Below, piece after piece: positions 1-64,000 of a DNA stretch of 64,000 nt. The notes under the pieces were generated by a model, which made no database searches, was not told the DNA's origin, and was given only the letters and a program-made list of their open reading frames with translations. Source of the DNA: Arthrobacter sp. SLBN-83 (GTDB lineage Bacteria > Actinomycetota > Actinomycetes > Actinomycetales > Micrococcaceae); assembly GCF_006715285.1 (NCBI RefSeq), contig NZ_VFMX01000001.1, forward strand, positions 124,001 through 188,000, written 5' to 3'. How positions within the stretch are numbered: position 1 is the first letter of the stretch; each line of letters opens with the position of its first letter. Made by a program: the position numbers and the translations under genes.

Positions 1-567
1 GCTGAAGGCGCGGTCGTAGTAGAGCTTGCTGGGTTCCCACGCTTCCCCCGCGTCCGGATAGCGGCTGGGATCGCCGGCGGCCTCGAACGCTTCAACAGCT
101 ACTTTGTGCGCCATGATGTGGTCCGGGTGCGGGTACCCGCCGTTCTCGTCATAGCTGAGGATGACGTGCGGCTTGAAGGAACGGACCAGCCGGACCAAGG
201 GTGCTGCCGCCTGGTGCAGTGGCAGGGTGGCGAAGGAGCCGGCGGGGAGCGGCGGGAGCGGGTCGCCTTCGGGAAGGCCCGAATCGACAAAGCCGAGCCA
301 CCTCTGGCGGATGCCCAGGATGGCAGCGGCCCGCTGCATCTCGAGCCGGCGGGCGCCGGCCATGTCGCGCTTGGGGTGCGGTTCACCTTCGACGGCGGGG
401 TTCTGGATGTCGCCCCGGGACCCGTCCGTGCAGGTTGCCACCAGGACGTCCACGCCGGCGGCAGCGTACATCGCCATGGTCGCAGCGCCCTTGCTGGATT
501 CGTCATCCGGGTGGGCGTGGACCGCGAGCAGCCGGAGCGGCACCTGGGAGTTGCTGGACGCTGTCAT
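1..567 (-). CDS. mca: Mycothiol S-conjugate amidase Mca (3' end cut off by window)
   Basis: Zinc-dependent cytosolic amidase of the PIG-L/LmbE family. In actinobacteria it cleaves mycothiol-toxin conjugates to a mercapturic acid and GlcN-inositol. The first 189 codons are present and the C-terminus lies beyond base 1. Visible motifs are AHPDDES at residues 18-24 (zinc-binding His and Asp, catalytic Asp), CTDGSRGD shortly after, and [10 protein letters not shown] with the third zinc His. The SSKGAAT stretch after the first motif fits Mca better than its paralogue MshB. The ATG has an AGGAG about 11 bases upstream. It is divergent from the DUF4307 gene. Confidence 0.9.
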
Positions 568-680
568 GGAAGGGACGGCTCCTAATTCTTTTTCTGCGGC
601 TGGTGGCAGCTTACGGATGATGATCGCGGGGCAATTGCCCGGCAGTTGGAACCCCCGCCAGGCGGCGGCGGAAAGGGCAC

Positions 681-686
681 TAAACT
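681..686 (+). promoter_or_regulatory. -10 box of a leaderless transcript (DUF4307 gene)
   Basis: TAAACT lies six bases before the GTG at 693 and there is no Shine-Dalgarno sequence, so transcription should start at or next to the start codon. No good -35 is visible. Confidence 0.5.
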
Positions 687-692
687 GGTCTG

Positions 693-1151
693 GTGACTTC
701 CCCGGACCAGCCGGCCCAACCCGCGCCCGCAGACTCTAGCCTAGCCAATCGCTATGGTGCTAAAAAGCGCCGGCTCTCCCCCAAGGCCGCCCGCGCTGCC
801 ATCGCCGCCGCGATGGCCGTGGGAATCGGGTTCCTGGCCTGGGTCACTACCTCCAACTCGCTTTCCGGCGTGACGTACAAGGACGTGGGCTACAGCACCA
901 CCGATGCCACGCTCGCCGAGGTTGACTTCCAGGTCACCCGTGAACCGGGGAACCCGGTCAAGTGCGCCGTGAAGGCCCTTGATTCCAAATTTGCCGTGGT
1001 GGGCTGGAAAGTGGTGGACATTCCGCCAACAGCGGCAGATGGAACTCCCGACGGCGGCAGGACAGTGGCCCAGCGCGTCACCTTGCGCACGGAGTCGGCG
1101 TCGGTGTCCGGCGTGGTGGACAGCTGCTGGATCCCCGGCGCAGAGTCATAA
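693..1151 (+). CDS. DUF4307 domain membrane protein
   Basis: A 152-residue protein with a short Pro/Ala-rich and basic cytoplasmic N-terminus, one membrane segment at about residues 33-51, and an extracytoplasmic domain of about 100 residues with two Cys (near CAVKA and DSCWIPG) that could form a disulfide. This matches the actinobacterial DUF4307 family, whose function is unknown. It begins with GTG. Its position between mca and greA is a common arrangement in Micrococcales; it is divergent from mca across about 125 bases. Confidence 0.85.
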
Positions 1152-1177
1152 CGCATGTGATCTGCGACGCTTCCCTG

Positions 1178-1207
1178 TTGGGTTATCTCCAGAGGATTGA
1201 CTACAAT
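1178..1207 (+). promoter_or_regulatory. Possible greA promoter
   Basis: TTGGGT at 1178-1183 and TACAAT at 1202-1207 are 18 bases apart. A start near 1214 would give greA a leader of about 90 bases containing the hairpin at 1223-1268. Assigned by eye only. Confidence 0.35.
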
Positions 1208-1222
1208 GGAGAGATACCTTTA

Positions 1223-1268
1223 CCCCGCTGAGCTGGTTACTGTTCCACAAGTGGCCACCGTGGCGGGG
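1223..1268 (+). terminator. Hairpin followed by TCTTTT in the greA leader
   Basis: CCCCGC at 1223-1228 pairs with GCGGGG at 1263-1268. An inner GGTTAC/GTGGCC stem (1235-1240 with 1251-1256) forms with two G-T pairs. TCTTTT follows directly. It could end the DUF4307 transcript or, if the TACAAT box is greA's promoter, act as an attenuator inside the greA leader. The stem is short and interrupted. Confidence 0.35.
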
Positions 1269-1302
1269 TCTTTTGCATGTAGGACCACTAGAGGAGAAGT
1301 CC

Positions 1303-1797
1303 GTGTCTACCACCAACAGCGCATCTGCAGCCTGGCTGACCCAGGAAGCTTTTGACCGCCTGAAGGCAGAGCTGGACCACCTTTCCGGCGCAGGCCGGGC
1401 GGAGATCGTCCAGAAGATTGAAGCAGCGCGGCAAGAGGGGGACCTCAAGGAGAACGGGGGCTACCACGCGGCCAAGGAGGAGCAGGGCAAGATCGAAGCC
1501 CGCATCCGCCAGCTGACGGTACTGCTCCGCGATGCCCATGTGGGTGAAGCACCTGCCGATGACGGCATCGTGGAACCCGGCATGATCGTGGTCGCCAGGA
1601 TCGCCGGTGACGAGGAGACCTTCCTGCTGGGGTCGCGCGAAATCGCCGGCGACTCGGACCTGGATGTCTTCAGCGAGAAGTCGCCCCTGGGTTCAGCCAT
1701 CCTGGGCCACAAGGAGGGCGAGACCCTCAGCTACGTCGCGCCCAACGGCAAGGACATCAAGGTGGAGATCCTCTCCGCCAAGCCCTACACGGGCTAG
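1303..1797 (+). CDS. greA: Transcription elongation factor GreA
   Basis: Rescues backtracked RNA polymerase by stimulating transcript cleavage through the secondary channel. The 164-residue product has the usual two parts: an N-terminal coiled coil (about residues 10-80, with the acidic tip around the ENGGYHAAKEEQ segment) and a C-terminal FKBP-like domain ending in GKDIKVEILSAKPY. The actinobacterial form is slightly longer than the 158 residues of E. coli. The GTG at 1303 is chosen because GAGGAG sits six bases upstream; an in-frame TTG at 1273 lacks a ribosome site. Confidence 0.95.
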   Translation: MSTTNSASAAWLTQEAFDRLKAELDHLSGAGRAEIVQKIEAARQEGDLKENGGYHAAKEEQGKIEARIRQLTVLLRDAHVGEAPADDGIVEPGMIVVARIAGDEETFLLGSREIAGDSDLDVFSEKSPLGSAILGHKEGETLSYVAPNGKDIKVEILSAKPYTG

Positions 1798-1850
1798 CCC
1801 TGAACCCTGCCCCGCGCAAGACGGGCGGGAAAGCAGGAAGCCTTTACAGC

Positions 1851-1895
1851 AGAAGAGCGGCGGCCGTCCCCCATCGGGACGGCGGCCGCTCTTCT
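1851..1895. terminator. Bidirectional terminator between greA and the rhomboid gene
   Basis: A 20-bp inverted repeat with two mismatches (arms 1851-1870 and 1876-1895, GC-rich core) lies between convergent genes. It is flanked by T-rich sequence on the + side and AGAAG on the other. Confidence 0.85.
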
Positions 1896-1935
1896 TTCAT
1901 TTCTTATGGATGCAGGCCACCGGCGGGACCTTCCA

Positions 1936-2565
1936 TCAGAGTCCCCGCGCAATTGCCGGGCTGCGCGGACGAAGCAGCAGGGCGGCCACCACCCCTCCGG
2001 CCGCACCGCCAAGGTGTGCCTGCCAGCTGATGTAGCCGGCCACGAACGGCAGGGCGCCGAGCAGAATGCTGCCGTAGCCCATGAAGAGAACAACGGCGAG
2101 CAGGATCTGCCGCCAGCTGCGGTTGAAGAACCCACGCACCAGCAGGAAAGCGAAAAGCCCGAACACCAGGCCGGAAGCACCCACCGTGACACCGTTCCCG
2201 ATGAGCCAAACCGTCAGGCCGCTGCCCAGCCAGCTGAAAGCCAGGGCGGTGAGGAAGACGCGCAGCCCGGAGAGGAACACCAGGAAGCCGAAGATCACCA
2301 GGGGCAAACTGTTGGACAGGAGATGGTTCAGGTTTGCATGCAGGAGCGGGAAGGTAAAGATGTCCAGCAGCCCGTCGGGGCTCCTGGGGCGCAGGCCGAA
2401 CGTCCGGGTGAGGGCGCCCATCATCAGCGTGTTGACTACTTCGATGGCGAACAGCAGGACCAGGAAACCACCCAGCACCACCAGCCCGCCCTTCGCGCGG
2501 GACGCGATGGTCTGCCGCTCGGGGCTGCGCCCGTTACCCGGAAATCCGTTACCCAGTCCGGCCAT
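1936..2565 (-). CDS. Rhomboid family intramembrane serine protease
   Basis: A 209-residue polytopic protein with about six membrane segments. The rhomboid signatures are present: HANLNHLLSN (His and Asn of the oxyanion region, residues 76-85), GASG with the probable nucleophile Ser131, and AHLGG with the probable catalytic His184 in the last helix. It should cleave single-pass membrane substrates within the bilayer; the substrate cannot be told. It ends next to the greA terminator and its start is eight bases from the ilvA stop, so it is probably cotranscribed downstream of ilvA. Confidence 0.88.
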   Translation of the reverse strand: MAGLGNGFPGNGRSPERQTIASRAKGGLVVLGGFLVLLFAIEVVNTLMMGALTRTFGLRPRSPDGLLDIFTFPLLHANLNHLLSNSLPLVIFGFLVFLSGLRVFLTALAFSWLGSGLTVWLIGNGVTVGASGLVFGLFAFLLVRGFFNRSWRQILLAVVLFMGYGSILLGALPFVAGYISWQAHLGGAAGGVVAALLLRPRSPAIARGL

Positions 2566-2573
2566 GGCCGCTC

Positions 2574-3812
2574 CTAATGCACCACGATCGGCTGGAAGCC
2601 CTCGGCACGCAGGGCGCTGAGGACCTGCTCCCCGTGCTGGTGTCCCTTGGTTTCCAGGTTCACGGTGATGGAGACGTCACCCATGCTGATGGAACCCCCC
2701 ACCCTGGTGTGGTCAAGGCCGGTGACGTTCGCGTCGTTTTCGGCGATGATGCGGGCGATGGTGGCCAGCGAGCCGGGTCGATCGTCAAGCATCATGCGGA
2801 CCGTCATGTACCGGCCCGCGGCGGAGAGGCCGCGCTGGATGACCTTGAGCATCAGCATGGGGTCGATATTGCCGCCGGAGAGCACAGCCACCGTGGTGCC
2901 AGGGTTCTCGATCTTGCCGTCCATGAGGGCCGCGACCCCCACTGCGCCGGCGGGTTCCACCACCATCTTTGCCCGTTCCAGCAGGAAGATCAGGGCGCGG
3001 GCCAGGGAGTCCTCGCTGACCGTGACCACATCGTCCACCAGTTCCCGGATGATGCTGAAGGGCAGCTGTCCGGGCCGCCCCACGGCGATGCCGTCCGCCA
3101 TGGTGGACACCTTCTTGAGCGGCACCAGCGCATCTGCGGCCAGCGAGGGCGGGTAGGCCGCCGCGTTCTCCGCCTGGACGCCGATGATCCGGATGTCCCG
3201 GCCAAGTTCGCGGGCGCGGGCCTTGATGGCCACGGCGACCCCTGCAAGGAGGCCCCCGCCGCCTACGCCCATGAGGACGGTGTCCACGTGCGGGACCTGC
3301 TCCAGGATCTCCAGGCCCACGGTCCCCTGCCCCGCCACCACGTCCACGTTGTCGAACGGATGCACGAAGACCATGCCGGTTTCGTTGCTGTAGCGCTGGG
3401 CTTCGGCGAGCGCCTCGTCCACGTTGTGCCCGTGCAGTATGACTTCGGCTCCGTGGCTCCGGGTGGCGGCGAGCTTGGGCAGTGCGACGCCCAGGGGCAT
3501 GTAGATACGGGCTTTGATGCCTAGGCTTTTGGCAGCCACTGCGACGCCTTGGGCATGGTTGCCGGCCGATGCCGCCACCACGCCGCGCTTCTTTTCGTCG
3601 GGTGAGAGCCGAGCCATCCGGACATAGGCACCACGGACCTTGAACGAGCCGGCGCGCTGCAGGTTTTCGCATTTGAAGTAGACGTCGCCGCCTACCATGC
3701 CTCCGAGGGCCCGCGATGACTCCACGGGAGTGCGCGCGATAATCCCGTCAAGCAGCTTCTGCGCCTCAAGGACATCGTCCAGTGTGACGGGAAGGGTTTC
3801 AAGGATCTTCAC
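2574..3812 (-). CDS. ilvA: Threonine ammonia-lyase (threonine dehydratase) with ACT domain
   Basis: PLP enzyme converting threonine to 2-oxobutyrate and ammonia. Residues 1-320 form the fold-type II catalytic domain with the PLP lysine in GSFKVRGA (Lys58), the SAGNHAQG phosphate-side loop and the GVGGGGL phosphate-binding loop. Residues about 335-412 form one ACT-like domain. At 412 residues with a single ACT domain it is of the shorter type found in many Gram-positives, and it may be either biosynthetic or catabolic. It ends the cluster with the AI-2E-type transporter gene, four bases upstream. A GAGGAG ribosome site precedes the ATG. Confidence 0.93.
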   Translation of the reverse strand: MKILETLPVTLDDVLEAQKLLDGIIARTPVESSRALGGMVGGDVYFKCENLQRAGSFKVRGAYVRMARLSPDEKKRGVVAASAGNHAQGVAVAAKSLGIKARIYMPLGVALPKLAATRSHGAEVILHGHNVDEALAEAQRYSNETGMVFVHPFDNVDVVAGQGTVGLEILEQVPHVDTVLMGVGGGGLLAGVAVAIKARARELGRDIRIIGVQAENAAAYPPSLAADALVPLKKVSTMADGIAVGRPGQLPFSIIRELVDDVVTVSEDSLARALIFLLERAKMVVEPAGAVGVAALMDGKIENPGTTVAVLSGGNIDPMLMLKVIQRGLSAAGRYMTVRMMLDDRPGSLATIARIIAENDANVTGLDHTRVGGSISMGDVSITVNLETKGHQHGEQVLSALRAEGFQPIVVH

Positions 3813-3815
3813 GGA

Positions 3816-5156
3816 CTACTCTCCTCTGGGTTCTGCCCCGGGGCCCTCCATGGAAGAGGTGCGGGCATCACGGGGTTCGGCTGCAGTGCCGGCCGCCGCG
3901 TCCCTCCCCGCGTCGGATGCAGAAGGCGGTTCAACGTCCTGGATGGTGTTGTCCCCGCCCGCTCCGGCTGTGATGGGCTTCCCGGCAATTACCGGCACCT
4001 GTTCATGTTCCCACGTTCTGGCGGCGATGTAGCGAACGGCCGAGTTTGCTACGGCCAGGATGGGCACGGAGAACAGCGCCCCGGGGATACCGGCAAGGTA
4101 GGAGCCGGCGGCAACGCTGAGGATCACGGCCACCGGGTGGAGCGATACCGCCTTGCCCATCACCAGCGGCTGCAGGATGTGGCCCTCAAGCTGCTGGACC
4201 AGGAGGACGATTGCCAGCATGATGAGGGCGTTGACGGGGCCGTTGGCCACCAGTGCCAGGAGGACGGCGACGACGCCGGTCACCAGGGCACCCACCACCG
4301 GGATGAATGAGCCAAGGAACACCAGGACACCGAGGGGCAGCGCAAGCGGGACGCCGATGATGGCTGCACCCACGCCGATGCCGAGGGCGTCGACTGCCGC
4401 TACGAACATCTGGATGCGCGCATAGCTGACCATGGATGCCCAGCCCTTGTGGCCTGCGCCGAACGTGGCGGCCCTGGCCTTGCGCGGAAGCATCCGGACC
4501 AGGAACGCCCAGATCCGGTCTCCTTCCAGGAGGAAGAAGATGAGGATGAACAGCGAGAGGAGCATTCCGGCTGCGAAGTGGCCGGCGGTGCTGCCGACGG
4601 AGAGGGCTCCGCTGACGATGCTGCTGCTGTTGTTCTGCACCGCATCGGTGGCTTCCTTGATGTACTGGTCGATCTGGTCTGCGGTGAGGTGCAGCGGACC
4701 TGCGGACAGCCAGTCCTGGACCTGCCGGACGCCTTCGAGTGCCTGCGAATAGAGTTCGCTGAAGCCAACAACCAGCTGCCGCCCCACCAGGGCCAGCGCC
4801 CCGACAATGACGCCGATGAAACCAAGGATGGTTACCGCTACCGCCAGGCCCGCCGGCAGTCCCCGCTTCTTCAGCCAGGCTGTCACCGGGCTGAGGAGTC
4901 CGGCGAGGAGGGCGGCCACCATGATGGGGATGATCAGGAGGGTGATGTGGCTGAGCAGCCACACCAGCGTCCCGGCCATCAGGAGGATCAGGCCCAGGCG
5001 CCATGACCACGACGCTGCGATGCGGATTCCGTAGGGAATGTCCCTGTCCAGTTCACGGTCTGCCAGGACCCTCAGGGGCGGGGCCGCGGCGGCCGCCGGT
5101 GCCGCATGGGCGGGCGCTGGATGGGCAAGTGTAACGTCGTCCTCTTTAGGCGTCAT
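3816..5156 (-). CDS. AI-2E family transporter (PerM-like membrane protein)
   Basis: A 446-residue protein with an Ala/Pro-rich cytoplasmic N-terminus (about 45 residues), roughly seven to eight membrane segments, a soluble loop of about 60 residues after the third segment, and a charged C-terminal tail of about 75 residues. The pattern PVVGALVTGVVA...LVQQLEGHILQPLVMGKAVSLHP is the AI-2E/PerM family signature region. Members include exporters of autoinducer-2 and Na+/H+ antiporters, so the substrate is open. It lies between galM and ilvA on the same strand. Confidence 0.85.
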   Translation of the reverse strand: MTPKEDDVTLAHPAPAHAAPAAAAAPPLRVLADRELDRDIPYGIRIAASWSWRLGLILLMAGTLVWLLSHITLLIIPIMVAALLAGLLSPVTAWLKKRGLPAGLAVAVTILGFIGVIVGALALVGRQLVVGFSELYSQALEGVRQVQDWLSAGPLHLTADQIDQYIKEATDAVQNNSSSIVSGALSVGSTAGHFAAGMLLSLFILIFFLLEGDRIWAFLVRMLPRKARAATFGAGHKGWASMVSYARIQMFVAAVDALGIGVGAAIIGVPLALPLGVLVFLGSFIPVVGALVTGVVAVLLALVANGPVNALIMLAIVLLVQQLEGHILQPLVMGKAVSLHPVAVILSVAAGSYLAGIPGALFSVPILAVANSAVRYIAARTWEHEQVPVIAGKPITAGAGGDNTIQDVEPPSASDAGRDAAAGTAAEPRDARTSSMEGPGAEPRGE

Positions 5157-5207
5157 ATCCCCATACTTCCGCAGCAGCGGCCCAAAGCAAACTACGGCTC
5201 GGGCAAA

Positions 5208-6173
5208 CTACCGGCCCACCCCGCCCGGCGTGTAGTCGATACCCCATTCCATGCTGAAAGACTCTCCCGGGGGCAACCATCGAAGCCCGTCGCCGGAGTT
5301 GAAGGCATTGGCCGGCCCCGTCATGGGCTCCACGGCCACCGCGCGGGTCCTGCCCGGGTACAGCGTGCTCACATAGACGTGGACATAGCTGCAGGCTTCA
5401 TCCTGCCAGAGGGACACCGCGCTGCCGTCGGCTGCGGCCAGGGTATGCCGGGCCTTCCCATCTTCATACTGCAGGTCCGTCAGGGCAACGTCCACGGCGA
5501 TGTTCGCAACGTGCCGGCCGGAACGGAAGTCGACGTCCCCGTCCACCGGGGCCGAACCACGCGGGATCAAACGCTCATCTGCCACCAGCCGGGTATTGGC
5601 GGCAACGGTCAGCCGCAGTTCCTCCACCGGGGCGTCACCAAGGCGCAGGTAGGGGTGCGCGCCCAGCACGAAGGGTGCAGCCGCAGCGGAATCGTTGGTG
5701 AGGGTTTGCCGGACGTGCAGTCCCAGGTCTGCCGAAAGCTGGTACTCCACGCGGTGCCGTACCAGGAACGGGTAGCCGTGCTGCGGGAAGACGGCCGCCT
5801 CCAGGGCGACGGCGTGCGGGGACTCCCCCACCAGGGCGTAGCCTGTGTTGCGGAGCAGGCCGTGGCTGGCGTTGTTGCGGGACACCTCCGTGATGTCCAG
5901 CTGCTGCTTCCTGCCGTCCAGGAGCCACTGCCCGTCCTCCACCCTGTTGGCCCAGGGCGCCAGCGTAATGCCGGCACCGCCGGGGGCGATCTCATCATCG
6001 CCGTAGGTCTCGGTCAGCAGGACCCCTTCCCGGCTGAAGGAGCGGAGTCCTGCGGCGAGTTCGGTGACTACGGCCACGGCATCGCCGCGCCGCAGCTCGT
6101 ACTGCCGGCCGGTGGCGCAAGGCCGGGCGCCTGCGGAAGGTGCGGTGATTCCCTGTTCGGAAGAGGCTGTCAT
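5208..6173 (-). CDS. galM: Aldose 1-epimerase family protein
   Basis: Mutarotase-like protein that interconverts alpha and beta anomers of aldohexoses. It has the beta-rich galactose mutarotase fold, with NRVEDGQW early, NNASHGLLRN carrying a conserved His, LGAHPYLRLGD with the second His, and a C-terminal Glu in AVEPMTGPANAFNSGDGL. It is divergent from galT-galK, which supports a galactose role, although the sequence is of the broad YihR/GalM-like group. I place the start at the second ATG (6173) because TACGGT at 6181-6186 is seven bases upstream; an ATG two codons earlier (6179) is possible. Confidence 0.85.
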   Translation of the reverse strand: MTASSEQGITAPSAGARPCATGRQYELRRGDAVAVVTELAAGLRSFSREGVLLTETYGDDEIAPGGAGITLAPWANRVEDGQWLLDGRKQQLDITEVSRNNASHGLLRNTGYALVGESPHAVALEAAVFPQHGYPFLVRHRVEYQLSADLGLHVRQTLTNDSAAAAPFVLGAHPYLRLGDAPVEELRLTVAANTRLVADERLIPRGSAPVDGDVDFRSGRHVANIAVDVALTDLQYEDGKARHTLAAADGSAVSLWQDEACSYVHVYVSTLYPGRTRAVAVEPMTGPANAFNSGDGLRWLPPGESFSMEWGIDYTPGGVGR

Positions 6174-6275
6174 GGGCATAACCGTACAACGGCCCGCCTG
6201 GGTCTTCGCATATGCCGCACTGTTAGATTTTGTTGTTAACTATTCATCCTTGATCGTTTGTGCGAGACTTTTTGC

Positions 6276-7433
6276 ATGACAGGGATTACCAGCACCACAC
6301 TCTCGGATGGCCGGGAGCTGATCTACTTCGACGACGCCGGCACCCGGGCCTCGCGCGCAGAGCACCTCACCACAGACCGCCGGGGGCTGCCGCCGCGGGG
6401 CGAACCGGGCGAGGTCCGCTTCGATGCGTTGACGGATGAATGGGTGGCCATCGCCGCGCACCGCCAGGCCCGTACCCACCTGCCGCCGGCAGACCAGTGC
6501 CCCATCTGTCCCACCACGCCCGGCAACGCTTCCGAAATTCCTGCCGCCGATTACGACGTTGTGGTCTTCGAAAACCGCTTCCCCTCCCTCGGACCGGCCC
6601 TGGGACCGGTACCTGGGGACCCCTCATGGGGAACGAAAGGCCCTGCCTACGGCCGCTGCGAAGTGGTGTCCTTCACCCCGGAACACACGGGGTCCTTCAG
6701 CGGACTGACACCCGAGCGCTCCCGCACGGTGATCGAAGCGTGGTCGCAGCGTACTGCTGCCCTCAGCGCTTTGGACGGCATCAAGCAGGTCTTTCCGTTC
6801 GAAAACCGCGGGGCTGATATCGGCGTGACGCTGCACCACCCCCATGGCCAGATCTACGCTTACCCGTACGTCACGCCCCGCGCAGGGGTCCTGGGCGCCG
6901 CGGCCAGGAAGTACTACGACGCCAAAGACGGCAGGGACACCCTGACCGGCTCACTGCTGCGCGCCGAGCGGGAAGACGGTAGCAGGATGGTGCTTGAAGG
7001 AAAGCACTTCAGTGCCTACGTGCCCTTCGCAGCCCGCTGGCCGCTGGAAATCCACCTCGTACCACACCGCCATGTACCCGACCTTTCCGCATTGGGCGGG
7101 GAGGAAAAAGATGAGCTGGCGCAGGTCTACCTGGACCTGCTCAAGCGGGTGGATGCGCTGTATCCCACACCCACGCCCTACATCTCCGCCTGGCACCAGG
7201 CGCCGCTGGACGACGTCCTCCGGCCGGCCGGCTACCTCCACCTCCAGCTGACCTCCCCGCGCCGGGCCGCCGATAAGCTGAAGTACCTGGCCGGGTCCGA
7301 GGCAGCCATGGGGGCCTTCATCAACGACACCACCCCCGAAAACGTGGCGGAACGCCTGCGCACTGTGGTGGTCCCGCCGTCGTCCACGCCTGCTGCCGCC
7401 ATGGCCGCCACCCCGGAAGGAGCCTCCGCGTGA
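6276..7433 (+). CDS. galT: Galactose-1-phosphate uridylyltransferase
   Basis: Leloir pathway enzyme that exchanges UMP between UDP-glucose and galactose-1-phosphate. It is 385 residues long. The zinc-site CPIC is near residue 75 and the nucleophilic histidine is in HHPHGQIYAYPY. ENRFPS and the second conserved PLEIHLVPHRH segment are also present. The ATG at 6276 is preferred over an in-frame TTG 18 bases upstream. Its stop overlaps the galK start by four bases, so the two are translationally coupled. A 102-base divergent region separates it from galM. Confidence 0.95.
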   Translation: MTGITSTTLSDGRELIYFDDAGTRASRAEHLTTDRRGLPPRGEPGEVRFDALTDEWVAIAAHRQARTHLPPADQCPICPTTPGNASEIPAADYDVVVFENRFPSLGPALGPVPGDPSWGTKGPAYGRCEVVSFTPEHTGSFSGLTPERSRTVIEAWSQRTAALSALDGIKQVFPFENRGADIGVTLHHPHGQIYAYPYVTPRAGVLGAAARKYYDAKDGRDTLTGSLLRAEREDGSRMVLEGKHFSAYVPFAARWPLEIHLVPHRHVPDLSALGGEEKDELAQVYLDLLKRVDALYPTPTPYISAWHQAPLDDVLRPAGYLHLQLTSPRRAADKLKYLAGSEAAMGAFINDTTPENVAERLRTVVVPPSSTPAAAMAATPEGASA

Positions 7434-8617
7434 GCATGCAGGAACAGGACCAGGTTGGCAACGCACCTGCCGCCCGTGCAGACCTCAGCGCCCGCTTCGG
7501 GCAGGAGTTCGGCAGCGCGCCCGACGGCGTATGGCAGGCCCCGGGGCGGGTGAACCTCATCGGCGAACACACCGACTACAACGAGGGCTTTGTCCTCCCC
7601 TTCGCCATCGACCGCACGGCCCGCGTGGCCGTCGCCGTCCGCCAGGACTCCACCGTGCGGCTGCTCTCAACCTATGGTGACCAGGGCGTAGTCAGCACCA
7701 CCCTCGATTCATTGCGCCCCGGCACAGCCAAGGGCTGGACGAAGTACCCCCTGGGCGTCATGTGGGCACTCCGGGAGCGGGGCATCGGCGTCCCCGGACT
7801 GGACCTGCTCCTGGATTCCAACGTGCCGCTCGGTGCCGGCCTCTCGTCGTCGCACGCCATTGAATGCGCGGTCATTACCGCACTCAATGACCTCACCGGG
7901 GCCGGTCTTTCTGCCCAGGACATGGTGCTGGCCACCCAGCGGGCGGAAAACGACTTTGTCGGTGCGCCCACGGGCATCATGGACCAGTCCGCGTCGCTGC
8001 GTGGTTCAGAGGGCCACGCGGTCTTCCTGGACTGCCGGGACCAGACGGCAAGCCTGGTGCCCTTCGAAACCCAGCCCGCGGGCCTGGTGCTCCTGGTGAT
8101 CGACACGAAGGTGTCGCACTCGCACTCCGATGGAGGCTACGCCTCACGCCGCGCATCCTGCGAGCTGGGCGCCGAGGTACTGGGCGTCAAGGCGCTGCGC
8201 GACGTCGAGGTGGCCGATCTTGAGGAGGCCAGCGGCCTGTTGGATGAGGTGACGTTCCGGCGGGTGCGGCACGTGGTCACCGAGAATGACCGGGTGCTCC
8301 AGACCGTGGAGCTGCTGGGCGGCCCCGGCCCCAGCGCCATCGGCCCCCTGCTGGATGCCAGCCACGCCTCCATGCGCGACGATTTCGAAATCTCGTGCCC
8401 CGAACTGGACCTGGCCGTGGACACCTCCCGGGCCAATGGGGCCATCGGCGCGCGCATGACGGGCGGCGGGTTCGGCGGAGCAGCCATTGCGCTGACCCCC
8501 GTGGACGCCGAACAAAAGGTGCGTGACGCCGTCGTGAAGGCTTTCGCCGGCGCCGGCTTTGCGGCACCGGAGATCTTCACCGTCTCCCCTGCCGCCGGAG
8601 CGAAACGGATCTCCTAA
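7430..8617 (+). CDS. galK: Galactokinase
   Basis: GHMP kinase that phosphorylates galactose at C1 with ATP. All three family motifs are present: GRVNLIGEHTDYNEGFVLP near residue 43 (sugar binding), PLGAGLSSSHAIE near residue 135 (ATP-binding Gly/Ser loop), and GARMTGGGFGGAAIAL near the C-terminus. Its 395 residues are normal for the family. The GTG start overlaps the galT stop and has GGAAGGA upstream. It is the last gene of galTK, followed by a perfect palindromic terminator. No galE is in the window. Confidence 0.95.
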   Translation: MSMQEQDQVGNAPAARADLSARFGQEFGSAPDGVWQAPGRVNLIGEHTDYNEGFVLPFAIDRTARVAVAVRQDSTVRLLSTYGDQGVVSTTLDSLRPGTAKGWTKYPLGVMWALRERGIGVPGLDLLLDSNVPLGAGLSSSHAIECAVITALNDLTGAGLSAQDMVLATQRAENDFVGAPTGIMDQSASLRGSEGHAVFLDCRDQTASLVPFETQPAGLVLLVIDTKVSHSHSDGGYASRRASCELGAEVLGVKALRDVEVADLEEASGLLDEVTFRRVRHVVTENDRVLQTVELLGGPGPSAIGPLLDASHASMRDDFEISCPELDLAVDTSRANGAIGARMTGGGFGGAAIALTPVDAEQKVRDAVVKAFAGAGFAAPEIFTVSPAAGAKRIS

Positions 8618-8648
8618 TCACGTGGCGGCGGCACAACGCCTTTAACGG

Positions 8649-8680
8649 GCGTGGGCCCCACCAATTGGTGGGGCCCACGC
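8649..8680. terminator. Perfect 32-bp palindromic terminator
   Basis: The 16-base arms are exact reverse complements centred on CCAATTGG, lying between convergent galK and the Bax-inhibitor-like gene. It should work in both directions. Confidence 0.85.
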
Positions 8681-8715
8681 TGCTTAACGTACGACGGCGG
8701 AAGCTGCCTGGGTGC

Positions 8716-9645
8716 CTAGTCGTCGCCGCGGAGGATGGCCAGCAGGCGGATGATTTCCACGTACAGCCAGACCAGCGTGACGGTGAGGCCAAAGGCAGCC
8801 GTCCAGGAGAAGCGCTGCGGGGCGCCGCTGCGGACGCCCGCCTCGATGCTGGTGAAGTCCATGATGAGCGAGAAGGCAGCAAGTCCGATGGCCAGCAGGC
8901 CGATGAAGACGCCCAGCGGGATGCCGAAGATTTCAAAACTGGTGCGCAGGCCGAACGGGCTCTGCACGGCGCCTGTCCACATCATGACCATGTTGATCAG
9001 CGCGAACACGGCGTAGCCAATAAGGGCGATCATGAAGAACCGCATGGCGCGGGGCGTGGCCCGGACCTTGCCGCTCTTGAAGAGGACCAGGGTCACGGCG
9101 AAGACGGACAGCGTGCCGATCACGGCCTGCAGGCCAACACCGGGGAACATGCCGTCGAGGATCCGGGTCAGGCCGCCAAGGAACAGGCCCTCGAGGGCTG
9201 CGTAGGCCAGGATCAGCGCGGGCGACGGCTGCTTCTTGAACGTGTTGACCAGAGCCAGCACGAAGCCGCCCAGGGCACCGACGATCATCAGCAGCGAGGC
9301 CAGGCCCTGTGCCACCACAAGGGTGACTGCGGCGCCGGCAATCACGGCCGCGAGGCAGGCAGCGGTCTTCATGATGACGTCGTCAAACGTCATGCGGCCG
9401 GTGTCTGCGGGACCGGCGGAGGGCTGGGCGTACATCTGCCGCAGCTGTTCGTCGGTCATGTTCTGGGACTGCGCGCCCCAGCCCTGGCCGGAGGGAGCCT
9501 GGCCGTACGACTGCTGGCCATACGGCGACTGCCCGTACGGCTGCTGGCCGTAGGGAGCGCCATAAGGAGCCTGCGGGACAGGCGGTGCCTGGGTGGCTCC
9601 ACGGAAACTCTTTCCGTTGAAGATCGGGTTGCCGCCAAGTGCCAT
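8716..9645 (-). CDS. Bax inhibitor-1/YccA-like membrane protein
   Basis: A 309-residue integral membrane protein of the bacterial Bax-inhibitor/YccA-related group. A low-complexity cytoplasmic N-terminus (residues 26-55 made of PYGQ-like units) precedes about seven membrane segments starting near residue 90. Features include LILAYAALEGLFLGGLTRILD in the middle and a short C-terminal helix ending LLAILRGDD. Its physiological role is unknown; relatives conduct Ca2+ or modulate FtsH. The ATG at 9645 has GGAGGAA eight bases upstream; longer readings upstream lack a ribosome site. Confidence 0.85.
   Translation of the reverse strand: MALGGNPIFNGKSFRGATQAPPVPQAPYGAPYGQQPYGQSPYGQQSYGQAPSGQGWGAQSQNMTDEQLRQMYAQPSAGPADTGRMTFDDVIMKTAACLAAVIAGAAVTLVVAQGLASLLMIVGALGGFVLALVNTFKKQPSPALILAYAALEGLFLGGLTRILDGMFPGVGLQAVIGTLSVFAVTLVLFKSGKVRATPRAMRFFMIALIGYAVFALINMVMMWTGAVQSPFGLRTSFEIFGIPLGVFIGLLAIGLAAFSLIMDFTSIEAGVRSGAPQRFSWTAAFGLTVTLVWLYVEIIRLLAILRGDD
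9481..9570 (-). repeat. PYGQ-type coding repeat
   Basis: Residues 26-55 of the Bax-inhibitor-like protein consist of degenerate PYGQ/SYGQ/APYG units, giving an imprecise 12-15 base repeat at the DNA level. The region is Pro/Tyr/Gly/Gln-rich and should be disordered. Confidence 0.75.
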
Positions 9646-9726
9646 TGCGGTGTTCCTCCATGTGGGTGTGGGTGATGGTTTGGTTACGCTACCAATTCCC
9701 ACGTGGCGGCGGCCCGGAAAGTTCCC

Positions 9727-9785
9727 CAGGGGCCCGGTTGCAACCGAACCGTGACCGTTGCGTCCCTGCACGCACCGGGCCCCTG
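9727..9785 (-). terminator. Candidate terminator of the liv operon
   Basis: Twelve-bp perfect arms (9727-9738 and 9774-9785) enclose 35 bases immediately after the livF stop. The loop is long and the following T-run is poor. Confidence 0.45.
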
Positions 9786-9793
9786 CAGCGGAA

Positions 9794-10507
9794 CTATCCC
9801 ACGCCCAGGTAGGCCTCCTTGACGGAAGGGTCCTCCAGCAGCTCCTTGCCTGTGCCGCTGCGGGTGATCTCCCCCGTTTCCAGCACGAAGGCGCGGTGCG
9901 CCCCGGCCAGTGCCTGGTTGGCGTTCTGCTCCACCATGAGGACAGTGGTGCCCTGGTTGTTGATTTCCTTGATGATCTTGAAGATCTGGCGGATGAACTG
10001 CGGTGCCAGGCCCATGGACGGCTCGTCCAGCAGCAGCAGCTTCGGATTGGACATCAGGGCCCGTCCGATCGCCAGCATCTGCTGCTCACCGCCGGACATC
10101 GTGCCGCCGAACTGCTTCTCCCGCTCCTTCAACCGGGGAAACAGGTCGAAGACGCGGTCCAGGTCCTTCGCAACGCCGCTCCTGTCCTTGCGCCCAAAGG
10201 TTCCCATGTCCAGGTTCTCCATGACGGTCATGCCCGGGAAAATGCCGCGCCCCTCGGGGGCCTGCGAAATCCCGTGGACCACCCGGATGTGGGCCTTCAT
10301 CTTGGTGATGTCCTGGCCGGCGAAGGTGATCTTGCCTTCCGTGCAGTTCAGCAGGCCGGAAATGGTCCGCATGGTGGTGGTCTTGCCTGCGCCGTTGGCA
10401 CCGATCAGCGCCACCACTTCACCTTCCTCCACGGTGAAGGAAATGTCCCGCAAGGCCTGGATGCGGCCATAGTGGACGGATACGCCCTCAAGTTCAAGCA
10501 ACGTCAT
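9794..10507 (-). CDS. livF: Branched-chain amino acid ABC transporter ATPase LivF
   Basis: Second ATPase of the HAAT-type importer, acting at the inner membrane face as partner of LivG. It is 237 residues long, with Walker A GANGAGKTTTMR near residue 37, signature MSGGEQQMLAIGRAL, Walker B LLLLDEPSMGL and switch His in MVEQNANQAL (the usual H is replaced by Q-N context, as is common in LivF). The start overlaps the end of livG by 14 bases. It is the last gene of livJHMGF. Confidence 0.93.
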   Translation of the reverse strand: MTLLELEGVSVHYGRIQALRDISFTVEEGEVVALIGANGAGKTTTMRTISGLLNCTEGKITFAGQDITKMKAHIRVVHGISQAPEGRGIFPGMTVMENLDMGTFGRKDRSGVAKDLDRVFDLFPRLKEREKQFGGTMSGGEQQMLAIGRALMSNPKLLLLDEPSMGLAPQFIRQIFKIIKEINNQGTTVLMVEQNANQALAGAHRAFVLETGEITRSGTGKELLEDPSVKEAYLGVG

Positions 10508-11465
10508 CTTCGGGCTCTCCTAGGTAGGCGGCAATAACGCGGGGATCCTCGCGGATCTCGCGCGGCAGTCCGTCCGCGATCTTCTTCCCAAACTCCAGCA
10601 CCACGATCCGGTCTGTCACGCCCATCACCAGCTTCATGTCGTGCTCAATCAGCAGCACCGTGTAGCCCTCATCCCTGATGGTGCGGATCAGCGCCATCAG
10701 CTCCTCTTTCTCAGCCGGGTTGAACCCGGCCGCAGGCTCGTCAAGGCACAGCACCTTTGGGTCGGTGGCCAGCGCACGCGCGATTTCGAGCCGGCGCTGG
10801 TAGCCGTACGGGAGTTGCCGGGACAGCACATGAGCATGGCTGCCGATACCCACGAAGTCCAGCAGGGCCATGCCGCGTTCGATGGCCGACTTTTCCTCCC
10901 GGATGTGGGTGGGCAGGCGCAGCAGTGCCCCGCCTACGCTGGTCCGGTGCCGTGCGTCCAGGCCCACCACCACGTTCTCCAGGGCCGTCATTTCGCCGAA
11001 CAGGCGGATGTTCTGGAACGTGCGCGACAGGCCCAGGCGCGTGATCTTGTGCTGCTTGATGCCGTTCAGGACCTGGCCCTCCAAAACCACTTTCCCGCTG
11101 GTGGGCTTGTAAACACCGGTCATCGCGTTGAAGCAGGTGGTCTTGCCTGCGCCGTTGGGTCCAATGAGCCCCAGGATCTCGCCACGCTTGATGTTGAAGC
11201 TGACGTTGTCCAGCGCCACGAGGCCACCGAACTTGATGGTCAGGTTCTGCACCTCGACGATGTTGTCGCCCACCTTGACCGCGATATCGCGGTCCGGAGC
11301 CACCTTTTCGGCCAGTTCCTGGTCCACCCCGGCCTCGGCCAGGGCATCCATGTCCAGTTCCGGCGCGACAGGGGCCGCGGGGCTTTCCTGGGTTGCGGCG
11401 GCGGCCTCATGTGCCGGTTGCTCTTCCACGCTGCTGGAGCCTGCGTGCCTTTCCTCGGAGCTCAT
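10494..11465 (-). CDS. livG: Branched-chain amino acid ABC transporter ATPase LivG
   Basis: ATPase subunit with Walker [13 protein letters not shown], a LivG-type signature [15 protein letters not shown], Walker [12 protein letters not shown] and switch His in IEHDMKLVM. It is 323 residues, longer than the usual 255-260, because of an N-terminal extension of about 70 residues rich in Glu, Ala and Pro before the first beta strand ([13 protein letters not shown]). The ATG overlaps the livM stop by four bases (ATGA), which supports this start; an open frame continues upstream but lies inside livM. Confidence 0.93.
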
Positions 11466-12709
11466 GCCTCCGCTCCTCTCTGCCCGGCGGTGCGGGTATC
11501 GGGGCCCGACGCCGGAGTGTCCGTGTCTTTGGGTTCCGTGGCGTCGCGGCTGGTGACCTTGTTCAAGGCCGTCCGGCCGTAGGCAAGCAGTCGCTGCCGG
11601 GCCGGGAGCAGACCTTGCGAACGGAAGATCATGATCAGCACCAGCGCAATGCCGAAGATCAGGTATTTGTACTCGGCAATGGCAGTGAACCTGAGCGGGA
11701 TGTAGCTGACCAGGGCTCCGCCGAGAATGGCCCCCACCTTGTTGCCGGCGCCACCCAGCACGACCGCGGCGAGGAACAGGATGGACGTGGTGACGTCGAA
11801 CTTCTGGTTGTTGACGAACCCCACCTGGCCGGCGAACAGGGCGCCGGAAAGGCCGCCGACGGCAGCACCGATGGCGAAGGCCCACACCTTGTATTTGAAG
11901 GTGGGAACACCCATGATTTCCGCGGCGTCCTCATCTTCGCGGATGGCGATCCAGGCGCGGCCCACCCGGCTGCGTTCCAGGTTGCCCACCAGCAGGGTGA
12001 CGATGATGATGATGGTCAGGGTCAGCCAGTACCAGGGGACGCCGTTTGAGTTGGAGAAGATCGGCTGGCCGTCAGCCCCGTCGCCGGGCGGGTGGCCCAC
12101 GTTCTGGAAGCCCACCTGGCCCTTCATGGCCGGGATGATGGTGGCGAGGATGCGGATGATCTCGCCGAAGCCGAGCGTCACGATGGCGAGATAGTCGCCC
12201 CTGAGCCGGAGGGTGGGCACGCCCAGCATGACGCCGAAGAACATGGTGACCGCCATGGCCACCGGAAGCGTCCACAGGTAGGGAATGTGCAGGTACGGCG
12301 AATCCGGGCTGGTCAGCATGGCGGCAACGTACGAACCCACCGCGAAGAAGGCAACGTACCCCAGGTCCAGCAGGCCGGCGTACCCCACCACGATATTGAG
12401 TCCCACCGCGATCAGCGCAAAGCGTGCCATGTCGAAGCAGGCAAGGGCGAAGTTGTTGCCGGGTTCGGTGGTGATGATGGGCGGATTGATCAGCGGCAGC
12501 AGGTAGGCCAGGACCACGACGACTATCAGGAATGCCCACTGTTGCTGGCGGGACAAGGCCTGCCACCGGTCGGAGAAGTAGCCGGGTTTCCGTTTCCCCT
12601 GCTGCCGGAGCGCGCTCCTGCCCGGGGCTTTCGCCGAGGCTTCGCGGTCCTCTGCAGCCTGTTCGGCAGCCGCTGTCCGCAGCGGCGTGGGGCCGTCCGT
12701 CATACTCAT
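11462..12709 (-). CDS. livM: Branched-chain amino acid ABC transporter permease LivM
   Basis: Second membrane subunit of the importer. It is 415 residues, with a polar basic N-terminus of about 55 residues and then about ten membrane segments. The permease signature for coupling to the ATPase is visible at [19 protein letters not shown]. It overlaps livG by four bases downstream, and its ATG overlaps the livH stop by four bases. AAGGAGC lies upstream of the start. Confidence 0.93.
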
Positions 12710-13713
12710 GCTTTGCTCCTTCCAAGGGAGGTTCCCAGGATGCCTTCGGGCCGCAGCAGCAGCACGAGCACCAGCACCACGAAGGCCACGACGTCGGTCC
12801 ACTGAGAGTTGCCCAGCAGGATCTGGCCGTAGTTGCCGATCAGGCCAAGCAGCAGGCCGCCCAGCAGGGCGCCGCGGACGTTGCCGATGCCGCCGAGCAC
12901 TGCGGCCGCGAAAGCCTTGATGCCAAGGACGAATCCGCCGCTGTACTGGACACCGGACGGGATCTTCATGACGTAGAACAAGGCGGCGGCTCCTGCGAGC
13001 AGGCCTCCGATGACGAAGGTGGTAATAATGATGCGCTCTTTGTTGACGCCCATCAACGTGGCGGTGTCAGGATCCTGTGCCACCGCGCGGATGCCGCGGC
13101 CGGTGCGCGACTTGCTGATGAACCTGTCGATGCCCACCATCATGATCACCGCGGCGATGATGATGACCAGCTGCTGGGAGTCAATGATGGTGCCGAACAC
13201 ATCGAAGATGGGGGTGGGACGGAACATGGTCAAGGCAAGCTCAGGACTGGGACCGCGCCACAGGTAGATCAGGTACTGGATGGTGAAGGATGCGCCGATG
13301 GCAGTAATCAGGAAGACCAGGCGCGGGGCGTTCCGCTTGCGGAGCGGCTTATAGGCGATGCGTTCCAGCAGGAAGGCTGTCACTGCGGAGGCAAGCATGG
13401 CCAAAACCAGTGCCAGCAGCAGGTTGAGGATGATTGCCCAGATGTCCAGCCGGGGAACGGAAGGACCAAAGCCAAGGCTGCTGAGCGTGAAGAAGACTGC
13501 GTAGCAGCCGACGATGAACACTTCCGAGTGGGCGAAGTTGATCAGGTTGAGGACGCCGTAGACCAGGGTGTAACCCAGCGCTACGAGCGCGTAGATGGCT
13601 CCGAAGGTGAGGCCGTCAAAAGTGGCACTCCAGAAGTTCTCGGCCAGGGACGGTATGTCGAAGGTGATCCAGTCGTTTTCCGTCGGGAGTAGTGGGACAA
13701 GAGTGGAAAGCAT
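12706..13713 (-). CDS. livH: Branched-chain amino acid ABC transporter permease LivH
   Basis: First membrane subunit, 335 residues and about eight membrane segments. TFGAIYALVALGYTLVYGVL...INFAHSEVFIVG is the characteristic N-terminal LivH region, and GRGIRAVAQDPDTATLMGVN is the coupling loop. I prefer the ATG at 13713 (AGGA about ten bases upstream); a GTG eight codons earlier at 13737 is also open. It is separated from the binding-protein gene by a terminator-like hairpin, so livHMGF may be expressed below livJ. Confidence 0.92.
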   Translation of the reverse strand: MLSTLVPLLPTENDWITFDIPSLAENFWSATFDGLTFGAIYALVALGYTLVYGVLNLINFAHSEVFIVGCYAVFFTLSSLGFGPSVPRLDIWAIILNLLLALVLAMLASAVTAFLLERIAYKPLRKRNAPRLVFLITAIGASFTIQYLIYLWRGPSPELALTMFRPTPIFDVFGTIIDSQQLVIIIAAVIMMVGIDRFISKSRTGRGIRAVAQDPDTATLMGVNKERIIITTFVIGGLLAGAAALFYVMKIPSGVQYSGGFVLGIKAFAAAVLGGIGNVRGALLGGLLLGLIGNYGQILLGNSQWTDVVAFVVLVLVLLLRPEGILGTSLGRSKA

Positions 13714-13814
13714 GGGAACGTCCTGATCCAGTTGCACGCGGCCTTGTGGGCCCGGCCGTGGGACTTGTGTCTAGTGACCTGGGTTGGTCGTGGAATGCTG
13801 CCAAGCGAAGAAAA

Positions 13815-13849
13815 GGCTGTGGGGGCCGCATCTGCTGGCCCCCACAGCC
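13815..13849 (-). terminator. Terminator or attenuator after livJ
   Basis: A perfect 13-bp stem (13815-13827 with 13837-13849) and nine-base loop, followed on the minus strand by TTTTCTTCG. It sits between livJ and livHMGF and probably makes the binding protein more abundant than the membrane subunits. Confidence 0.85.
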
Positions 13850-13865
13850 GATTCCTGCTGGACTC

Positions 13866-15098
13866 CTACTCCCCGATGGGACCGACGGGGACGATCTTGC
13901 CGTTCTCCACCTTGTAGCCGTAGACGGTCGGGGCCTGGAGTTCACCCTTGGCGTCCCACTTGTAGTGCTTGCTCAGGCCGTCCTTGTCGTAGGCCTTGAC
14001 CCAGGCCAGCAGGTCCGCGCGGCTTTGCTTGCCTGCGTCAATGCCGGACAGGAGGACAGTAGCGGCGTCGTAACCTTCGATCGAGTATGTTCCGGGTTCT
14101 GCTCCCTTGGAGACGTCCTTGTAGGCCGTGGCGAAGTCGGTGATGAGCTCGCCGGGGATGCAGGGGCAGGTGAAGTAGGCGTTGTTCGAGGCGTCGCCTG
14201 CCTGCTTGATGAACTGGTCGTCCTTCACGCCATCCGGTGCCACGAAGGTTCCGGTGAAGCCCTTGCCTACCAGCTGCTGGTCGAACGGTGCACCCTCGGC
14301 GTAGTAGCCGGCGTAGAACACGGCATCAGCCTTGGCGTTCATGATCTTGGAGATGACTGCCGAGAAGTCCTTCTGCCCGGTGGTCACCTTTTCCGTTCCG
14401 GCCAGCGCGCTGCCGAGGCCGGCGGAGGTGGAGGTGCCCAGGCCAATGCCGTAGTCGGAGTCGTCCTGGACCAGGTAGACCTTCTTGGCGCCCAGCTTGC
14501 CGGTGAGGAACTTGGCCGCTGCCGGGCCCTGGACGGCGTCATTGCCGAGGCCCCGGAAGAAGGTGGTCCAGCCGTTCTCGGTAAGCGTGGGATTGGTGGC
14601 CGACGGCGTGATGTGGACCAGGCCCTTCTGCTCGAAGATGTTGCCCGTGGCCTTGGATTCACCCGAGAAGGGCAGGCCGACCACGCCAACAATGTCCTGC
14701 TCGCTTACCAGCTGGGTGACAGGGCCGGTGGCCTTGTTGGGGTCACCTTCGGTGTCGAACTTCTTGAACTGGACCTGGCAGCCGGGGTTGGCCTTGTTGT
14801 GCTGGTCGATGGCCAGCTGGATGCCGTTGAAGATGTTGACGCCGAGCTGGGCGTTGGGACCGGTCTGCGCGCCTGCGTAGGCCAACGTGGTGGTCGCGGG
14901 GCAGGTGGCCTTGCCGTCACCGGCCGGTTTGACGGCACCGGAGGGGACATCCACTTTCGAAATGGCGGGGATGTTCACCTTGCTGGACGAACCGGAGCTT
15001 TCGGTGGTGCCGGGGCCCGCCTGGTTGGCACAGGCCGACAGCAGCATGCTGAATGTGGCTGCTGCTGCCAACGAGGTGAGGACTTTCTTTCGGTACAT
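13866..15098 (-). CDS. livJ: Branched-chain amino acid ABC transporter substrate-binding lipoprotein
   Basis: Extracytoplasmic receptor of the adjacent importer, 410 residues. It has a basic N-terminus, a hydrophobic stretch and a lipobox LLSAC with Cys23 for lipid attachment, then a Ser/Gly-rich linker. The type I periplasmic binding fold follows (TTLAYAGAQTGPNAQLGVNI at the start, VGLPFSGESKA, YLVQDDSDYGIG). Given the LivHMGF partners, Leu/Ile/Val or another hydrophobic or amide amino acid is the likely ligand. An ATG with GGAAGG upstream starts it. Confidence 0.92.
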   Translation of the reverse strand: MYRKKVLTSLAAAATFSMLLSACANQAGPGTTESSGSSSKVNIPAISKVDVPSGAVKPAGDGKATCPATTTLAYAGAQTGPNAQLGVNIFNGIQLAIDQHNKANPGCQVQFKKFDTEGDPNKATGPVTQLVSEQDIVGVVGLPFSGESKATGNIFEQKGLVHITPSATNPTLTENGWTTFFRGLGNDAVQGPAAAKFLTGKLGAKKVYLVQDDSDYGIGLGTSTSAGLGSALAGTEKVTTGQKDFSAVISKIMNAKADAVFYAGYYAEGAPFDQQLVGKGFTGTFVAPDGVKDDQFIKQAGDASNNAYFTCPCIPGELITDFATAYKDVSKGAEPGTYSIEGYDAATVLLSGIDAGKQSRADLLAWVKAYDKDGLSKHYKWDAKGELQAPTVYGYKVENGKIVPVGPIGE

Positions 15099-15223
15099 TT
15101 GTCTGCCTTCCGAAACAGGGCCATGCGATGCGCGAACGGATCAATGGAGCGCCGAGGCGCCCGGAATTGGACCAGGAATTCCTGATTTAGGTTCAAGCTA
15201 ATGCATAGACAGCAGCGAAGCTA

Positions 15224-15239
15224 AGTGACTGAGGTCACA
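15224..15239 (-). promoter_or_regulatory. CRP/GlxR-like operator upstream of livJ
   Basis: On the minus strand TGTGACCTCAGTCACT matches the TGTGA-N6-TCACA pattern with one mismatch at the outer position. The GTGAC-N4-GTCAC core is a perfect palindrome. It is about 125 bases before the livJ start. Binding by a cAMP-CRP/GlxR homologue is inferred. Confidence 0.55.
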
Positions 15240-15275
15240 GCCTTATAACAGTCGTTGCCTATGCGGAATTAAACG

Positions 15276-15309
15276 CAGGAAGCCGCCTGCGATTGCAGGC
15301 GACTTCCTG
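15276..15309 (-). terminator. Terminator downstream of tRNA-Leu
   Basis: A 15-bp stem with one mismatch (arms 15276-15290 and 15295-15309) and a four-base loop begins 36 bases after the tRNA 3' end and is followed by GTTTAATT on the minus strand. Confidence 0.75.
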
Positions 15310-15344
15310 ATGGCCGGCGCTGATTGTGGCGGCCCGGCCAGTTG

Positions 15345-15418
15345 TACCCCAGGTGGGACTCGAACCCACAACACGCGGATTTTAAGTCCGCTGCCTCTGC
15401 CAATTGGGCTACTGGGGC
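15345..15418 (-). tRNA. tRNA-Leu (anticodon UAA), short variable arm
   Basis: The 74-base cloverleaf has a seven-bp acceptor stem (GCCCCAG with CTGGGGT, first pair G-T), a three-bp D stem with an enlarged AATTGG-containing loop, anticodon stem GCGGA/TCCGC with loop CTTAAAA (anticodon TAA), a five-base variable region GTGTT, and a T arm GTGGG-TTCGAGT-CCCAC. The discriminator base is A and CCA is not encoded. The A73 and three-bp D stem fit leucine, but a five-base variable region is class I, whereas leucine tRNAs normally have a long arm. Confidence 0.85.
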
Positions 15419-15433
15419 GCCGGGTCAATGGTA

Positions 15434-15456
15434 CCTGCCAAGGGTGCCTTGGCAGG
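15434..15456 (-). terminator. Short perfect hairpin between ndh and the tRNA
   Basis: A ten-bp stem (15434-15443 with 15447-15456) with a three-base loop lies 16 bases upstream of the tRNA 5' end. It may support termination of the ndh transcript. Confidence 0.4.
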
Positions 15457-15463
15457 AAACGCG

Positions 15464-15500
15464 GACGGCGGCCGGCCCCGGGAAGGGGACGGCCGCCGTC
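15464..15500 (-). terminator. Terminator of the NDH-2 gene
   Basis: A perfect 11-bp GC-rich stem (GACGGCGGCCG at 15464-15474 with its complement at 15490-15500) lies 31 bases after the ndh stop. Confidence 0.7.
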
Positions 15501-15531
15501 GTACGCTGTGAAGCGTGGTGGAACGGACGCG

Positions 15532-16995
15532 CTACTTGGCGTTGGCCGCCACGGTCTCCTTGGGAGCCGCGGCAGCGGTGGAACCCGAGCCGGCCGGCAC
15601 GGCTGCGGGTGCCGCTGCAGGCTTGGGGGCCGGGGTTGCCGCCGAGACGAAGGCGCCGCGGGGGTTGTCCAGGTCCATCAGCTGGGTGGTGTCGCGGCCG
15701 GCGAAGAAGCCGATGATCCAGTTCAGGATGACGCGGAACTTGCGCTCAAACGTGGGCATGGCCATGCCGTGGTAGCCGCGGTGGGCCAGCCAGGCCGGTG
15801 CTCCCTTAAGGCCGATGCGGCCCAGGAGGTTGATGTTGGCAACGCCCTTCCATTCGCCGAAGCCGGCCACGGCACCAAGGTTCTTGTGCTTGTAGTCGGT
15901 CAGCGGCTTGTCCCAGCGGGAAGCCCAGAGGTTCTTGGCAAGGCGCTTGGCCTGGCGCAGGGCGTGCTGGGCGTTGGGAACGCAGGTGCCGTCCGGCAGG
16001 CCCTTTCCGGTGAGGTCCGGAACAGCGGCGATGTCGCCGGCTGCCCAGGCGTTCTCCACGATGCCTTCGTCCCCGGAGATGCGCAGGTCCGGCAGGACGC
16101 GGACGCGGCCGCGGGGCTCGAGCGGGAAGTCGGTGGAGCGGACCATGGGGTTGGCCTGCACGCCGGCGGTCCACACCAGGGTGTCCGCCTCGAATTCCTG
16201 GGCGGGGGTCTTGTCCGGAAGGTTGATGAGCTTGAGGGTGCCCTCGGCGCTGTCCAGCGAGGTGTTGAGGAGGACCTCAATGCCGCGGCTGCGCAGGTGT
16301 TCCACCACCCAGTCGGCCTGCTGGGCGGTGACCTCGGGCATGATGCGGCCCATGGCCTCGACCAGCACGAAGCGCACTTCCTCCTGCTTGATGCGGGGGT
16401 TGTTGCGCACTGCGGCGCGGGCGAGGTCTTCCATTTCGGTGATGCACTCGATGCCGGCGAAGCCGCCGCCGACCACCACGAAGGTGAGGGCACGGGCGCG
16501 TGCGGCAGGGTCCGTCATGGTGGAGGCAACCTCGATGCGCTCGAGCAGCTTGTTGCGCAGCGCAACGGCTTCCTCGATGGTCTTCAGGCCGATGCCCTTG
16601 TCCGCCAGGCCCTTGATGGGGAACGTGCGGGTGATGGCGCCGGCCGCGAGCACGACGTCGAAGTAGGGAACCTCAAAGTTTTCGCCGCCGTCGGCGGGAG
16701 CCACAACAGCCTTGCGGTTGACGTGGTCGATCGAGGTGACGCGCCCCTGGATCAGTTCCGTCTGCTTGAGGTGCTGGCGGTGGGATACCACTGCGTGGCG
16801 GGCTTCGATGTTGCCGCCGGCAACCTCGGGGAGGAAGGGCTGGTAGGTCATGTAGGGCAGGGGATCAACGACGGTAACGATGCCACCGGCATTCGCGATC
16901 TTCTTCTGCAGTTTCAGTGCTACGTACAGGCCGACGTACCCGCCGCCGACGACGAGTACCCTGGGACGGTCCTGGAGCTGTGGGGTGGTTGCCAT
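15532..16995 (-). CDS. ndh: Type II NADH:quinone oxidoreductase (NDH-2)
   Basis: Single-subunit, non-proton-pumping flavoprotein passing electrons from NADH to menaquinone at the inner face of the membrane. It is 487 residues with two dinucleotide-binding motifs: VLVVGGGYVGLYVALKL at residues 13-29 (FAD) and FVVVGGGFAGIECITEM near residue 170 (NADH). The FAD-contacting AWAAGDIAAVPD follows. The C-terminal membrane-anchoring region around RVILNWIIGFFAGRD is present, followed by an Ala/Pro-rich tail of about 40 residues. The ATG follows TATCCT by six bases with no Shine-Dalgarno, suggesting a leaderless message. Confidence 0.9.
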   Translation of the reverse strand: MATTPQLQDRPRVLVVGGGYVGLYVALKLQKKIANAGGIVTVVDPLPYMTYQPFLPEVAGGNIEARHAVVSHRQHLKQTELIQGRVTSIDHVNRKAVVAPADGGENFEVPYFDVVLAAGAITRTFPIKGLADKGIGLKTIEEAVALRNKLLERIEVASTMTDPAARARALTFVVVGGGFAGIECITEMEDLARAAVRNNPRIKQEEVRFVLVEAMGRIMPEVTAQQADWVVEHLRSRGIEVLLNTSLDSAEGTLKLINLPDKTPAQEFEADTLVWTAGVQANPMVRSTDFPLEPRGRVRVLPDLRISGDEGIVENAWAAGDIAAVPDLTGKGLPDGTCVPNAQHALRQAKRLAKNLWASRWDKPLTDYKHKNLGAVAGFGEWKGVANINLLGRIGLKGAPAWLAHRGYHGMAMPTFERKFRVILNWIIGFFAGRDTTQLMDLDNPRGAFVSAATPAPKPAAAPAAVPAGSGSTAAAAPKETVAANAK

Positions 16996-17001
16996 TGTTC
17001 A

Positions 17002-17007
17002 AGGATA
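17002..17007 (-). promoter_or_regulatory. -10 box of a leaderless transcript (ndh)
   Basis: TATCCT on the minus strand is six bases from the ATG at 16995; no ribosome site is present. Confidence 0.5.
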
Positions 17008-17029
17008 GCGCAGTTTGTGAAAATCTTCA

Positions 17030-18439
17030 CTAACTTCGGCGACGGTCTGTAACGTTGGAATTCCTTGCTGAACGCACCTTGTCCAGCGCCCCTGTGTCCG
17101 GTTCTTCTGCGGTAAGGGCAGGGTTGCGGGCGGCCCTGCGAAGCTGGATGGCGGCTGCCGCGATGATCGCGACAAACAGGACGGCAAACCCGATCACGAC
17201 GGCGGCGCCGATGGCACTGTCCCGGGGGGACGGCGCCTTGGCAGCGGGAACGGTTGCTTCGGGCAGCGTGGGTGCGGCGCTGGGCGCCTGGGTGGCGGTT
17301 GGCAGTGGAGTTGCGGGAGCAGCGTTTCCCCGCCTGTGGACGCGGATCCACTCGGCGATGGTGCCCAACGGGTTAACCGACACCTGCGGAACATCGGCCT
17401 TGAGTGCTGCCTCGGCGTTGAGGATGCCGTAGCCGTACAGCGGGTCCTTGCCCGGGGCTCCCGCGTCCTTGGCCGTGGTGATGATCCTGTTGATTACCTG
17501 TTCAGCACTCATGTCCGGCCACTTGGACCGGATCAGGGCGGCCACGCCGGCCACGATGGGGGTGGAGCCGGAGGTGCCGGCCCACTCCGCGTAGCCGCCA
17601 CCGGGGAGTCCGCCCAGGAGGTTTTCGGCAGGCGCGGCGACACCGATGCTGATCCCCTGTGAGGAAGCGTCCACGCTGGCAACGTTTTTCCGGTCCAGCC
17701 CGGCTACGGTCAGGACGCCCGGGATGGTGGCGGGGGCGCCTACCTGGGTGTTGCCGCCTACCCGGTTGCCGGCCGCGGCAACGATGACCACGTCCTTCTG
17801 TTCCGCGTAAAGGAAGGCGGCGTCCCAGCTTTGCGGCCACTGCGGGGTGGTACTGCCCAGCGAAATGTTGATCACCTTGGCGCCGTTGTCCACGGCCCAC
17901 CGGACGGCCTCGGGAATCTGGTCCTGGTCGCTCTTGCCCGAAGGGTTGGGCGAGCCCAGCCAGGTGGAGACCGAAAGGAGCTGTGCTTCCGGCGCCACGC
18001 CCATGATGCCGTCGGGGGGTGTACCCGCCGGTCCCGGGCTGGGGCTGGGGCTTGCGCTGGCTGGCTGATGGCCGCGGCCGGCAAGCATCGTAGCTACCAG
18101 GGTGCCGTGTTCGGGCTTGGAGCCCACGCTCTTTTGGCCGTCGGGCCGGCCTGAGCCGGATGCGTCGTAGCCGCCAACGACCGCACCTTTGAGGTCCGGG
18201 TGCTGGGCATCGATGCCACTGTCGATGACGGCTACCTTGACGCCTGCGCCCTTTGACACTTCCCAGGCCTTGGTGATGCCGGAATCTGCCAGCCAGTATT
18301 CCTTGTCGCGCCACTCATCGGCCCTTGCAGAGGGTGCAGTGAAGAGGCCGGCGCAGAAGCAGCAAGCGGCCAGGAGGACGGCCATAAGGGCCGCCGCCGC
18401 CCGCGGCAAAAAGCGGGGGGAAGCTGTTGTGGAATCCAT
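17030..18439 (-). CDS. Mycosin-like subtilase (S8 serine protease), membrane anchored
   Basis: A 469-residue subtilisin-family protease resembling the MycP proteases of type VII secretion systems. It has a signal peptide at about residues 11-40 and the catalytic triad Asp73 (VIDSGID), His111 (EHGTLVA) and Ser290 (GTSGSTP), with the oxyanion Asn225 in AAAGN. A Pro/Ser/Ala-rich linker precedes one C-terminal membrane helix (about residues 405-427) and a short cytoplasmic tail. The nucleophile motif is GTSGS instead of the usual GTSMA. No ESX/T7SS gene is nearby; it follows ppx by four bases and is probably cotranscribed with it. Confidence 0.85.
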   Translation of the reverse strand: MDSTTASPRFLPRAAAALMAVLLAACCFCAGLFTAPSARADEWRDKEYWLADSGITKAWEVSKGAGVKVAVIDSGIDAQHPDLKGAVVGGYDASGSGRPDGQKSVGSKPEHGTLVATMLAGRGHQPASASPSPSPGPAGTPPDGIMGVAPEAQLLSVSTWLGSPNPSGKSDQDQIPEAVRWAVDNGAKVINISLGSTTPQWPQSWDAAFLYAEQKDVVIVAAAGNRVGGNTQVGAPATIPGVLTVAGLDRKNVASVDASSQGISIGVAAPAENLLGGLPGGGYAEWAGTSGSTPIVAGVAALIRSKWPDMSAEQVINRIITTAKDAGAPGKDPLYGYGILNAEAALKADVPQVSVNPLGTIAEWIRVHRRGNAAPATPLPTATQAPSAAPTLPEATVPAAKAPSPRDSAIGAAVVIGFAVLFVAIIAAAAIQLRRAARNPALTAEEPDTGALDKVRSARNSNVTDRRRS

Positions 18440-18443
18440 GGGC

Positions 18444-19391
18444 CTACCCGATGCTCAGGGCGATGCCGTCGAGGATGTCATGCTCGCTGGCCGTGGCCGC
18501 GGTAATCCTCCCGCCGGTCAGCTCCCCCATCCGTTCCAGGATCCGGCGCCACACCAGTCCCCCGGCACCGATGACATCGACCCGTCCGGGGTGCATGTAC
18601 GGCAGGGCCGCGCGTTCGTCCCGGGTCATGGTCAGCAGGTCAGTGGCGGCGGCGCGGACCTCAGCGACAGGCAGTTCCGCGCCGTGGATGGCGTCCGGCG
18701 AGTATTCCGGCAAGCGCAGGGCGTGGGCGGTGATGGTGGTGACGGAGCCGGCAACACCGACGACGGCGGTGGCGCGCTCCAGCGGCACGTCCCGTCCGGC
18801 GCGGGCGATGGCGGCGTCAACGTCGGCTTCCGCGGCCTCGATCTGTGCAGGGGTGGGTGGATCGTCGCGCAGGTGCCGTTCGGTGAGGCGGACGCAGCCA
18901 ATGTCCACGGACTTCGCCGCGGTCACGCCGTCCGCAGTGCCGAGGACGAACTCGGTACTTCCCCCGCCAAGGTCCACCACCAGCACCTGGTGGCCGTCCA
19001 GGATGGGCAGGACGCTGCTGGCGCCGGCAAAGGACAGTGCCGCTTCCTCGTCCCCGGAGATGACTTCGGGCTCCACGCCCAGCAGGTCCCGGACTCCGTC
19101 CACGAAGACGTCCCGGTTGCGCGCGTCCCGGCTGGCGGACGTGGCGACGAACCGGATCCGCTCTGCACCGTGTTCCTTGATCAGGCGCGCATAGTCGGCG
19201 GTTGCGGCGAGGGTGCGTTCCAGTGCCTCAGGTGCCAGTTCCCCAGTGGCGTCCACGCCCTGGCCCAGCCGGACCACGCGCATCTCGCGGACCACGTCGG
19301 TCAGGCCGGTGCTGCCGTTGATGCGGTCGATGTCCGCGATCAGGAGCCGGATGGAGTTGGTGCCGCAGTCAATGGCGGCCACGCGGGTCAT
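18444..19391 (-). CDS. Ppx/GppA family exopolyphosphatase
   Basis: Hydrolyses terminal phosphates of polyphosphate and/or pppGpp. It is 315 residues, a short single-module form. The ASKHA-fold phosphate-binding loops are AAIDCGTNSIRLL at residues 5-17 and VVDLGGGSTEFVLG near residue 142, with the catalytic-region Glu in SGDEEAALSF. The ATG overlaps the DUF501 stop (ATGA). The eno / FtsB-like / DUF501 / ppx order is conserved in actinobacteria. Confidence 0.88.
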   Translation of the reverse strand: MTRVAAIDCGTNSIRLLIADIDRINGSTGLTDVVREMRVVRLGQGVDATGELAPEALERTLAATADYARLIKEHGAERIRFVATSASRDARNRDVFVDGVRDLLGVEPEVISGDEEAALSFAGASSVLPILDGHQVLVVDLGGGSTEFVLGTADGVTAAKSVDIGCVRLTERHLRDDPPTPAQIEAAEADVDAAIARAGRDVPLERATAVVGVAGSVTTITAHALRLPEYSPDAIHGAELPVAEVRAAATDLLTMTRDERAALPYMHPGRVDVIGAGGLVWRRILERMGELTGGRITAATASEHDILDGIALSIG

Positions 19392-20059
19392 TCCGCAGCC
19401 CCTGCGCTGCCGGCGGACTTCCGCACGGGAGCTGGCCGGCCCACGATATCGGGCAGGCCCTGGGGTCCATGGCGGCTGAGGTCCCGGGATGGTGCCTCGC
19501 CGGTGGTGTCCCAGGCGCCGTCGCAGTAGCACTTGTCCGCCGTCCACCACTCGCTGATCATTCCGATCGCCTGGTCACCCAGGGGGTTGACGCCGCTGCC
19601 CGCTGCCAGGGAGTGTCCCACCAGGACGTGCAGGCACTTGACGCGGGTGGGCATCCCGCCGGCGGAGACGCCGTCGATCTCGGGGACCGGGCCGATGCCC
19701 GAACGCTGTCCGATGGCTTCGCGGGCGGCGAGGTACTCCTCATGGGCTGCACTGTAGGCAGCGGCGAGCCCTTCGTCGGAGGCCAACTGCTCGTTCATGG
19801 TGTTCATGACCCCTGCCGCCTCAAGCCTAGAAACCGCGGACGTGATCACCGGGTGCGTCAGGTAGAAGGTGGTGGGGAACGGAGTGCCGTTGCTGAGGCG
19901 GGGTGCGGTGGCCGCCACCAGGGGGTTGCCGCAGACGCACCGGGCCGGGATCTCCACAACGTCGCGGACGGGACGTCCCAGCTGCCTGCTCAGTACTTCA
20001 AGGTCGTGTGCTGTCGGTTGGCGGGATTCGTCCCGGGCGGCTGCCGTGTTGTGTTCCAC
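19388..20059 (-). CDS. DUF501 domain protein
   Basis: Conserved actinobacterial protein of unknown function, 223 residues. It has several cysteines: CVCGNP near residue 44, KCLHVLVGHSLA in the centre and DKCYCDGAWD near the C-terminus. These, with conserved His, look able to bind a metal, though no such activity is established to my knowledge. The start is taken as the GTG at 20059, which lies 28 bases after the FtsB-like stop; a longer open frame runs into that gene. It overlaps ppx by four bases. Confidence 0.8.
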   Translation of the reverse strand: MEHNTAAARDESRQPTAHDLEVLSRQLGRPVRDVVEIPARCVCGNPLVAATAPRLSNGTPFPTTFYLTHPVITSAVSRLEAAGVMNTMNEQLASDEGLAAAYSAAHEEYLAAREAIGQRSGIGPVPEIDGVSAGGMPTRVKCLHVLVGHSLAAGSGVNPLGDQAIGMISEWWTADKCYCDGAWDTTGEAPSRDLSRHGPQGLPDIVGRPAPVRKSAGSAGAAE

Positions 20060-20087
20060 TGTCGCGGGCCGTCCTTCCTTGTGCGGT

Positions 20088-20786
20088 TCAGTCTGTGGCC
20101 GCGCGGCGGATGGACTCCCACAGGGAATCCACCCACGGCAGATCGGCGGGGTCTTGTGCTGCTGCGCCGGCGGGGCTACTGCTTTCTCCGGCCGGCTCAT
20201 CGCTGCCAAAAACCCAGTAGCCGGTTTCGCCCGGCATAACCATGTTAATGCGGTCGCGGGCCTGCTGTTTGACGTAGTTGGGGTCCTGCCACCGCGAAAC
20301 CTGCTGGCGGAGGGCGTCGCCTTCGGCCTGGCGGGCTGCGATATCGGCGTGCAGCGCGTCGATTTCGGCCTTCTTGTCGAAGAAGATCTTCACCGTGGGC
20401 GCGAGCATGATGGTGATGGCAATCATCACCACGGCCAGCGCGAGCATGCGTCCGGAAAACGCCTTGGCGGGCACGGGGTGCTGCCCGTCTTCGCCGGCCC
20501 GGGTGTCCTTGCTGTCCGTGGAACTGCTGCCCTTGCGTGCGGCGGCCGGCTTGGATTTGGCGGCCTCCCCCGCCTTTCCGGCGCCGGACTGGCCGGAAGC
20601 TCCTTGCCCGTGGTTGTCCTTCGGCCTGGCCGTGTCCCTGGCGGCCGTCCCACTGGCGGCCGTTCCCTTGGCCGGGCGGAAATCCGCCCGGATGACGTCG
20701 GCACCGCCGGAGGGCCCGTCGTCGGCCGTTTCCTTGGCTGGACGGGCGGGGGCGACCTTGGGAACTTTGGGGCGGCGGGTAGCCAT
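20088..20786 (-). CDS. Septum formation initiator (FtsB/DivIC-like)
   Basis: Bitopic cell-division protein of the FtsB/DivIC family. It is 232 residues. A long N-terminal cytoplasmic region of about 110 residues is rich in Lys, Ala, Gly and Ser and should be disordered. One membrane helix follows at about 113-131, then a coiled coil (DKKAEIDALHADIAARQAEGD), then the conserved DPNYVKQQARDRINMVMPGE segment and an acidic tail. In this family the protein bridges FtsQ and FtsL at the septum. The ATG has AGGAG five bases upstream, and the gene lies downstream of eno after a terminator-like hairpin. Confidence 0.85.
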   Translation of the reverse strand: MATRRPKVPKVAPARPAKETADDGPSGGADVIRADFRPAKGTAASGTAARDTARPKDNHGQGASGQSGAGKAGEAAKSKPAAARKGSSSTDSKDTRAGEDGQHPVPAKAFSGRMLALAVVMIAITIMLAPTVKIFFDKKAEIDALHADIAARQAEGDALRQQVSRWQDPNYVKQQARDRINMVMPGETGYWVFGSDEPAGESSSPAGAAAQDPADLPWVDSLWESIRRAATD

Positions 20787-20870
20787 GACACTCCTGAAAC
20801 GCAGCCTGCCGGGGCCGCCACTATCTGTGCTGGACAACACTTCTGGGACAACTGCTGCTGGAAACAACAG

Positions 20871-20902
20871 CGGTGGCTATGGTCTTTCAACCATAGCCAC
20901 CG
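20871..20902 (-). terminator. Hairpin between eno and the FtsB-like gene
   Basis: Perfect 13-bp stem (20871-20883 with 20890-20902) with a six-base loop, 20 bases after the eno stop, followed by CTGTTGTTTCC on the minus strand. It may only partly terminate transcription, as the downstream genes have no other obvious promoter. Confidence 0.7.
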
Positions 20903-20922
20903 CGGAGGGGTTTAGCCGGTTA

Positions 20923-22224
<1,302 letters not shown>

Positions 22225-22321
22225 TTAACGGGGGGAATCAGGCAGAAAACTCGACGTACTCGTCACCGACTAGCGTAGTCGAGAGTGCTCCGGGTTACTC
22301 AAACCGGTCACGGGCCGGACG

Positions 22322-22990
22322 TCATGATGGCGCGGGCCCGCTGCCGCCGCCTTGCCGGCCTTCATCGCCCTGGTAGCGGCGGACGGCGGCGCGCAGGGCA
22401 CGCTCGGCGTCCATCCCGTTGTCCCGGGCGGAGCGCACGACGGCGAGCAGCAGGGTTCCGAGCTCGTCCTCGCTTTCAGGGACCGGGGCCCCCGCCGGCA
22501 GCTCAAGGCCGGCACGGGCCGCGCGGTCCAGCGACTTTTGCGCTTTGGCCAGCGCAGGGTAAGCCTCCGGAATTCCTTCGAACGCTCCGCGGCGCTCCGG
22601 GCGTTCGGCCCGCTTGACTGCATCCCACTTCTGCTCGATCTCCGCTACCGTGGCGGGGAAGCTGTCCTGCAGGGACCCGTCCGGCCTGAAGACGTGCGGG
22701 TTGCGGCGGACCATCTTGGCACCCAGGCCGCGCGCCACGTCGTCGAACGTGAACGCGCCGCGCTCCTCCGCCAGGCGGGCGTGGAGCACAACCTGGAGCA
22801 GGACGTCACCCAGCTCGCCCTGGAGCTCGGCGTCCGGGTGGCCCTCCTCGATGGTTTCGGCCACCTCATAGGCCTCCTCGAGGAGGTACTCCACCAGCGA
22901 TGCGTGGGTCAGTGCCCCCATCCAGGGACAGTGCTGGCGCAGCTGCGCCAGCACTGTGACCAGGCGTTCAATGGGTGTTTGGTCAGCCAA
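22322..22990 (-). CDS. mazG: Nucleoside triphosphate pyrophosphohydrolase MazG
   Basis: Hydrolyses (d)NTPs to monophosphates, removing non-canonical nucleotides. It is about 222 residues. The all-alpha NTP pyrophosphatase metal site reads EYLLEEAYEVAETIEEG ... ELQGELGDVLLQVVLHA, with the EExxE and ExxD pairs intact, followed by a partial second module. The start is uncertain: I take the TTG at 22990, which overlaps the add stop by eight bases and would be translationally coupled. A GTG inside add would make it 26 residues longer. Confidence 0.85.
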   Translation of the reverse strand: MADQTPIERLVTVLAQLRQHCPWMGALTHASLVEYLLEEAYEVAETIEEGHPDAELQGELGDVLLQVVLHARLAEERGAFTFDDVARGLGAKMVRRNPHVFRPDGSLQDSFPATVAEIEQKWDAVKRAERPERRGAFEGIPEAYPALAKAQKSLDRAARAGLELPAGAPVPESEDELGTLLLAVVRSARDNGMDAERALRAAVRRYQGDEGRQGGGSGPAPS

Positions 22991-24119
22991 GGTTGGCGTA
23001 GGCGTCGTTGATGTATTCCACCAGCGCTTCCTTTTCCTCCAGGGGCAGGAAGGACGCCTCCGCTGCATTCAGCGTCAGCTCCAGCAGGTCGTCGAGGTCG
23101 TAGTCGAAGGTTTCCACCAGCAGGTTGAACTCGTCGGTCAGGGTGACGCCGCTCATGAGGCGGTTGTCCGTGTTGATGGTGACGTTGAAACCCAGCTGGT
23201 AGAGCATGTCCAGGGGGTGGCTTTCGATGCCTTCGCCGAATTCGGCAATCGCGCCGGTCTGGAGGTTGGAGGACGGGCAGATTTCGAGGGCGATGCCGCG
23301 GTCACGGACCCAGCTGGAGAGGTCACCAAGGGTGACCAGGCCGACGGTGTCGCCGGCTTCCTCGTCGTCGTCGAACTCCACCATGATGTCCTCGGCGATG
23401 CGCACCCCATGCCCCAGGCGGAGGGCGCGGCCGTCCACCAGCGCGGACTGGATGCTCTCCAGCCCGGCTGCTTCACCGGCGTGCACTGTGGCGGGGAAAT
23501 TGTGCTGGGCAAGGTAGGTGAAGGCGTCCTTGAAGCGGCTGGGCAGAAAGCCGTCCTCGGCGCCGGCGATGTCAAAGCCCACGGCACCCTTGTTGCGGTG
23601 GCGGATGGCCAGTTCGGCGATCTCCTGGCCGCGGTCGGCGTGGCGCATGGCGGTGATCAGCTGACCCACCTGGATCTCGCGTCCGGTCTCGGAGACGGCC
23701 TCGACGCCGGCCTCCAGGCCTTCCTGCACAGCTTCGACGACTTCATCCAAGCTGAGTCCCTTCTGGAGGTGCTGCTCGGGTGCCCACCGGACTTCGCCGT
23801 ACACCACGCCGTCGTCTGCGAGGTCCTCCACGAACTCCTTCGCCACCCGGAACAGGCCGTCGTAGGTCTGCATGACGGCTACCGTGTGGTCGAACGTCTC
23901 CAGATAACGGACCAGTGAGCCGGAGTCTGCAGATTCCCGGAACCACTGCCCCAGGGCCACCGGATCCGTTGAAGGCAGCGTGTGGCCAACGGCTTCCGCC
24001 AGCTCGATGATGGTGGCCGGGCGGAGTCCTCCGTCCAGGTGGTCGTGCAGGGAGACCTTGGGCAGGCTCTTCAGGTCGAAATCGATGGCAGGGGCGGCGT
24101 CAACAATGGGCTCAGTCAC
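22983..24119 (-). CDS. add: Adenosine deaminase
   Basis: Zinc enzyme converting (deoxy)adenosine to (deoxy)inosine. It is 378 residues. It shows HDHLDGG at residues 25-31 (zinc His; the Leu-Asp-Gly loop binds substrate), a central VHAGEA (zinc His and catalytic Glu), LRLGHGVRI (catalytic His) and NTDNRLMSG near residue 315 (zinc-region Asp). LDG replaces the more common LDGS. It lies in a run with cdd, deoA and a nucleoside importer. The GTG follows TAAGGT by six bases with no ribosome site, indicating a leaderless transcript. Confidence 0.93.
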   Translation of the reverse strand: MTEPIVDAAPAIDFDLKSLPKVSLHDHLDGGLRPATIIELAEAVGHTLPSTDPVALGQWFRESADSGSLVRYLETFDHTVAVMQTYDGLFRVAKEFVEDLADDGVVYGEVRWAPEQHLQKGLSLDEVVEAVQEGLEAGVEAVSETGREIQVGQLITAMRHADRGQEIAELAIRHRNKGAVGFDIAGAEDGFLPSRFKDAFTYLAQHNFPATVHAGEAAGLESIQSALVDGRALRLGHGVRIAEDIMVEFDDDEEAGDTVGLVTLGDLSSWVRDRGIALEICPSSNLQTGAIAEFGEGIESHPLDMLYQLGFNVTINTDNRLMSGVTLTDEFNLLVETFDYDLDDLLELTLNAAEASFLPLEEKEALVEYINDAYANLG

Positions 24120-24125
24120 GTTCCC

Positions 24126-24131
24126 ACCTTA
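24126..24131 (-). promoter_or_regulatory. -10 box of a leaderless transcript (add)
   Basis: TAAGGT on the minus strand ends six bases before the GTG at 24119. Confidence 0.5.
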
Positions 24132-24186
24132 GGGTGGGGCGGAGTCCAAAGCCAGCGGCTCGATGGCAGCCGTCCAAGGCCGGCTG

Positions 24187-24912
24187 CTACTTGGCGGCGG
24201 GGCCTGCCTCTGCTGACGGCACCACGAAGGCCTGCGTGCCGGGCCGGCCCTCGTGGCCGGAGCCGGAGGATCCTTCGGTCCAGCCGTCCGCGTCCGGCGT
24301 ATCGTCACGTCCCAGCCGTTTGTGCCACCAGCGCAGCAGGTGGTCGATGACGACCCCCAGGACGATGGCGAACACCACCGCAATGCCCGCGCTGAGCAGC
24401 GGGTTGTGGTGCAGCCAGGGGAAGGAGCTGGCCAGCAGGCCGATGCCAAGGGAGTAGCCCACCCAGGTAAGGCAGGCGAAGGCGTCGAACACAAAGAACC
24501 TGCGGTGCGAGAATCCTGTGCTGCCGGCGACGTAGTTGACGGCCACCCGGCCCCACGGGATGTAGCGTGCGGTAAAGATCAGCACAGCCCCACGCTTTTC
24601 GAGCTCGTAGCGGGCCCACGCAAAAACTTTCCGGACTTTGGGCTTGCGCATCCACCCCCACCGGTCCAAGCCGATCTTGCGGCCCAGCATGTAGGCCATG
24701 TTGTCGCCGGCGATGGCGCCGACCAGCGCCGTGACACCCAGGATCCAGAGGTTGGGTTCGCCGCTGTGCCGCGAGAACGCCGCAAGGGCCACGATGAGGG
24801 TCTCGCTGGGGACCACCATGGCGAAGCCGTCCACAAAGAAGAACACCAGCAGGACGGGGTAGATCCACCACTGGCCCGCTGCATGGAGCACGGCCTCATT
24901 AATAAACTCCAC
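24187..24912 (-). CDS. DedA family membrane protein
   Basis: Member of the DedA/SNARE-associated superfamily, a group that includes undecaprenyl-phosphate and other polyprenyl-phosphate flippases. It is about 241 residues. The sequence has the re-entrant-loop motif FFVDGFAMVVPSETLIV with the conserved Glu, GAIAGDNMAYMLGR, and FTARYIPWGRVAVNYVAGS with the conserved Arg. A hydrophilic tail of about 40 residues extends past the last helix. The start is taken at the GTG (24912), with AGGAG about 11 bases upstream. It is a tandem paralogue of the next gene. Confidence 0.82.
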   Translation of the reverse strand: MEFINEAVLHAAGQWWIYPVLLVFFFVDGFAMVVPSETLIVALAAFSRHSGEPNLWILGVTALVGAIAGDNMAYMLGRKIGLDRWGWMRKPKVRKVFAWARYELEKRGAVLIFTARYIPWGRVAVNYVAGSTGFSHRRFFVFDAFACLTWVGYSLGIGLLASSFPWLHHNPLLSAGIAVVFAIVLGVVIDHLLRWWHKRLGRDDTPDADGWTEGSSGSGHEGRPGTQAFVVPSAEAGPAAK

Positions 24913-25047
24913 GCGGTGTTGCTCCTGTATGAAAAATGACACAGCCAATGTGCCGCAGCCAAAGCGGAAATCGTTCCTAAGTGTCCCATGCGCCGGGGCC
25001 TGTCCGCTACGCCCCAATGCCCGGAATTACACCCTTAAACGCCCCGG

Positions 25048-25677
25048 TCAGGCACCGGGTTCCCGGATCCGTTCCACCACGTTGGGTTTGCCGCGGAATT
25101 TGTTGATCACCAGGTCCACCACGATGCCGAGTGCCACGGCGCAGACGATGGCAATTGCGGCACCCAGGAGGTGGTTGTCCTCAAACCACTGGCCGAAGAA
25201 AAGCCCGATCGCCACCGAGTAGGTGGCCCAGAGGCTGGCGGAAAGGACGGTCAGCCCCACGAACCGCAAATGGGGATAGTGGGTGACCCCGGCGGTCAGG
25301 TTGACGGCAACCCTGCCGATCGGAACAAAGCGCGCCACCAGGATCAGTGACGCCGGCCGTTTCCGCAGCTCACGGCCTGCCCAGCGGAAAGCGGCCTGCA
25401 TGCGGGGCCCGCGCATCCACGCCCATCGAGTGGTGCCCACACGGCGTCCCAGGAGGTAGGCGATGTTGTCCCCGGAGAAGGCCCCGGCTGCAGCCACCAG
25501 GGCCAGGAGCAGCGGATTGGGAACCTCGGCGGTGGCCGCTACCGCCGCGAGGCCCACCACCACGGACTCGCTGGGGACCGGCGGAAAGAAGCCGTCAATG
25601 ATGCAGCAGGCCAGCACGAGGACCAGCACCCATGGCTGTCCGGCGGCGGCGAGGATGAAGTCATTGATGGCCTGCAT
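25048..25677 (-). CDS. DedA family membrane protein (second copy)
   Basis: A 209-residue DedA protein. IIDGFFPPVPSESVVVGL, GAFSGDNIAYLLGRRVG and VARFVPIGRVAVNLTAGVTHY carry the conserved acidic and arginine residues of the family. It is clearly paralogous to the gene 135 bases downstream but more compact, without the polar C-terminal tail. It begins six bases after the deoA stop, with AGGGA as ribosome site, so it is cotranscribed with the nucleoside salvage genes although a direct functional link is not apparent. Confidence 0.83.
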   Translation of the reverse strand: MQAINDFILAAAGQPWVLVLVLACCIIDGFFPPVPSESVVVGLAAVAATAEVPNPLLLALVAAAGAFSGDNIAYLLGRRVGTTRWAWMRGPRMQAAFRWAGRELRKRPASLILVARFVPIGRVAVNLTAGVTHYPHLRFVGLTVLSASLWATYSVAIGLFFGQWFEDNHLLGAAIAIVCAVALGIVVDLVINKFRGKPNVVERIREPGA

Positions 25678-25683
25678 TGGTCC

Positions 25684-27015
25684 CTACGCTATGCGGTCGA
25701 TAATGAGCTGCTGGGCAGGCCGCGAACCTTCCGGAGCAATAACCACGGCGTGTTCCAGGGCCTCGCGGGCACGGGCGAACCGCTCCGGAGTATCGGTGAG
25801 CAGCGTCATCAGGGGCTCCCCTGCGCGGACTGTGGCACCCGGCTTGGCGTGCATACGCACCCCCGCCCCGGCCTGGACGGGGTCCTCCTTCCGTGCACGG
25901 CCGGCACCCAGGCGCCATGCGGCTACGCCGACGGCGAGCGCGTCCAGGTCCACCAGCACCCCGTCAGCGGGGGCGTACACAACGTCGGACTCCTTGGCCA
26001 CGGGAAGGGCTGCCCGGGGGTCGCCCCCTTGGGCCTCGATCATCCGGTTCCAGATGTCCATGGCCCTGCCGTCCTTCAGGGCGGCTGCGGGATCGGCGTC
26101 GTGCACTCCCGCTGCGGCGAGCATTTCTTCGGCGAGCCGCACGGTCAGCTCCACCACGTCCTCAGGACCGCCGCCGGCCAGGACCTCCAGCGATTCCTCC
26201 ACCTCGATGGCGTTGCCGGCAGTGAGGCCCAGCGGGGTGTCCATGTTGGTCAGCAGCGCAACGGTGTTGACTCCTGCGTCCTTGCCGAGAGCCACCATGG
26301 TTTCGGCGAGCTCGCGGGCTTTGGCTTCGTCCTTCATGAACGCACCGCTGCCCACCTTGACATCCAGGACCAGCGCGCCGGTGCCCTCCGCGATCTTCTT
26401 GCTCATGATGGATGATGCGATCAGCGGGATGGCCTCCACCGTGCCGGTGACATCCCGCAGCGCATACAGCTTCTTGTCCGCGGGGGCCAGGCCCGCACCG
26501 GCGGCGCAGATCACCGCGCCCACGTCCTGGAGCTGGGCAAGGATCTCATCGTTGCTGAGGTTGGCCCGCCAGCCGGGGATCGATTCCAACTTGTCCAAGG
26601 TGCCTCCGGTATGCCCCAGGCCCCGCCCGGACAGCTGGGGCACGGCGACGCCGAACACCGCCACCAGCGGGGCCAGCGGCAGGGTGATCTTGTCCCCCAC
26701 CCCGCCTGTGGAGTGCTTGTCCGTGGTGTACTTCAGGCCGCCGTCGGGACGCCGGAGGCTGGAGAAATCCATCCGATCACCGGAAGCGATCATGGCCGCC
26801 GTCCAGCGGGCAATCTCAGCCCGATCCATGCCGTTGAGCAGGATGGCCATGTTGAGGGCCGCCATCTGCTCGTCGGCGATGGCCCCGCGGGTGTACGCGT
26901 CGATGGTCCAGTCGATCTGTTCGGGGCTCAGCTTCCCCTTGTCCCGCTTGGTGCGGATGATGTCGACGGCGTCGAACGCTTCGGCGCGGCTGTTCGGTGT
27001 TCGGTTCTCAGTCAC
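25684..27015 (-). CDS. deoA: Thymidine phosphorylase
   Basis: Phosphorolysis of (deoxy)thymidine or other pyrimidine nucleosides to base and (deoxy)ribose-1-phosphate. It is 443 residues, of the NP-II family. KYTTDKHSTGGVGDKITLPL is the phosphate/substrate signature, with SGRGLGHTGGTLDKLE next to it. An alpha N-terminal domain (EQIDWTIDAYTRGAI) and a C-terminal beta domain are present. The GTG overlaps the cdd stop by four bases and has GGAGGA seven bases upstream. Confidence 0.94.
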   Translation of the reverse strand: MTENRTPNSRAEAFDAVDIIRTKRDKGKLSPEQIDWTIDAYTRGAIADEQMAALNMAILLNGMDRAEIARWTAAMIASGDRMDFSSLRRPDGGLKYTTDKHSTGGVGDKITLPLAPLVAVFGVAVPQLSGRGLGHTGGTLDKLESIPGWRANLSNDEILAQLQDVGAVICAAGAGLAPADKKLYALRDVTGTVEAIPLIASSIMSKKIAEGTGALVLDVKVGSGAFMKDEAKARELAETMVALGKDAGVNTVALLTNMDTPLGLTAGNAIEVEESLEVLAGGGPEDVVELTVRLAEEMLAAAGVHDADPAAALKDGRAMDIWNRMIEAQGGDPRAALPVAKESDVVYAPADGVLVDLDALAVGVAAWRLGAGRARKEDPVQAGAGVRMHAKPGATVRAGEPLMTLLTDTPERFARAREALEHAVVIAPEGSRPAQQLIIDRIA

Positions 27016-27434
27016 CGGGTCTCCTCCAGGTGTTCGGGACCGAAGGCGTCGGGCAGCACCTGGTCCATGGTCTTGATGCCTTGAGTGGTCATGAGCTGCA
27101 TGTCCGGGGCACGGAATTCGTACAGCAGCTGGCGGCACCGGCCACAGGGCATAAGGACGTTTTCCTCCCCGTCAACGCAGTAGAACGCCCGCAGCAGGCC
27201 GCCGCCGGTCATCTGCAGGTTTCCCACCAGGGCGCACTCAGCGCAGAGGGTCAGCCCGTAGCTGGCGTTCTCCACGTTGCAGCCGCTGACGATCCGGCCG
27301 TCCCCGGTGAGCGCGGCAGCGCCTACCGGAAACCTTGAGTACGGGGCGTAGGCGTTCTTCATTGCCGCGACGGCGGCTGCCTCGAGCGCGGCCCAGTCCA
27401 CGCCTGATGCGTCATCCAGTTGTTCGTTATCCAT
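27012..27434 (-). CDS. cdd: Cytidine deaminase
   Basis: Deaminates cytidine and deoxycytidine to uridine forms. The 140-residue product is of the small tetrameric type. Zinc and catalytic residues are Cys64-Ala65-Glu66 (CAE) and Pro96-Cys97-x-x-Cys100 (PCGRC), with the NVENASYGLT nucleoside-binding segment. It lies between the importer permease gene (six bases) and deoA (overlap), consistent with processing of imported pyrimidine nucleosides. Confidence 0.95.
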   Translation of the reverse strand: MDNEQLDDASGVDWAALEAAAVAAMKNAYAPYSRFPVGAAALTGDGRIVSGCNVENASYGLTLCAECALVGNLQMTGGGLLRAFYCVDGEENVLMPCGRCRQLLYEFRAPDMQLMTTQGIKTMDQVLPDAFGPEHLEETR

Positions 27435-27440
27435 GGACGG

Positions 27441-28961
27441 TCATCCCTTGACGTACGGGATGCCGTCGGCCGCGGGTGGCCTGGAACGCCCAACCAGGCC
27501 GGCCACCGCGATGACAGTCAGGGCGTAGGGCAGCATGGCCATGAACTGGCTGGGCACGGGTGAACCGATGATGGTGATGATGCTTTGCAGGTTGTCGGCG
27601 AAGCCAAAAAGCAACGCGGCGAGGAACGCGCCAATGGGATTCCAGCGCCCGAAGATCATGGCGGCCAGGGCGATGTAGCCGCGCCCGCCGGACATGTCCT
27701 TGCTGAAGGCGTCCACCGACACCAAGGTGAAGAAGGAGCCGCCGATTCCGGCGATCGCACCGCCCATGAGGACGTTGATGAAGCGGGTCCGGTTGACGTT
27801 GATGCCCACGGTGTCTGCCGCTTGGGGGTGTTCGCCGACGGCGCGTACCCGCAGTCCCCACTTGGTGTGGAACAGCCCGACGTAGACCACGATCACCGCT
27901 ACGTACATGAGGTAGCCCACCAGGGACTGGCGGAACAGGATAGGCCCGATGACCGGGATGTCGGAAAGGAATGGGATGTCGATCGTTTGGAGCCGGCCCG
28001 GCTTGTTGAGGTGCTCGGGATCGGCCGTGAGCAGGGTGGAGAACAGGAAGCTGGTCAGCCCGCTGATCAGGACATTCAGCACCACGCCGACGATGATCTG
28101 GTTGACCAGGTACTTGATGCTCACCACAGCCAGGACCAAGGACACCAGAGCGCCGGCAACGGCCGCTGAGACCAGCCCCGCATAGACGTTGCCGGTAACG
28201 GTGGCCACGACGGCGGCGGAGAAGGCGCCGAGCAGGAGCTGGCCCTCGATGGCGATGTTGACGACGCCGGCCCGTTCGCACAGCACGCCGGACAGGGAAC
28301 CGAACACCAACGGCACGGCCAGGGTCACTGCACCGGCGAGGAGGCCGCCGAGGGAAATGGACGGCTCGGGGTCCCGGCCACCAGCGACGATCCAGATCAT
28401 GAACCCGGCAAGGAAGACCAAAGCGAAGATGGCCCCCACCCATGCCGGTGTCCGCCTGCGCTGCAGCGTCAGGAAGCAGGAGTAAGCAGCCAGGGCGAGC
28501 AGCACGATGGAGCAGATCCAGCCGAACGCCATCGAAGGCACGGTGATCTTTTCCACCCGGGCGACGCCCAGGATGGCCAAGCCCAGGACGACGACGGCGG
28601 CGATGGTGGTGGCAGGAATCCAGCGTTCCACTGCCGCGCCGGCGCGCCGCTGGCTGATCCAGCGGTAACCGACGTAGGCGGCGGCAGCCAGCGCCACGGC
28701 CAGGGTGATCCAGGCCGCTGCGGAGGAGGCGTTGGGGTCGCGTGCCTCGGCGATCTGGAATCCGGCCGATTTGGCGTTGGCCAGGAAGCCGAAGAGTACA
28801 GTGCCCAGGATGGCCAGCAGGCCCAGACCAATGCCTGCCTTCCAGCTGACCAGTTCCGTTGCGCTTACCTGTGCGCCCGTCCGTCCACGGCCGGAGGCGG
28901 GACCGGTTCCCTTTCCAGCGCCCGACTGCTTGCCGGCGGGAGATTGTGTGGTGGCGCTCAT
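27441..28961 (-). CDS. Nucleoside ABC transporter permease (second), with long N-terminal membrane extension
   Basis: BPD-transp-2 type permease of the BMP/NupQ group. The core occupies about residues 205-506: LSGVLCERAGVVNIAIEGQLLLG is the family signature and GLRVRAVGEHPQAADTVGINV the ATPase-coupling loop. Before it there are about 200 extra residues with roughly five membrane segments and a polar start, so the protein is 506 residues instead of about 310. The start overlaps the preceding permease stop by four bases. It should pair with the other permease to form the pore. Confidence 0.88.
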   Translation of the reverse strand: MSATTQSPAGKQSGAGKGTGPASGRGRTGAQVSATELVSWKAGIGLGLLAILGTVLFGFLANAKSAGFQIAEARDPNASSAAAWITLAVALAAAAYVGYRWISQRRAGAAVERWIPATTIAAVVVLGLAILGVARVEKITVPSMAFGWICSIVLLALAAYSCFLTLQRRRTPAWVGAIFALVFLAGFMIWIVAGGRDPEPSISLGGLLAGAVTLAVPLVFGSLSGVLCERAGVVNIAIEGQLLLGAFSAAVVATVTGNVYAGLVSAAVAGALVSLVLAVVSIKYLVNQIIVGVVLNVLISGLTSFLFSTLLTADPEHLNKPGRLQTIDIPFLSDIPVIGPILFRQSLVGYLMYVAVIVVYVGLFHTKWGLRVRAVGEHPQAADTVGINVNRTRFINVLMGGAIAGIGGSFFTLVSVDAFSKDMSGGRGYIALAAMIFGRWNPIGAFLAALLFGFADNLQSIITIIGSPVPSQFMAMLPYALTVIAVAGLVGRSRPPAADGIPYVKG

Positions 28962-30355
28962 GCTGCCGCTCCGCTCTTGACGCCGCCGGTACGCGAACCT
29001 GCGGTCCCACTCGTGGTGGTTTTCTTCTTACGGGGGTTGAGTCCGAATATCGCACGGACCAGCGGCGGTGCTGCAATGAACAGCACGATCAGGGACTGGA
29101 TGACGAGCACGATATCGATCGGCGTCTGTGTCTGGGCCTGCATGGCCACGCCGCCGGCGCGGAAGGCACCAAAGAGCAGCCCCGCGAAGAAGGTTCCCCA
29201 CGGCGTCGAACGTCCCAGCAGTGCCACGGTGATGGCATCAAAACCGATGGAAGCGGCGACGCCGCCGGAGAGGTACTTTTCCGTGCCGGATACCTGGGCC
29301 ACACCGGCAAGGCCTGCCAGCGCCCCTGCAATGGCCATCACCAGGATGGTGCTGCGCGCGACATTGATGCCCGCGGTACGGGCAGCATTCGGGTTCGCCC
29401 CGACGGCCCGGAATTCAAAACCGATCGTGGAACGGTTAAGCAGCCACCAAACGAAGACGGTGGCAAGGATCGCGGCCAGGAAACCGGCGTGCAGGCGAAA
29501 TTGCGGGCCCAGCAGTTCGGGAAACAACGCCGTGGAGTCAAGGAACGGGGAGATTGGATTGGTGGAACCCTTGCGCTGGAAGGCAGGGGTGGTGAGGAGG
29601 AACAAAAGGAGGAAGCTGGCAATGTAGTTGAGCATGATCGTCACGATCACCTCATGCGCTCCGGTGCGCGCCTTCAGCAAACCGACGACGCCGCCCCAGA
29701 CTGCGCCGCCGACGAGGCCGGCCAGGATGACGACCAGCAGGTGCAGGCCGACAGGAAGGTGCCAGGCGAAGCCGGCGTATGCGGCAAGGAGCGCACCGAA
29801 AATGATCTGCCCCTGTGCACCGATGTTGAACAGGCCGGCACGGAATGCCAGGGCTACGCCGAGCCCGGCGCAGATCAACGGGGTGGCAACGGTAAGGGTT
29901 TCGGTGATCGGGTAAAGTTGCGCGGCCAGGTCGGCGCCGGCCCAGTTGAAGATTGAGCCCTGCACCAGCGCGGTGTACGGACGAACGACTTCGGTCAGGA
30001 GGTCCCCGGGCCGTGCGAAGAAGTAGCCGGCCGCCGCGGCGACCTTGGGGTTGGTCACGGCCATCAGAAGTCCGCCGAGCACGATGGCCAGCAGTACGGA
30101 AAGCACGGACACCATCGCGTTGCCGGTGAAGATCTGGTGAAGCACGGGCCCGCCGCCCTCACGGTCCTGATCCCGGTTAGGCCGCTGCGTCGCAGCCGGA
30201 ACAGCGGACGGCGGCATCTGGCCGCCGGCGGTGTCAAGCACCACGTCCGAGGCCACGGCTTCGGACGGGGTGCCGCCGGGCACCTGAATGTCCGCGGGCT
30301 GTTCCGCGTTGTCCTGGCCGGGCGCCTGCGGCTCCGGCGTTATCTTTTCAGACAT
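28958..30355 (-). CDS. Nucleoside ABC transporter permease (first)
   Basis: BPD-transp-2 type permease related to NupP/YufP. It is 465 residues. A polar Pro/Ala/Gln-rich N-terminus of about 75 residues precedes about nine membrane segments. LGVALAFRAGLFNIGAQGQIIFG is the family signature and EFRAVGANPNAARTAGINV the coupling loop. The ATG at 30355 has AAGGAG seven bases upstream and overlaps the ATPase stop by eight bases. Confidence 0.9.
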   Translation of the reverse strand: MSEKITPEPQAPGQDNAEQPADIQVPGGTPSEAVASDVVLDTAGGQMPPSAVPAATQRPNRDQDREGGGPVLHQIFTGNAMVSVLSVLLAIVLGGLLMAVTNPKVAAAAGYFFARPGDLLTEVVRPYTALVQGSIFNWAGADLAAQLYPITETLTVATPLICAGLGVALAFRAGLFNIGAQGQIIFGALLAAYAGFAWHLPVGLHLLVVILAGLVGGAVWGGVVGLLKARTGAHEVIVTIMLNYIASFLLLFLLTTPAFQRKGSTNPISPFLDSTALFPELLGPQFRLHAGFLAAILATVFVWWLLNRSTIGFEFRAVGANPNAARTAGINVARSTILVMAIAGALAGLAGVAQVSGTEKYLSGGVAASIGFDAITVALLGRSTPWGTFFAGLLFGAFRAGGVAMQAQTQTPIDIVLVIQSLIVLFIAAPPLVRAIFGLNPRKKKTTTSGTAGSRTGGVKSGAAA

Positions 30356-31937
30356 GGGACTCTCCTTCATGGCGGGCCGGATCCGGTGCCGTCGTCGTGC
30401 CACTGTGGGCGTGGGCGGCGGCGCTGGCTTCGGCTTCTGCCGCCGGGACGCCTGCCATCATCAGGCCCAGCACATCCCGGGACGTTGTGGCCGGAACGAT
30501 CCCCACCAGGCGCCCGCGGTAAAGCACGGCGATGCGGTCGGCCAATTGCATCACTTCGTCCAGTTCGGTGGAGACGATCATGACCGGCGTCCCGTGGTCC
30601 CGTTCAGCGATGACACGCTTGTGCACGAACTCGATCGATCCGACGTCGAGCCCCCGGGTGGGCTGCGAGGCGATAAAAAGGCGCAGCGGACGCGAGAGCT
30701 CGCGGGCCAGGACGACCTTCTGCTGGTTGCCGCCGGACAGGGTGCCCACTGCGGCCGACACCGACGGGGTGCGGACGTCGAATTCCTCGACCTTCTTGGC
30801 AGCGTTCTCCGCAATCACGCCGGGTTTCATGCCGACGCCACGTGCGAAGGGCGCCTTGTCGTAGAGGTCCAGGATCATGTTTTCGGAGATGGTGAACGTG
30901 CCGACGAGCCCGTCCAGGGTGCGGTCCTCGGGGACGAAGCCCACGCCCGCACCGAGTACCTGCTTCACGCTCCTGCCCAGCAATTCCTCGCCGTCGAGGG
31001 TGATGGATCCGGTCACGTGCGGCTGCACGCCCAGAATCGCCTCGGTCAATTCCGTCTGGCCGTTGCCCTGGACACCCGCCACAGCGAGCACTTCACCTTT
31101 GGCGATGTCGAACGACAAGTTATCCACGACATGCTGGCCGTTGTGGTCCGTCACGGTCAGGTTGCGGACCTTGAAAGTCACCTCGCCGGTTTTGGCCGGT
31201 GCCTTGGCCAGGGTCAGGCTGACAGTCCGGCCCACCATGGCGGAGGCCAACTCGGTGGGAGAGGCGGTGGGGTCGGCCTGGCCCACCACCTTGCCGCGGC
31301 GGATGACCGTGATGGTGTCCGAGATGGCTTTGACTTCGCGCAGCTTGTGCGAGATGAAGACGATTGATTTACCGTCCCGTTTCAGCTGTCGGATGATATC
31401 GAGGAGTTCATCGGTCTCCTGCGGCGTCAAAACCGCGGTGGGTTCATCAAGAATGAGCACTTCGGCATCACGTACCAGGGCCTTGATGATCTCGACACGC
31501 TGCTGGACGCCGACGGGCAGGTCCTCCACCATAGCGTCGGGATCGACGTCGAACCCGTACTGGTCCGAGATCCGGCGGATCTTCTCGCGCGTGGCTTCCA
31601 GGTTGAGCAGGCCGGCAGCTTTGGTGGTCTCATTGCCCAGCGCTACGTTCTCGGCCACGGAGAAGACCGGGATCAGCATGAAGTGCTGGTGCACCATGCC
31701 GATGCCGGCGGCCATCGCCTCACCGGGGTCCTTGAAAACGACAGGCTTGCCGTCGACCAGGATCTCGCCCTCGGTGGGGTCGTAGAGGCCGTAGAGCACG
31801 TTCATCAGGGTGGATTTCCCCGCGCCGTTTTCTCCCAGGAGGCAGTGCACCTGTCCCGGTTCGACCACCAAATCGATGTGATCATTGGCTACCAGGGACC
31901 CGAATCGCTTCGTAATCCCCTTCAGTTCGAGTTTCAA
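30348..31937 (-). CDS. Nucleoside ABC transporter ATPase with two ABC domains
   Basis: A 529-residue tandem ATPase of the sugar/BMP type (RbsA-like; NupO-like). Domain 1: Walker A GENGAGKSTLMN, LPVGVQQRVEIIKAL signature region, Walker B VLILDEPTAVL. Domain 2 has the degenerate VAGVQGNGQTELTE in place of Walker A, TLSGGNQQKVVLARELSR and FIASQPTRGLDVGS in place of Walker B. Asymmetry of this kind is usual in the family, where domain 2 does not always hydrolyse ATP well. It starts with TTG. Confidence 0.92.
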   Translation of the reverse strand: MKLELKGITKRFGSLVANDHIDLVVEPGQVHCLLGENGAGKSTLMNVLYGLYDPTEGEILVDGKPVVFKDPGEAMAAGIGMVHQHFMLIPVFSVAENVALGNETTKAAGLLNLEATREKIRRISDQYGFDVDPDAMVEDLPVGVQQRVEIIKALVRDAEVLILDEPTAVLTPQETDELLDIIRQLKRDGKSIVFISHKLREVKAISDTITVIRRGKVVGQADPTASPTELASAMVGRTVSLTLAKAPAKTGEVTFKVRNLTVTDHNGQHVVDNLSFDIAKGEVLAVAGVQGNGQTELTEAILGVQPHVTGSITLDGEELLGRSVKQVLGAGVGFVPEDRTLDGLVGTFTISENMILDLYDKAPFARGVGMKPGVIAENAAKKVEEFDVRTPSVSAAVGTLSGGNQQKVVLARELSRPLRLFIASQPTRGLDVGSIEFVHKRVIAERDHGTPVMIVSTELDEVMQLADRIAVLYRGRLVGIVPATTSRDVLGLMMAGVPAAEAEASAAAHAHSGTTTAPDPARHEGESHV

Positions 31938-32101
31938 ACCCCAACCAATCTGTGTGTTATGGATCTGCTTCGCCGTATTGTCGGCGGCAAGGCAGCGGGT
32001 ATTCCCAGCCTAGTGTTGCGGATGGTTCCTGGGCAGGGCAGACAGCTGGCAATACAGGCTGCGCACAAGTCCGCTGCCGACTGGAGTTGCCAGCAAAACA
32101 A

Positions 32102-32147
32102 GGCGCGCTGCCCTTCGGCCGGGGTGACGGCGGAAGGGCAGCGCGCC
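32102..32147 (-). terminator. Terminator after the BMP lipoprotein gene
   Basis: A perfect 15-bp stem (32102-32116 with 32133-32147) followed by TTGTTTTG on the minus strand. It separates the binding-protein gene from the ATPase and permeases and probably sets higher expression of the former. Confidence 0.85.
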
Positions 32148-32161
32148 CCGCGGTTCAATGC

Positions 32162-33274
32162 TTACTTGGCCGGGCTGGACTTCGATTCGACCTTGACGGC
32201 GCCGGAGATGATGTCCTGCTTGAGCTTGTCCAGGTCGGTCTTCAGGTCTGCCGGCACAGCGGAATCGAGATCGTGGAACGGGGCCAGTGCCACGCCGCCG
32301 TTTGCGAGGGTGCCGATATAGGGTGCAGCGTCGAACTTGCCGTCCTTGTCGTCCTTGATGACCGACTCCACAGCTGCAGACATGGTCTTCTGCACGGAGG
32401 TGAGGATCACGGACTTGTAATCCGGGGCCGTCAGGTAGCCGTCCGAGTCAACCCAGATGAGCTTGGCGTCCTTGCCCTTGGACTTGGCGTCAACAATTGC
32501 GCTGCCCGCGCCACCACCGACGGGGCCAGCCACGGGCAGGACAATGTCAGCACCCTGGTCAAGGAAGCCCTGGGTCAGGACCTTGCCCTTATCGACCTGC
32601 TTGAAGTCGCCTACGAAGGTGCCGTCCTGCTTGTCCTTGTCCCAGCCAATGAGCTGGACGTTCTTGCCCTTCTTCTGGTTGTAGTACTTGACGCCATCGG
32701 CAAAGCCGTCCATGAAGATTGTGACCGTAGGAATGTTGATGCCGCCGAACGTGGCAACCTTGCCGGTCTTGGAAGTGCCTGCGGCCAGATAGCCGGCCAG
32801 GAACGCAGCCTGCGCCGTGTCGTACACAATCGGCTTGACGTTCTTCGGGAACGTGGGGTCGTTGTAGTCGATGATGGCGAAGTGGCTGTTCGGGTTGGCC
32901 GTGGCGATGGACTTTGTGGCATCGCCGAGCAGGAAGCCGACGGTGACCGTGAGCTTGCAGCCTTGCTGGACCATTGAGCGGAGGTTGGGGTCGTAGTCCG
33001 TGTCAGCCTTGGACTGGACGTGCTTCTCCTGGATGCCGAGGTCCTTTACGGCGCTCTGCAGGCCCTCATAGCCGGACTGGTTGAACGACTTGTCGTCGAA
33101 TCCCCCGGAGTCGGACACCATGCATGCGGTGTAATCCGACGCCCCGGCTGAACCCGAGGCCCCGGGCGAGGACGGGGCGGCGCCGCAGCCGGTGAGCAGC
33201 AGGGCGGACGCACCGAGGGTGGCCACGCCGGCCATTGAACCGCGCTTGAAGCCGGCACGGAGTGATTTCTTCAA
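32162..33274 (-). CDS. BMP family nucleoside-binding lipoprotein
   Basis: Extracytoplasmic receptor of the purine/pyrimidine nucleoside importer, 370 residues. It has a basic N-terminus and lipobox LLTGC (Cys30), then a Ser/Gly/Ala linker and the Bmp/Med fold: ACMVSDSGGFDDKSFNQSG at its start (nucleoside-site Asp/Phe region), FLAGYLAAGTSKTGKVATFGGI and VLPVAGPVGGGAG. It begins with TTG behind a strong GGAGGAAAA. The neighbouring deoA, cdd and add support a nucleoside ligand. Confidence 0.9.
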   Translation of the reverse strand: MKKSLRAGFKRGSMAGVATLGASALLLTGCGAAPSSPGASGSAGASDYTACMVSDSGGFDDKSFNQSGYEGLQSAVKDLGIQEKHVQSKADTDYDPNLRSMVQQGCKLTVTVGFLLGDATKSIATANPNSHFAIIDYNDPTFPKNVKPIVYDTAQAAFLAGYLAAGTSKTGKVATFGGINIPTVTIFMDGFADGVKYYNQKKGKNVQLIGWDKDKQDGTFVGDFKQVDKGKVLTQGFLDQGADIVLPVAGPVGGGAGSAIVDAKSKGKDAKLIWVDSDGYLTAPDYKSVILTSVQKTMSAAVESVIKDDKDGKFDAAPYIGTLANGGVALAPFHDLDSAVPADLKTDLDKLKQDIISGAVKVESKSSPAK

Positions 33275-33470
33275 TTTTCCTCCAGGGATGATGCGAGTGG
33301 CGCTACGGGCTGGAATTCAATGAGTGTCCATTTCGGCGCTGAAATTCTGTTTTCACTGAAGGCACGCAGCACTGCGCCGGAGCGCACTGATGGCACTTAC
33401 TTTAGTGGCCTGCGCCACGTCCCCATAGCACGCCGGGAGCCCATCCGGAGGATTGTTTACAAGTTGTTAC

Positions 33471-33514
33471 CAAGCAGTAGGGGCACCGCAAAAGCGCGGT
33501 GCCCCTACTGCTTG
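33471..33514 (-). terminator. Terminator of the peroxide-resistance operon
   Basis: A perfect 19-bp stem (33471-33489 with 33496-33514) with a six-base loop, 17 bases after the oxidoreductase stop. It is the longest perfect terminator stem in the window. Confidence 0.85.
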
Positions 33515-33530
33515 CGGGTGGGTACGGCGG

Positions 33531-34547
33531 CTACAGCCGGACGAGCATCTTCCCGGTGTTTGCGCCATCCAGGAGGTCCATGAAGGCCTGCGGCGCGTTC
33601 TCGAGCCCGTCAACGATTGTCTCGTCGTAGCGCACGGTCCCGTCGGCCAGCCAGCCGGCCATCTTCTCCGCGAACTCTGCCGCGTGCTGCCGCTGGCCGC
33701 CCACCAGGAAGCCGCGCAGGGTGAGCTGCTTGCCGATCGCCTGCATCAGGTTGTGCGGTGCCGGTGTGGGCTCGGTGGAGTTGTACTGTGCGATGGCGCC
33801 GCACATGGCAACGCGGCCGCCCACGTTGAGGACCGCCAGGGCAGCCTCCAGGTGCTCACCGCCAACGTTGTCGAAGTAGACATCGATTCCGGCCGGGCCC
33901 GCTGCCTTCTCCAACTGCTCCACGACAGGACCGTCGTGGTAGTCGAACGCGGCGTCGAAGCCGAGTTCCAGGAGGCGCGCCACCTTGGCAGGTGAGCCTG
34001 CGGAGCCGATGACCCGCGAGGCGCCCATGGCCTTGGCGATCTGGCCCACCAGGGAGCCCACCGCGCCGGCGGCACCCGAGACGAAGACGGCGTCCCCGGG
34101 CTTGAACTCCGCAACTTTGAGCAGGCCGGTGTATGCAGTGAGCCCGGTCATGCCCAGGGCGCCGAGGAAGGCCGACGCCGGCGCCAAGTCCGTGCGTGCC
34201 GGGGTGGCAGCGCTGCCGTCCACCACGGCGTATTCGCGCCAGCCAAGGGAATGGACGACGACGTCGCCCTCCTTGTGTGCCGACGAACGGGACGCGACCA
34301 CCTCACCCACGGCGCCGCCGTCGAGCGCTTTGCCCACGGCGAAAGGGGCGGAGTAGGACTTGACGTCGTTCATCCGGCCGCGCATGTAGGGGTCCACCGA
34401 CATGAAGAGGTTGCGCACCAGGATCTGGCCGTCTTCAAGCGCGGGCAGCGGTGATTCCGCCAGTTCGAAGTTGTCGCTGGCCGGGCGCCCCACGGGACGG
34501 GAGGCGAGCCTGATTTCACGGGTGGTGGTTGCCAGGGCTGTGCTCAT
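33531..34547 (-). CDS. NADP-dependent zinc-free MDR oxidoreductase (CurA/PTGR-like)
   Basis: Medium-chain reductase of the NADPH-dependent alkenal/one reductase group. It is 338 residues. Diagnostic features are RNLFMSVDPYMRGRMND near residue 45, LGMTGLTAYTGLLKV, the nucleotide loop VSGAAGAVGSLVGQIAK and IDVYFDNVGGEHLEAAL. No zinc-binding cysteines are present. Members reduce the C=C bond of reactive aldehydes and ketones. Its ATG overlaps the ohr stop by four bases, linking it to peroxide detoxification and suggesting it removes lipid-peroxide breakdown products. Confidence 0.88.
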   Translation of the reverse strand: MSTALATTTREIRLASRPVGRPASDNFELAESPLPALEDGQILVRNLFMSVDPYMRGRMNDVKSYSAPFAVGKALDGGAVGEVVASRSSAHKEGDVVVHSLGWREYAVVDGSAATPARTDLAPASAFLGALGMTGLTAYTGLLKVAEFKPGDAVFVSGAAGAVGSLVGQIAKAMGASRVIGSAGSPAKVARLLELGFDAAFDYHDGPVVEQLEKAAGPAGIDVYFDNVGGEHLEAALAVLNVGGRVAMCGAIAQYNSTEPTPAPHNLMQAIGKQLTLRGFLVGGQRQHAAEFAEKMAGWLADGTVRYDETIVDGLENAPQAFMDLLDGANTGKMLVRL

Positions 34548-34975
34548 GCTGCGTACTCCAGGATCTTGAGGTCGACGTTGATGTTGCCGCGGGTGGCGTT
34601 CGAATAGGGGCAGACCTGGTGGGCCTTGGCCACCAGGTCCTCTGCGGTGGCGAGGTCCAAAGCAGGGAGGGCAATTTCAAGCTCGGCGGCCAGTCCGAAG
34701 CCTGCGCCGCCGTCCAGTTGCCCCAGGTGGATCTTTGCTGCCACTGCCGAGTCGGTCAGGTCCGCGCCTGCCTTGCGGCCCACCAGGCGAAGGGCTGAGT
34801 GGAAGCAGGCGGCGTATCCGGCGGCGAAGAGCTGTTCCGGGTTGGTGCCCTGGCCGTTGCCGCCCAGTTCGACGGGGCTGGCCAGGTCCACTGCCAGCCT
34901 GCCGTCGTTGCTGCGCGCGGTACCGTCGCGCCCTTCGCCGGAGGCAAGCGCCTCGGCGGTGTAGAGAGTCTTCAC
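34544..34975 (-). CDS. ohr: Organic hydroperoxide resistance protein Ohr
   Basis: Thiol peroxidase of the Ohr/OsmC family that reduces organic and lipid hydroperoxides. It is 143 residues. The catalytic cysteine pair is Cys57 (YAACFHSAL) and Cys122 (QVCPYSNATRG), with the conserved Arg16 (GRDG) and Glu47 (GTNPEQLF) that position the peroxidatic thiol. It is preceded by ohrR (44 bases) and overlaps the reductase gene. Confidence 0.95.
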   Translation of the reverse strand: MKTLYTAEALASGEGRDGTARSNDGRLAVDLASPVELGGNGQGTNPEQLFAAGYAACFHSALRLVGRKAGADLTDSAVAAKIHLGQLDGGAGFGLAAELEIALPALDLATAEDLVAKAHQVCPYSNATRGNINVDLKILEYAA

Positions 34976-35019
34976 GAAAGATGTCCGTCCTGTTGGTGGG
35001 ATGGTGCAGGGTTCAGCAC

Positions 35020-35454
35020 TCAGAGCGATTGATGCAGTGCGGCCGTGAGCTTGCCCAGGGTGGCCCGCAGTTGTTCGAGTTCGTCCAGGGAAAGCCCGGC
35101 GGCGTCTGCCAGCCGTTGCGGGATGGCACTGGCCGGCCCGCTCAGGCTTCGCCCCGCAGGAGTCAAGTGGATGGCGACACGGCGCTCATCCTCCCCGGAC
35201 CGCCGGCGCTCCACGAGCCCGAGTGCTTCCAGGCGCTTCAGGAGCGGGGACAGGGTGCCTGAGTCCAGTCCAAGTTCCCCGCCGAGTTCCTTCACGCCCC
35301 GCGGTTCGCTTTCCCACAGCACCAGCATCACCAGGTACTGCGGGTAGGTAAGTCCCAGTTCGTCGAGGACCGGCCGGTAGACCGCGGTGGCGGCCCGGGA
35401 GGCTGAGTACAACGCAAAACAAACTTGCCGGTCCAGGCGGGGCGCTTCGGTCAT
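35020..35454 (-). CDS. ohrR: Organic peroxide sensor OhrR (MarR family)
   Basis: A 144-residue winged-helix repressor. The sensor cysteine is Cys12 in LDRQVCFALYSASR, the conserved OhrR motif; it is the only cysteine, so this is a one-Cys type. The DNA-binding helix region is LGLDSGTLSPLLKRLEALG and the wing RRRSGEDERRVAIHL. It heads the ohrR-ohr-reductase operon and should repress it until the cysteine is oxidised. The ATG is six bases after TACCGT, consistent with a leaderless or near-leaderless transcript. Confidence 0.94.
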   Translation of the reverse strand: MTEAPRLDRQVCFALYSASRAATAVYRPVLDELGLTYPQYLVMLVLWESEPRGVKELGGELGLDSGTLSPLLKRLEALGLVERRRSGEDERRVAIHLTPAGRSLSGPASAIPQRLADAAGLSLDELEQLRATLGKLTAALHQSL

Positions 35455-35460
35455 ACCTCA

Positions 35461-35489
35461 ACGGTAGCGCACAACTAAGTTGTGTACAA
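35461..35489 (-). promoter_or_regulatory. Promoter of the ohrR operon
   Basis: -10 TACCGT at 35461-35466 and -35 TTGTAC at 35484-35489 on the minus strand, with a 17-base spacer. The -35 lies inside the OhrR operator. Confidence 0.6.
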
Positions 35490-35493
35490 CTTA
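35470..35493 (-). promoter_or_regulatory. Double OhrR operator
   Basis: Two overlapping palindromes: CACAACT-A-AGTTGTG (35470-35484, perfect) and TAAGTTGT-GT-ACAACTTA (35476-35493, perfect). Both resemble the TACAATT-AATTGTA type site bound by OhrR. Their overlap with the -35 box explains repression. Confidence 0.75.
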
Positions 35494-35520
35494 TCTGCGA
35501 GTGAGGCACCCGGGCTTGAA

Positions 35521-35546
35521 CCGCCGTCGTGCTGTCCCGACGGCGG
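35521..35546 (-). terminator. GC-rich hairpin downstream of the M20 gene
   Basis: A nine-bp perfect stem (CCGCCGTCG at 35521-35529 with its complement at 35538-35546) lies 43 bases after the amidohydrolase stop. Confidence 0.5.
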
Positions 35547-35569
35547 GCCGCGCCTTCTGGTGAAGGGCC

Positions 35570-35590
35570 AGCCCCAGAGGTGGTGGGGCT
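35570..35590 (-). terminator. Hairpin overlapping the M20 stop codon
   Basis: AGCCCCA with TGGGGCT (seven-bp stem) overlaps the stop codon of the amidohydrolase gene and is followed by GCCCTTC. It probably acts together with the hairpin at 35521-35546. Confidence 0.4.
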
Positions 35591-36806
35591 ACGGGATGGA
35601 GGGCTGCTCGAGGTCCCGGATGGTCCGCAGGGCGGCGGCAGTGAGCACCCGAATGCCCAGGCCCAGGGAGCGCTCGTCCAGGATGTAGTCGCCGCGGTGC
35701 AGGTCGTAGTCCTCGCCGCCGGGGGTCTTGGTGCCCAGGCGCATCATTGCCCCGGGAAGTTCGGCGAGGAACCAGGCGAAGTCCTCGCCGCCCATGGACT
35801 GCGGGGTGAGCACCACTGCGCTTTCGCCGATTTCAGCGCGGGCAGCAGCCTCGATCAGGGCTGTCTCGTGTTCGGAGTTCACCACCGGCGGCACTCCCCT
35901 GGTGTGTTCCAGGTGCACGTCCACCCCGTAAGGCGCGGCCACCTGGTGGACCACCTCGTCAAGGAGCTCGCCGGCGGCGTGCCAGGCTTCCCGGTCCAGG
36001 CAGCGCATGGTGCCTGCCATGTAGCCGGAGCCGGGGATGGCGTTGGGCGCGGAGCCTGCGGTGATCTGCCCCCACACCACGGACACGCCACTGCGGACGT
36101 CCACGCGGCGGGACAGCACGGCCGGGACATTCACCGCAATCTGTGCCAGGGCGAACACCAGGTCCTCCGTGAGGTGGGGCCGCGAGGTGTGGCCGCCCCG
36201 GCCGGAGAGTTCGATCCGAATGGTGTCGGAGGCGGACGTGATGGCACCGATCCGGGTTCCCACCTTGCCCACCTCGATCCGGGGGTCGCAGTGCAGTGCA
36301 AGAATCCGCGGAACGCCCTCCAGGACGCCCTGCTCGATGCACGCGTGCGCGCCGCCGGGCATGGTCTCTTCCGCGGGCTGGAAGATGATCCGGACGGTGG
36401 CACCGAGGGGTGATTCCTGGTGCATACGGTTCAGGACCAGGGCAATTCCCAGCATGGTGGTGGTGTGCACATCATGGCCGCAGGCGTGCGTGACGCCGTG
36501 GTTCTTCGACGCGAACGGCAGGCCCGTTTCCTCGATGATGGGCAGGGCATCGATGTCGCCGCGCAGCGCGGTGGCGATGGGGCCTTCGCCCACGTCAACC
36601 GTCAGCCCGGTGCCTTCCAGGCGGCGCGGGTTCAGGCCGGCGGCTTCCAGCCGCTCGGCAAGCTTGTCGGTGGTGCGGAACTCCTTGAAGGACAGTTCCG
36701 GGTGCGCGTGGAGGTCCCGGCGGAATTCGATCAGTTCCGGCAGGAGCGGTTCGAGCCACGGAGCCACCAAGGCGGTGGGCTCGGCTTCAGTCGTGTAATT
36801 GCGCAC
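35589..36806 (-). CDS. M20 family metallopeptidase / amidohydrolase
   Basis: A 405-residue member of the hippurate hydrolase / IAA-amino acid hydrolase group of M20. DLHAHPELSFKEF begins the catalytic domain. GDIDALPI, HACGHDVHTTTMLG and IFQPAEETMPGG carry the metal ligands and catalytic Glu. The dimerisation domain includes SGRGGHTSRPH, and a late MGGEDFAWFL supplies another metal ligand. It should cleave N-acyl amino acids; the substrate is unknown. The GTG follows TAGAGT by six bases with no ribosome site. Confidence 0.9.
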   Translation of the reverse strand: MRNYTTEAEPTALVAPWLEPLLPELIEFRRDLHAHPELSFKEFRTTDKLAERLEAAGLNPRRLEGTGLTVDVGEGPIATALRGDIDALPIIEETGLPFASKNHGVTHACGHDVHTTTMLGIALVLNRMHQESPLGATVRIIFQPAEETMPGGAHACIEQGVLEGVPRILALHCDPRIEVGKVGTRIGAITSASDTIRIELSGRGGHTSRPHLTEDLVFALAQIAVNVPAVLSRRVDVRSGVSVVWGQITAGSAPNAIPGSGYMAGTMRCLDREAWHAAGELLDEVVHQVAAPYGVDVHLEHTRGVPPVVNSEHETALIEAAARAEIGESAVVLTPQSMGGEDFAWFLAELPGAMMRLGTKTPGGEDYDLHRGDYILDERSLGLGIRVLTAAALRTIRDLEQPSIP

Positions 36807-36812
36807 TGCTTC

Positions 36813-36818
36813 ACTCTA
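36813..36818 (-). promoter_or_regulatory. -10 box of a leaderless transcript (M20 gene)
   Basis: TAGAGT on the minus strand, six bases before the GTG at 36806. Confidence 0.5.
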
Positions 36819-36867
36819 GCGACGGTAGGGGCTTAAGCACCCATTCACTGACGCCGCATTACATCCG

Positions 36868-36901
36868 GAACCTGCCGGCGCCCGAAGTCGCCGGCAGGTT
36901 C
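36868..36901 (-). terminator. Terminator of manC
   Basis: A perfect 13-bp stem (36868-36880 with 36889-36901) begins five bases after the manC stop. Confidence 0.75.
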
Positions 36902-36906
36902 CCAGG

Positions 36907-38040
36907 TCAGAGGACGTCCGTGTCCCCGCTTGCCTTCAGGGCATCCACGGCGGCCTTTACCCGCTGCGAGTTGGCCATGGTGGTCACCAGCAGGGCGTCG
37001 GGGGTATCGACGATGACAACGTCCTGGATGCCGATCAGGGCGATGACGCGCTTGGTGTCGGTGACCACCACGCCGCTTGAGTTCTCGGTGAACACGCGGG
37101 CACCTTCGCCAAGGACGGTGACGTCGTCCACTTCCTTGGCACTGTTCAGCCGACCTACGGAGGCGAAGTCGCCAACGTCGTCCCAGCGGAAGGTACCAGG
37201 CACGACGGCGACGTCCCCGGCTTCGGCGGCGGGCTCGGCCACTGCGTAGTCGATGGCGATCTTCGGCAGGGTGGGCCAGATACGCGCCGTGACCTCGTCA
37301 CGCTGCGGGGTGTCCCAGGCACGGGCGATTTCCTGCAGGCCCTGGAACAGCTCCGGCTGGTTGGCTTCGAGGTGCTTGAGCATCAGGGACACGGGCGCCA
37401 CGAACATGCCGGCGTTCCATACGTAGTCACCGCTGTCCACGTACTGCTGGGCCACCACTTCGTCCGGCTTCTCGACGAACTCCACCACATCATGGGCACT
37501 GGGAGCGCCTTCGATGTTCAGCGCCTTCCCGGAACGGATGTAGCCGAAACCCGTGGACGGGTGGGTGGGCTTGATGCCAATGGTCACGATCTTGCCGGCG
37601 GCGGCCGTGTGGATTGCCTCGCGGACGGCCTGCTGGAACAGGTGGTCCGGGCTGATCACCTGGTCGGCAGCGAACGAACCCATGATGGTGTCGGGATCGC
37701 GTTCATGCAGGATTGCCGCCGCAAGGCCGATGGCCGCGCCCGAGTCCTTGGGCTCCGACTCGAGGACGAGGTCGGCGTCGTGGACTTCCGGTAGCTGCCG
37801 GCATACGGCTTCACGGTGGGCCTGGCCGGTGACCACCAGCATCCGGCTGCCCGCCAGCGGCTGCAGCCGGTCATAGGTGGCGCGCAGCAAGGTGCTGCCC
37901 GAACCGGTGAGATCGTGAAGGAACTTGGGAGCTGCTGCTCGTGACAGGGGCCAGAGGCGGGTCCCCACTCCGCCTGCCGGAATCACCGCAATGAAGCGGT
38001 CAAGGGGTGATGCCGGGCTTGTCACTTTGTCTGTACTCAT
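36907..38040 (-). CDS. manC: Mannose-1-phosphate guanylyltransferase
   Basis: Makes GDP-mannose from GTP and mannose-1-phosphate for mannolipids and glycans. It is 377 residues, with the nucleotidyltransferase signature PAGGVGTRLWPLSR at residues 20-33 followed by PKFLHDLTGSGS, then FVEKPDEVVAQQYV and WNAGMFV. A short C-terminal beta region replaces the isomerase domain of bifunctional ManC/AlgA, so it is the single-function form. The ATG is seven bases after TAAAGT and lacks a ribosome site. It is divergent from the sdh operon. Confidence 0.92.
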   Translation of the reverse strand: MSTDKVTSPASPLDRFIAVIPAGGVGTRLWPLSRAAAPKFLHDLTGSGSTLLRATYDRLQPLAGSRMLVVTGQAHREAVCRQLPEVHDADLVLESEPKDSGAAIGLAAAILHERDPDTIMGSFAADQVISPDHLFQQAVREAIHTAAAGKIVTIGIKPTHPSTGFGYIRSGKALNIEGAPSAHDVVEFVEKPDEVVAQQYVDSGDYVWNAGMFVAPVSLMLKHLEANQPELFQGLQEIARAWDTPQRDEVTARIWPTLPKIAIDYAVAEPAAEAGDVAVVPGTFRWDDVGDFASVGRLNSAKEVDDVTVLGEGARVFTENSSGVVVTDTKRVIALIGIQDVVIVDTPDALLVTTMANSQRVKAAVDALKASGDTDVL

Positions 38041-38047
38041 CACGGCT

Positions 38048-38053
38048 ACTTTA
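38048..38053 (-). promoter_or_regulatory. -10 box of a leaderless transcript (manC)
   Basis: TAAAGT on the minus strand, seven bases before the ATG at 38040. Confidence 0.5.
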
Positions 38054-38327
38054 GCCGAAGGGCCGCATCCGGCTCCTGTGGCTGCGCAATGGTCCCGCAT
38101 TTTGCCGCGCTCCCCCGCCCACCGCTTCCCAAAAAGCCCGCAAGCGTGTGGTGTTGGTCTCATTTCCCCCGAAAATCCGCACCAGCACTGGGCACCAATA
38201 AACGCCTAAATTGAATAAGCTGTTAGCGGAGCCTAGATTTAGGCCTGAGCTACGAGTGCTCTCGCAGCAGGCGTTCCCCCCGCATGGATCTCATGCCAGC
38301 GCCGCTGTGTTGCAGGGAGGTTTATCA

Positions 38328-38708
38328 GTGCCGACAAAACCAGCTGGCACCTTGTACCGCGGCCGTGAAGGCATGTGGTCCTGGGTAGGACACCGCATTA
38401 CCGGTGTAGTGATCTTTTTCTTCTTGTTGGTCCACGTCCTGGACACCTCCTTGGTGCGTGTGTCACCGGAGGCCTACACCGCCGTGATCGGCGCCTACAA
38501 GAACCCCCTGATGGCGCTGGGCGAGACCGGCCTCGTTGCCGCCATCGTCTTCCACGCCTTCAACGGCCTGCGCATCATTGCGGTCGACTTCTGGAAGAAG
38601 GGCGCCAAGTACCAGCGGCAGATGCTGTGGGCAGTCCTGGCCCTCTGGGTCGTGACCATGGTTGCCTTCTCCATCCGCCACCTGTCCCTCGCCCTCGGAG
38701 GTCACTAA
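38328..38708 (+). CDS. sdhC: Succinate dehydrogenase cytochrome b556 subunit
   Basis: Membrane anchor of complex II, 126 residues with three helices. The SdhC signature SWVGHRITGVVIFFFLLVHVLD contains the quinone-site Ser/Arg region and the probable haem His (LVHV); FHAFNGLRII is the third conserved block. The GTG at 38328 has GGGAGG seven bases upstream; the open frame to 38211 has no such site. It is first of sdhCDAB, behind a 287-base divergent region shared with manC. Confidence 0.93.
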   Translation: MPTKPAGTLYRGREGMWSWVGHRITGVVIFFFLLVHVLDTSLVRVSPEAYTAVIGAYKNPLMALGETGLVAAIVFHAFNGLRIIAVDFWKKGAKYQRQMLWAVLALWVVTMVAFSIRHLSLALGGH

Positions 38709-38711
38709 GCC

Positions 38712-39173
38712 ATGACTGCAACCATCGAGAGCCCCCGCAGCGGGCGGATCGCCCCCCAGTACCGCCGCAGCGGCGGCTCCAAGGGCAACTTCGAGATGAT
38801 CGCCTGGCTGTTCATGCGCCTCTCCGGCGTGGTGCTGGTGGTCCTCATCTTCGGCCACCTGTTCGTGAACCTCATGGTGGGCGAAGGCATCCACGCCATC
38901 GACTTCGGCTTCGTTGCCGGCAAGTGGGCGGATCCGTTCTGGCAGTTCTGGGACCTGGCCATGCTGTGGCTGGCTATGCTCCACGGCACCAACGGCGTAC
39001 GGACCATCATCAACGACTACGCCGAGAAGACCTCCACCCGCCGCTGGCTGAAGACCGTGCTCTACGCGGCAGCCGTGGTCATCATCCTCCTGGGCACCCT
39101 GGTGATCTTCACCTTCAACCCGTGCCCCGTGGTGAACGGCGTTGCCCTTCCGGGCGGTTTCTGCCCTGCCTAG
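38712..39173 (+). CDS. sdhD: Succinate dehydrogenase hydrophobic anchor subunit
   Basis: Second membrane anchor of complex II, 153 residues. It has a polar N-terminus of about 30 residues, then three helices with a conserved FMRLSGVVLVVLIFGHLFVNL (haem His candidate) and MLHGTNGVRTIINDYAEK. It begins three bases after sdhC with GGAGG upstream and is followed by a hairpin before sdhA. Confidence 0.93.
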   Translation: MTATIESPRSGRIAPQYRRSGGSKGNFEMIAWLFMRLSGVVLVVLIFGHLFVNLMVGEGIHAIDFGFVAGKWADPFWQFWDLAMLWLAMLHGTNGVRTIINDYAEKTSTRRWLKTVLYAAAVVIILLGTLVIFTFNPCPVVNGVALPGGFCPA

Positions 39174-39188
39174 CACTGGCACAACCCC

Positions 39189-39220
39189 GGGCCCGCGGGC
39201 TTTCCCGCGGGCCCTGTTTT
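39189..39220 (+). terminator. Terminator-like hairpin between sdhD and sdhA
   Basis: A perfect 11-bp GC-only stem (39189-39199 with 39204-39214), four-base loop, then TGTTTT. It lies in the 108-base gap inside the sdh operon, so it is probably leaky or serves in mRNA processing. Confidence 0.7.
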
Positions 39221-39281
39221 GCGGAGCAGGCAAAGCCGCCCCGTTGTTTCATAGCGAATTTTGAGAGAAAGAGCGTCTGGT

Positions 39282-41081
39282 ATGCAGGTCCATAAGTACG
39301 ACGTCGTCATCGTCGGTGCCGGTGGCGCTGGCATGCGCGCCGCGATCGAATCCGGTCAGCGCGCCCGCACAGCAGTACTGACCAAGCTCTACCCCACCCG
39401 CTCGCACACGGGTGCGGCACAGGGTGGCATGTGTGCTGCCCTTGCCAACGTCGAGGAAGACAACTGGGAATGGCACACGTTCGACACCGTCAAGGGTGGC
39501 GACTACCTGGTTGACCAGGATGCAGCCGAGGTCATGGCCAAGGAAGCCATCGACGCAGTGCTGGACCTGGAAAAGATGGGCCTGCCCTTCAACCGCACGC
39601 CCGAAGGCCGGATCGACCAGCGGCGTTTCGGTGGCCACACCCGCGACCACGGCAAGGCACCTGTCCGCCGCGCTTGCTACGCCGCAGACCGCACCGGCCA
39701 CATGATCCTGCAGACCCTGTACCAAAACTGCGTCAAGCACAACGTTGAGTTCTACAACGAGTACTACGTCCTGGACCTGCTGACCGTTGAAGAGGACGCT
39801 GTCCGCGAAGACGGCACACCGTACAAGCAGAAGCGTGTTGCCGGCGTCGTCTCCTACGACCTCGCGTCCGGCGAACTGCACGTCTTCCAGGCCAAGTCCG
39901 TGGTGTTCGCCTCCGGCGGTGCGGGCAAGGTCTTCAAGACCACCTCCAACGCCCACACCCTGACCGGTGACGGTATGGGCATCGCCTTCCGCCGTGGCAT
40001 CCCGCTGGAGGACATGGAGTTCTTCCAGTTCCACCCGACAGGCCTCGCGGGCCTGGGCATCCTCCTGTCCGAGGCCGCCCGCGGTGAAGGTGCCATCCTC
40101 CGCAACTCCGAGGGTGAGCGCTTCATGGAGCGCTACGCCCCCACCATCAAGGACCTGGCGCCGCGTGACATCGTGGCCCGCTCCATGGCCAACGAGGTGC
40201 GCGAAGGCCGCGGCTGCGGCCCGAACAAGGACTACGTCCTCCTGGACCTGACCCACCTGGAGCCGGCACACATCGATGCCAAGCTTCCGGACATCACCGA
40301 GTTCGCCCGCACCTACCTGGGCGTGGAACCGTACACGGAGCCGGTGCCGGTGTTCCCCACCGCGCACTACGCCATGGGCGGCATCCCCACCAACATCCAG
40401 ACCGAGGTCCTGCAGGACAACGACACCGTGATCCCCGGCCTCTACGCCGCCGGTGAAGTGGCCTGCGTGTCCGTCCACGGCTCCAACCGCCTGGGCACCA
40501 ATTCGCTGCTGGACATCAACGTGTTCGGCAAGCGCGCCGGCATCGCCGCTGCGGAGTACGCCAAGACCGCACAGTTCGTGGAACTGCCGGAGAACCCGCT
40601 GGCCTACACCACCGAACTGCTTGACGTTGCCCGCAACGGCACCGGCGATGAGAAGGTGGCCCAGATCCGCAAGGAACTGCAGGACACGATGGACGCCAAC
40701 ATGCAGGTGTTCCGCACGGCGGACACCCTGAACCAGGTGCTGCGGGACATCGCCTCCTTCGAGGAGCGGTACAAGCGCATCAACGTCCAGGACAAGGGCA
40801 AGCGCTTCAACCTGGACCTGCTCGAGGCCGTTGAGCTCGGCTTCCTGCTGGAACTGGCCAAGGTCATGACCGTGGCCGCCCTGCACCGCGAGGAATCCCG
40901 CGGCGGACACTTCCGCGAGGACTTCCCCGAGCGTGACGACGAGAAATTCATGAAGCACTCCATGGCGTACAAGGACGACCACGCGCCGGCCGACGGATCG
41001 GCGGAATCAATCGCCGGCATCCGCCTCGCCACCAAGCCGGTTGTCTTTACCCGCTACGAGCCGATGGTGAGGAAGTACTAA
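39282..41081 (+). CDS. sdhA: Succinate dehydrogenase flavoprotein subunit
   Basis: Oxidises succinate to fumarate with covalent FAD. It is 599 residues. VVIVGAGGAGMRAAIESG near the N-terminus binds FAD. His42 in TRSHTGAAQGG is the predicted covalent FAD site. FFQFHPTGLAG, EVREGRGCG (active-site Arg) and VHGSNRLGTNSLLDINVFG complete the catalytic site. The ATG at 39282 is preferred, with GAGAAAGAG upstream; a TTG seven codons earlier is unlikely. Confidence 0.97.
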   Translation: MQVHKYDVVIVGAGGAGMRAAIESGQRARTAVLTKLYPTRSHTGAAQGGMCAALANVEEDNWEWHTFDTVKGGDYLVDQDAAEVMAKEAIDAVLDLEKMGLPFNRTPEGRIDQRRFGGHTRDHGKAPVRRACYAADRTGHMILQTLYQNCVKHNVEFYNEYYVLDLLTVEEDAVREDGTPYKQKRVAGVVSYDLASGELHVFQAKSVVFASGGAGKVFKTTSNAHTLTGDGMGIAFRRGIPLEDMEFFQFHPTGLAGLGILLSEAARGEGAILRNSEGERFMERYAPTIKDLAPRDIVARSMANEVREGRGCGPNKDYVLLDLTHLEPAHIDAKLPDITEFARTYLGVEPYTEPVPVFPTAHYAMGGIPTNIQTEVLQDNDTVIPGLYAAGEVACVSVHGSNRLGTNSLLDINVFGKRAGIAAAEYAKTAQFVELPENPLAYTTELLDVARNGTGDEKVAQIRKELQDTMDANMQVFRTADTLNQVLRDIASFEERYKRINVQDKGKRFNLDLLEAVELGFLLELAKVMTVAALHREESRGGHFREDFPERDDEKFMKHSMAYKDDHAPADGSAESIAGIRLATKPVVFTRYEPMVRKY

Positions 41082-41082
41082 G

Positions 41083-41865
41083 ATGACCGCTGAAATCGCT
41101 GAGCCAGCCTCAAAGGTTGAACTTCCTGCCGGCGTTGGCGGGGGCGGGGAAATCCCTACGTTCGACGTCCACATGCGGGTGCGCCGGTACAACCCGGAGG
41201 TTTCCGAGGAAGCCACCTGGGATGACTTCCACCTGACCATGTACGGCACGGACCGTGTCCTTGACGCCCTGCACAAGGTGAAGTGGGAGATGGACGGCAC
41301 CCTGTCCTTCCGCCGCTCCTGCGCCCACGGCGTGTGCGGCTCCGACGCCATGCGCATCAACGGCCGCAACCGCCTTGCCTGCAAGACGCTGCTGAAGGAC
41401 CTGGACACGTCCAAGCCCATCACGGTGGAACCCATCAAGGGCCTGCCGGTGGAGAAGGACCTCATCGTCGACATGGAACCCTTCTTCCAGTCGTACCGCG
41501 AAGTCATGCCCTTCCTGATCAACAAGGGCCACGAGCCCACCCGGGAACGCCTGCAGTCCGCCGAGGACCGTGAGCGCTTCGACGACACCACCAAGTGCAT
41601 CCTGTGCGCCGCGTGCACGTCCTCCTGCCCGGTGTTCTGGACCGATGGCCAGTACTTCGGCCCCGCAGCGATCGTCAACGCGCACCGCTTCATCTTCGAT
41701 TCCCGTGATGACGCCGGCGACATGCGCCTGGAGATCCTCAACGACAAGGAAGGCGTGTGGCGCTGCCGCACCACCTTCAACTGCTCGGAGGCATGCCCCC
41801 GCGGCATCCAGGTCACCCAGGCCATTGCTGAAGTGAAGCAGGCCATCCTGGCCCGCAGGATCTAG
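41083..41865 (+). CDS. sdhB: Succinate dehydrogenase iron-sulfur subunit
   Basis: Passes electrons from SdhA to the quinone site. It is 260 residues. The 2Fe-2S site has RRSCAHGVCGSDAM with a later LACKT; the 4Fe-4S site is CILCAACTSSCPV; the 3Fe-4S site is CRTTFNCSEACPRGI. It starts one base after the sdhA stop and has GAGGAAG upstream. It is the last gene of the operon, followed by a strong hairpin. Confidence 0.97.
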   Translation: MTAEIAEPASKVELPAGVGGGGEIPTFDVHMRVRRYNPEVSEEATWDDFHLTMYGTDRVLDALHKVKWEMDGTLSFRRSCAHGVCGSDAMRINGRNRLACKTLLKDLDTSKPITVEPIKGLPVEKDLIVDMEPFFQSYREVMPFLINKGHEPTRERLQSAEDRERFDDTTKCILCAACTSSCPVFWTDGQYFGPAAIVNAHRFIFDSRDDAGDMRLEILNDKEGVWRCRTTFNCSEACPRGIQVTQAIAEVKQAILARRI

Positions 41866-41890
41866 TACGTTCAACAACAGCTATAACGGC

Positions 41891-41929
41891 CGACGGCGTC
41901 GCTCACCACGTGTGGTGACGGCGCCGTCG
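41891..41929 (+). terminator. Terminator of sdhCDAB
   Basis: A long imperfect GC-rich stem (about 18 bp with a one-base bulge, centred on CCACGTGTGG) is followed by TCGTCGTTTC, 25 bases after the sdhB stop. Confidence 0.75.
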
Positions 41930-41955
41930 TCGTTTCAACACAAATACACCCAGGA

Positions 41956-42012
41956 TGCTCTATCACTTTTGGTCCCTAAGCCGGGGGTTTAGGGACCAAA
42001 AGTGATAGAGCA
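41956..42012. repeat. 24-bp perfect inverted repeat
   Basis: Arms 41956-41979 and 41989-42012 are exact reverse complements with a nine-base G-rich loop. The arms are A+T-richer (about 42% GC) than all terminators in the window. The sdhB terminator already lies upstream, so this is unlikely to be that gene's terminator. It could be a dispersed palindromic repeat or a terminator/regulatory hairpin ahead of the next gene. Confidence 0.9.
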
Positions 42013-42040
42013 AGCTGTCCGCCCGCAGAAAGGGTCTCCG

Positions 42041-42814
42041 TTGTCCCGCTCCGAAAAAGTCACGTTCGCCGGCTCCACAGGCGAGCTGCTGTCCGGCATC
42101 ATCGACATCCCAGAAGGTCCCGTCAAGGGCTGGGGCGTCTTCTCGCACGGGTTCACCCTGGGCAAGGACAGCCCCTCCGCGGCCCGCATGTGCAAGGCGC
42201 TGGCGGACAGCGGCATCGGGATGCTGCGCTTCGACAACCTGGGCCTGGGCGGCTCCGCGGGCGAATGGTCCGAGGGGTCGTTCAGCCACAAGGTGGCCGA
42301 TACGGTGAAGGCGGCAGAGTTCATGCGCAGCGAGGGCAAGGAGATTTCCCTGCTGGTGGGCCACTCGTTTGGCGGCGCGGCGGTCCTTGCTGCCGCGCGG
42401 GACATTCCGGAGCTCGACGCCGTGGCGACAGTAGGAGCCCCCTTCTCGCCCAAGCACGTGGCCCACGTCTTCGACGCTGCACTGGACAGGATCCTCAGCG
42501 AGGGCAGCGCCGAAGTGGACCTGGGCGGCAAGCGGGTGGAGATCCGCCGGCACTTCGTGGAGGACCTGGAAAATGCGGACCTGACCGACTGCATCAAGCA
42601 ACTGCACAAGCCCCTGATGGTGCTGCACTCCCCCACCGACAACACCGTGGGGATCGAGAACGCCAGCACCATCTTCCAGACCGCCAGGCACCCGCGGAAC
42701 TTTGTCTCCCTTGAAGGCAGCGACCACCTGCTGACGGGGAAGGGCCAGGCTGCCCGCGCCGCGCGCATCATCGCAGCCTGGGCTGACCAGTACCTCGACG
42801 CCGCGCCAGCCTGA
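42041..42814 (+). CDS. Alpha/beta hydrolase (OsmC-partner type serine hydrolase)
   Basis: A predicted cytosolic alpha/beta-hydrolase of about 257 residues. The nucleophile elbow is VGHSFGG (Ser), with a conserved early VFSHGFTLGKDSPSAARM and FDNLGLGGSAG, an Asp in LHSPTDNTVGIENA and a His in EGSDHLLTG completing a triad. It resembles hydrolases that are often fused to or paired with OsmC proteins, but no OsmC is adjacent. Start uncertain: the TTG at 42041 has AAAGGG upstream; a GTG at 42002 falls inside the inverted repeat. Confidence 0.8.
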   Translation: MSRSEKVTFAGSTGELLSGIIDIPEGPVKGWGVFSHGFTLGKDSPSAARMCKALADSGIGMLRFDNLGLGGSAGEWSEGSFSHKVADTVKAAEFMRSEGKEISLLVGHSFGGAAVLAAARDIPELDAVATVGAPFSPKHVAHVFDAALDRILSEGSAEVDLGGKRVEIRRHFVEDLENADLTDCIKQLHKPLMVLHSPTDNTVGIENASTIFQTARHPRNFVSLEGSDHLLTGKGQAARAARIIAAWADQYLDAAPA

Positions 42815-42845
42815 CGCCCTACCCGGCTCCCCGGGCGGCCGAGGC

Positions 42846-44147
42846 CTATTTGCCGATGGCCGCCTTGCTCTCGCTCAGCCACTGTTCGGCTGCCTTCTCA
42901 GGCGTGAGCCGCTTGAACAGCACGTCCGTGTTGATCCGGGCAGTGATCTCCGAAACGGCGGTGGAACCGGTGGGGCCGATGTACGTGGGTGCGAAGTCCA
43001 TCTTTCCGATCTGGTTGATGTACTCCGCTTCCACCTTGCCTTGCGGTGTGAGCAGGTCCTGGATGGCGGCGCGCATTTCAGAGTTCCCGGGAATGCCCCT
43101 GTCGCTCTGGATGATCTTGGCTGCGGCCGGGTTGTTGACCAGGAAGTTCACAAGCTTTGCGGCGGCATCAGTGTGCTTGCTACGGGCTGAGATCGTGTAG
43201 AACTGCGAGGACTGGAGCCAGATTCCCGGGGTCGGCTTTTCGCCGGGCAGCTTGAGCAGTTTCAGGTCTGCGCCGGAGGCCTTGCTGAGGGCGGTCAGCG
43301 AATTGCTCCAGGTGAGCATCATCCCGGCCTTGCCCATGCCCATCAGGGTCTGCTCCGTGCTGACGTTGAGCTTTTCCACCGTCTCCGACGCACTCGGAGC
43401 AGCACCGGATTCGCTGAGCTTCAGCGAGTAGTCAAAGTAGTCCTGCACCGTCTGCTTGCTTAGTCCCAACTGCCCGTCCTGGGTGTAAAGCGATTCTCCG
43501 CGCTGTCGGGCGAAGGCATCCAAAGAGTCATGGGTGAGGACTGTGGCCGTTCCGTAGGTCCCCTTGGGGCTCTTGGCCGTGATGTCGCCGGCAATCCTGG
43601 CGAAGTCATCCCAGCTCCATGTGCTGTCATCCGGCATGGGGACGCCCGCCGCCTTGAAGACCGCGGGATTCACGACGATCGCCAAGGCGTTGGCACCCGT
43701 GGAGACTCCGTACTGCTTGCCCTTGACCTGGCCGTTTTCCAGGGCGCCCTGGTCGATCTTGGATAAGTCCAGGGAGCCCTGCACCTTGGTCAGGTCCAGC
43801 AGCGCGCCCCTGTTGGCGTACTCCGCTGGGTAGGCACCGCCCATTGTGATGACGTCCGGGGCGTCGTTGGCGGCCATTTGGGTGGCGAGTTTGTCGAAGT
43901 AGCCGCTGATGTCGCCGTATTCCGGCTTGACCTTAATGTTGGGGTTGGCAGCCTCGAATTCCGCAATGGCCTTGTTGGTCAGGTCTGCCCGCCCGGCATT
44001 GCCCCACCAGGAGAACCGGATTTCCACCGGCCCGTCCTCGGCCTTATTGGATGACGGGCTGGAACAGCCGGCGGTCACGGCCAAAAGGGCCGCGGCCGAC
44101 AGGACGGCAAGGGATTGGCGGATTGTTCGGGCAGCATGACGCGACAT
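42846..44147 (-). CDS. Sugar ABC transporter substrate-binding lipoprotein (orphan)
   Basis: Extracytoplasmic solute-binding protein of the carbohydrate family 1 group, 433 residues. It has a twin-basic N-terminus, hydrophobic core and lipobox TAGC (Cys28). Then EIRFSWWGNAGRADLTNKAI starts the mature fold, with APDVITMGGAYPAEYANRG and SWDDFARIAGDI typical of oligosaccharide receptors. No permease or ATPase genes are next to it. It is divergent from the glycosidase-like gene and shares LacI-type palindromes with it. The ATG at 44147 gives a proper signal peptide; a weak AGGAAG is 13 bases upstream. Confidence 0.88.
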   Translation of the reverse strand: MSRHAARTIRQSLAVLSAAALLAVTAGCSSPSSNKAEDGPVEIRFSWWGNAGRADLTNKAIAEFEAANPNIKVKPEYGDISGYFDKLATQMAANDAPDVITMGGAYPAEYANRGALLDLTKVQGSLDLSKIDQGALENGQVKGKQYGVSTGANALAIVVNPAVFKAAGVPMPDDSTWSWDDFARIAGDITAKSPKGTYGTATVLTHDSLDAFARQRGESLYTQDGQLGLSKQTVQDYFDYSLKLSESGAAPSASETVEKLNVSTEQTLMGMGKAGMMLTWSNSLTALSKASGADLKLLKLPGEKPTPGIWLQSSQFYTISARSKHTDAAAKLVNFLVNNPAAAKIIQSDRGIPGNSEMRAAIQDLLTPQGKVEAEYINQIGKMDFAPTYIGPTGSTAVSEITARINTDVLFKRLTPEKAAEQWLSESKAAIGK

Positions 44148-44181
44148 TGGGCAGGCTTCTTCCTTGACTGGGAGGGGGCGG

Positions 44182-44193
44182 GAAAGCGGTTTC
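44182..44193 (-). promoter_or_regulatory. LacI-type operator candidate 1
   Basis: GAAAGCGGTTTC, a near-palindrome whose exact reverse complement recurs at 44340-44351. It lies 35 bases upstream of the solute-binding protein start. Confidence 0.55.
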
Positions 44194-44194
44194 G

Positions 44195-44206
44195 TGAAAC
44201 GTATCA
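44195..44206 (-). promoter_or_regulatory. Near-palindrome TGAAACGTATCA
   Basis: Centre CG with 10 of 12 positions symmetric, adjacent to operator candidate 1. Weak evidence on its own. Confidence 0.3.
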
Positions 44207-44264
44207 ATAGCTTTGGGGGTCGTCAATAGAGGGGGCATTGGGCTTTTTGGACTTTCCCGCGCGT

Positions 44265-44276
44265 CGAAAGCTTTCG
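44265..44276. promoter_or_regulatory. LacI-type operator candidate 2
   Basis: CGAAAGCTTTCG is a perfect 12-bp palindrome in the middle of the divergent 301-base region, of the shape bound by LacI-family repressors of sugar genes. Confidence 0.55.
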
Positions 44277-44339
44277 GCGCAGGGCAGTGCGCGGAAGGCC
44301 TTGACGGCGCCGCGGAAGCCAGTAAAAGATGGGAGCACA

Positions 44340-44351
44340 GAAACCGCTTTC
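44340..44351 (+). promoter_or_regulatory. LacI-type operator candidate 3
   Basis: GAAACCGCTTTC is the reverse complement of candidate 1 and lies about 100 bases upstream of the glycosidase-like gene. One site near each divergent gene suggests shared control. Confidence 0.55.
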
Positions 44352-44448
44352 TAGCGCCCCTGCCCCTTATTCGCACAGAGGGCAGCCATCCGTGCATTCG
44401 GAGAAAGCGCGGCGTCAGCCACACAAAACCCGTAGGAGGGCGTGCACC

Positions 44449-46737
44449 GTGCACAGCCGCAGCAGCACCGTACGGCCGCAGGCCATGGCCCAGGCAAAAC
44501 AGCCACCAGAACCTATCGACAGGAAGGTGCTGGTCCAGCGCCACAATGTCCAGCAGCAGAAGCTTGATCCGCGGAGCCCTATATCGGTAGGCAACGGCGA
44601 GTTCGCCTTCACCATGGACCTCACTGGCCTTCAAACCTTGCCAGCTGCGTATCCTGTAGGCCCGCGCGAGGATGCGCTCCCCCCGGGAACCCTACTGGGC
44701 ACCCAGTCCACGTGGGGCTGGCATGCAGCGCCGGGCGGGGAAGGCTATACGCTGGCAGCTTCCACTGTCCGTTACGATTCACCGCGCGGTCCGGTGCCGT
44801 ACGTGGGCATGGTGGGAGACATCGTGAACGATCGCGAAACGGGCACCTCCGTGGGGGAAACATGGCTGCGTGCCAATCCGCACCGCTTGGACCTGGGACG
44901 CATCGGCTTCCAGCTTCTGCATGACGGGGCCAGCCGGCCGATCAACCCCGGTGAGCTCTCCGACACCGTCCAGACCTTGGATTTGTGGTCGGGTGTTGTC
45001 GCCAGCACCTTCACTGTTGCCGGCCACCCCGTGCAGGTCACCACGGCCTGCAATCCGCACCGCGACGAACTCGGCATCCGCGTGGAGTCACCTGCGCTCG
45101 GCGACGGCCTGGTCATCGCCCTCGACTTCCCGTACGGATCTGAGGCGTGGCACAACGCCGCGGACTGGAGCCGGCCGGACGCCCACACCACAACCCTCAA
45201 CGGACCCCTGCCTGCAGTGCTTCATCCGGGGGCCACGAGCTGGACGGTGGACCGCGAGCTGGACAACTCGCAGTACCACGTAGTGGTCACGGGGCAGGGC
45301 CTGGTGGTGGAGCAGTCGGGACCGCACCAAGTACGCATCCGCCGGGATGACCTCCCGCGCCAGGACGTCATCGACCTGTCCATCGAATTCATTTCCGGAG
45401 GCGACGGCGACTGCATCCCCCGCGCCGGCGCCGGCCTTTCACGGGTGGCAGGCAAGGTGGGCGCAGGCAGGAAGGCCCGTCCCGGCGTCGAGCTTTCCCC
45501 GGACGCCCCTCCGCTTGCCGGCGAAAACCAGCCCGGCAGCAACGTTGCGACTGCGTCAACGGAGCACTGGCCCAGGTTCTGGCGCTCCGGAGGTGCAATA
45601 GAACTGGCCGCTACGCCGGACCCCAGGGCCAGGGAGCTGGAACGACGCATCGTCCTCTCCCAGTACCTGACCGCCGTCAACTGCTCCGGATCGCTGCCGC
45701 CGCAGGAAACGGGCCTGGTGTGCAACTCGTGGCGGGGACGCTTCCACCTGGAGATGCACTGGTGGCACGCTGCCCATTTTGCGCACTGGGACCGGGTGGA
45801 GCTGCTCCTCCCCTCCCTGCGCTGGTATTCAACAGTGCTGGAGACGTCCCGGCAGACGGCGCGGGCACAGGGGTTCGACGGCGCCCGCTGGCCAAAGCAG
45901 GTAGGCCCGGATGGACGGGAGAGCCCCAGCCCGATCGGTACGTTCCTTATTTGGCAGCAACCGCATCCCATCCACTTGGCGGAACTGGTGTATCGGGCCA
46001 GCCCCAGCCGGGAGGTGCTTGAGGAGTTCGCGGACATCGTGTTCGAATCCGCGGCGTTCATGGCCAGCTTCGCCCACCCCACGCCGCAGGGTTTCGAACT
46101 TGGCCCGCCGCTCATACCGGCGCAGGAAAGCTACGGATCCATGCGGGCAGAGGTCACGAATCCCACCTTTGAACTTGCCTACTGGCAGTGGGGCCTCCGG
46201 ACGGCCGCCGCCTGGCGGGAACGGCTGGGACTGGAACCGATGCAGGCCTGGCAGAGGGTTGCTGACGGGCTGGTGCGCCCGCGCGTGGTCAAGGGTGTCT
46301 ACGCAGCCATCGACGTGGAACCGTTCACCATCCGGACTGACCATCCCTCCATGCTCTGCGCCCTCGGCGTCCTCCCGCTGACGGACCTGATCGATGAAGA
46401 CATCATGCGGGCCACCCTGGACGACGTGCTGGCCGACTGGGACTGGGGCAGCACCTGGGGCTGGGACTATCCCGTGATAGCCATGGCCGCCGCACGGCTG
46501 GGCGATCCGGAAGCCGCCGTAAACGCGCTCCTGCAGGACGCCGGCAAAAACACGGTCCTGCCAAACGGGCACAACCGCCAAACGGATTCCCTGCCGCTGT
46601 ACCTTCCGGGCAATGGCGGTCTGCTTGCCGCCGCCGCGCTGATGGCCGCCGGGTGGGACCAGGGTCCGGATCGCCATGCTCCCGGTTTCCCGTCCGGCTG
46701 GACCGTGAAGTGGGAAGGTCTGGTGCCGGCGCCCTGA
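44449..46737 (+). CDS. Six-hairpin glycosidase-like protein (GH65-related)
   Basis: A predicted cytosolic protein of 762 residues without signal peptide. The N-terminal half (to about residue 370) looks like a beta-sandwich domain, with SPISVGNGEFAFTMDLTGLQT at its start. The C-terminal half looks like an (alpha/alpha)6 barrel with LVCNSWRGRFHLEMHWWHAAHF, a pattern seen in GH65-like and related six-hairpin glycosidases. The catalytic acid cannot be fixed by eye. The GTG at 44449 is chosen because TAGGAGG is nine bases upstream; ATG 44485 and earlier open frame are alternatives. It is divergent from a sugar-binding lipoprotein. Confidence 0.72.
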   Translation: MHSRSSTVRPQAMAQAKQPPEPIDRKVLVQRHNVQQQKLDPRSPISVGNGEFAFTMDLTGLQTLPAAYPVGPREDALPPGTLLGTQSTWGWHAAPGGEGYTLAASTVRYDSPRGPVPYVGMVGDIVNDRETGTSVGETWLRANPHRLDLGRIGFQLLHDGASRPINPGELSDTVQTLDLWSGVVASTFTVAGHPVQVTTACNPHRDELGIRVESPALGDGLVIALDFPYGSEAWHNAADWSRPDAHTTTLNGPLPAVLHPGATSWTVDRELDNSQYHVVVTGQGLVVEQSGPHQVRIRRDDLPRQDVIDLSIEFISGGDGDCIPRAGAGLSRVAGKVGAGRKARPGVELSPDAPPLAGENQPGSNVATASTEHWPRFWRSGGAIELAATPDPRARELERRIVLSQYLTAVNCSGSLPPQETGLVCNSWRGRFHLEMHWWHAAHFAHWDRVELLLPSLRWYSTVLETSRQTARAQGFDGARWPKQVGPDGRESPSPIGTFLIWQQPHPIHLAELVYRASPSREVLEEFADIVFESAAFMASFAHPTPQGFELGPPLIPAQESYGSMRAEVTNPTFELAYWQWGLRTAAAWRERLGLEPMQAWQRVADGLVRPRVVKGVYAAIDVEPFTIRTDHPSMLCALGVLPLTDLIDEDIMRATLDDVLADWDWGSTWGWDYPVIAMAAARLGDPEAAVNALLQDAGKNTVLPNGHNRQTDSLPLYLPGNGGLLAAAALMAAGWDQGPDRHAPGFPSGWTVKWEGLVPAP

Positions 46738-46783
46738 GGGTCAACGCTGCCGGCCCGCCGGGCGTGCAGCTTGCCAGGCAGTG

Positions 46784-47848
46784 TCACGTCTGCGGCGTGG
46801 CGCGCTTTGCACCGAGGATGGCCTTGCGGGGAGTGCCGCCGGAGTCCAGGTCCGCCTCGCGTACGGCCGCCCACCCCGCCGAGACGAGGTAGACCTGGCT
46901 GACCAGGTTGAACCAGATCAAAAGCCCGATGATGACGGCAAAGGAGGCCAGGAGGGGGTTTCGGCTGGCACCGCCCAGCAGCTCGGTGCTGAAGATCTGC
47001 AGGATGGTGGTGCCCAGCGCAGCAAGGATGGTGCTTTCCAGCAAAGCCCGGCGCGACAGCTTCAGGCCCGCAGCCAGCCGGAACATGATCAGCGCCGTGA
47101 CCCAGTTAAGGACCAACGGCACAATGATCTTCACGGACGTGGTGAGTGGCCCGGCCAAGGCGTCGGTGAGGTGCAGGAAGTTGGAAACCCACCCGGCCGC
47201 AGTGCCGAACACCAGTGAAGCAGCCGCGCTGATCACCAGGGACACGCCCAGCAGCAGGAGGATTCCGGCGTCGCGCAGCTTCAGCAGGATGGGATTGACC
47301 ATCAGCGGCGGCAGCTGCAGCACACCGCGGAGTCCATCGCGCAGGCCGTTGATCCAGCCCAGCGAGGTGACCACGGTGACGACGGCACCGATCACCGCGG
47401 TCCAGCCAAGCCCGCTGGGGTCCAGCAGGTCCTTGGGGTCCACAAGGCCTTGGCCGCCATTGATTTTAAGGAGGCCTGGGGCGCTTCTGGCCACGCTGCC
47501 GATGATGGTGTCCAGCAGGGCGGGTTGGCCGCTCAACACCAGGCCGGCAATGGAAAAGCCGGTGGCCAGCAGGCCTGTGATGGAGAAGAACATGTTAAAG
47601 CCGATGCCGGCGCTCATCAACGGCCCGTAGTGGAGGCTGTAGTGCCGGAAGGCCCTCATGGGCCGCAGGACGTTCAGGCGCGCGGTAAACCACTGGCCCA
47701 GAGCCATCAGGGCTGCGAACTTTCCTCCGGACCGGCGCGCCCGGTTCCACTCAATCCGTTTTTCGATAACCGCCAGCTTCAGCCGGTCGAGCTCGGTAGG
47801 CAGCGGCTGCTGGTTATCCTGCTTCGGTTGGGGCGTCCGCGGCAGCAT
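46784..47848 (-). CDS. YihY/BrkB family membrane protein
   Basis: A member of the YihY/virulence factor BrkB family (formerly called RNase BN), about 354 residues with six membrane segments. Family features include the HYGPLMSAGIGFNMFFSITGLLATG first helix, LGWINGLRDGLRGVL, and the late ASFAVIIGLLIWFNLVSQVYLVSAGWAA. Its function is unknown. The ATG at 47848 overlaps the 3' end of the 2H phosphoesterase gene by 35 bases; longer frames lie wholly inside that gene. Confidence 0.82.
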   Translation of the reverse strand: MLPRTPQPKQDNQQPLPTELDRLKLAVIEKRIEWNRARRSGGKFAALMALGQWFTARLNVLRPMRAFRHYSLHYGPLMSAGIGFNMFFSITGLLATGFSIAGLVLSGQPALLDTIIGSVARSAPGLLKINGGQGLVDPKDLLDPSGLGWTAVIGAVVTVVTSLGWINGLRDGLRGVLQLPPLMVNPILLKLRDAGILLLLGVSLVISAAASLVFGTAAGWVSNFLHLTDALAGPLTTSVKIIVPLVLNWVTALIMFRLAAGLKLSRRALLESTILAALGTTILQIFSTELLGGASRNPLLASFAVIIGLLIWFNLVSQVYLVSAGWAAVREADLDSGGTPRKAILGAKRATPQT

Positions 47849-48515
47849 CCGTGAAGCGGGTGCCGCCGTCGTTGTCAGTTTCGGTCCCAAAGTCCAGCTC
47901 TTCCCGTAGCTGCCAGATGCCGTCGGCATCGTGCTCATAGAGTCCCATGCTAACCACGGGGAAGGTTGCCCTGTAGTTCTTCAGCACCGTTTCGGCCTCA
48001 TCCAGGCTTTCCGGGGCGACGTCGTGGGCGATGGTGACGTGCGGATGGTAGGCAAAAGGCAGCTCGCGGTGGAGCGGGCCCTGCTGGAGCTTGCGGTGCA
48101 GGTCCACGCAGTCGTCGAACCCGTCCTCAACGTTTATGAAGACCACGGGCGAAACGGGGCGGAATGTCCCGGTCCCGGCGATGGTGACCATGAAGGGGCT
48201 CTGGCATCGGGCGACTTCGCGGACATGCCGGCGCGTGGCTTCCCAGTCCTGCGTGGGGGTGGTGGTCACCAGCGTGATGTGCGCCGGCACAACATCGGCC
48301 ATGGGGTCGCCAAAGGACGCCCGCCAGCGCTGCAGTTCCCCTGCTATCTCGGGTGGGAATCCCAGGATGACGCCCACACTGATTTCTTCACTCCGTGCTT
48401 CATGTTCCGCAGCGGCACTCCTGCCGGATTGGTCTCCGAACCGGTCGGCCAGGGTCTGCTCCACCTGGCCGGCGGAGCAGGCACCTCCCCTGGCGGTGAC
48501 GTTTCTCGAAGACAT
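47814..48515 (-). CDS. 2'-5' RNA ligase family / 2H phosphoesterase
   Basis: A 233-residue protein with the two HxT/S motifs that define 2H phosphoesterases: PAHITLVTTT and YHPHVTIAHD, spaced as usual. A polar extension of about 45 residues precedes the domain. The family includes cyclic phosphodiesterases and RNA ligases of uncertain physiological role. The ATG at 48515 follows the trpS stop by four bases without an obvious ribosome site, so coupling to trpS is likely. Confidence 0.82.
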   Translation of the reverse strand: MSSRNVTARGGACSAGQVEQTLADRFGDQSGRSAAAEHEARSEEISVGVILGFPPEIAGELQRWRASFGDPMADVVPAHITLVTTTPTQDWEATRRHVREVARCQSPFMVTIAGTGTFRPVSPVVFINVEDGFDDCVDLHRKLQQGPLHRELPFAYHPHVTIAHDVAPESLDEAETVLKNYRATFPVVSMGLYEHDADGIWQLREELDFGTETDNDGGTRFTDAAADAPTEAG

Positions 48516-48519
48516 GGCG

Positions 48520-49563
48520 CTAGCGGACTCCTGCGAGGCTGAGGGACGGCAGGAAACCCATGCGCTGGTACACCTGGCCCAGCGTGACCGAGGCGATCTC
48601 CCTGGCCCGTTCCGCGCCAAGGGCCAGCAGCCGGTCAAGTTCTGCGGGGTCGGCCATCAGCTCATTGGTCCGGTTGCGGAGCGGGGTGATGAAGTCCACC
48701 ACCACCTCGGCGAGGTCCACTTTGAGGTGGCCGTACATCTTCCCCTGGTACTCGGCTTCGAGGTCCGCCACGGACTTGCCCGTCAGGGAGGAGTAGATGG
48801 TCAGCAGGTTGGACACCCCGGGCTTCTCCTCAGGATCGAAGCGGATGTCCGTTCCGGCGTCGGTCACGGCCGACTTGATGCGCTTGGCCGCAATCTTGGG
48901 ATCCTCCAGCAGTTGGATGGCACCGTTGGGGGACTCCCCCGTCTTGGACATCTTTGCGCTGGGCTTCTGGAGATCGTAGATCTTGGCGCTTTCCTTGACG
49001 ATCGTGGCCTCGGGAACGGTGAACGTGTGGCCGAACCTGGTGTTGAACCGCTGCGCCAGGTTCCGGGTCAGTTCCAGGTGCTGGCGCTGGTCCTCGCCCA
49101 CCGGCACCAGGTCGCTCTGGTACAGCAGGATGTCCGCGGCCATCAGTGTGGGGTAGGCAAAAAGGCCCAGGGTGGCGGAGTCCGCCCCGGACTTCTGGGT
49201 CTTGTCCTTGAACTGCGTCATGCGGGAGGCCTCGCCGAAGCCGGTGATGCAGTTCAGCGCCCAGGCGAGCTGTGCGTGCTCGGGAACGTGGGACTGGACG
49301 AAGAAGATGCTCTTGTCCGGATCGATCCCGGCGGCAATGTACTGGGCCGCCACGATGCGGGTGCGCTTTGCCAGTTCGGCGGGGTCGAAGTCCACGGTGA
49401 TCGCATGCAGGTCCGGGATGAAGAAGACGGCGTCGTACTCCGCCTGCATGTCCACCCAGTTGCGCACGGCTCCGATGTAGTTGCCCAGGTGCAGGGAATC
49501 GGCGGTGGGCTTGGCGCCGGAAAGAATGCGCTTCTTGTCGGTGGAGGAAGTCTGGGTGGTCAT
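48520..49563 (-). CDS. trpS: Tryptophanyl-tRNA synthetase
   Basis: Class Ic aminoacyl-tRNA synthetase charging tRNA-Trp. It is 347 residues. The HIGH-equivalent is [14 protein letters not shown] near residue 23 and the KMSKS-equivalent is [28 protein letters not shown] is the Trp/ATP-binding segment. Length and motifs fit a full, single housekeeping copy. Confidence 0.96.
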
Positions 49564-49579
49564 GGAAAAACTTTCGGGC

Positions 49580-50413
49580 TTAGAGCTGGTAGTCCACTAC
49601 CAGCGGGGCGTGGTCGGAGAAGCGGGTGTCCCAGGTGGCTGCACGGTCTACAACAGCCGAAATGGCGGACGCGGCCAGCCCGGGGGTGGCCATGTGGTAG
49701 TCGATGCGCCAGCCGGTGTCGTTGTCGAACGCCTTGCCGCGCCAGGACCACCAGGTGTACGGCCCGTCGACGTCGCCGGCAAGGTTCCGGTGGACGTCAT
49801 GCCAGCCGATTTCCTCCCCGAAGAAGCGGTCGAAGTAGGCGCGTTCCTCAGGCAGGTGCCCCGCCTTTTTGAGGTTGCCCTTGGAGTTCCGGATGTCCCG
49901 TGGCGTGTGGGCAACGTTCAGGTCCCCCACAACCAGCGCGTGGTCGCTGTGCTTGGTCAGCTCCGGAAGCCGGGTGTGCATGGCGTCCAGGAAGCGGTAC
50001 TTGTCATCCTGCTTGGGAGTTCCCACTTCACCGGAGTGCACGTAGGCACTGGCAACGGTGAGCTGGACGGGATTTCCAGCAGCGTCAGGGACGCGGAAAT
50101 CGGCTTCCACCCAGCGCCCGGCGGTGGCGAAGTAGTCGTCGCCAATGCCGTTCCGGGTTTCCAGCGGTTCCTGCCGGGATGCGATGGCGACGCCGGCACG
50201 GCCTTTCGCTTCAGCTTCGGCGTGCAGGATATGCCAGCCATCCCCAAGCAGCTCCCGGACGATGGCGTCAGGGGCGCGCACTTCCTGCAGGCAAAGAATG
50301 TCCACTTCGCGCGGCTCCAGCCACGCCGCCATGCCGTTTTTGTAGGCAGCCCGGAGGCCGTTGACGTTCACGGATGCGATGCGAAGGTGGTCCTTGTTCA
50401 ATGCCGAGCTCAC
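49580..50413 (-). CDS. xth: Exodeoxyribonuclease III (AP endonuclease)
   Basis: Mg2+-dependent 3'-5' exonuclease and abasic-site endonuclease of base excision repair. It is about 277 residues. Catalytic blocks are [21 protein letters not shown] (metal Glu), [14 protein letters not shown] (Asp/Asn), and the C-terminal [12 protein letters not shown] (Asp/His). Two GTG starts are open; 50413 is preferred because a TAGAGT -10 box at 50421-50426 would place the transcript start next to it. Confidence 0.92.
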
Positions 50414-50420
50414 CCGCTCC

Positions 50421-50426
50421 ACTCTA
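50421..50426 (-). promoter_or_regulatory. -10 box near xth start
   Basis: TAGAGT on the minus strand overlaps the stop codon of the upstream gene and lies seven bases before the GTG at 50413. Confidence 0.35.
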
Positions 50427-50987
50427 GTCGATGATGGTTCCGGTCACCGGCTCCCCGCTGCCCCCGGAGGACTTGATCATGTCCCGGGCGTTGGTGGCTG
50501 TGATCTGGATGGTCTCGAGGGCGCGGTTGATGGTGTCGTGGTCCGCAGCGTCGCCCTTGGCGCGCTCCTCCTCCACCACACGGATCTGTACCTGGACGAT
50601 CTTGAACGAATGGTCCAGCTTCAGGTCGCGCACCTCGTCAGCCTCGGTGCGTTCGTAGATCACCTGCGTCCCACCCTGGTCGGCGGACACGTGGGCCGGG
50701 CCGCGTCCGGTTGCCGTCTGGAAGGCACTCTGGGCCTCGGACAGCTTCGCCCCGGCCCTCTTGGCGGCCCGTTGGATGCTGAAGACCACGAACGCCGCCA
50801 GCGCAAGCCAGAAGCCGGCGATGATGGCCACAACCCAGCCCACGACGTCGTTCTGGTTTGCCGCGAAAATAACCGCCACAACGAAAGCCGTCACCAGGAC
50901 CATCAACCCCGGTCCGCTGATCCGGAACATCGAAAAACCGCCCCGGGCGGGTTTGGAGGATGACGAGGAGCTGCCCAAAGTTCGCAT
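50424..50987 (-). CDS. Conserved two-helix membrane protein, unknown
   Basis: A 187-residue protein I do not recognise. Residues 1-20 are Ser-rich and basic. Two membrane helices follow at about 27-44 and 48-70. The rest is a cytoplasmic helical domain with alternating charge, likely a coiled coil around KRAGAKLSEAQSAF and then EVRDLKLDHSFKIVQVQIRV, ending in a Ser/Gly-rich tail. It lies upstream of xth on the same strand with two bases between the stop and the longest xth frame. No catalytic motif is visible. Confidence 0.7.
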   Translation of the reverse strand: MRTLGSSSSSSKPARGGFSMFRISGPGLMVLVTAFVVAVIFAANQNDVVGWVVAIIAGFWLALAAFVVFSIQRAAKRAGAKLSEAQSAFQTATGRGPAHVSADQGGTQVIYERTEADEVRDLKLDHSFKIVQVQIRVVEEERAKGDAADHDTINRALETIQITATNARDMIKSSGGSGEPVTGTIID

Positions 50988-51070
50988 GCAGCTATTGTCT
51001 CAAACGCAAGAGTGTGCTTCCGCCGCCTTCCACCCCCGGCGAACACCCTTGGCCACGCAGACTTCCCTAA

Positions 51071-51883
51071 CTACTTCAGGAACAGGCTCCGCAGGCGCAG
51101 GGTGGTCAGCAGCATCCCGACGGCGGTCATCACCAGGTAGTAGCCAACGTGCAGCGGCGTGGCGGCGGTAAAGCTCCCCACACTGATCTGCCGCAGCAGC
51201 TCCACCCCGTGCCACAGCGGCATGGCTTGGATGAACCACTGGATGGGCTGCGGGTAAACGCTTAGGGGGTAGAAGGTGGCGCTGAACAGGAACATGGGCA
51301 GCAGGATGAAGTTGATCCAGTCCATCTGCTGGAAGGTCTTGAGGAAGCTGGTGATGCCCATGCCCAGGCTGGCGAATCCGAAGGCAATGAGCACGGATGC
51401 CGGAATCATCAGCAGCGCCCATGGCGTGGTGATCAGCCCCATCACACCCATGACCGCCGTGAACCCGGTGGCGTAAAGCATTCCCCGCAGCAGGGCCAGG
51501 AAGATCTCCCCCAACGCGACATCCAGCGGGCCCAGCGACGTGTAGAGCATGCCCTGGTACAGCTTGGCGAAGTTCATCTTGAAGAAGACGTTCCACGTGG
51601 AGTCGTACACCGCACCGTTCATGGCCGAGACAGCCAGCAGTGCGGGCGCGATGTAGGCGGCGTAGCTGATGTGCGTGCCGTCAGGCCCCTGGACGTCGCC
51701 AACGATCGCCCCGAGGCCCACGCCCATGGAGATGAGGAACAGGACGGGCTCGAAGAACCCGGACACCATCACCAGCCAGTTGGTGCTCCGCGTGGCCATA
51801 AGCCCCCGGGAGATCACGGCCCTGGCGTTACGGGAGTACAGCGGCCCGAACGTCCGGCGGCGGGCCTGTGCGGGGGCGCTCAC
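51071..51883 (-). CDS. ABC-2 type transporter permease (second)
   Basis: Exporter membrane subunit, 270 residues with six helices, of the NodJ/DrrB type. The conserved FEPVLFLISMGVGLGAIVGD first-helix region and LLPMFLFSATFYPLSVYPQP near the ABC-2 signature are visible. The GTG overlaps the preceding permease stop by four bases. With the other permease and the ATPase it should form a heterodimeric exporter of an unknown substrate (drugs, lipids or glycolipids). Confidence 0.88.
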   Translation of the reverse strand: MSAPAQARRRTFGPLYSRNARAVISRGLMATRSTNWLVMVSGFFEPVLFLISMGVGLGAIVGDVQGPDGTHISYAAYIAPALLAVSAMNGAVYDSTWNVFFKMNFAKLYQGMLYTSLGPLDVALGEIFLALLRGMLYATGFTAVMGVMGLITTPWALLMIPASVLIAFGFASLGMGITSFLKTFQQMDWINFILLPMFLFSATFYPLSVYPQPIQWFIQAMPLWHGVELLRQISVGSFTAATPLHVGYYLVMTAVGMLLTTLRLRSLFLK

Positions 51884-52734
51884 TGGCCCAGCCTCAGGGC
51901 AAAGCGGCGCCGCGTCAGCACCCACCCCAGGGCAGCCAGCGCCGCGAGCACGGCAACGTGGAGAACCGTGAGGAGCGGCGGCTCCCGGTATCCGAAGCTG
52001 AACACCCGGCCCAGTTCCGTGCCGTGCCAGATGGGTGAGATCCACCCGATCCAGCGGACGGCCAATGGCAGGTTGTCCAGTGGAAAGAACGTGCCGGAGA
52101 ACAGGAACAGCGGCATCACGATGAACCTCATCACCAGCGCGAACTGGCCCTTGTCCTCGGTGATGGAGGCTGAGTAGGCCATCAGCGGCAGCCCAAAGGC
52201 CAGCCCCGTCAGGGTGGCCACCAGGATGCCCGCCCAGCCCCAGCCCGACGGCGACGCACCAAACAATGCCACGGCGGCGAAGTAGATGCCTGACTGCAGC
52301 AGCAGGCGCAGCGTCACGGCAATGATCTGGCCGGCGGCGATCTGCTGCGGTGTCAGCGGCGAGGCGTGGGGGCCAAAGTAGATTCGCCGCCACTTGAAGC
52401 CGTCCATGATGGGAAACGTGAACTCATTCGCGGCCGTCATCACGGCGGCGGACACCAGCAGTGCAGGGGCGATGAAGGCCAGGTAGGAGACGCCGCCGAA
52501 GGCCGCGTTGCCGGTGTCCACCAGGGTGGCCAGGCCCACGCCCATGGCAAACAGGTATGCCACTGGCTGGCCCACGCTGTACATCACGATGGACCAGGTG
52601 TACCCCTTCATGACGCGGAGCACCTGCTCGGCGTAGTAAAAAGCACCCCAGCGCCGCGCCTTGGCGGCCGAGACCTCCGGTGAATGAGCGCGCAGGCGGG
52701 GGCTCAAGCCAACCCCGTCCAGTGATTCAGTCAA
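51880..52734 (-). CDS. ABC-2 type transporter permease (first)
   Basis: A 284-residue ABC-2 membrane protein with six helices. GQPVAYLFAMGVGLATLVD and MPLFLFSGTFFPLDNLPLAVRW are the family regions. It is paralogous to the next gene (51% or more similar in the ABC-2 block by eye, not measured). It starts with TTG overlapping the ATPase stop by eight bases, implying translational coupling. Confidence 0.87.
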   Translation of the reverse strand: MTESLDGVGLSPRLRAHSPEVSAAKARRWGAFYYAEQVLRVMKGYTWSIVMYSVGQPVAYLFAMGVGLATLVDTGNAAFGGVSYLAFIAPALLVSAAVMTAANEFTFPIMDGFKWRRIYFGPHASPLTPQQIAAGQIIAVTLRLLLQSGIYFAAVALFGASPSGWGWAGILVATLTGLAFGLPLMAYSASITEDKGQFALVMRFIVMPLFLFSGTFFPLDNLPLAVRWIGWISPIWHGTELGRVFSFGYREPPLLTVLHVAVLAALAALGWVLTRRRFALRLGQ

Positions 52735-53701
52735 CGAGGCTCCGCCCGGTGAGCCGCAGGAACACGTCCTCCAGCGAGGACCTGCGCACCAGCGATGTCA
52801 GCGGCCTCAGGCCGCGGGCCGATACCTGCTCCAGGGCCGACTCGCCGTCGTGCGCGTACATCAGCACCCGGTCCGGCAGCACCTCAAGGCGTTCCCCGAT
52901 GCCTTCCAGCTGCGCCCCGATGGTGGCGTTGCGTTCCGAACCGAACCGCAGCTCCACCACTTCGCGGGTGGAGTGCTCACGGATCAGCTGCGCGGGCGAT
53001 CCCTCGGCCATGATGCGCCCCTTGTCCACCACGATCAGCCGGTCGCAGAGCTGCTCCGCTTCATCCATGTAGTGGGTGGTGAGAATCAGGGTGACGCCCT
53101 GTTCCTTCAGCCGGAACAGCCGGTCCCAGAGGATGTGGCGGGCCTGCGGGTCCAGCCCGGTGGTGGGTTCGTCCAGCAGCAGGATCCGCGGTTCGTTGAT
53201 GAGGGACCGGGCAATGGTGAGGCGGCGCTTCATGCCGCCGGAGAGCGCATCCACCCGGGATTTTGCCTTGTCCGTCAGCTGGGCGAACTCCAGCAGTTCG
53301 TCCGCTTTGGGCTTGAGGTAGCTCATGGGCAGGCCGAAGTAGCGGCCGTAGACAAGGAGGTTGTCGCGGACGCGCAGTTCCTCGTCCAGGTTGTCCTGCT
53401 GCGGCACTACGCCCAGGTGCGCGCGCACCTCCGGGCCGTGTGTGTCCGGGTCCAGTCCCATGATGTTGAGCTGCCCCGCGGAGCGCCGGGTGACGCCGCC
53501 GATCATCTTCATGGTGGTGGATTTGCCCGCGCCGTTGGGCCCGAGCAGCCCGAAGGACTCCCCCGCGGGCACGGCGAACGAGATGCCGTCGACGGCGGCG
53601 ACATCGCCATAGGTCTTGGTCAGGTTTTCAGCGGAGATGACGGTGCCGGAAGGCGGGCCCGTGGTCAGTGTGCCGGCAGGCCTCAGGGCGTGGTTGTGCA
53701 C
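52727..53701 (-). CDS. ABC exporter ATPase (DrrA/NodI-like)
   Basis: A 324-residue ATPase. Walker A GPNGAGKSTTMK lies near residue 54, Q-loop in VVPQQDNLDEELRV, signature LSGGMKRRLTIARSL, Walker B ILLLDEPTTGLDPQAR and switch His in LTTHYMDEAEQL. A C-terminal region of about 80 residues typical of drug-resistance ATPases follows. The GTG is six bases after TAGTCT, with no ribosome site. It is the first gene of a three-gene exporter operon. Confidence 0.92.
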   Translation of the reverse strand: MHNHALRPAGTLTTGPPSGTVISAENLTKTYGDVAAVDGISFAVPAGESFGLLGPNGAGKSTTMKMIGGVTRRSAGQLNIMGLDPDTHGPEVRAHLGVVPQQDNLDEELRVRDNLLVYGRYFGLPMSYLKPKADELLEFAQLTDKAKSRVDALSGGMKRRLTIARSLINEPRILLLDEPTTGLDPQARHILWDRLFRLKEQGVTLILTTHYMDEAEQLCDRLIVVDKGRIMAEGSPAQLIREHSTREVVELRFGSERNATIGAQLEGIGERLEVLPDRVLMYAHDGESALEQVSARGLRPLTSLVRRSSLEDVFLRLTGRSLVD

Positions 53702-53707
53702 CTGTGC

Positions 53708-53713
53708 AGACTA
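53708..53713 (-). promoter_or_regulatory. -10 box of a leaderless transcript (ABC exporter)
   Basis: TAGTCT on the minus strand, six bases before the GTG at 53701. Confidence 0.5.
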
Positions 53714-53764
53714 GTGGAGGCGCGGCGCATGTGGAAGGACGCTTGCAGTTTCGTTATTAACGTC

Positions 53765-53812
53765 CGACGGCGGCACGGCGCCTTTCCGGGGAAAGGTGCC
53801 GTGCCGCCGTCG
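53765..53812 (-). terminator. Terminator of glyA-folD
   Basis: A 22-23 bp stem with one mismatch and a tiny loop (arms 53765-53787 and about 53790-53812) lies 32 bases after the folD stop. Confidence 0.8.
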
Positions 53813-53844
53813 TACTTCTTCCTGGCGGGACTACCGCGCGGTGC

Positions 53845-54747
53845 CTACTGGCCGATGCCTGCAGCGCGTTCCGCGGCCTCCACCACGTTGGTCATCAGGA
53901 GGGCCACCGTCATGGGGCCCACGCCGCCGGGGTTCGGCGAGATCCAGCCTGCTACCTCGGCGGCAGCCGGATCAATGTCACCGTAGACGCGGCTCTTGCC
54001 GGTTTCGGGGTCCGTCTCCCGGGTGACGCCGACGTCCAGCAGGGCTGCCCCCGGCTTCACGTCCGACGCCTTGACGATGTGCTTCACGCCTGCCGCACCC
54101 ACGATCACGTCCGCCTGCTTCAGCAGTTCGGACAGGTTCGTGGTGCCCGTGTGGGTCAGGGTCACGGTGGCGTTGACGTCCCGCCGCGTGAGCAGCAGGC
54201 CGATCGAGCGGCCGATGGTGACGCCGCGGCCCACCACCACAACGTGCTTGCCGGCGAGGCTGTACCCGTTGCGCTGCAGGAGCTCGATGACACCGCGCGG
54301 GGTGCACGGCAGCGGCGTGGTGATCTTGTTGTTGACGTTCAGCACCAGCCGGCCCAGGTTGGTGGGGTGCAGGCCGTCGGCGTCCTTGGCGGGATCAATC
54401 CGCTCCAGGATGGCGTCAGTGTCCAGGTGCTTGGGCAGCGGCAACTGCACGATGTAGCCGTGGCAGGCGGGGTCCGCATTGAGTTCGTCAATGAGGGCCT
54501 CCACCTGTTCCTGGGTGGCGTCGGCCGGAAGCTCGCGCTGGATGGAGTTCATCCCGATCTGCACGGACTGCTTGTGCTTCATGGAGACGTACAGCTGCGA
54601 GGCGGGGTCGGCGCCCACCAGCACAGTGGCGATGCCGGGGGTAACGCCCTTGGCCTTGAGTGCGGCCACGCGTTCGGTCAGCTCGGCCTTGATGGCAGCG
54701 GCGGTGGCCTTGCCGTCAAGGATCTGTGCGGTTGTGGTTTCAGTCAT
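53845..54747 (-). CDS. folD: Methylenetetrahydrofolate dehydrogenase / cyclohydrolase
   Basis: Bifunctional enzyme converting 5,10-methylene-THF to 10-formyl-THF with NADP. It is 300 residues. [21 protein letters not shown] contains the catalytic Tyr and Lys, [13 protein letters not shown] and [12 protein letters not shown] the folate site, [18 protein letters not shown] the NADP loop and [18 protein letters not shown] the C-terminal signature. It starts three bases after the glyA stop and so is cotranscribed with it. Confidence 0.96.
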
Positions 54748-54750
54748 TGG

Positions 54751-56049
54751 TCACCACTGCTCGTGCTGCGGGTAGAGCGGGAAGTCTGCCGCCAGCTTGT
54801 CCACGCGTGCCTGCAGGGCCTCGACGTCGGCGCTGTTGCCTGCCTTGAGCGCGGTGGCGATGATCTCGGCGACCTCGGTGAACTCGGTGGCGCCGAAGCC
54901 GCGGGTGGCCAGGGCCGGGGTGCCGATCCGCAGGCCGGAGGTGACCATCGGCGGGCGGGGGTCGAACGGCACGGCGTTGCGGTTGACGGTGATGCCCACG
55001 GAGTGCAGGAGGTCCTCGGCCTGCTGGCCGTCAAGCTGCGAGTTGCGCAGGTCGACGAGCACCAGGTGGACATCCGTGCCGCCGGTGAGGACGGAGACGC
55101 CGGCCTGGGCGACGTCGGCCTGGTTCAGGCGGTCGGCGATGATCCTGGCCCCTTCAAGGACGCGCTCCTGGCGCTCCTTGAATTCCTGGGTGCCGGCGAT
55201 CTTGAAGGCCACGGCCTTGGCGGCGATCACGTGCATCAGCGGGCCGCCCTGCTGGCCGGGGAAGACGTTGGAGTTCAGCTTCTTGCCGTACTGTTCCTTG
55301 GCCAGAATCACACCGGAGCGGGGACCGGCCAGGGTCTTGTGCACGGTGGAGGTGACGACGTCGGAGTGCGGCACCGGGCTGGGGTGCAGGCCTGCAGCCA
55401 CGAGGCCGGCGAAGTGTGCCATGTCGGTCCAGAGCAGCGCACCCACCTCATCGGCGATGGAGCGGAAGGCGGCGAAGTCCAGGTGGCGCGGGTAGGCGGA
55501 CCAGCCGGCGATGATCACCTGGGGCTTTTCCCTGATGGCCTGCTCGCGGAGCTTGTCCATGTCCACCCGGAAGGTGTCTTCCTCCACCTGGTAGGCGGCA
55601 ACTTCGTAGAGCTTGCCGGAGAAGTTCAGCTTCATGCCGTGGGTGAGGTGGCCGCCGTGGGCCAGGGACAGGCCCAGGATCTTGTCGCCGGGGGTGATCA
55701 TGGCGGAGAGGGCGGCAGCGTTGGCCTGCGCCCCGGAGTGCGGCTGGACGTTGGCGAACTCGGCGCCGAAAAGTGCCTTGACCCGGTCGATGGCCAGCTG
55801 CTCTGCAACGTCAACGTATTCGCAGCCGCCGTAGTAGCGGCGGCCCGGGTAGCCCTCGGCGTACTTGTTGGTGAGGACTGAGCCCTGGGCCTCCATCACG
55901 GCGCGGGGCGCGAAGTTCTCGGAGGCGATCATTTCCAGGGTGCCGCGCTGGCGGCCAAGCTCCTGCTCGAGGACTTTGGCGATTTCGGGGTCGAGCTCAG
56001 CCAGCGGCTGGTTGCTGACGGCTGTGGTTGAGGTGGCTGTAGTAGTCAC
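54751..56049 (-). CDS. glyA: Serine hydroxymethyltransferase
   Basis: PLP enzyme interconverting serine and glycine with methylene-THF. It is 432 residues. [15 protein letters not shown] at the N-terminus, HGGHLTHGM, and [14 protein letters not shown] with the PLP-binding lysine are visible. The GTG has AGGAG nine bases upstream. With folD it forms a one-carbon operon, divergent from purU across 276 bases in which I could not recognise any known riboswitch class. Confidence 0.96.
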
Positions 56050-56312
56050 GAAGAACTCCTGGCTAGGGATACGGGCACTGCTTAGGTCAGGCTACCGGCT
56101 GGCGCGCTTCCGCACCGTGTTGATGACAGGGCGTGAAAGCTCGGCATGGTGCTGCAGTCCTGACGCGGGCGCAGCCCCAATTTCCGGCAAAACATGACCC
56201 TCGGCCCAGGCGTACGATCCGTGGTCTTCGTGATTGCCGCTCCCTGGTGGTTAGCCACCCAACGCCAGTTGCGACCGTTCCAGCCTACCAAAACCGGCGC
56301 CCCCGGCGCGGG

Positions 56313-56318
56313 TAGGCT
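56313..56318 (+). promoter_or_regulatory. -10 box of a leaderless transcript (purU)
   Basis: TAGGCT ends seven bases before the GTG at 56326; no ribosome site. Confidence 0.5.
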
Positions 56319-56325
56319 ATTACGC

Positions 56326-57186
56326 GTGAATGAACAGCTGCTGAACCAAGCGTATGTAGTAACCCTGTCCTGCCCGGACCGCCCCGGAATTGTCCACGCC
56401 GTGGCCGGAGCCCTGCTGGTGGCGGGGTGCAACATTACGGATTCGCAGCAGTACGGCAGCCCATCAACCGGGAACTTCTTCATGCGGGTGGAGGTGACCA
56501 CGGCTGCCCCCAAGTCGGAGCTGCGGGCCGCGCTTGAGCCGGTGGCCGATGCCTTCTCCATGCAGTGGAGCCTCAACACCGTTGGCGACAAGGTCCGCAC
56601 CCTGGTGATGTGCAGCACCTCGGCCCACTGCCTTAATGACCTGCTTTTCCAGCAGCGCTCCGGCACGCTGCCCATTGAAATCCCGGCCATCGTCTCCAAC
56701 CACCAGGACCTGGCCGGTCTGGCAGAGTTCTACGGCATCCCGTTCCACTACATTCCGGTGACCAAGGACACCAAGGTGGAGGCGGAGGACAAGCTGCGCG
56801 CCCTCATCGCCGAGCACGACATTGAGCTGACGGTCCTTGCCCGGTACATGCAGATCCTGTCCGATGAACTCTGCACCGACCTCACGGGCAAGGCCATCAA
56901 CATCCACCACTCGTTCCTGCCCTCCTTCAAGGGCGCCAAGCCGTACCACCAGGCGCATGCGCGCGGCGTGAAGCTGATCGGCGCCACCGCCCACTACGTC
57001 ACCGCCGCCCTGGACGAGGGGCCGATCATCGAGCAGGAAGTCATCCGGGTGGACCACGCCCGCACCGCCGAGCAGTTTGTCCAGATGGGCCGCGACGTGG
57101 AGGGCCGCACGCTGGTCCAGGCCGTGCAGTGGCACGCCGAGCACCGGGTGCTGCTGGACGGCAACCGGACGGTGGTCTTCAACTAG
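56326..57186 (+). CDS. purU: Formyltetrahydrofolate deformylase
   Basis: Hydrolyses 10-formyl-THF to THF and formate, balancing one-carbon pools. It is 286 residues. An N-terminal ACT domain (residues about 8-85; LSCPDRPGIVHAVAGALLVAGC) precedes a formyltransferase-like domain with NIHHSFLPSFKGAKPYHQA, which holds the catalytic Asn/His, and GATAHYVTAALDEGPIIEQE with the Asp. The GTG at 56326 gives a leaderless message behind TAGGCT. It is divergent from glyA-folD, whose product it consumes. Confidence 0.94.
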   Translation: MNEQLLNQAYVVTLSCPDRPGIVHAVAGALLVAGCNITDSQQYGSPSTGNFFMRVEVTTAAPKSELRAALEPVADAFSMQWSLNTVGDKVRTLVMCSTSAHCLNDLLFQQRSGTLPIEIPAIVSNHQDLAGLAEFYGIPFHYIPVTKDTKVEAEDKLRALIAEHDIELTVLARYMQILSDELCTDLTGKAINIHHSFLPSFKGAKPYHQAHARGVKLIGATAHYVTAALDEGPIIEQEVIRVDHARTAEQFVQMGRDVEGRTLVQAVQWHAEHRVLLDGNRTVVFN

Positions 57187-57249
57187 GCAGCCCCCCCCTG
57201 GCGGCGGCAGTCGCAAAGGACACGGAAGCCCCGGCCGGCAGGGGTGCCT

Positions 57250-57255
57250 TAGGGT
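57250..57255 (+). promoter_or_regulatory. -10 box near the gamma-carbonic anhydrase start
   Basis: TAGGGT lies six bases before the ATG at 57262. The same bases could be read as a poor ribosome site (AGGGTG), so this case is ambiguous. Confidence 0.35.
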
Positions 57256-57261
57256 GAAGCC

Positions 57262-57783
57262 ATGGCTCCTCTCTACCCTTTCGCCGGCAACGCCCCGGCC
57301 GTCCATGAAACAGCGTTCGTGGCCCCATCGGCTTCCATCATCGGCAATGCCACCCTGGGCCCTGACTCCAGCGCCTTCTACGGTGTCTCCGTCCGCGCCG
57401 ACACGGCGCCCATCGCCGTCGGCGCCGGCAGCAACCTGCAGGACAACGTGGTGCTGCACGCCGACCCCGGCTTCCCCTGCACGGTGGGCGAACGCGTCAG
57501 TGTGGGGCACGCCGCCGTCGTGCATGGCTGTACCGTGGAGGACGACTGCCTGATCGGCATGGGCGCCACCGTCCTGAACGGCGCAGTGATCGGCGCCGGC
57601 TCGCTGGTGGCGGCCGGCGCCGTGGTCCTCGAAGGAACGGTGGTCCCGCCCCGCTCACTGGTGGCGGGCGTACCCGCCAAGGTGCGCCGCGAACTCACCG
57701 ATGAAGAGTTCGACGGCGTCCGCGCCAATGCGACGCGCTACGTGGAACTCGCGGCGAAACACCGCGAGCTCCACGCTGGCTAG
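57262..57783 (+). CDS. Gamma carbonic anhydrase family protein
   Basis: Left-handed beta-helix hexapeptide-repeat protein, 173 residues. The three zinc-type His are present as VVLHADPG, SVGHAAVVHG (two His). Repeats run from about residue 20 to 130, with a C-terminal helix. QDNVVLHAD and NGAVIGAGSLVAAGAVVLEG fit the gamma-CA/PaaY/YrdA group, many of which lack measured carbonic anhydrase activity. Its stop overlaps tail-to-tail by four bases with the stop of the convergent oxidase gene. Confidence 0.9.
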   Translation: MAPLYPFAGNAPAVHETAFVAPSASIIGNATLGPDSSAFYGVSVRADTAPIAVGAGSNLQDNVVLHADPGFPCTVGERVSVGHAAVVHGCTVEDDCLIGMGATVLNGAVIGAGSLVAAGAVVLEGTVVPPRSLVAGVPAKVRRELTDEEFDGVRANATRYVELAAKHRELHAG

Positions 57784-59516
57784 TCCAGGCTGATCGGGCC
57801 GAACTCCTCCAGTAGGTCACCCGGTCCCGGGTTGCCCGGCGCGGATGAGCCGCCCAGGTGTTTCACCACACCCCAGACCGCGTTCAGCCCGGTGGTGACG
57901 GCGCCCTCGGCCCAGCCGGCGGTGAAGGAGACGTCGTCGCCAGCCAGGAAGATGCCGCGCTGGGATTCCGGCAGCTTGTCCTGCTTGAAGTGCGTGAACA
58001 GCCGCTGCTGGTAGCGGTAGTGCCCGGGCAGGTTGGCCTTGAAGGCGCCCATGAAGTTGGGGTCCGCCTCCCAGGACACGGTAATGGGCTGGCCCACGAT
58101 GTGCCCGGCGATGTCCACCCCCGGATAGATCTGCTCGAGCGAGTGCAGCATCAGCTCCACCCGCTCGTCGGCATCCAGTGCCAGCCACTTCAGGGCGTCG
58201 TCGTTCCAGGTGTAGGAGAGCAGGATCACGGCCGGCTGGTCCGGGCCGTTGTCCAGCAGGTACGTGGCGCGGTTAAGCCGGTCCGTCAGGGTCATGGACA
58301 GGACCTCGTTGCCGGTTTCGGGATCGATGTCCTTCCAAAACGGCCGGTCCACCATGACGAACGTCTTGGAGGACTGCATGTAATGCGATTTCTCCATGGC
58401 GGTCCACAGCTCGGCCGGAAAGAGTGCCTCTTCGGTGTGGATCCTGGTGGACAGCAGCCATGACTGGCAGGTGGTGACCACGGCCGGGTAGCTGGCCTCG
58501 CGGCCCCAGCGTTCCCGGACCCGCAGGTTGCCGTCCGGGTCCCGGCTGATTTTCCCCACGGCGCCGCGGGGCGAGCCCGAGTGCAACGAGGCCAGGGAGG
58601 TGCCGGCAGGCCAGTGCGCCAGGTCCAACGGCGCGTGCTGCCACAGTGCCTCGGGCAGCCGCTGCGCTCCCCCGCGGATGAGCCGGTGCTGGTCGTCCGC
58701 GTCGGTGTAGACCACGCGGAGGATTTCCAGGATGGAGTTGGGAAAGTCCGTGTCCCAGCCGCCGGTTCCGAAGCCCACCTGGCCGAAGGCTTCCCGGTGG
58801 GCGAACCCTGCCTTCTTAAAGGAGTCGCTGGCAGCGATGAAGCCGTAGAAGGTCTGCTCGTCCATCAGCGGGAGCAGTTCGTTCCACAGTTCCTTGATGC
58901 GCGCCATGTCCCGCGCCTTGATGGCCTCCTGCATCTCCACGAACTTGGCGCCGTCGTTGACCGCGGCCTTCCAGGCGTCAGCCACCTCACGGAAGAACGG
59001 CGGCAGATCGCCGGACTTTTCCGCGTAGTACTTCTTGCCGGCCAGCTCAATCACCGTGCTGGAGGTGGCCTCAGCAAGGGGGTTGGGGAAGTCCTGCGTC
59101 TCCAGGCCCAGCAGGTCCACGTAGTGGTAGAAGGCCTTGCCGGAAACCGGGAACCGCATGCCGCCCAGGTCCGCCACCACGCCGGGGGCGGCGGGGAAGG
59201 CGGCTGTCCGGAGCCGGCCACCGATCTGGTCTGCTTCGTAGACAACGGGCCGGAGCCCAAGTTTCATCAGTTCGTAGGCGGTCACCAGGCCGGACAGCCC
59301 GGCGCCTATGACGGCCACTTCGGTGCCGTACAGTTCCGGCGGGACCGAGCCCAGGCCGTCCGGGTGGGCCAGGTAGTGGTCGTAGCTGAACGGAAAGTCG
59401 GGGTTCAGCATGGTGATGGGTGCTGCCTGCCCCGCAGCGCCGCGTCCGGCCGCGTCGGCCGGAGGCGTGGACGTGCTGGAGGGGTCGAAGGCGGGCAGTT
59501 CGGTGGCGATGGTCAT
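57780..59516 (-). CDS. Flavin amine/amino-acid oxidase (tryptophan 2-monooxygenase / L-amino acid oxidase-like)
   Basis: A 578-residue FAD oxidase of the monoamine-oxidase fold. GAGLSG at residues 71-76 is the FAD Rossmann motif, followed by EADQIGGRLRT and a DLGGMRFPVSG substrate-loop segment. The C-terminal LAGDDVSFTAGWAEGAVTTGLNAV binds FAD. About 60 polar residues precede the domain. The length and YSFPFSYDHYLAH-like region are nearest to tryptophan monooxygenase, phenylalanine oxidase and related L-amino acid oxidases; the true substrate is not known. The ATG overlaps the permease stop by four bases, so uptake and oxidation are linked. Confidence 0.82.
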   Translation of the reverse strand: MTIATELPAFDPSSTSTPPADAAGRGAAGQAAPITMLNPDFPFSYDHYLAHPDGLGSVPPELYGTEVAVIGAGLSGLVTAYELMKLGLRPVVYEADQIGGRLRTAAFPAAPGVVADLGGMRFPVSGKAFYHYVDLLGLETQDFPNPLAEATSSTVIELAGKKYYAEKSGDLPPFFREVADAWKAAVNDGAKFVEMQEAIKARDMARIKELWNELLPLMDEQTFYGFIAASDSFKKAGFAHREAFGQVGFGTGGWDTDFPNSILEILRVVYTDADDQHRLIRGGAQRLPEALWQHAPLDLAHWPAGTSLASLHSGSPRGAVGKISRDPDGNLRVRERWGREASYPAVVTTCQSWLLSTRIHTEEALFPAELWTAMEKSHYMQSSKTFVMVDRPFWKDIDPETGNEVLSMTLTDRLNRATYLLDNGPDQPAVILLSYTWNDDALKWLALDADERVELMLHSLEQIYPGVDIAGHIVGQPITVSWEADPNFMGAFKANLPGHYRYQQRLFTHFKQDKLPESQRGIFLAGDDVSFTAGWAEGAVTTGLNAVWGVVKHLGGSSAPGNPGPGDLLEEFGPISLD

Positions 59517-61039
59517 GAGTGTGCTGCTTTCACAGGTTCCTGGCGCGGGGCCTTGGCGGTCAGTTCACGGTAGTCGAGCTCGCTGAGTGCCGCTACCTTC
59601 GAGTTCCGGCGTCCATAGCCGAAGTAGATGGCGATGCCCACGAGCATCCAGGCGCCGAAGACCAGCCAGGTATCGGCTCCGAGGTTGGCCATGAGGTAGG
59701 CGCACATCAGCGTGCCCAGCACGGGGGTCAGTGGGTAAAGCGGCACGCGGAAGCTCCGCTTCAGGTCGGGGCGGTGGCGGCGCAGGTAGATGACGGCCAC
59801 GTTGACCAACGCGAAGGCGAACAGGGTGCCGATGCTGGTGGCGTCGGCCAGGGCGCCCAGCGGCACCAGCCCTGCGGTGAGGGCGACGGCGGTGCCCACG
59901 ATGAGGGTGCCGGCGGCCGGGGTGCCGGTGCGGGGAGAGACGCGCCCGAAGACCTGGGGCACCAGCCCGTCCCGCGACATGGACAGCAGGATGCGGGTCT
60001 GCCCGTACAGGACGGTAAGAACGATGCTGGCGATGGCCAAAACGGCACCAACGGAAAAGAGCAGGGCGATCCAGGGCTGGTTGGTGGTCTCCTCCAGGAT
60101 CTGGACCAGGGCGGCCTCGGTGCCGTCGAACCAGCCCCAGGGCCGGGCGCCGATGGCGGCGACGGCCACCAGGACGTAGATGCTGGTGACGATCACCATG
60201 GACAGCAGGATGGCGCGGGGAAGGTCGCGTTTGGGGTTCCTGGCTTCTTCACCGGCGGTGGAGGCGGCATCGAACCCGATGTAGGAGAAGAAGACCCTGG
60301 AAGCTGCGGCTGAGACGCCGGCGGCGCCCATGGGCATCAGCGGCTCGAAGTTCCCGGCGTTGAAGGCGGTAAAGGCAACGGCGCAGAAGAACAACAGGAT
60401 GCCCACCTTGATGATGACGATGGCGGTGTTGATCCAGGCGCTTTCCCGTGCACCGCGGACCAGCAGGACCATGGCCAGCACCACGATGGCCACGGCGGGA
60501 ATGTTCACCACTCCGCCGTCGCCCGGGGGCTGGGACATGGCGTCGGGCAGGACCTGACCGAACGCGGCCAGGGCCTCGTTGACATATTGCCCGGCGCCCA
60601 CGGCCACTGCTGCCACGGAGACCGCGTATTCAAGGACCAGGCACCAGCCGCAGATCCAGGCCATACCCTCGCCCATGGTGGCGTAGGAGTAGGAGTAGCT
60701 CGAGCCGGCCACGGGCACCAGCCCCGCCATTTCGGCGTAGGAGACGGCGGAGAGCAGGGCGGCCAGGCCCGCGATGACGAACGAGATCCAGATGGCCGGG
60801 CCGGCCAGCGGCACGGACTCCCCGAGGATCACCAGGATGCCCGTCCCCAGGGTGGCGCCGACGCTGATCATGGTGAGCTGGAGGACGCCGAAGCTGCGCA
60901 CCAGCCCGGTGCCACCCCCGCCGCTTCCGGCTTCGCTGATCATCTGGCCGATCGGTTTGCGGCGCAGCAACTGGGCCCGGAGGCCGGGCCGGCCGCCACG
61001 TGGCGCAAAGGTTTTTTCGGTGGTTACAGGCACAGTCAA
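59513..61039 (-). CDS. APC family amino acid permease
   Basis: A 508-residue transporter of the amino acid/polyamine/organocation superfamily with 12-13 helices. A cytoplasmic N-terminus of about 55 residues (Arg-rich) leads to GATLGTGILVILGESV, the first-helix substrate-binding motif, then SYAEMAGLVPVAGSSYSYSY and FFSYIGFDAASTAGEEARNP. It resembles the cationic amino acid transporter (CAT-like) subgroup. The TTG at 61039 is preferred, with AGGGA eight bases upstream; no suitable ATG exists. It forms a two-gene operon with the oxidase, divergent from alr. Confidence 0.88.
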   Translation of the reverse strand: MTVPVTTEKTFAPRGGRPGLRAQLLRRKPIGQMISEAGSGGGGTGLVRSFGVLQLTMISVGATLGTGILVILGESVPLAGPAIWISFVIAGLAALLSAVSYAEMAGLVPVAGSSYSYSYATMGEGMAWICGWCLVLEYAVSVAAVAVGAGQYVNEALAAFGQVLPDAMSQPPGDGGVVNIPAVAIVVLAMVLLVRGARESAWINTAIVIIKVGILLFFCAVAFTAFNAGNFEPLMPMGAAGVSAAASRVFFSYIGFDAASTAGEEARNPKRDLPRAILLSMVIVTSIYVLVAVAAIGARPWGWFDGTEAALVQILEETTNQPWIALLFSVGAVLAIASIVLTVLYGQTRILLSMSRDGLVPQVFGRVSPRTGTPAAGTLIVGTAVALTAGLVPLGALADATSIGTLFAFALVNVAVIYLRRHRPDLKRSFRVPLYPLTPVLGTLMCAYLMANLGADTWLVFGAWMLVGIAIYFGYGRRNSKVAALSELDYRELTAKAPRQEPVKAAHS

Positions 61040-61124
61040 CGTTGACGTCCCTTCAGAGTAGTTTTCGGTTTCCCCTCCCCAAGGTTGGCATGTGAGGCAA
61101 CTCTCAACCCGGTGCAAAATGACT

Positions 61125-61130
61125 TATAGT
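61125..61130 (+). promoter_or_regulatory. -10 box of a leaderless transcript (alr)
   Basis: TATAGT ends eight bases before the ATG at 61139; no ribosome site is visible. Confidence 0.5.
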
Positions 61131-61138
61131 GATCCACC

Positions 61139-62377
61139 ATGAGACTTAATGCACACACCCAGCGGCCTGCTTCGGCGGTCCTGTCCGGGCAGGTCACCGT
61201 GGACCTGTCCGCCATTTCGGACAACATCCAAGCCCTGAAGAAACGCAGCACCGCGCCCTTTTTCATGGCCGTGGTGAAGGGGAATGGTTATGGCCACGGC
61301 CTGGTTGAGGTGGCCACAACAGCGGTCCAGGCCGGCGCAGACTGGCTTGGCACGGCACAGCTCGCCGAGGCCATCACACTCCGCAGGGCGGGCATCACGG
61401 CTCCCATCCTCTCCTGGCTCTATCTGGCATCCCAGACGAGTGAGGCCATCACTGAGGCTCTGGAAAACGACGTCGATCTGTCCCACGGCAGCGTCTCCCA
61501 ACTGGAGGTGCTGGCAGCCGCCGCACGGCGCCTTGGCCGTCCCGGCGTCGTACATCTTGAACTGGACAGCGGACTCAGCCGGGGTGGCGCGCGTATGGAG
61601 GACTGGGCCGGGCTGGTTGCCCGGGCCCGCCAGGCCGAGCTCGACGGCACCCTGCGGGTGCGGGGCATCTGGACCCACCTGGCGTGGGCGGACGTGCCGG
61701 CCCATCCCGGCAATGCTTCGGCAGTAGCGGAATTCGAGGACGCGGTCAGGCTGGCGAAAGAGGCCGGGCTCCAGCCCGAACTCCGGCACGTGTCGAGCTC
61801 CGCCAACATCCTGGACCGCCCCGGATTCCATTTCGACATGGTGCGTGCCGGGCTGGCCATCTACGGCCTGGCACCTGCCGACTATCTGGCTCCCGCCGAC
61901 TTCGGACTGCGGCCCGCACTCAGCGTGACGGCTCCGCTGGTGATGATCAAGAAGGTTCCCGCCGGAACCGGGATCAGTTACGAGCACCAGGCCATCACCC
62001 ACGAGCCGCGCTACCTGGGCCTGATTCCCCTCGGTTATGCGGATGGCATCCCCAAGGGCATCAGCGGCCGTCCGGTGGTGAGTGTCGGAGGCCGCCGGGT
62101 GCCCGTGATCGGCAAGGTGTGCATGGACCAGTTCATGGTGGACCTGGGGCCGGAGCCCGCCGGCATCGAAGTGGGTGATACCGCTGTGTTGTTTGGCGAC
62201 CCCGCGTCCGGTGCAGCCAGCGCCGACGACTGGGGAGCGGCCATTGGCAGCCACGGAGACGAGATCATCAACAGGATCGCCCCGCGCCTGCCGCGTTCCT
62301 ATGGCGTCGCGGGTGCGGCGCACCAGTGCCCGGACTACCAGGAGCCGGTTCGCGCCGGCATCGGCCATGCCGGCTGA
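61139..62377 (+). CDS. alr: Alanine racemase
   Basis: Fold-type III PLP racemase, L-Ala to D-Ala, for peptidoglycan. It is 412 residues. The PLP lysine is Lys47 in AVVKGNGYGHG and the opposing catalytic tyrosine is Tyr281 in GTGISYEHQ. LELDSGLSRGGARME, HVSSSANILD and GKVCMDQFMVDLG complete the site. GNG replaces the usual ANA or ADA after the lysine. The stop overlaps the PucR-type regulator start by 11 bases. It is located away from a cell-wall cluster, divergent from amino acid uptake/oxidation genes. Confidence 0.93.
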   Translation: MRLNAHTQRPASAVLSGQVTVDLSAISDNIQALKKRSTAPFFMAVVKGNGYGHGLVEVATTAVQAGADWLGTAQLAEAITLRRAGITAPILSWLYLASQTSEAITEALENDVDLSHGSVSQLEVLAAAARRLGRPGVVHLELDSGLSRGGARMEDWAGLVARARQAELDGTLRVRGIWTHLAWADVPAHPGNASAVAEFEDAVRLAKEAGLQPELRHVSSSANILDRPGFHFDMVRAGLAIYGLAPADYLAPADFGLRPALSVTAPLVMIKKVPAGTGISYEHQAITHEPRYLGLIPLGYADGIPKGISGRPVVSVGGRRVPVIGKVCMDQFMVDLGPEPAGIEVGDTAVLFGDPASGAASADDWGAAIGSHGDEIINRIAPRLPRSYGVAGAAHQCPDYQEPVRAGIGHAG

Positions 62378-63974
62378 GCCCGCCGCAACCGGGCGGCTGA
62401 GCTTTGTCACCCTCCAGCAGTTCCTTGACCAGCTGCCGCCGTTGCTGAAGATGCTCCACGACGGCGACAGCGGCGGCCAGTTGCTGCGGTGGGTGGAGCC
62501 CAGCGAGCTGGAGGACCCCACACCTTATCTGCCCGAGGGTGAGTTCCTGCTCACGGCCGGCCTGCCCTTCCTTGGCGAGGGGGGGTCACCTGCCAAGGTG
62601 GATGCCTATGTCCGGCGGCTGGTTGGGGCGAAGGTGGCCGCCCTCGGCTTCGGGATCAGGCCCTACTTCGACGCAGTCCCGGACGTGGTGGTGGATGCCT
62701 GCCGCAGGCACAACCTCACCTTGTTCGAGGTGCCGGAGTCGCTGCCGTTCGCTGCTATCGGGCTCGAGTTCTCGCAGCTCCTGGAGACTGACAACGCCAG
62801 GGTTTTCCGGCAGCTGGCAGAGACCAACCGTCAGCTCATGCGCGCCGTCCTCTCCCCCAAACCCGAGCACGAACTGCTGGCGGCATTGGTCCAGCGCGTA
62901 CCCGTGTGGGCGGTCATGGTGGGAGCGGACGGCAGGGTGCGGGCCCGCGGCACCAACGCCGGCGGCAGCACCGCCGTCGAACTTTCCCTGTTGGAGCCGA
63001 TGCTGGAACGGCTGCTGTCCGGCCGAGGCCCCCGGGTGGAAATGGACGGCTTCGACCAGCCGGGCTCGGCGCTGGTGGTGGGGCACCCGCTGCGCAGCAC
63101 CAGGGATGCCAACTTGGGCGCCCTCATCCTTGGTTCCGACGTTCCGCTCACGCCCGCGCAGAACAACGTGGTCCAGTCCGTCGTCGGGCTGCTTGAGCTG
63201 CTGGTAAGGCAGCGCACCAGCGGGTCGCTGGCTCCCAGCCAGCTGGCCACCGCCGTCCTGCTGCACCCCGAAAGCCTCGTCACGGGCGGCACCAAACACC
63301 TGAACGGGCTCAAGGACCTGCTGGCGCAAAGCTTGTCCTCCACGCGCTCCGCGCCCATGCGCGTGGTGCAGGGCATCAAGGTGGAGGCGCCCGACTGGCC
63401 GGCCGGCGACAGTCCCGTGCGGGAACTCCTGCAGTGGCGGCGGATGTTCGATTCCAAGCTGGTGGAGATTACGGACTACGGGTTCGCCGCAGTGACCCGG
63501 CTCAAGGTTGACGATGCCCTGCTTGCGGACGTGGAGAAACTCGGATGGCGCCTGGTGATCGGTGAACCCACCGAGCTCACCGCCCTTCCGGCCGCCTACC
63601 AGCGTGCCACCTCGCTGCGCAGCCAGGTCCAGAGAAGCGGAAACAGCGTCCGCGCCGACGAGGTGTCCTGGTCTGTCACGGGACTGCTGGGCCGCGAGGC
63701 AGGCACCCTGCTGGCCGAAAGGCTGCTGCGGCCGGTCCTGGCGCTGGAACCGGACCGGCGCGATCCGCTGCTGGCCGTCCTCCGCGGGTGGCTCAGCGAA
63801 AACGGCAGCTGGGACGGCTCCGCGAAACTGCTGGGGCTGCACCGGAACAGCGTGCGGCGCCAGATCGGCGTCCTTGGCGACCTGCTGCAGATGGACCTGA
63901 ACCAGGCGCAAGTTCGGGCTGAGCTGTGGATTGCGCTGCAGTACGCGGACGGCTTGAACGCCGGCGCTGATTGA
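62367..63974 (+). CDS. PucR family transcriptional regulator
   Basis: A 535-residue activator-type regulator. The N-terminal PucR ligand-sensing domain covers about residues 15-140 (EGEFLLTAGLPFLGEG, GIRPYFDAVPDVVVDACRRHNL). A long middle region with a GAF-like or GGDEF-related fold follows. The C-terminal helix-turn-helix is WDGSAKLLGLHRNSVRRQIGVL at about 490-511. Members control purine, GABA or amino acid catabolism. The ATG overlaps alr by 11 bases. Its likely targets are alr and/or the divergent permease-oxidase operon. Confidence 0.88.
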   Translation: MPAEPAATGRLSFVTLQQFLDQLPPLLKMLHDGDSGGQLLRWVEPSELEDPTPYLPEGEFLLTAGLPFLGEGGSPAKVDAYVRRLVGAKVAALGFGIRPYFDAVPDVVVDACRRHNLTLFEVPESLPFAAIGLEFSQLLETDNARVFRQLAETNRQLMRAVLSPKPEHELLAALVQRVPVWAVMVGADGRVRARGTNAGGSTAVELSLLEPMLERLLSGRGPRVEMDGFDQPGSALVVGHPLRSTRDANLGALILGSDVPLTPAQNNVVQSVVGLLELLVRQRTSGSLAPSQLATAVLLHPESLVTGGTKHLNGLKDLLAQSLSSTRSAPMRVVQGIKVEAPDWPAGDSPVRELLQWRRMFDSKLVEITDYGFAAVTRLKVDDALLADVEKLGWRLVIGEPTELTALPAAYQRATSLRSQVQRSGNSVRADEVSWSVTGLLGREAGTLLAERLLRPVLALEPDRRDPLLAVLRGWLSENGSWDGSAKLLGLHRNSVRRQIGVLGDLLQMDLNQAQVRAELWIALQYADGLNAGAD

Positions 63975-64000
63975 CGGCCCAGGCTCAGCCGGCGGTATCG

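Follow-up and report, generated by a model that had tools for sequence, protein, structure and literature searches.

In Bacillus subtilis, YesOPQ is involved in taking up pectin, probably with the help of the shared ATPase MsmX, according to the accessible part of the source (PMC5730181). Concerning the enzyme considered below, the closest structure is that of the GH65 alpha-1,2-glucosidase FjGH65A (7fe3), for which the accessible part of PMC8626586 gives W343, D344, K538 and Q539 as the -1 residues and E616 as the base. In the current study, we analysed a gene pair in a 64-kb stretch of Arthrobacter DNA (the window), comprising a gene for a sugar-binding lipoprotein (SBP) and one for an enzyme, P0002, whose features are collected in Table 1. 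Our literature search retrieved no paper on the regulon or the motif described here in Arthrobacter.

Table 1. Features of the SBP–P0002 locus (window positions)
Feature	Position	Strand	Basis or remark
SBP gene, 433 aa, orphan YesO-like sugar-binding lipoprotein	42846..44147	-	SBP_bac_1 2e-31; YesO 5z6b 4.4e-61
Lipobox VTAGC of the SBP including the lipid-anchor cysteine, codon 28	44064..44078	-	Translation, by eye
Operator-like site 1, GAAAGCGGTTTC	44182..44193		34 bp upstream of SBP start; genome copies, ortholog conservation
Palindrome CGAAAGCTTTCG, probably outside the control region	44265..44276		0/27 orthologous intergenic regions
Operator-like site 2, GAAACCGCTTTC, inverted copy of GAAAGCGGTTTC	44340..44351		About 98 bp upstream of GTG start of P0002
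Ribosome-binding site AGGAGG of the P0002 gene	44434..44439	+	Sequence, by eye
P0002 enzyme gene, 762 aa, GTG start	44449..46737	+	GH65/GH95/GH139-like fold; without Pfam/NCBIfam model
Codon of E560, aligned with the GH65 general acid	46126..46128	+	Alignments
Codon of D673, invariant, proposed general base	46465..46467	+	Guess from position

The two genes are divergent, and homology indicates that both open reading frames are real genes. The SBP scores 110.6 bits against SBP_bac_1 in a profile search (curated cut-off 26), and YesO is its closest solved relative. No permease or ATPase genes adjoin the pair, the other ABC genes of the window being located elsewhere, and P0002 has no signal peptide (signal peptides, like rhamnose genes, were identified by eye); the initial annotation of an orphan lipoprotein divergent from a glycosidase-like protein, probably cytosolic, therefore holds. 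The start of the SBP was taken as the ATG at 44147, the mechanical ORF start being a TTG at 44207. For P0002 the GTG that follows AGGAGG at a distance of 9 nt is the most plausible start; the mechanical start, an ATG at 44329, would place operator-like site 2 inside the ORF.

The exact 12-mer GAAAGCGGTTTC is present on the plus strand at site 1 and on the minus strand at site 2, bearing out the inverted repeat first noted between the genes. In the window, two matches with at most one mismatch were found against 0.27 expected, and two were reached in 5 of 100 shuffles. Homologous loci were collected as at least 588 stretches from at least 570 relatives, the best 80 of which were kept (27 orthologous and 53 other loci). 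Among these best 80, a site with at most one mismatch occurs in 27 of 27 orthologous SBP–enzyme loci (reversed control 0), is exact in 17 and is present as two exact copies in eight. The palindrome CGAAAGCTTTCG in the middle is indeed there, but its proposed part in the control region fell away: it is conserved in none of the 27 orthologous intergenic regions, has no CG at its centre, unlike the other sites, and, within two mismatches, has two window matches against 1.80 expected, and it is probably due to chance. Looping between the two operators was likewise rejected: their spacing, 158 bp here, ranges over 120–166 bp in seven orthologs (L008, L009, L010, L011, L021, L023 and L047) that carry two exact sites without an intervening gene, and a constant helical phase is thus not maintained. 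The spacing reaches 1064 bp in L014, where a gene lies in between. A scan of 44100-44520 for sigma-70-type promoters found none.

Scanning the whole genome for the site returned seven exact copies of GAAAGCGGTTTC (reversed control 0) and, for the degenerate form GAAANCGNTTTC, 14 places in 4.4 Mb (control 2), which supports the LacI-type regulon originally proposed. An absence of other copies, named at the outset as a refuting outcome, was thus not what the scan gave. Twelve of the 14 adjoin genes for pectin, uronate or rhamnose use, or YesO-like SBPs (genes were called by a simple codon score), so that a palindromic site recurs before functionally linked genes, as is the mark of a LacI regulon. 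The genes concerned are two of the pectate-lyase type, one of the rhamnogalacturonan-lyase type (PL26-type), a LacI gene accompanied by a uronate-type operon, SBPs accompanied by a permease pair, two further orphan SBPs and one transporter; at 2121118-2126681 an SBP gene lies on the plus strand and a GH42 gene on the minus strand. No pectic gene adjoins the sites at 991435 and 3716528, the number of which equals the control count.

The 53 non-orthologous loci among the best 80 of at least 570 relatives contain 20 motif matches against one for the control, 17 of which precede an enzyme, SBP, GH43 or permease gene. In 25 of these 53 loci both permeases are encoded close to the enzyme gene, in 18 the order is permease, permease, SBP, enzyme, and the relatives' permeases are 62–75% (PERM1) and 57–77% (PERM2) identical to the pair of the Arthrobacter genome. 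Twelve LacI genes, chosen from 16 loci by a motif within 7 kb of the enzyme gene, were compared with all 22 LacI-type loci of this genome, and the best match was 2103590-2104624 for 11 of them (54–59% versus at most 40% for the next); the exception, the operon-linked LacI of L076, more closely resembles another. Other Actinobacteria encode this LacI, the permeases, the SBP and the enzyme together in one place, and the missing importer parts are therefore probably the permeases at 2.10–2.12 Mb, of which the candidate pair (2116902-2118780) is distant from the SBP gene, and the orphan one of two MalK-type ATPases found in the genome (582616-583698, at 0.58 Mb). Comparison with relatives' operons has in this way supplied candidates for the missing LacI and permease genes, and the suggestion that the remainder of the importer is located elsewhere or shared is supported as to elsewhere, the permeases and ATPase being probably shared among SBPs. 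Orthology and site position suggest that the LacI at 2103590-2104624 binds the sites. The SBP–P0002 pair would thus appear to be part of a scattered pectin-use gene set, and since the regulon sites adjoin pectin, uronate and rhamnose genes and the parts occur together in other Actinobacteria, its sugar is probably pectic rather than an alpha-glucoside.

P0002 passes no Pfam or NCBIfam model in a profile search and belongs to a conserved, widespread family that is unnamed in these databases, although a CAZy family number may exist. Its predicted structure (AlphaFold2, pLDDT 85.6) has the fold of GH65, GH95 and GH139 enzymes by Foldseek and VIA-align, the best match being 7fe3 (Z 28.1, rmsd 3.2, 586 residues aligned), followed by GH95 (Z 21.5–23.5) and GH139 (Z 22.1–22.3) structures. 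The N-terminal beta-sandwich and alpha-toroid common to GH95 and GH139 are found at Z 21.5–23.5 over 574–616 residues, a likeness of fold that by itself confers no membership, and neither the Pfam/NCBIfam search nor a profile search of solved structures gave a sequence match to these two families. An alignment was made of the window protein and 48 of the 80 fetched relatives (best 80 of at least 570), omitting 32, which are mainly close Arthrobacter-type copies and include the frameshifted L040, the open-ended L063, and also L081. Five of its 49 members weakly touch Pfam GH95 (best 0.0092) and 38 show some match to Pfam GH65 at E of at most 10 (best 2.6e-5), with P0002 itself reaching 11.1 bits against the GH65 central domain, below the cut-off of 27.

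Residue E560 is invariant in 49 of 49 members and in 10 of 10 rows, in keeping with the GH65 general acid, and D673 is perhaps the general base, as guessed from its position. In the printed alignment, W343 and D344 of 7fe3 fall on L434 and E435, and K538 and Q539 on R629/T630, or on D631/H632 if shifted by two, leaving no Lys-Gln at the aligned place; the Trp, Asp, Lys and Gln of the GH65 -1 subsite are thus not kept. The base E616 falls on N709 in a weak sequence alignment, not a residue-level superposition, and the phosphate-binding serines of GH65 phosphorylases on G671/W672 in a weakly aligned stretch; neither is kept, and a phosphorylase reading is not favoured.

Concerning the substrate, the genome contains three GH78-type places and showed no match to GH28 or GH88/105, and P0002 could therefore fill a gap at galacturonosyl cleavage, a role that also draws on gene context. 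On four of four Asticcacaulis plasmids the homolog of the enzyme gene and pelA are divergent, and Asticcacaulis clusters have GH88 and the homolog side by side; on a Paenarthrobacter and a Streptomyces plasmid the neighbours of the homologs are GH3 and GH97, and pectin genes are absent (six regions were examined from nine plasmid matches). Among 149 genomes, GH88/105 is absent from all seven with PL26, three of those seven are without P0002, and four of the eight P0002 genomes are without PL26.

Based on these findings, we conclude with a probability of roughly 60% that the two genes form a detached module of a LacI-controlled pectin/rhamnogalacturonan regulon, including the shared importer and the role of P0002. 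The pectate-lyase-type enzymes of the regulon would make oligosaccharides outside the cell, which the SBP and four similar SBPs of the genome would catch and pass to one common permease pair, driven by the orphan MalK/MsiK-type ATPase. Inside the cell these would be dismantled by the PL26-type lyase, GH78-type rhamnosidases and P0002, the latter acting as an inverting exo-glycosidase with E560 as putative acid. Its likeliest task, as context and the absent GH28 and GH88/105 matches suggest, would be to release galacturonic acid by cutting, for instance, the alpha-1,2 GalA-Rha bond, and so to feed the uronate-type operon beside the LacI gene, whose product would repress the regulon by binding GAAANCGNTTTC.

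Several observations run against this explanation, namely the overlap of PL26 and P0002 in only four genomes, the LacI of L076, the two of 14 sites without a fitting neighbour and the Paenarthrobacter and Streptomyces plasmid homologs. Furthermore, the regulon's pectate lyases would be expected to leave unsaturated ends, and these would resist an ordinary exo-galacturonidase.

The alternative that survives best, although unlikely, retains the pectin regulon and importer and has P0002 cut an alpha-L-rhamnosyl bond or a side-chain sugar (arabinose, galactose or fucose). Its fold relatives GH95 and GH139 act on fucosides, GH139 on rhamnogalacturonan II, and the enzyme gene has GH43 genes as neighbours in L037 and L012 and a GH51-type neighbour in L070; against this, rhamnose release seems covered because of the three GH78-type places and the GH106 beside the homolog in L079 and L087, and it is GH28 and GH88/105 that were not found. 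That P0002 instead replaces GH88/105, cleaving the unsaturated galacturonosyl-rhamnose made by the PL26-type lyase, would suit the presence of this lyase in the regulon and the lack of GH88/105 in PL26 genomes, but is improbable given the Asticcacaulis clusters that hold both GH88 and the homolog, and the PL26 genomes without P0002. Moreover, GH65-type chemistry is unsuited to a vinyl ether. The sites might also belong to a general LacI-family catabolite regulator and be uninformative on substrate, as the motif resembles cre-type and other LacI-family operators and the genome has 22 LacI-type genes; the small number of places, the one theme of 12 of the 14 and the position of three of them at the LacI gene that has its orthologs in relatives' operons make this quite improbable. 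The alpha-glucosides named in the initial annotation, with P0002 as a GH65 alpha-glucosidase or phosphorylase, match the best structural hit, and are very improbable in view of the pectic regulon, the relationship between SBP and YesO, several pectic gene contexts and the replaced glucose-binding, base and phosphate-site residues.

A bolder extension of the preferred pectin-regulon reading, possible but on the whole doubtful, would make P0002 the founder of a new galacturonidase family of GH65/GH95 fold, with a relocated base D673, that occurs in Actinobacteria, Planctomycetes, Chloroflexi and Alphaproteobacteria and stands in for GH28 and GH105 in the pectin use of Actinobacteria, coupled to a hub importer whose single permease pair would be used by about five scattered SBPs, each with its own operator. 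A family unnamed in Pfam/NCBIfam gains a narrow, testable job, the cutting of galacturonosyl bonds in imported pectin fragments, in bacteria seemingly without the usual enzymes for it. The regulon likewise makes it testable that soil Actinobacteria plug several scattered SBPs into one importer, which, if true, would change the annotation of orphan binding proteins.

Compared with FjGH65A, as far as the accessible text describes it (PMC8626586), P0002 shares the whole-length fold and the general acid at E560, whereas identity is about 15% and the base and -1 residues differ. GH95 alpha-fucosidases and the GH139 rhamnogalacturonan II fucosidase have the same fold, and GH139 also acts on pectin, but P0002 has no sequence match to them in the profile search of solved structures. 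The regulon resembles bacterial LacI-family pectin/rhamnose regulons in its repressor type, its palindromic operator with a central CG and its catabolic genes. With the YesOPQ/MsmX system, in so far as the accessible text presents it, the locus has in common an SBP akin to YesO, a pectic context and a multipurpose ATPase encoded elsewhere; it differs in having an orphan SBP gene at a distance from the likely permease genes, and in that five similar SBPs would share one candidate permease pair.

The window is 124001-188000 of a 4.42 Mb chromosome of the Arthrobacter/Pseudarthrobacter kind. Between the two genes of the pair, the 12-mer and an inverted copy stand without mismatch, and in the whole genome the 12-mer occurs seven times (reversed control, 0) and its degenerate form, GAAANCGNTTTC, at 14 places (control, 2). 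According to our own gene calls and Pfam, 12 of these 14 places adjoin linked genes. The initial annotation was right to propose a LacI-type regulon. The flanks of the 12 linked sites have A before in eight and T after in ten.

Coordinates of motif places and associated features (chromosomal unless the window or a locus, L-number, is named)
Feature	Coordinates	Genes or remarks
Motif	168182, 168340	the sugar-binding lipoprotein (SBP)-enzyme pair itself
Motif	540350, 3814764	orphan SBPs
Motif	1741150	Pel9A-like beta-helix
Motif	1892312	PcRGLX-like rhamnogalacturonan lyase, which we take to be PL26-type
Motif	1921485	pectate lyase
Motif	2104735, 2104803, 2104879	LacI gene on one side; on the other, operon of Gfo/Idh, epimerase-type, 5-dehydro-4-deoxyglucarate-dehydratase-type, enolase-superfamily and aldehyde-dehydrogenase genes
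Motif	2116657	SBP on one side; permease pair with second SBP on the other
Motif	2149588	MFS sugar transporter, following genes recognised by eye as rhamnose genes
Motif	991435, 3716528	no linked neighbour gene (own gene calls and Pfam)
LacI gene	2103590-2104624	
Permease pair	2116902-2118780	
MalK-type ATPase	582616-583698	without adjoining permeases
Region between the pair	window 44148-44448	without the ~306-321 aa gene of many orthologs
Gene between SBP and enzyme	about 8900-9920 (L012, L013, L014)	~306-321 aa; GH43 by Pfam in L012
Enzyme gene	L040:10001-12223	Pseudarthrobacter chlorophenolicus Mor30.16; broken near start or misassembled, frame ending ~8 codons into match
Enzyme gene	L084:13654-15422	followed by ThuA-type and Gfo/Idh-type genes
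Gfo/Idh oxidoreductase-DUF6807 fusion	L128:16062-18101, L053:7985-9985	recurs in pectin-type loci
GH5-type gene	L041:1479-2861 and its cluster	related to 9ku5 (named putative beta-xylosidase GE32); in 13 of the best 80 loci of at least 570 relatives

The sites are conserved. Among the best 80 of at least 570 relatives, all 27 orthologous loci, on contigs named Arthrobacter, Pseudarthrobacter or Paenarthrobacter, carry an intergenic site with at most one mismatch (control, 0), and most keep the order alpha/beta hydrolase, SBP, enzyme, BrkB-type gene. The other 53 of these 80 loci hold 20 exact matches (control, 1), of which 18 are intergenic by our own gene calls and 17 precede an enzyme (10), SBP (4), GH43 (1) or permease (2) gene; nine of the ten enzyme-preceding matches come from a second chromosomal site in a single Arthrobacter-type group and cannot be counted as independent. 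In L030, L031, L032, L033, L035, L036, L039, L040 and L084 the enzyme gene occupies a second chromosomal place with no adjoining SBP, the motif still lying upstream.

The candidate repressor is the LacI encoded beside three of the sites, which was the best match in SLBN-83 for 11 of 12 LacI genes extracted from relatives' loci (54-59% identity; next LacI of the genome, at most 40%); the twelfth (L076) is closer to a different LacI. Locus L081 (WNZI01000004.1), recorded as Vibrio cholerae, has LacI (57%), permeases (62-71%) and motif as in Actinobacteria, and this contig is probably mislabelled or contaminated.

The SBP, which is encoded on the minus strand and whose closest solved structure is YesO (4.4e-61), belongs to a group of five in this genome (the query and four at 42-49%), two flanking a permease pair and three being orphan. 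The proposal that its importer is shared is probably correct. Of the 53 other loci among the best 80 of at least 570 relatives, 25 have counterparts of both permeases of that pair (62-75% and 57-77% identity) close to the enzyme gene, and 18 show the order permease, permease, SBP, enzyme (including Jiangella, Nonomuraea and Plantactinospora). The closest paralog of the first permease in SLBN-83 is 54% identical and stands beside a different SBP. Two MalK-type ATPases were found in the genome, the one not tabulated lying inside a complete importer.

The suggestion of alpha-glucosides as the sugar is probably wrong, given the pectic genes at motif places and beside enzyme homologs. In all four Asticcacaulis plasmids the homolog is divergent to pelA with TonB receptors nearby, and these regions include GH88 (3/4), oligogalacturonate lyase and kduI (2/4) and GH28 (1/4); elsewhere, homologs adjoin GH106 (L079, L087), a pectic acid lyase domain (L069), GH28 (L055), GH43 (L037, L012) or a GH51-type gene (L070). 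Counter to this context, GH3 and GH97 are neighbours on one plasmid each of Paenarthrobacter and Streptomyces, and GH2 and GH3 in L072 and L068. In the LacI-adjoining operon, only the 5-dehydro-4-deoxyglucarate-dehydratase-type gene passes its NCBIfam cut-off (399.5 versus 278). Across 149 family genomes, a PL26-type lyase occurs in seven, the 762-aa enzyme P0002 in eight (seven full length, one in pieces; six more have weak partial matches only) and both in four (hypergeometric 1.2e-4, kinship uncorrected).

P0002, encoded on the plus strand, matches nothing in Pfam or NCBIfam with E up to 0.001. Its predicted model (mean pLDDT 85.6) best matches 7fe3, a GH65 alpha-1,2-glucosidase (Z 28.1, rmsd 3.2, 586 aligned), followed by other GH65, GH95 and GH139 enzymes, and the family profile detects 7fe3 at 1.9e-6. 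In this profile alignment, made at sequence level, the general acid of 7fe3 corresponds to E560, its general base to N709, and its -1 residues W343 and D344 to L434 and E435. K538/Q539 face R629/T630; a shift of two columns, in our view the better alignment, would set D631/H632 against them instead. E435, E560, H632 and D673 are invariant in alignments of 49 rows (P0002 and 48 fetched relatives) and ten rows; N709 is not invariant in the ten-row alignment, and D673 might, as a guess from its position, be the general base.

The genome search revealed no GH28 and no GH88/105 but three GH78-type places, one in the 2.13 Mb locus. This leaves galacturonosyl cleavage uncovered, and P0002 could supply that step. 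Since several members of its fold cut alpha-1,2 bonds, the alpha-1,2 GalA-Rha bond would suit it as a target. The system as a whole is of a known kind with an unusual layout, and its newest part is the enzyme family of P0002.
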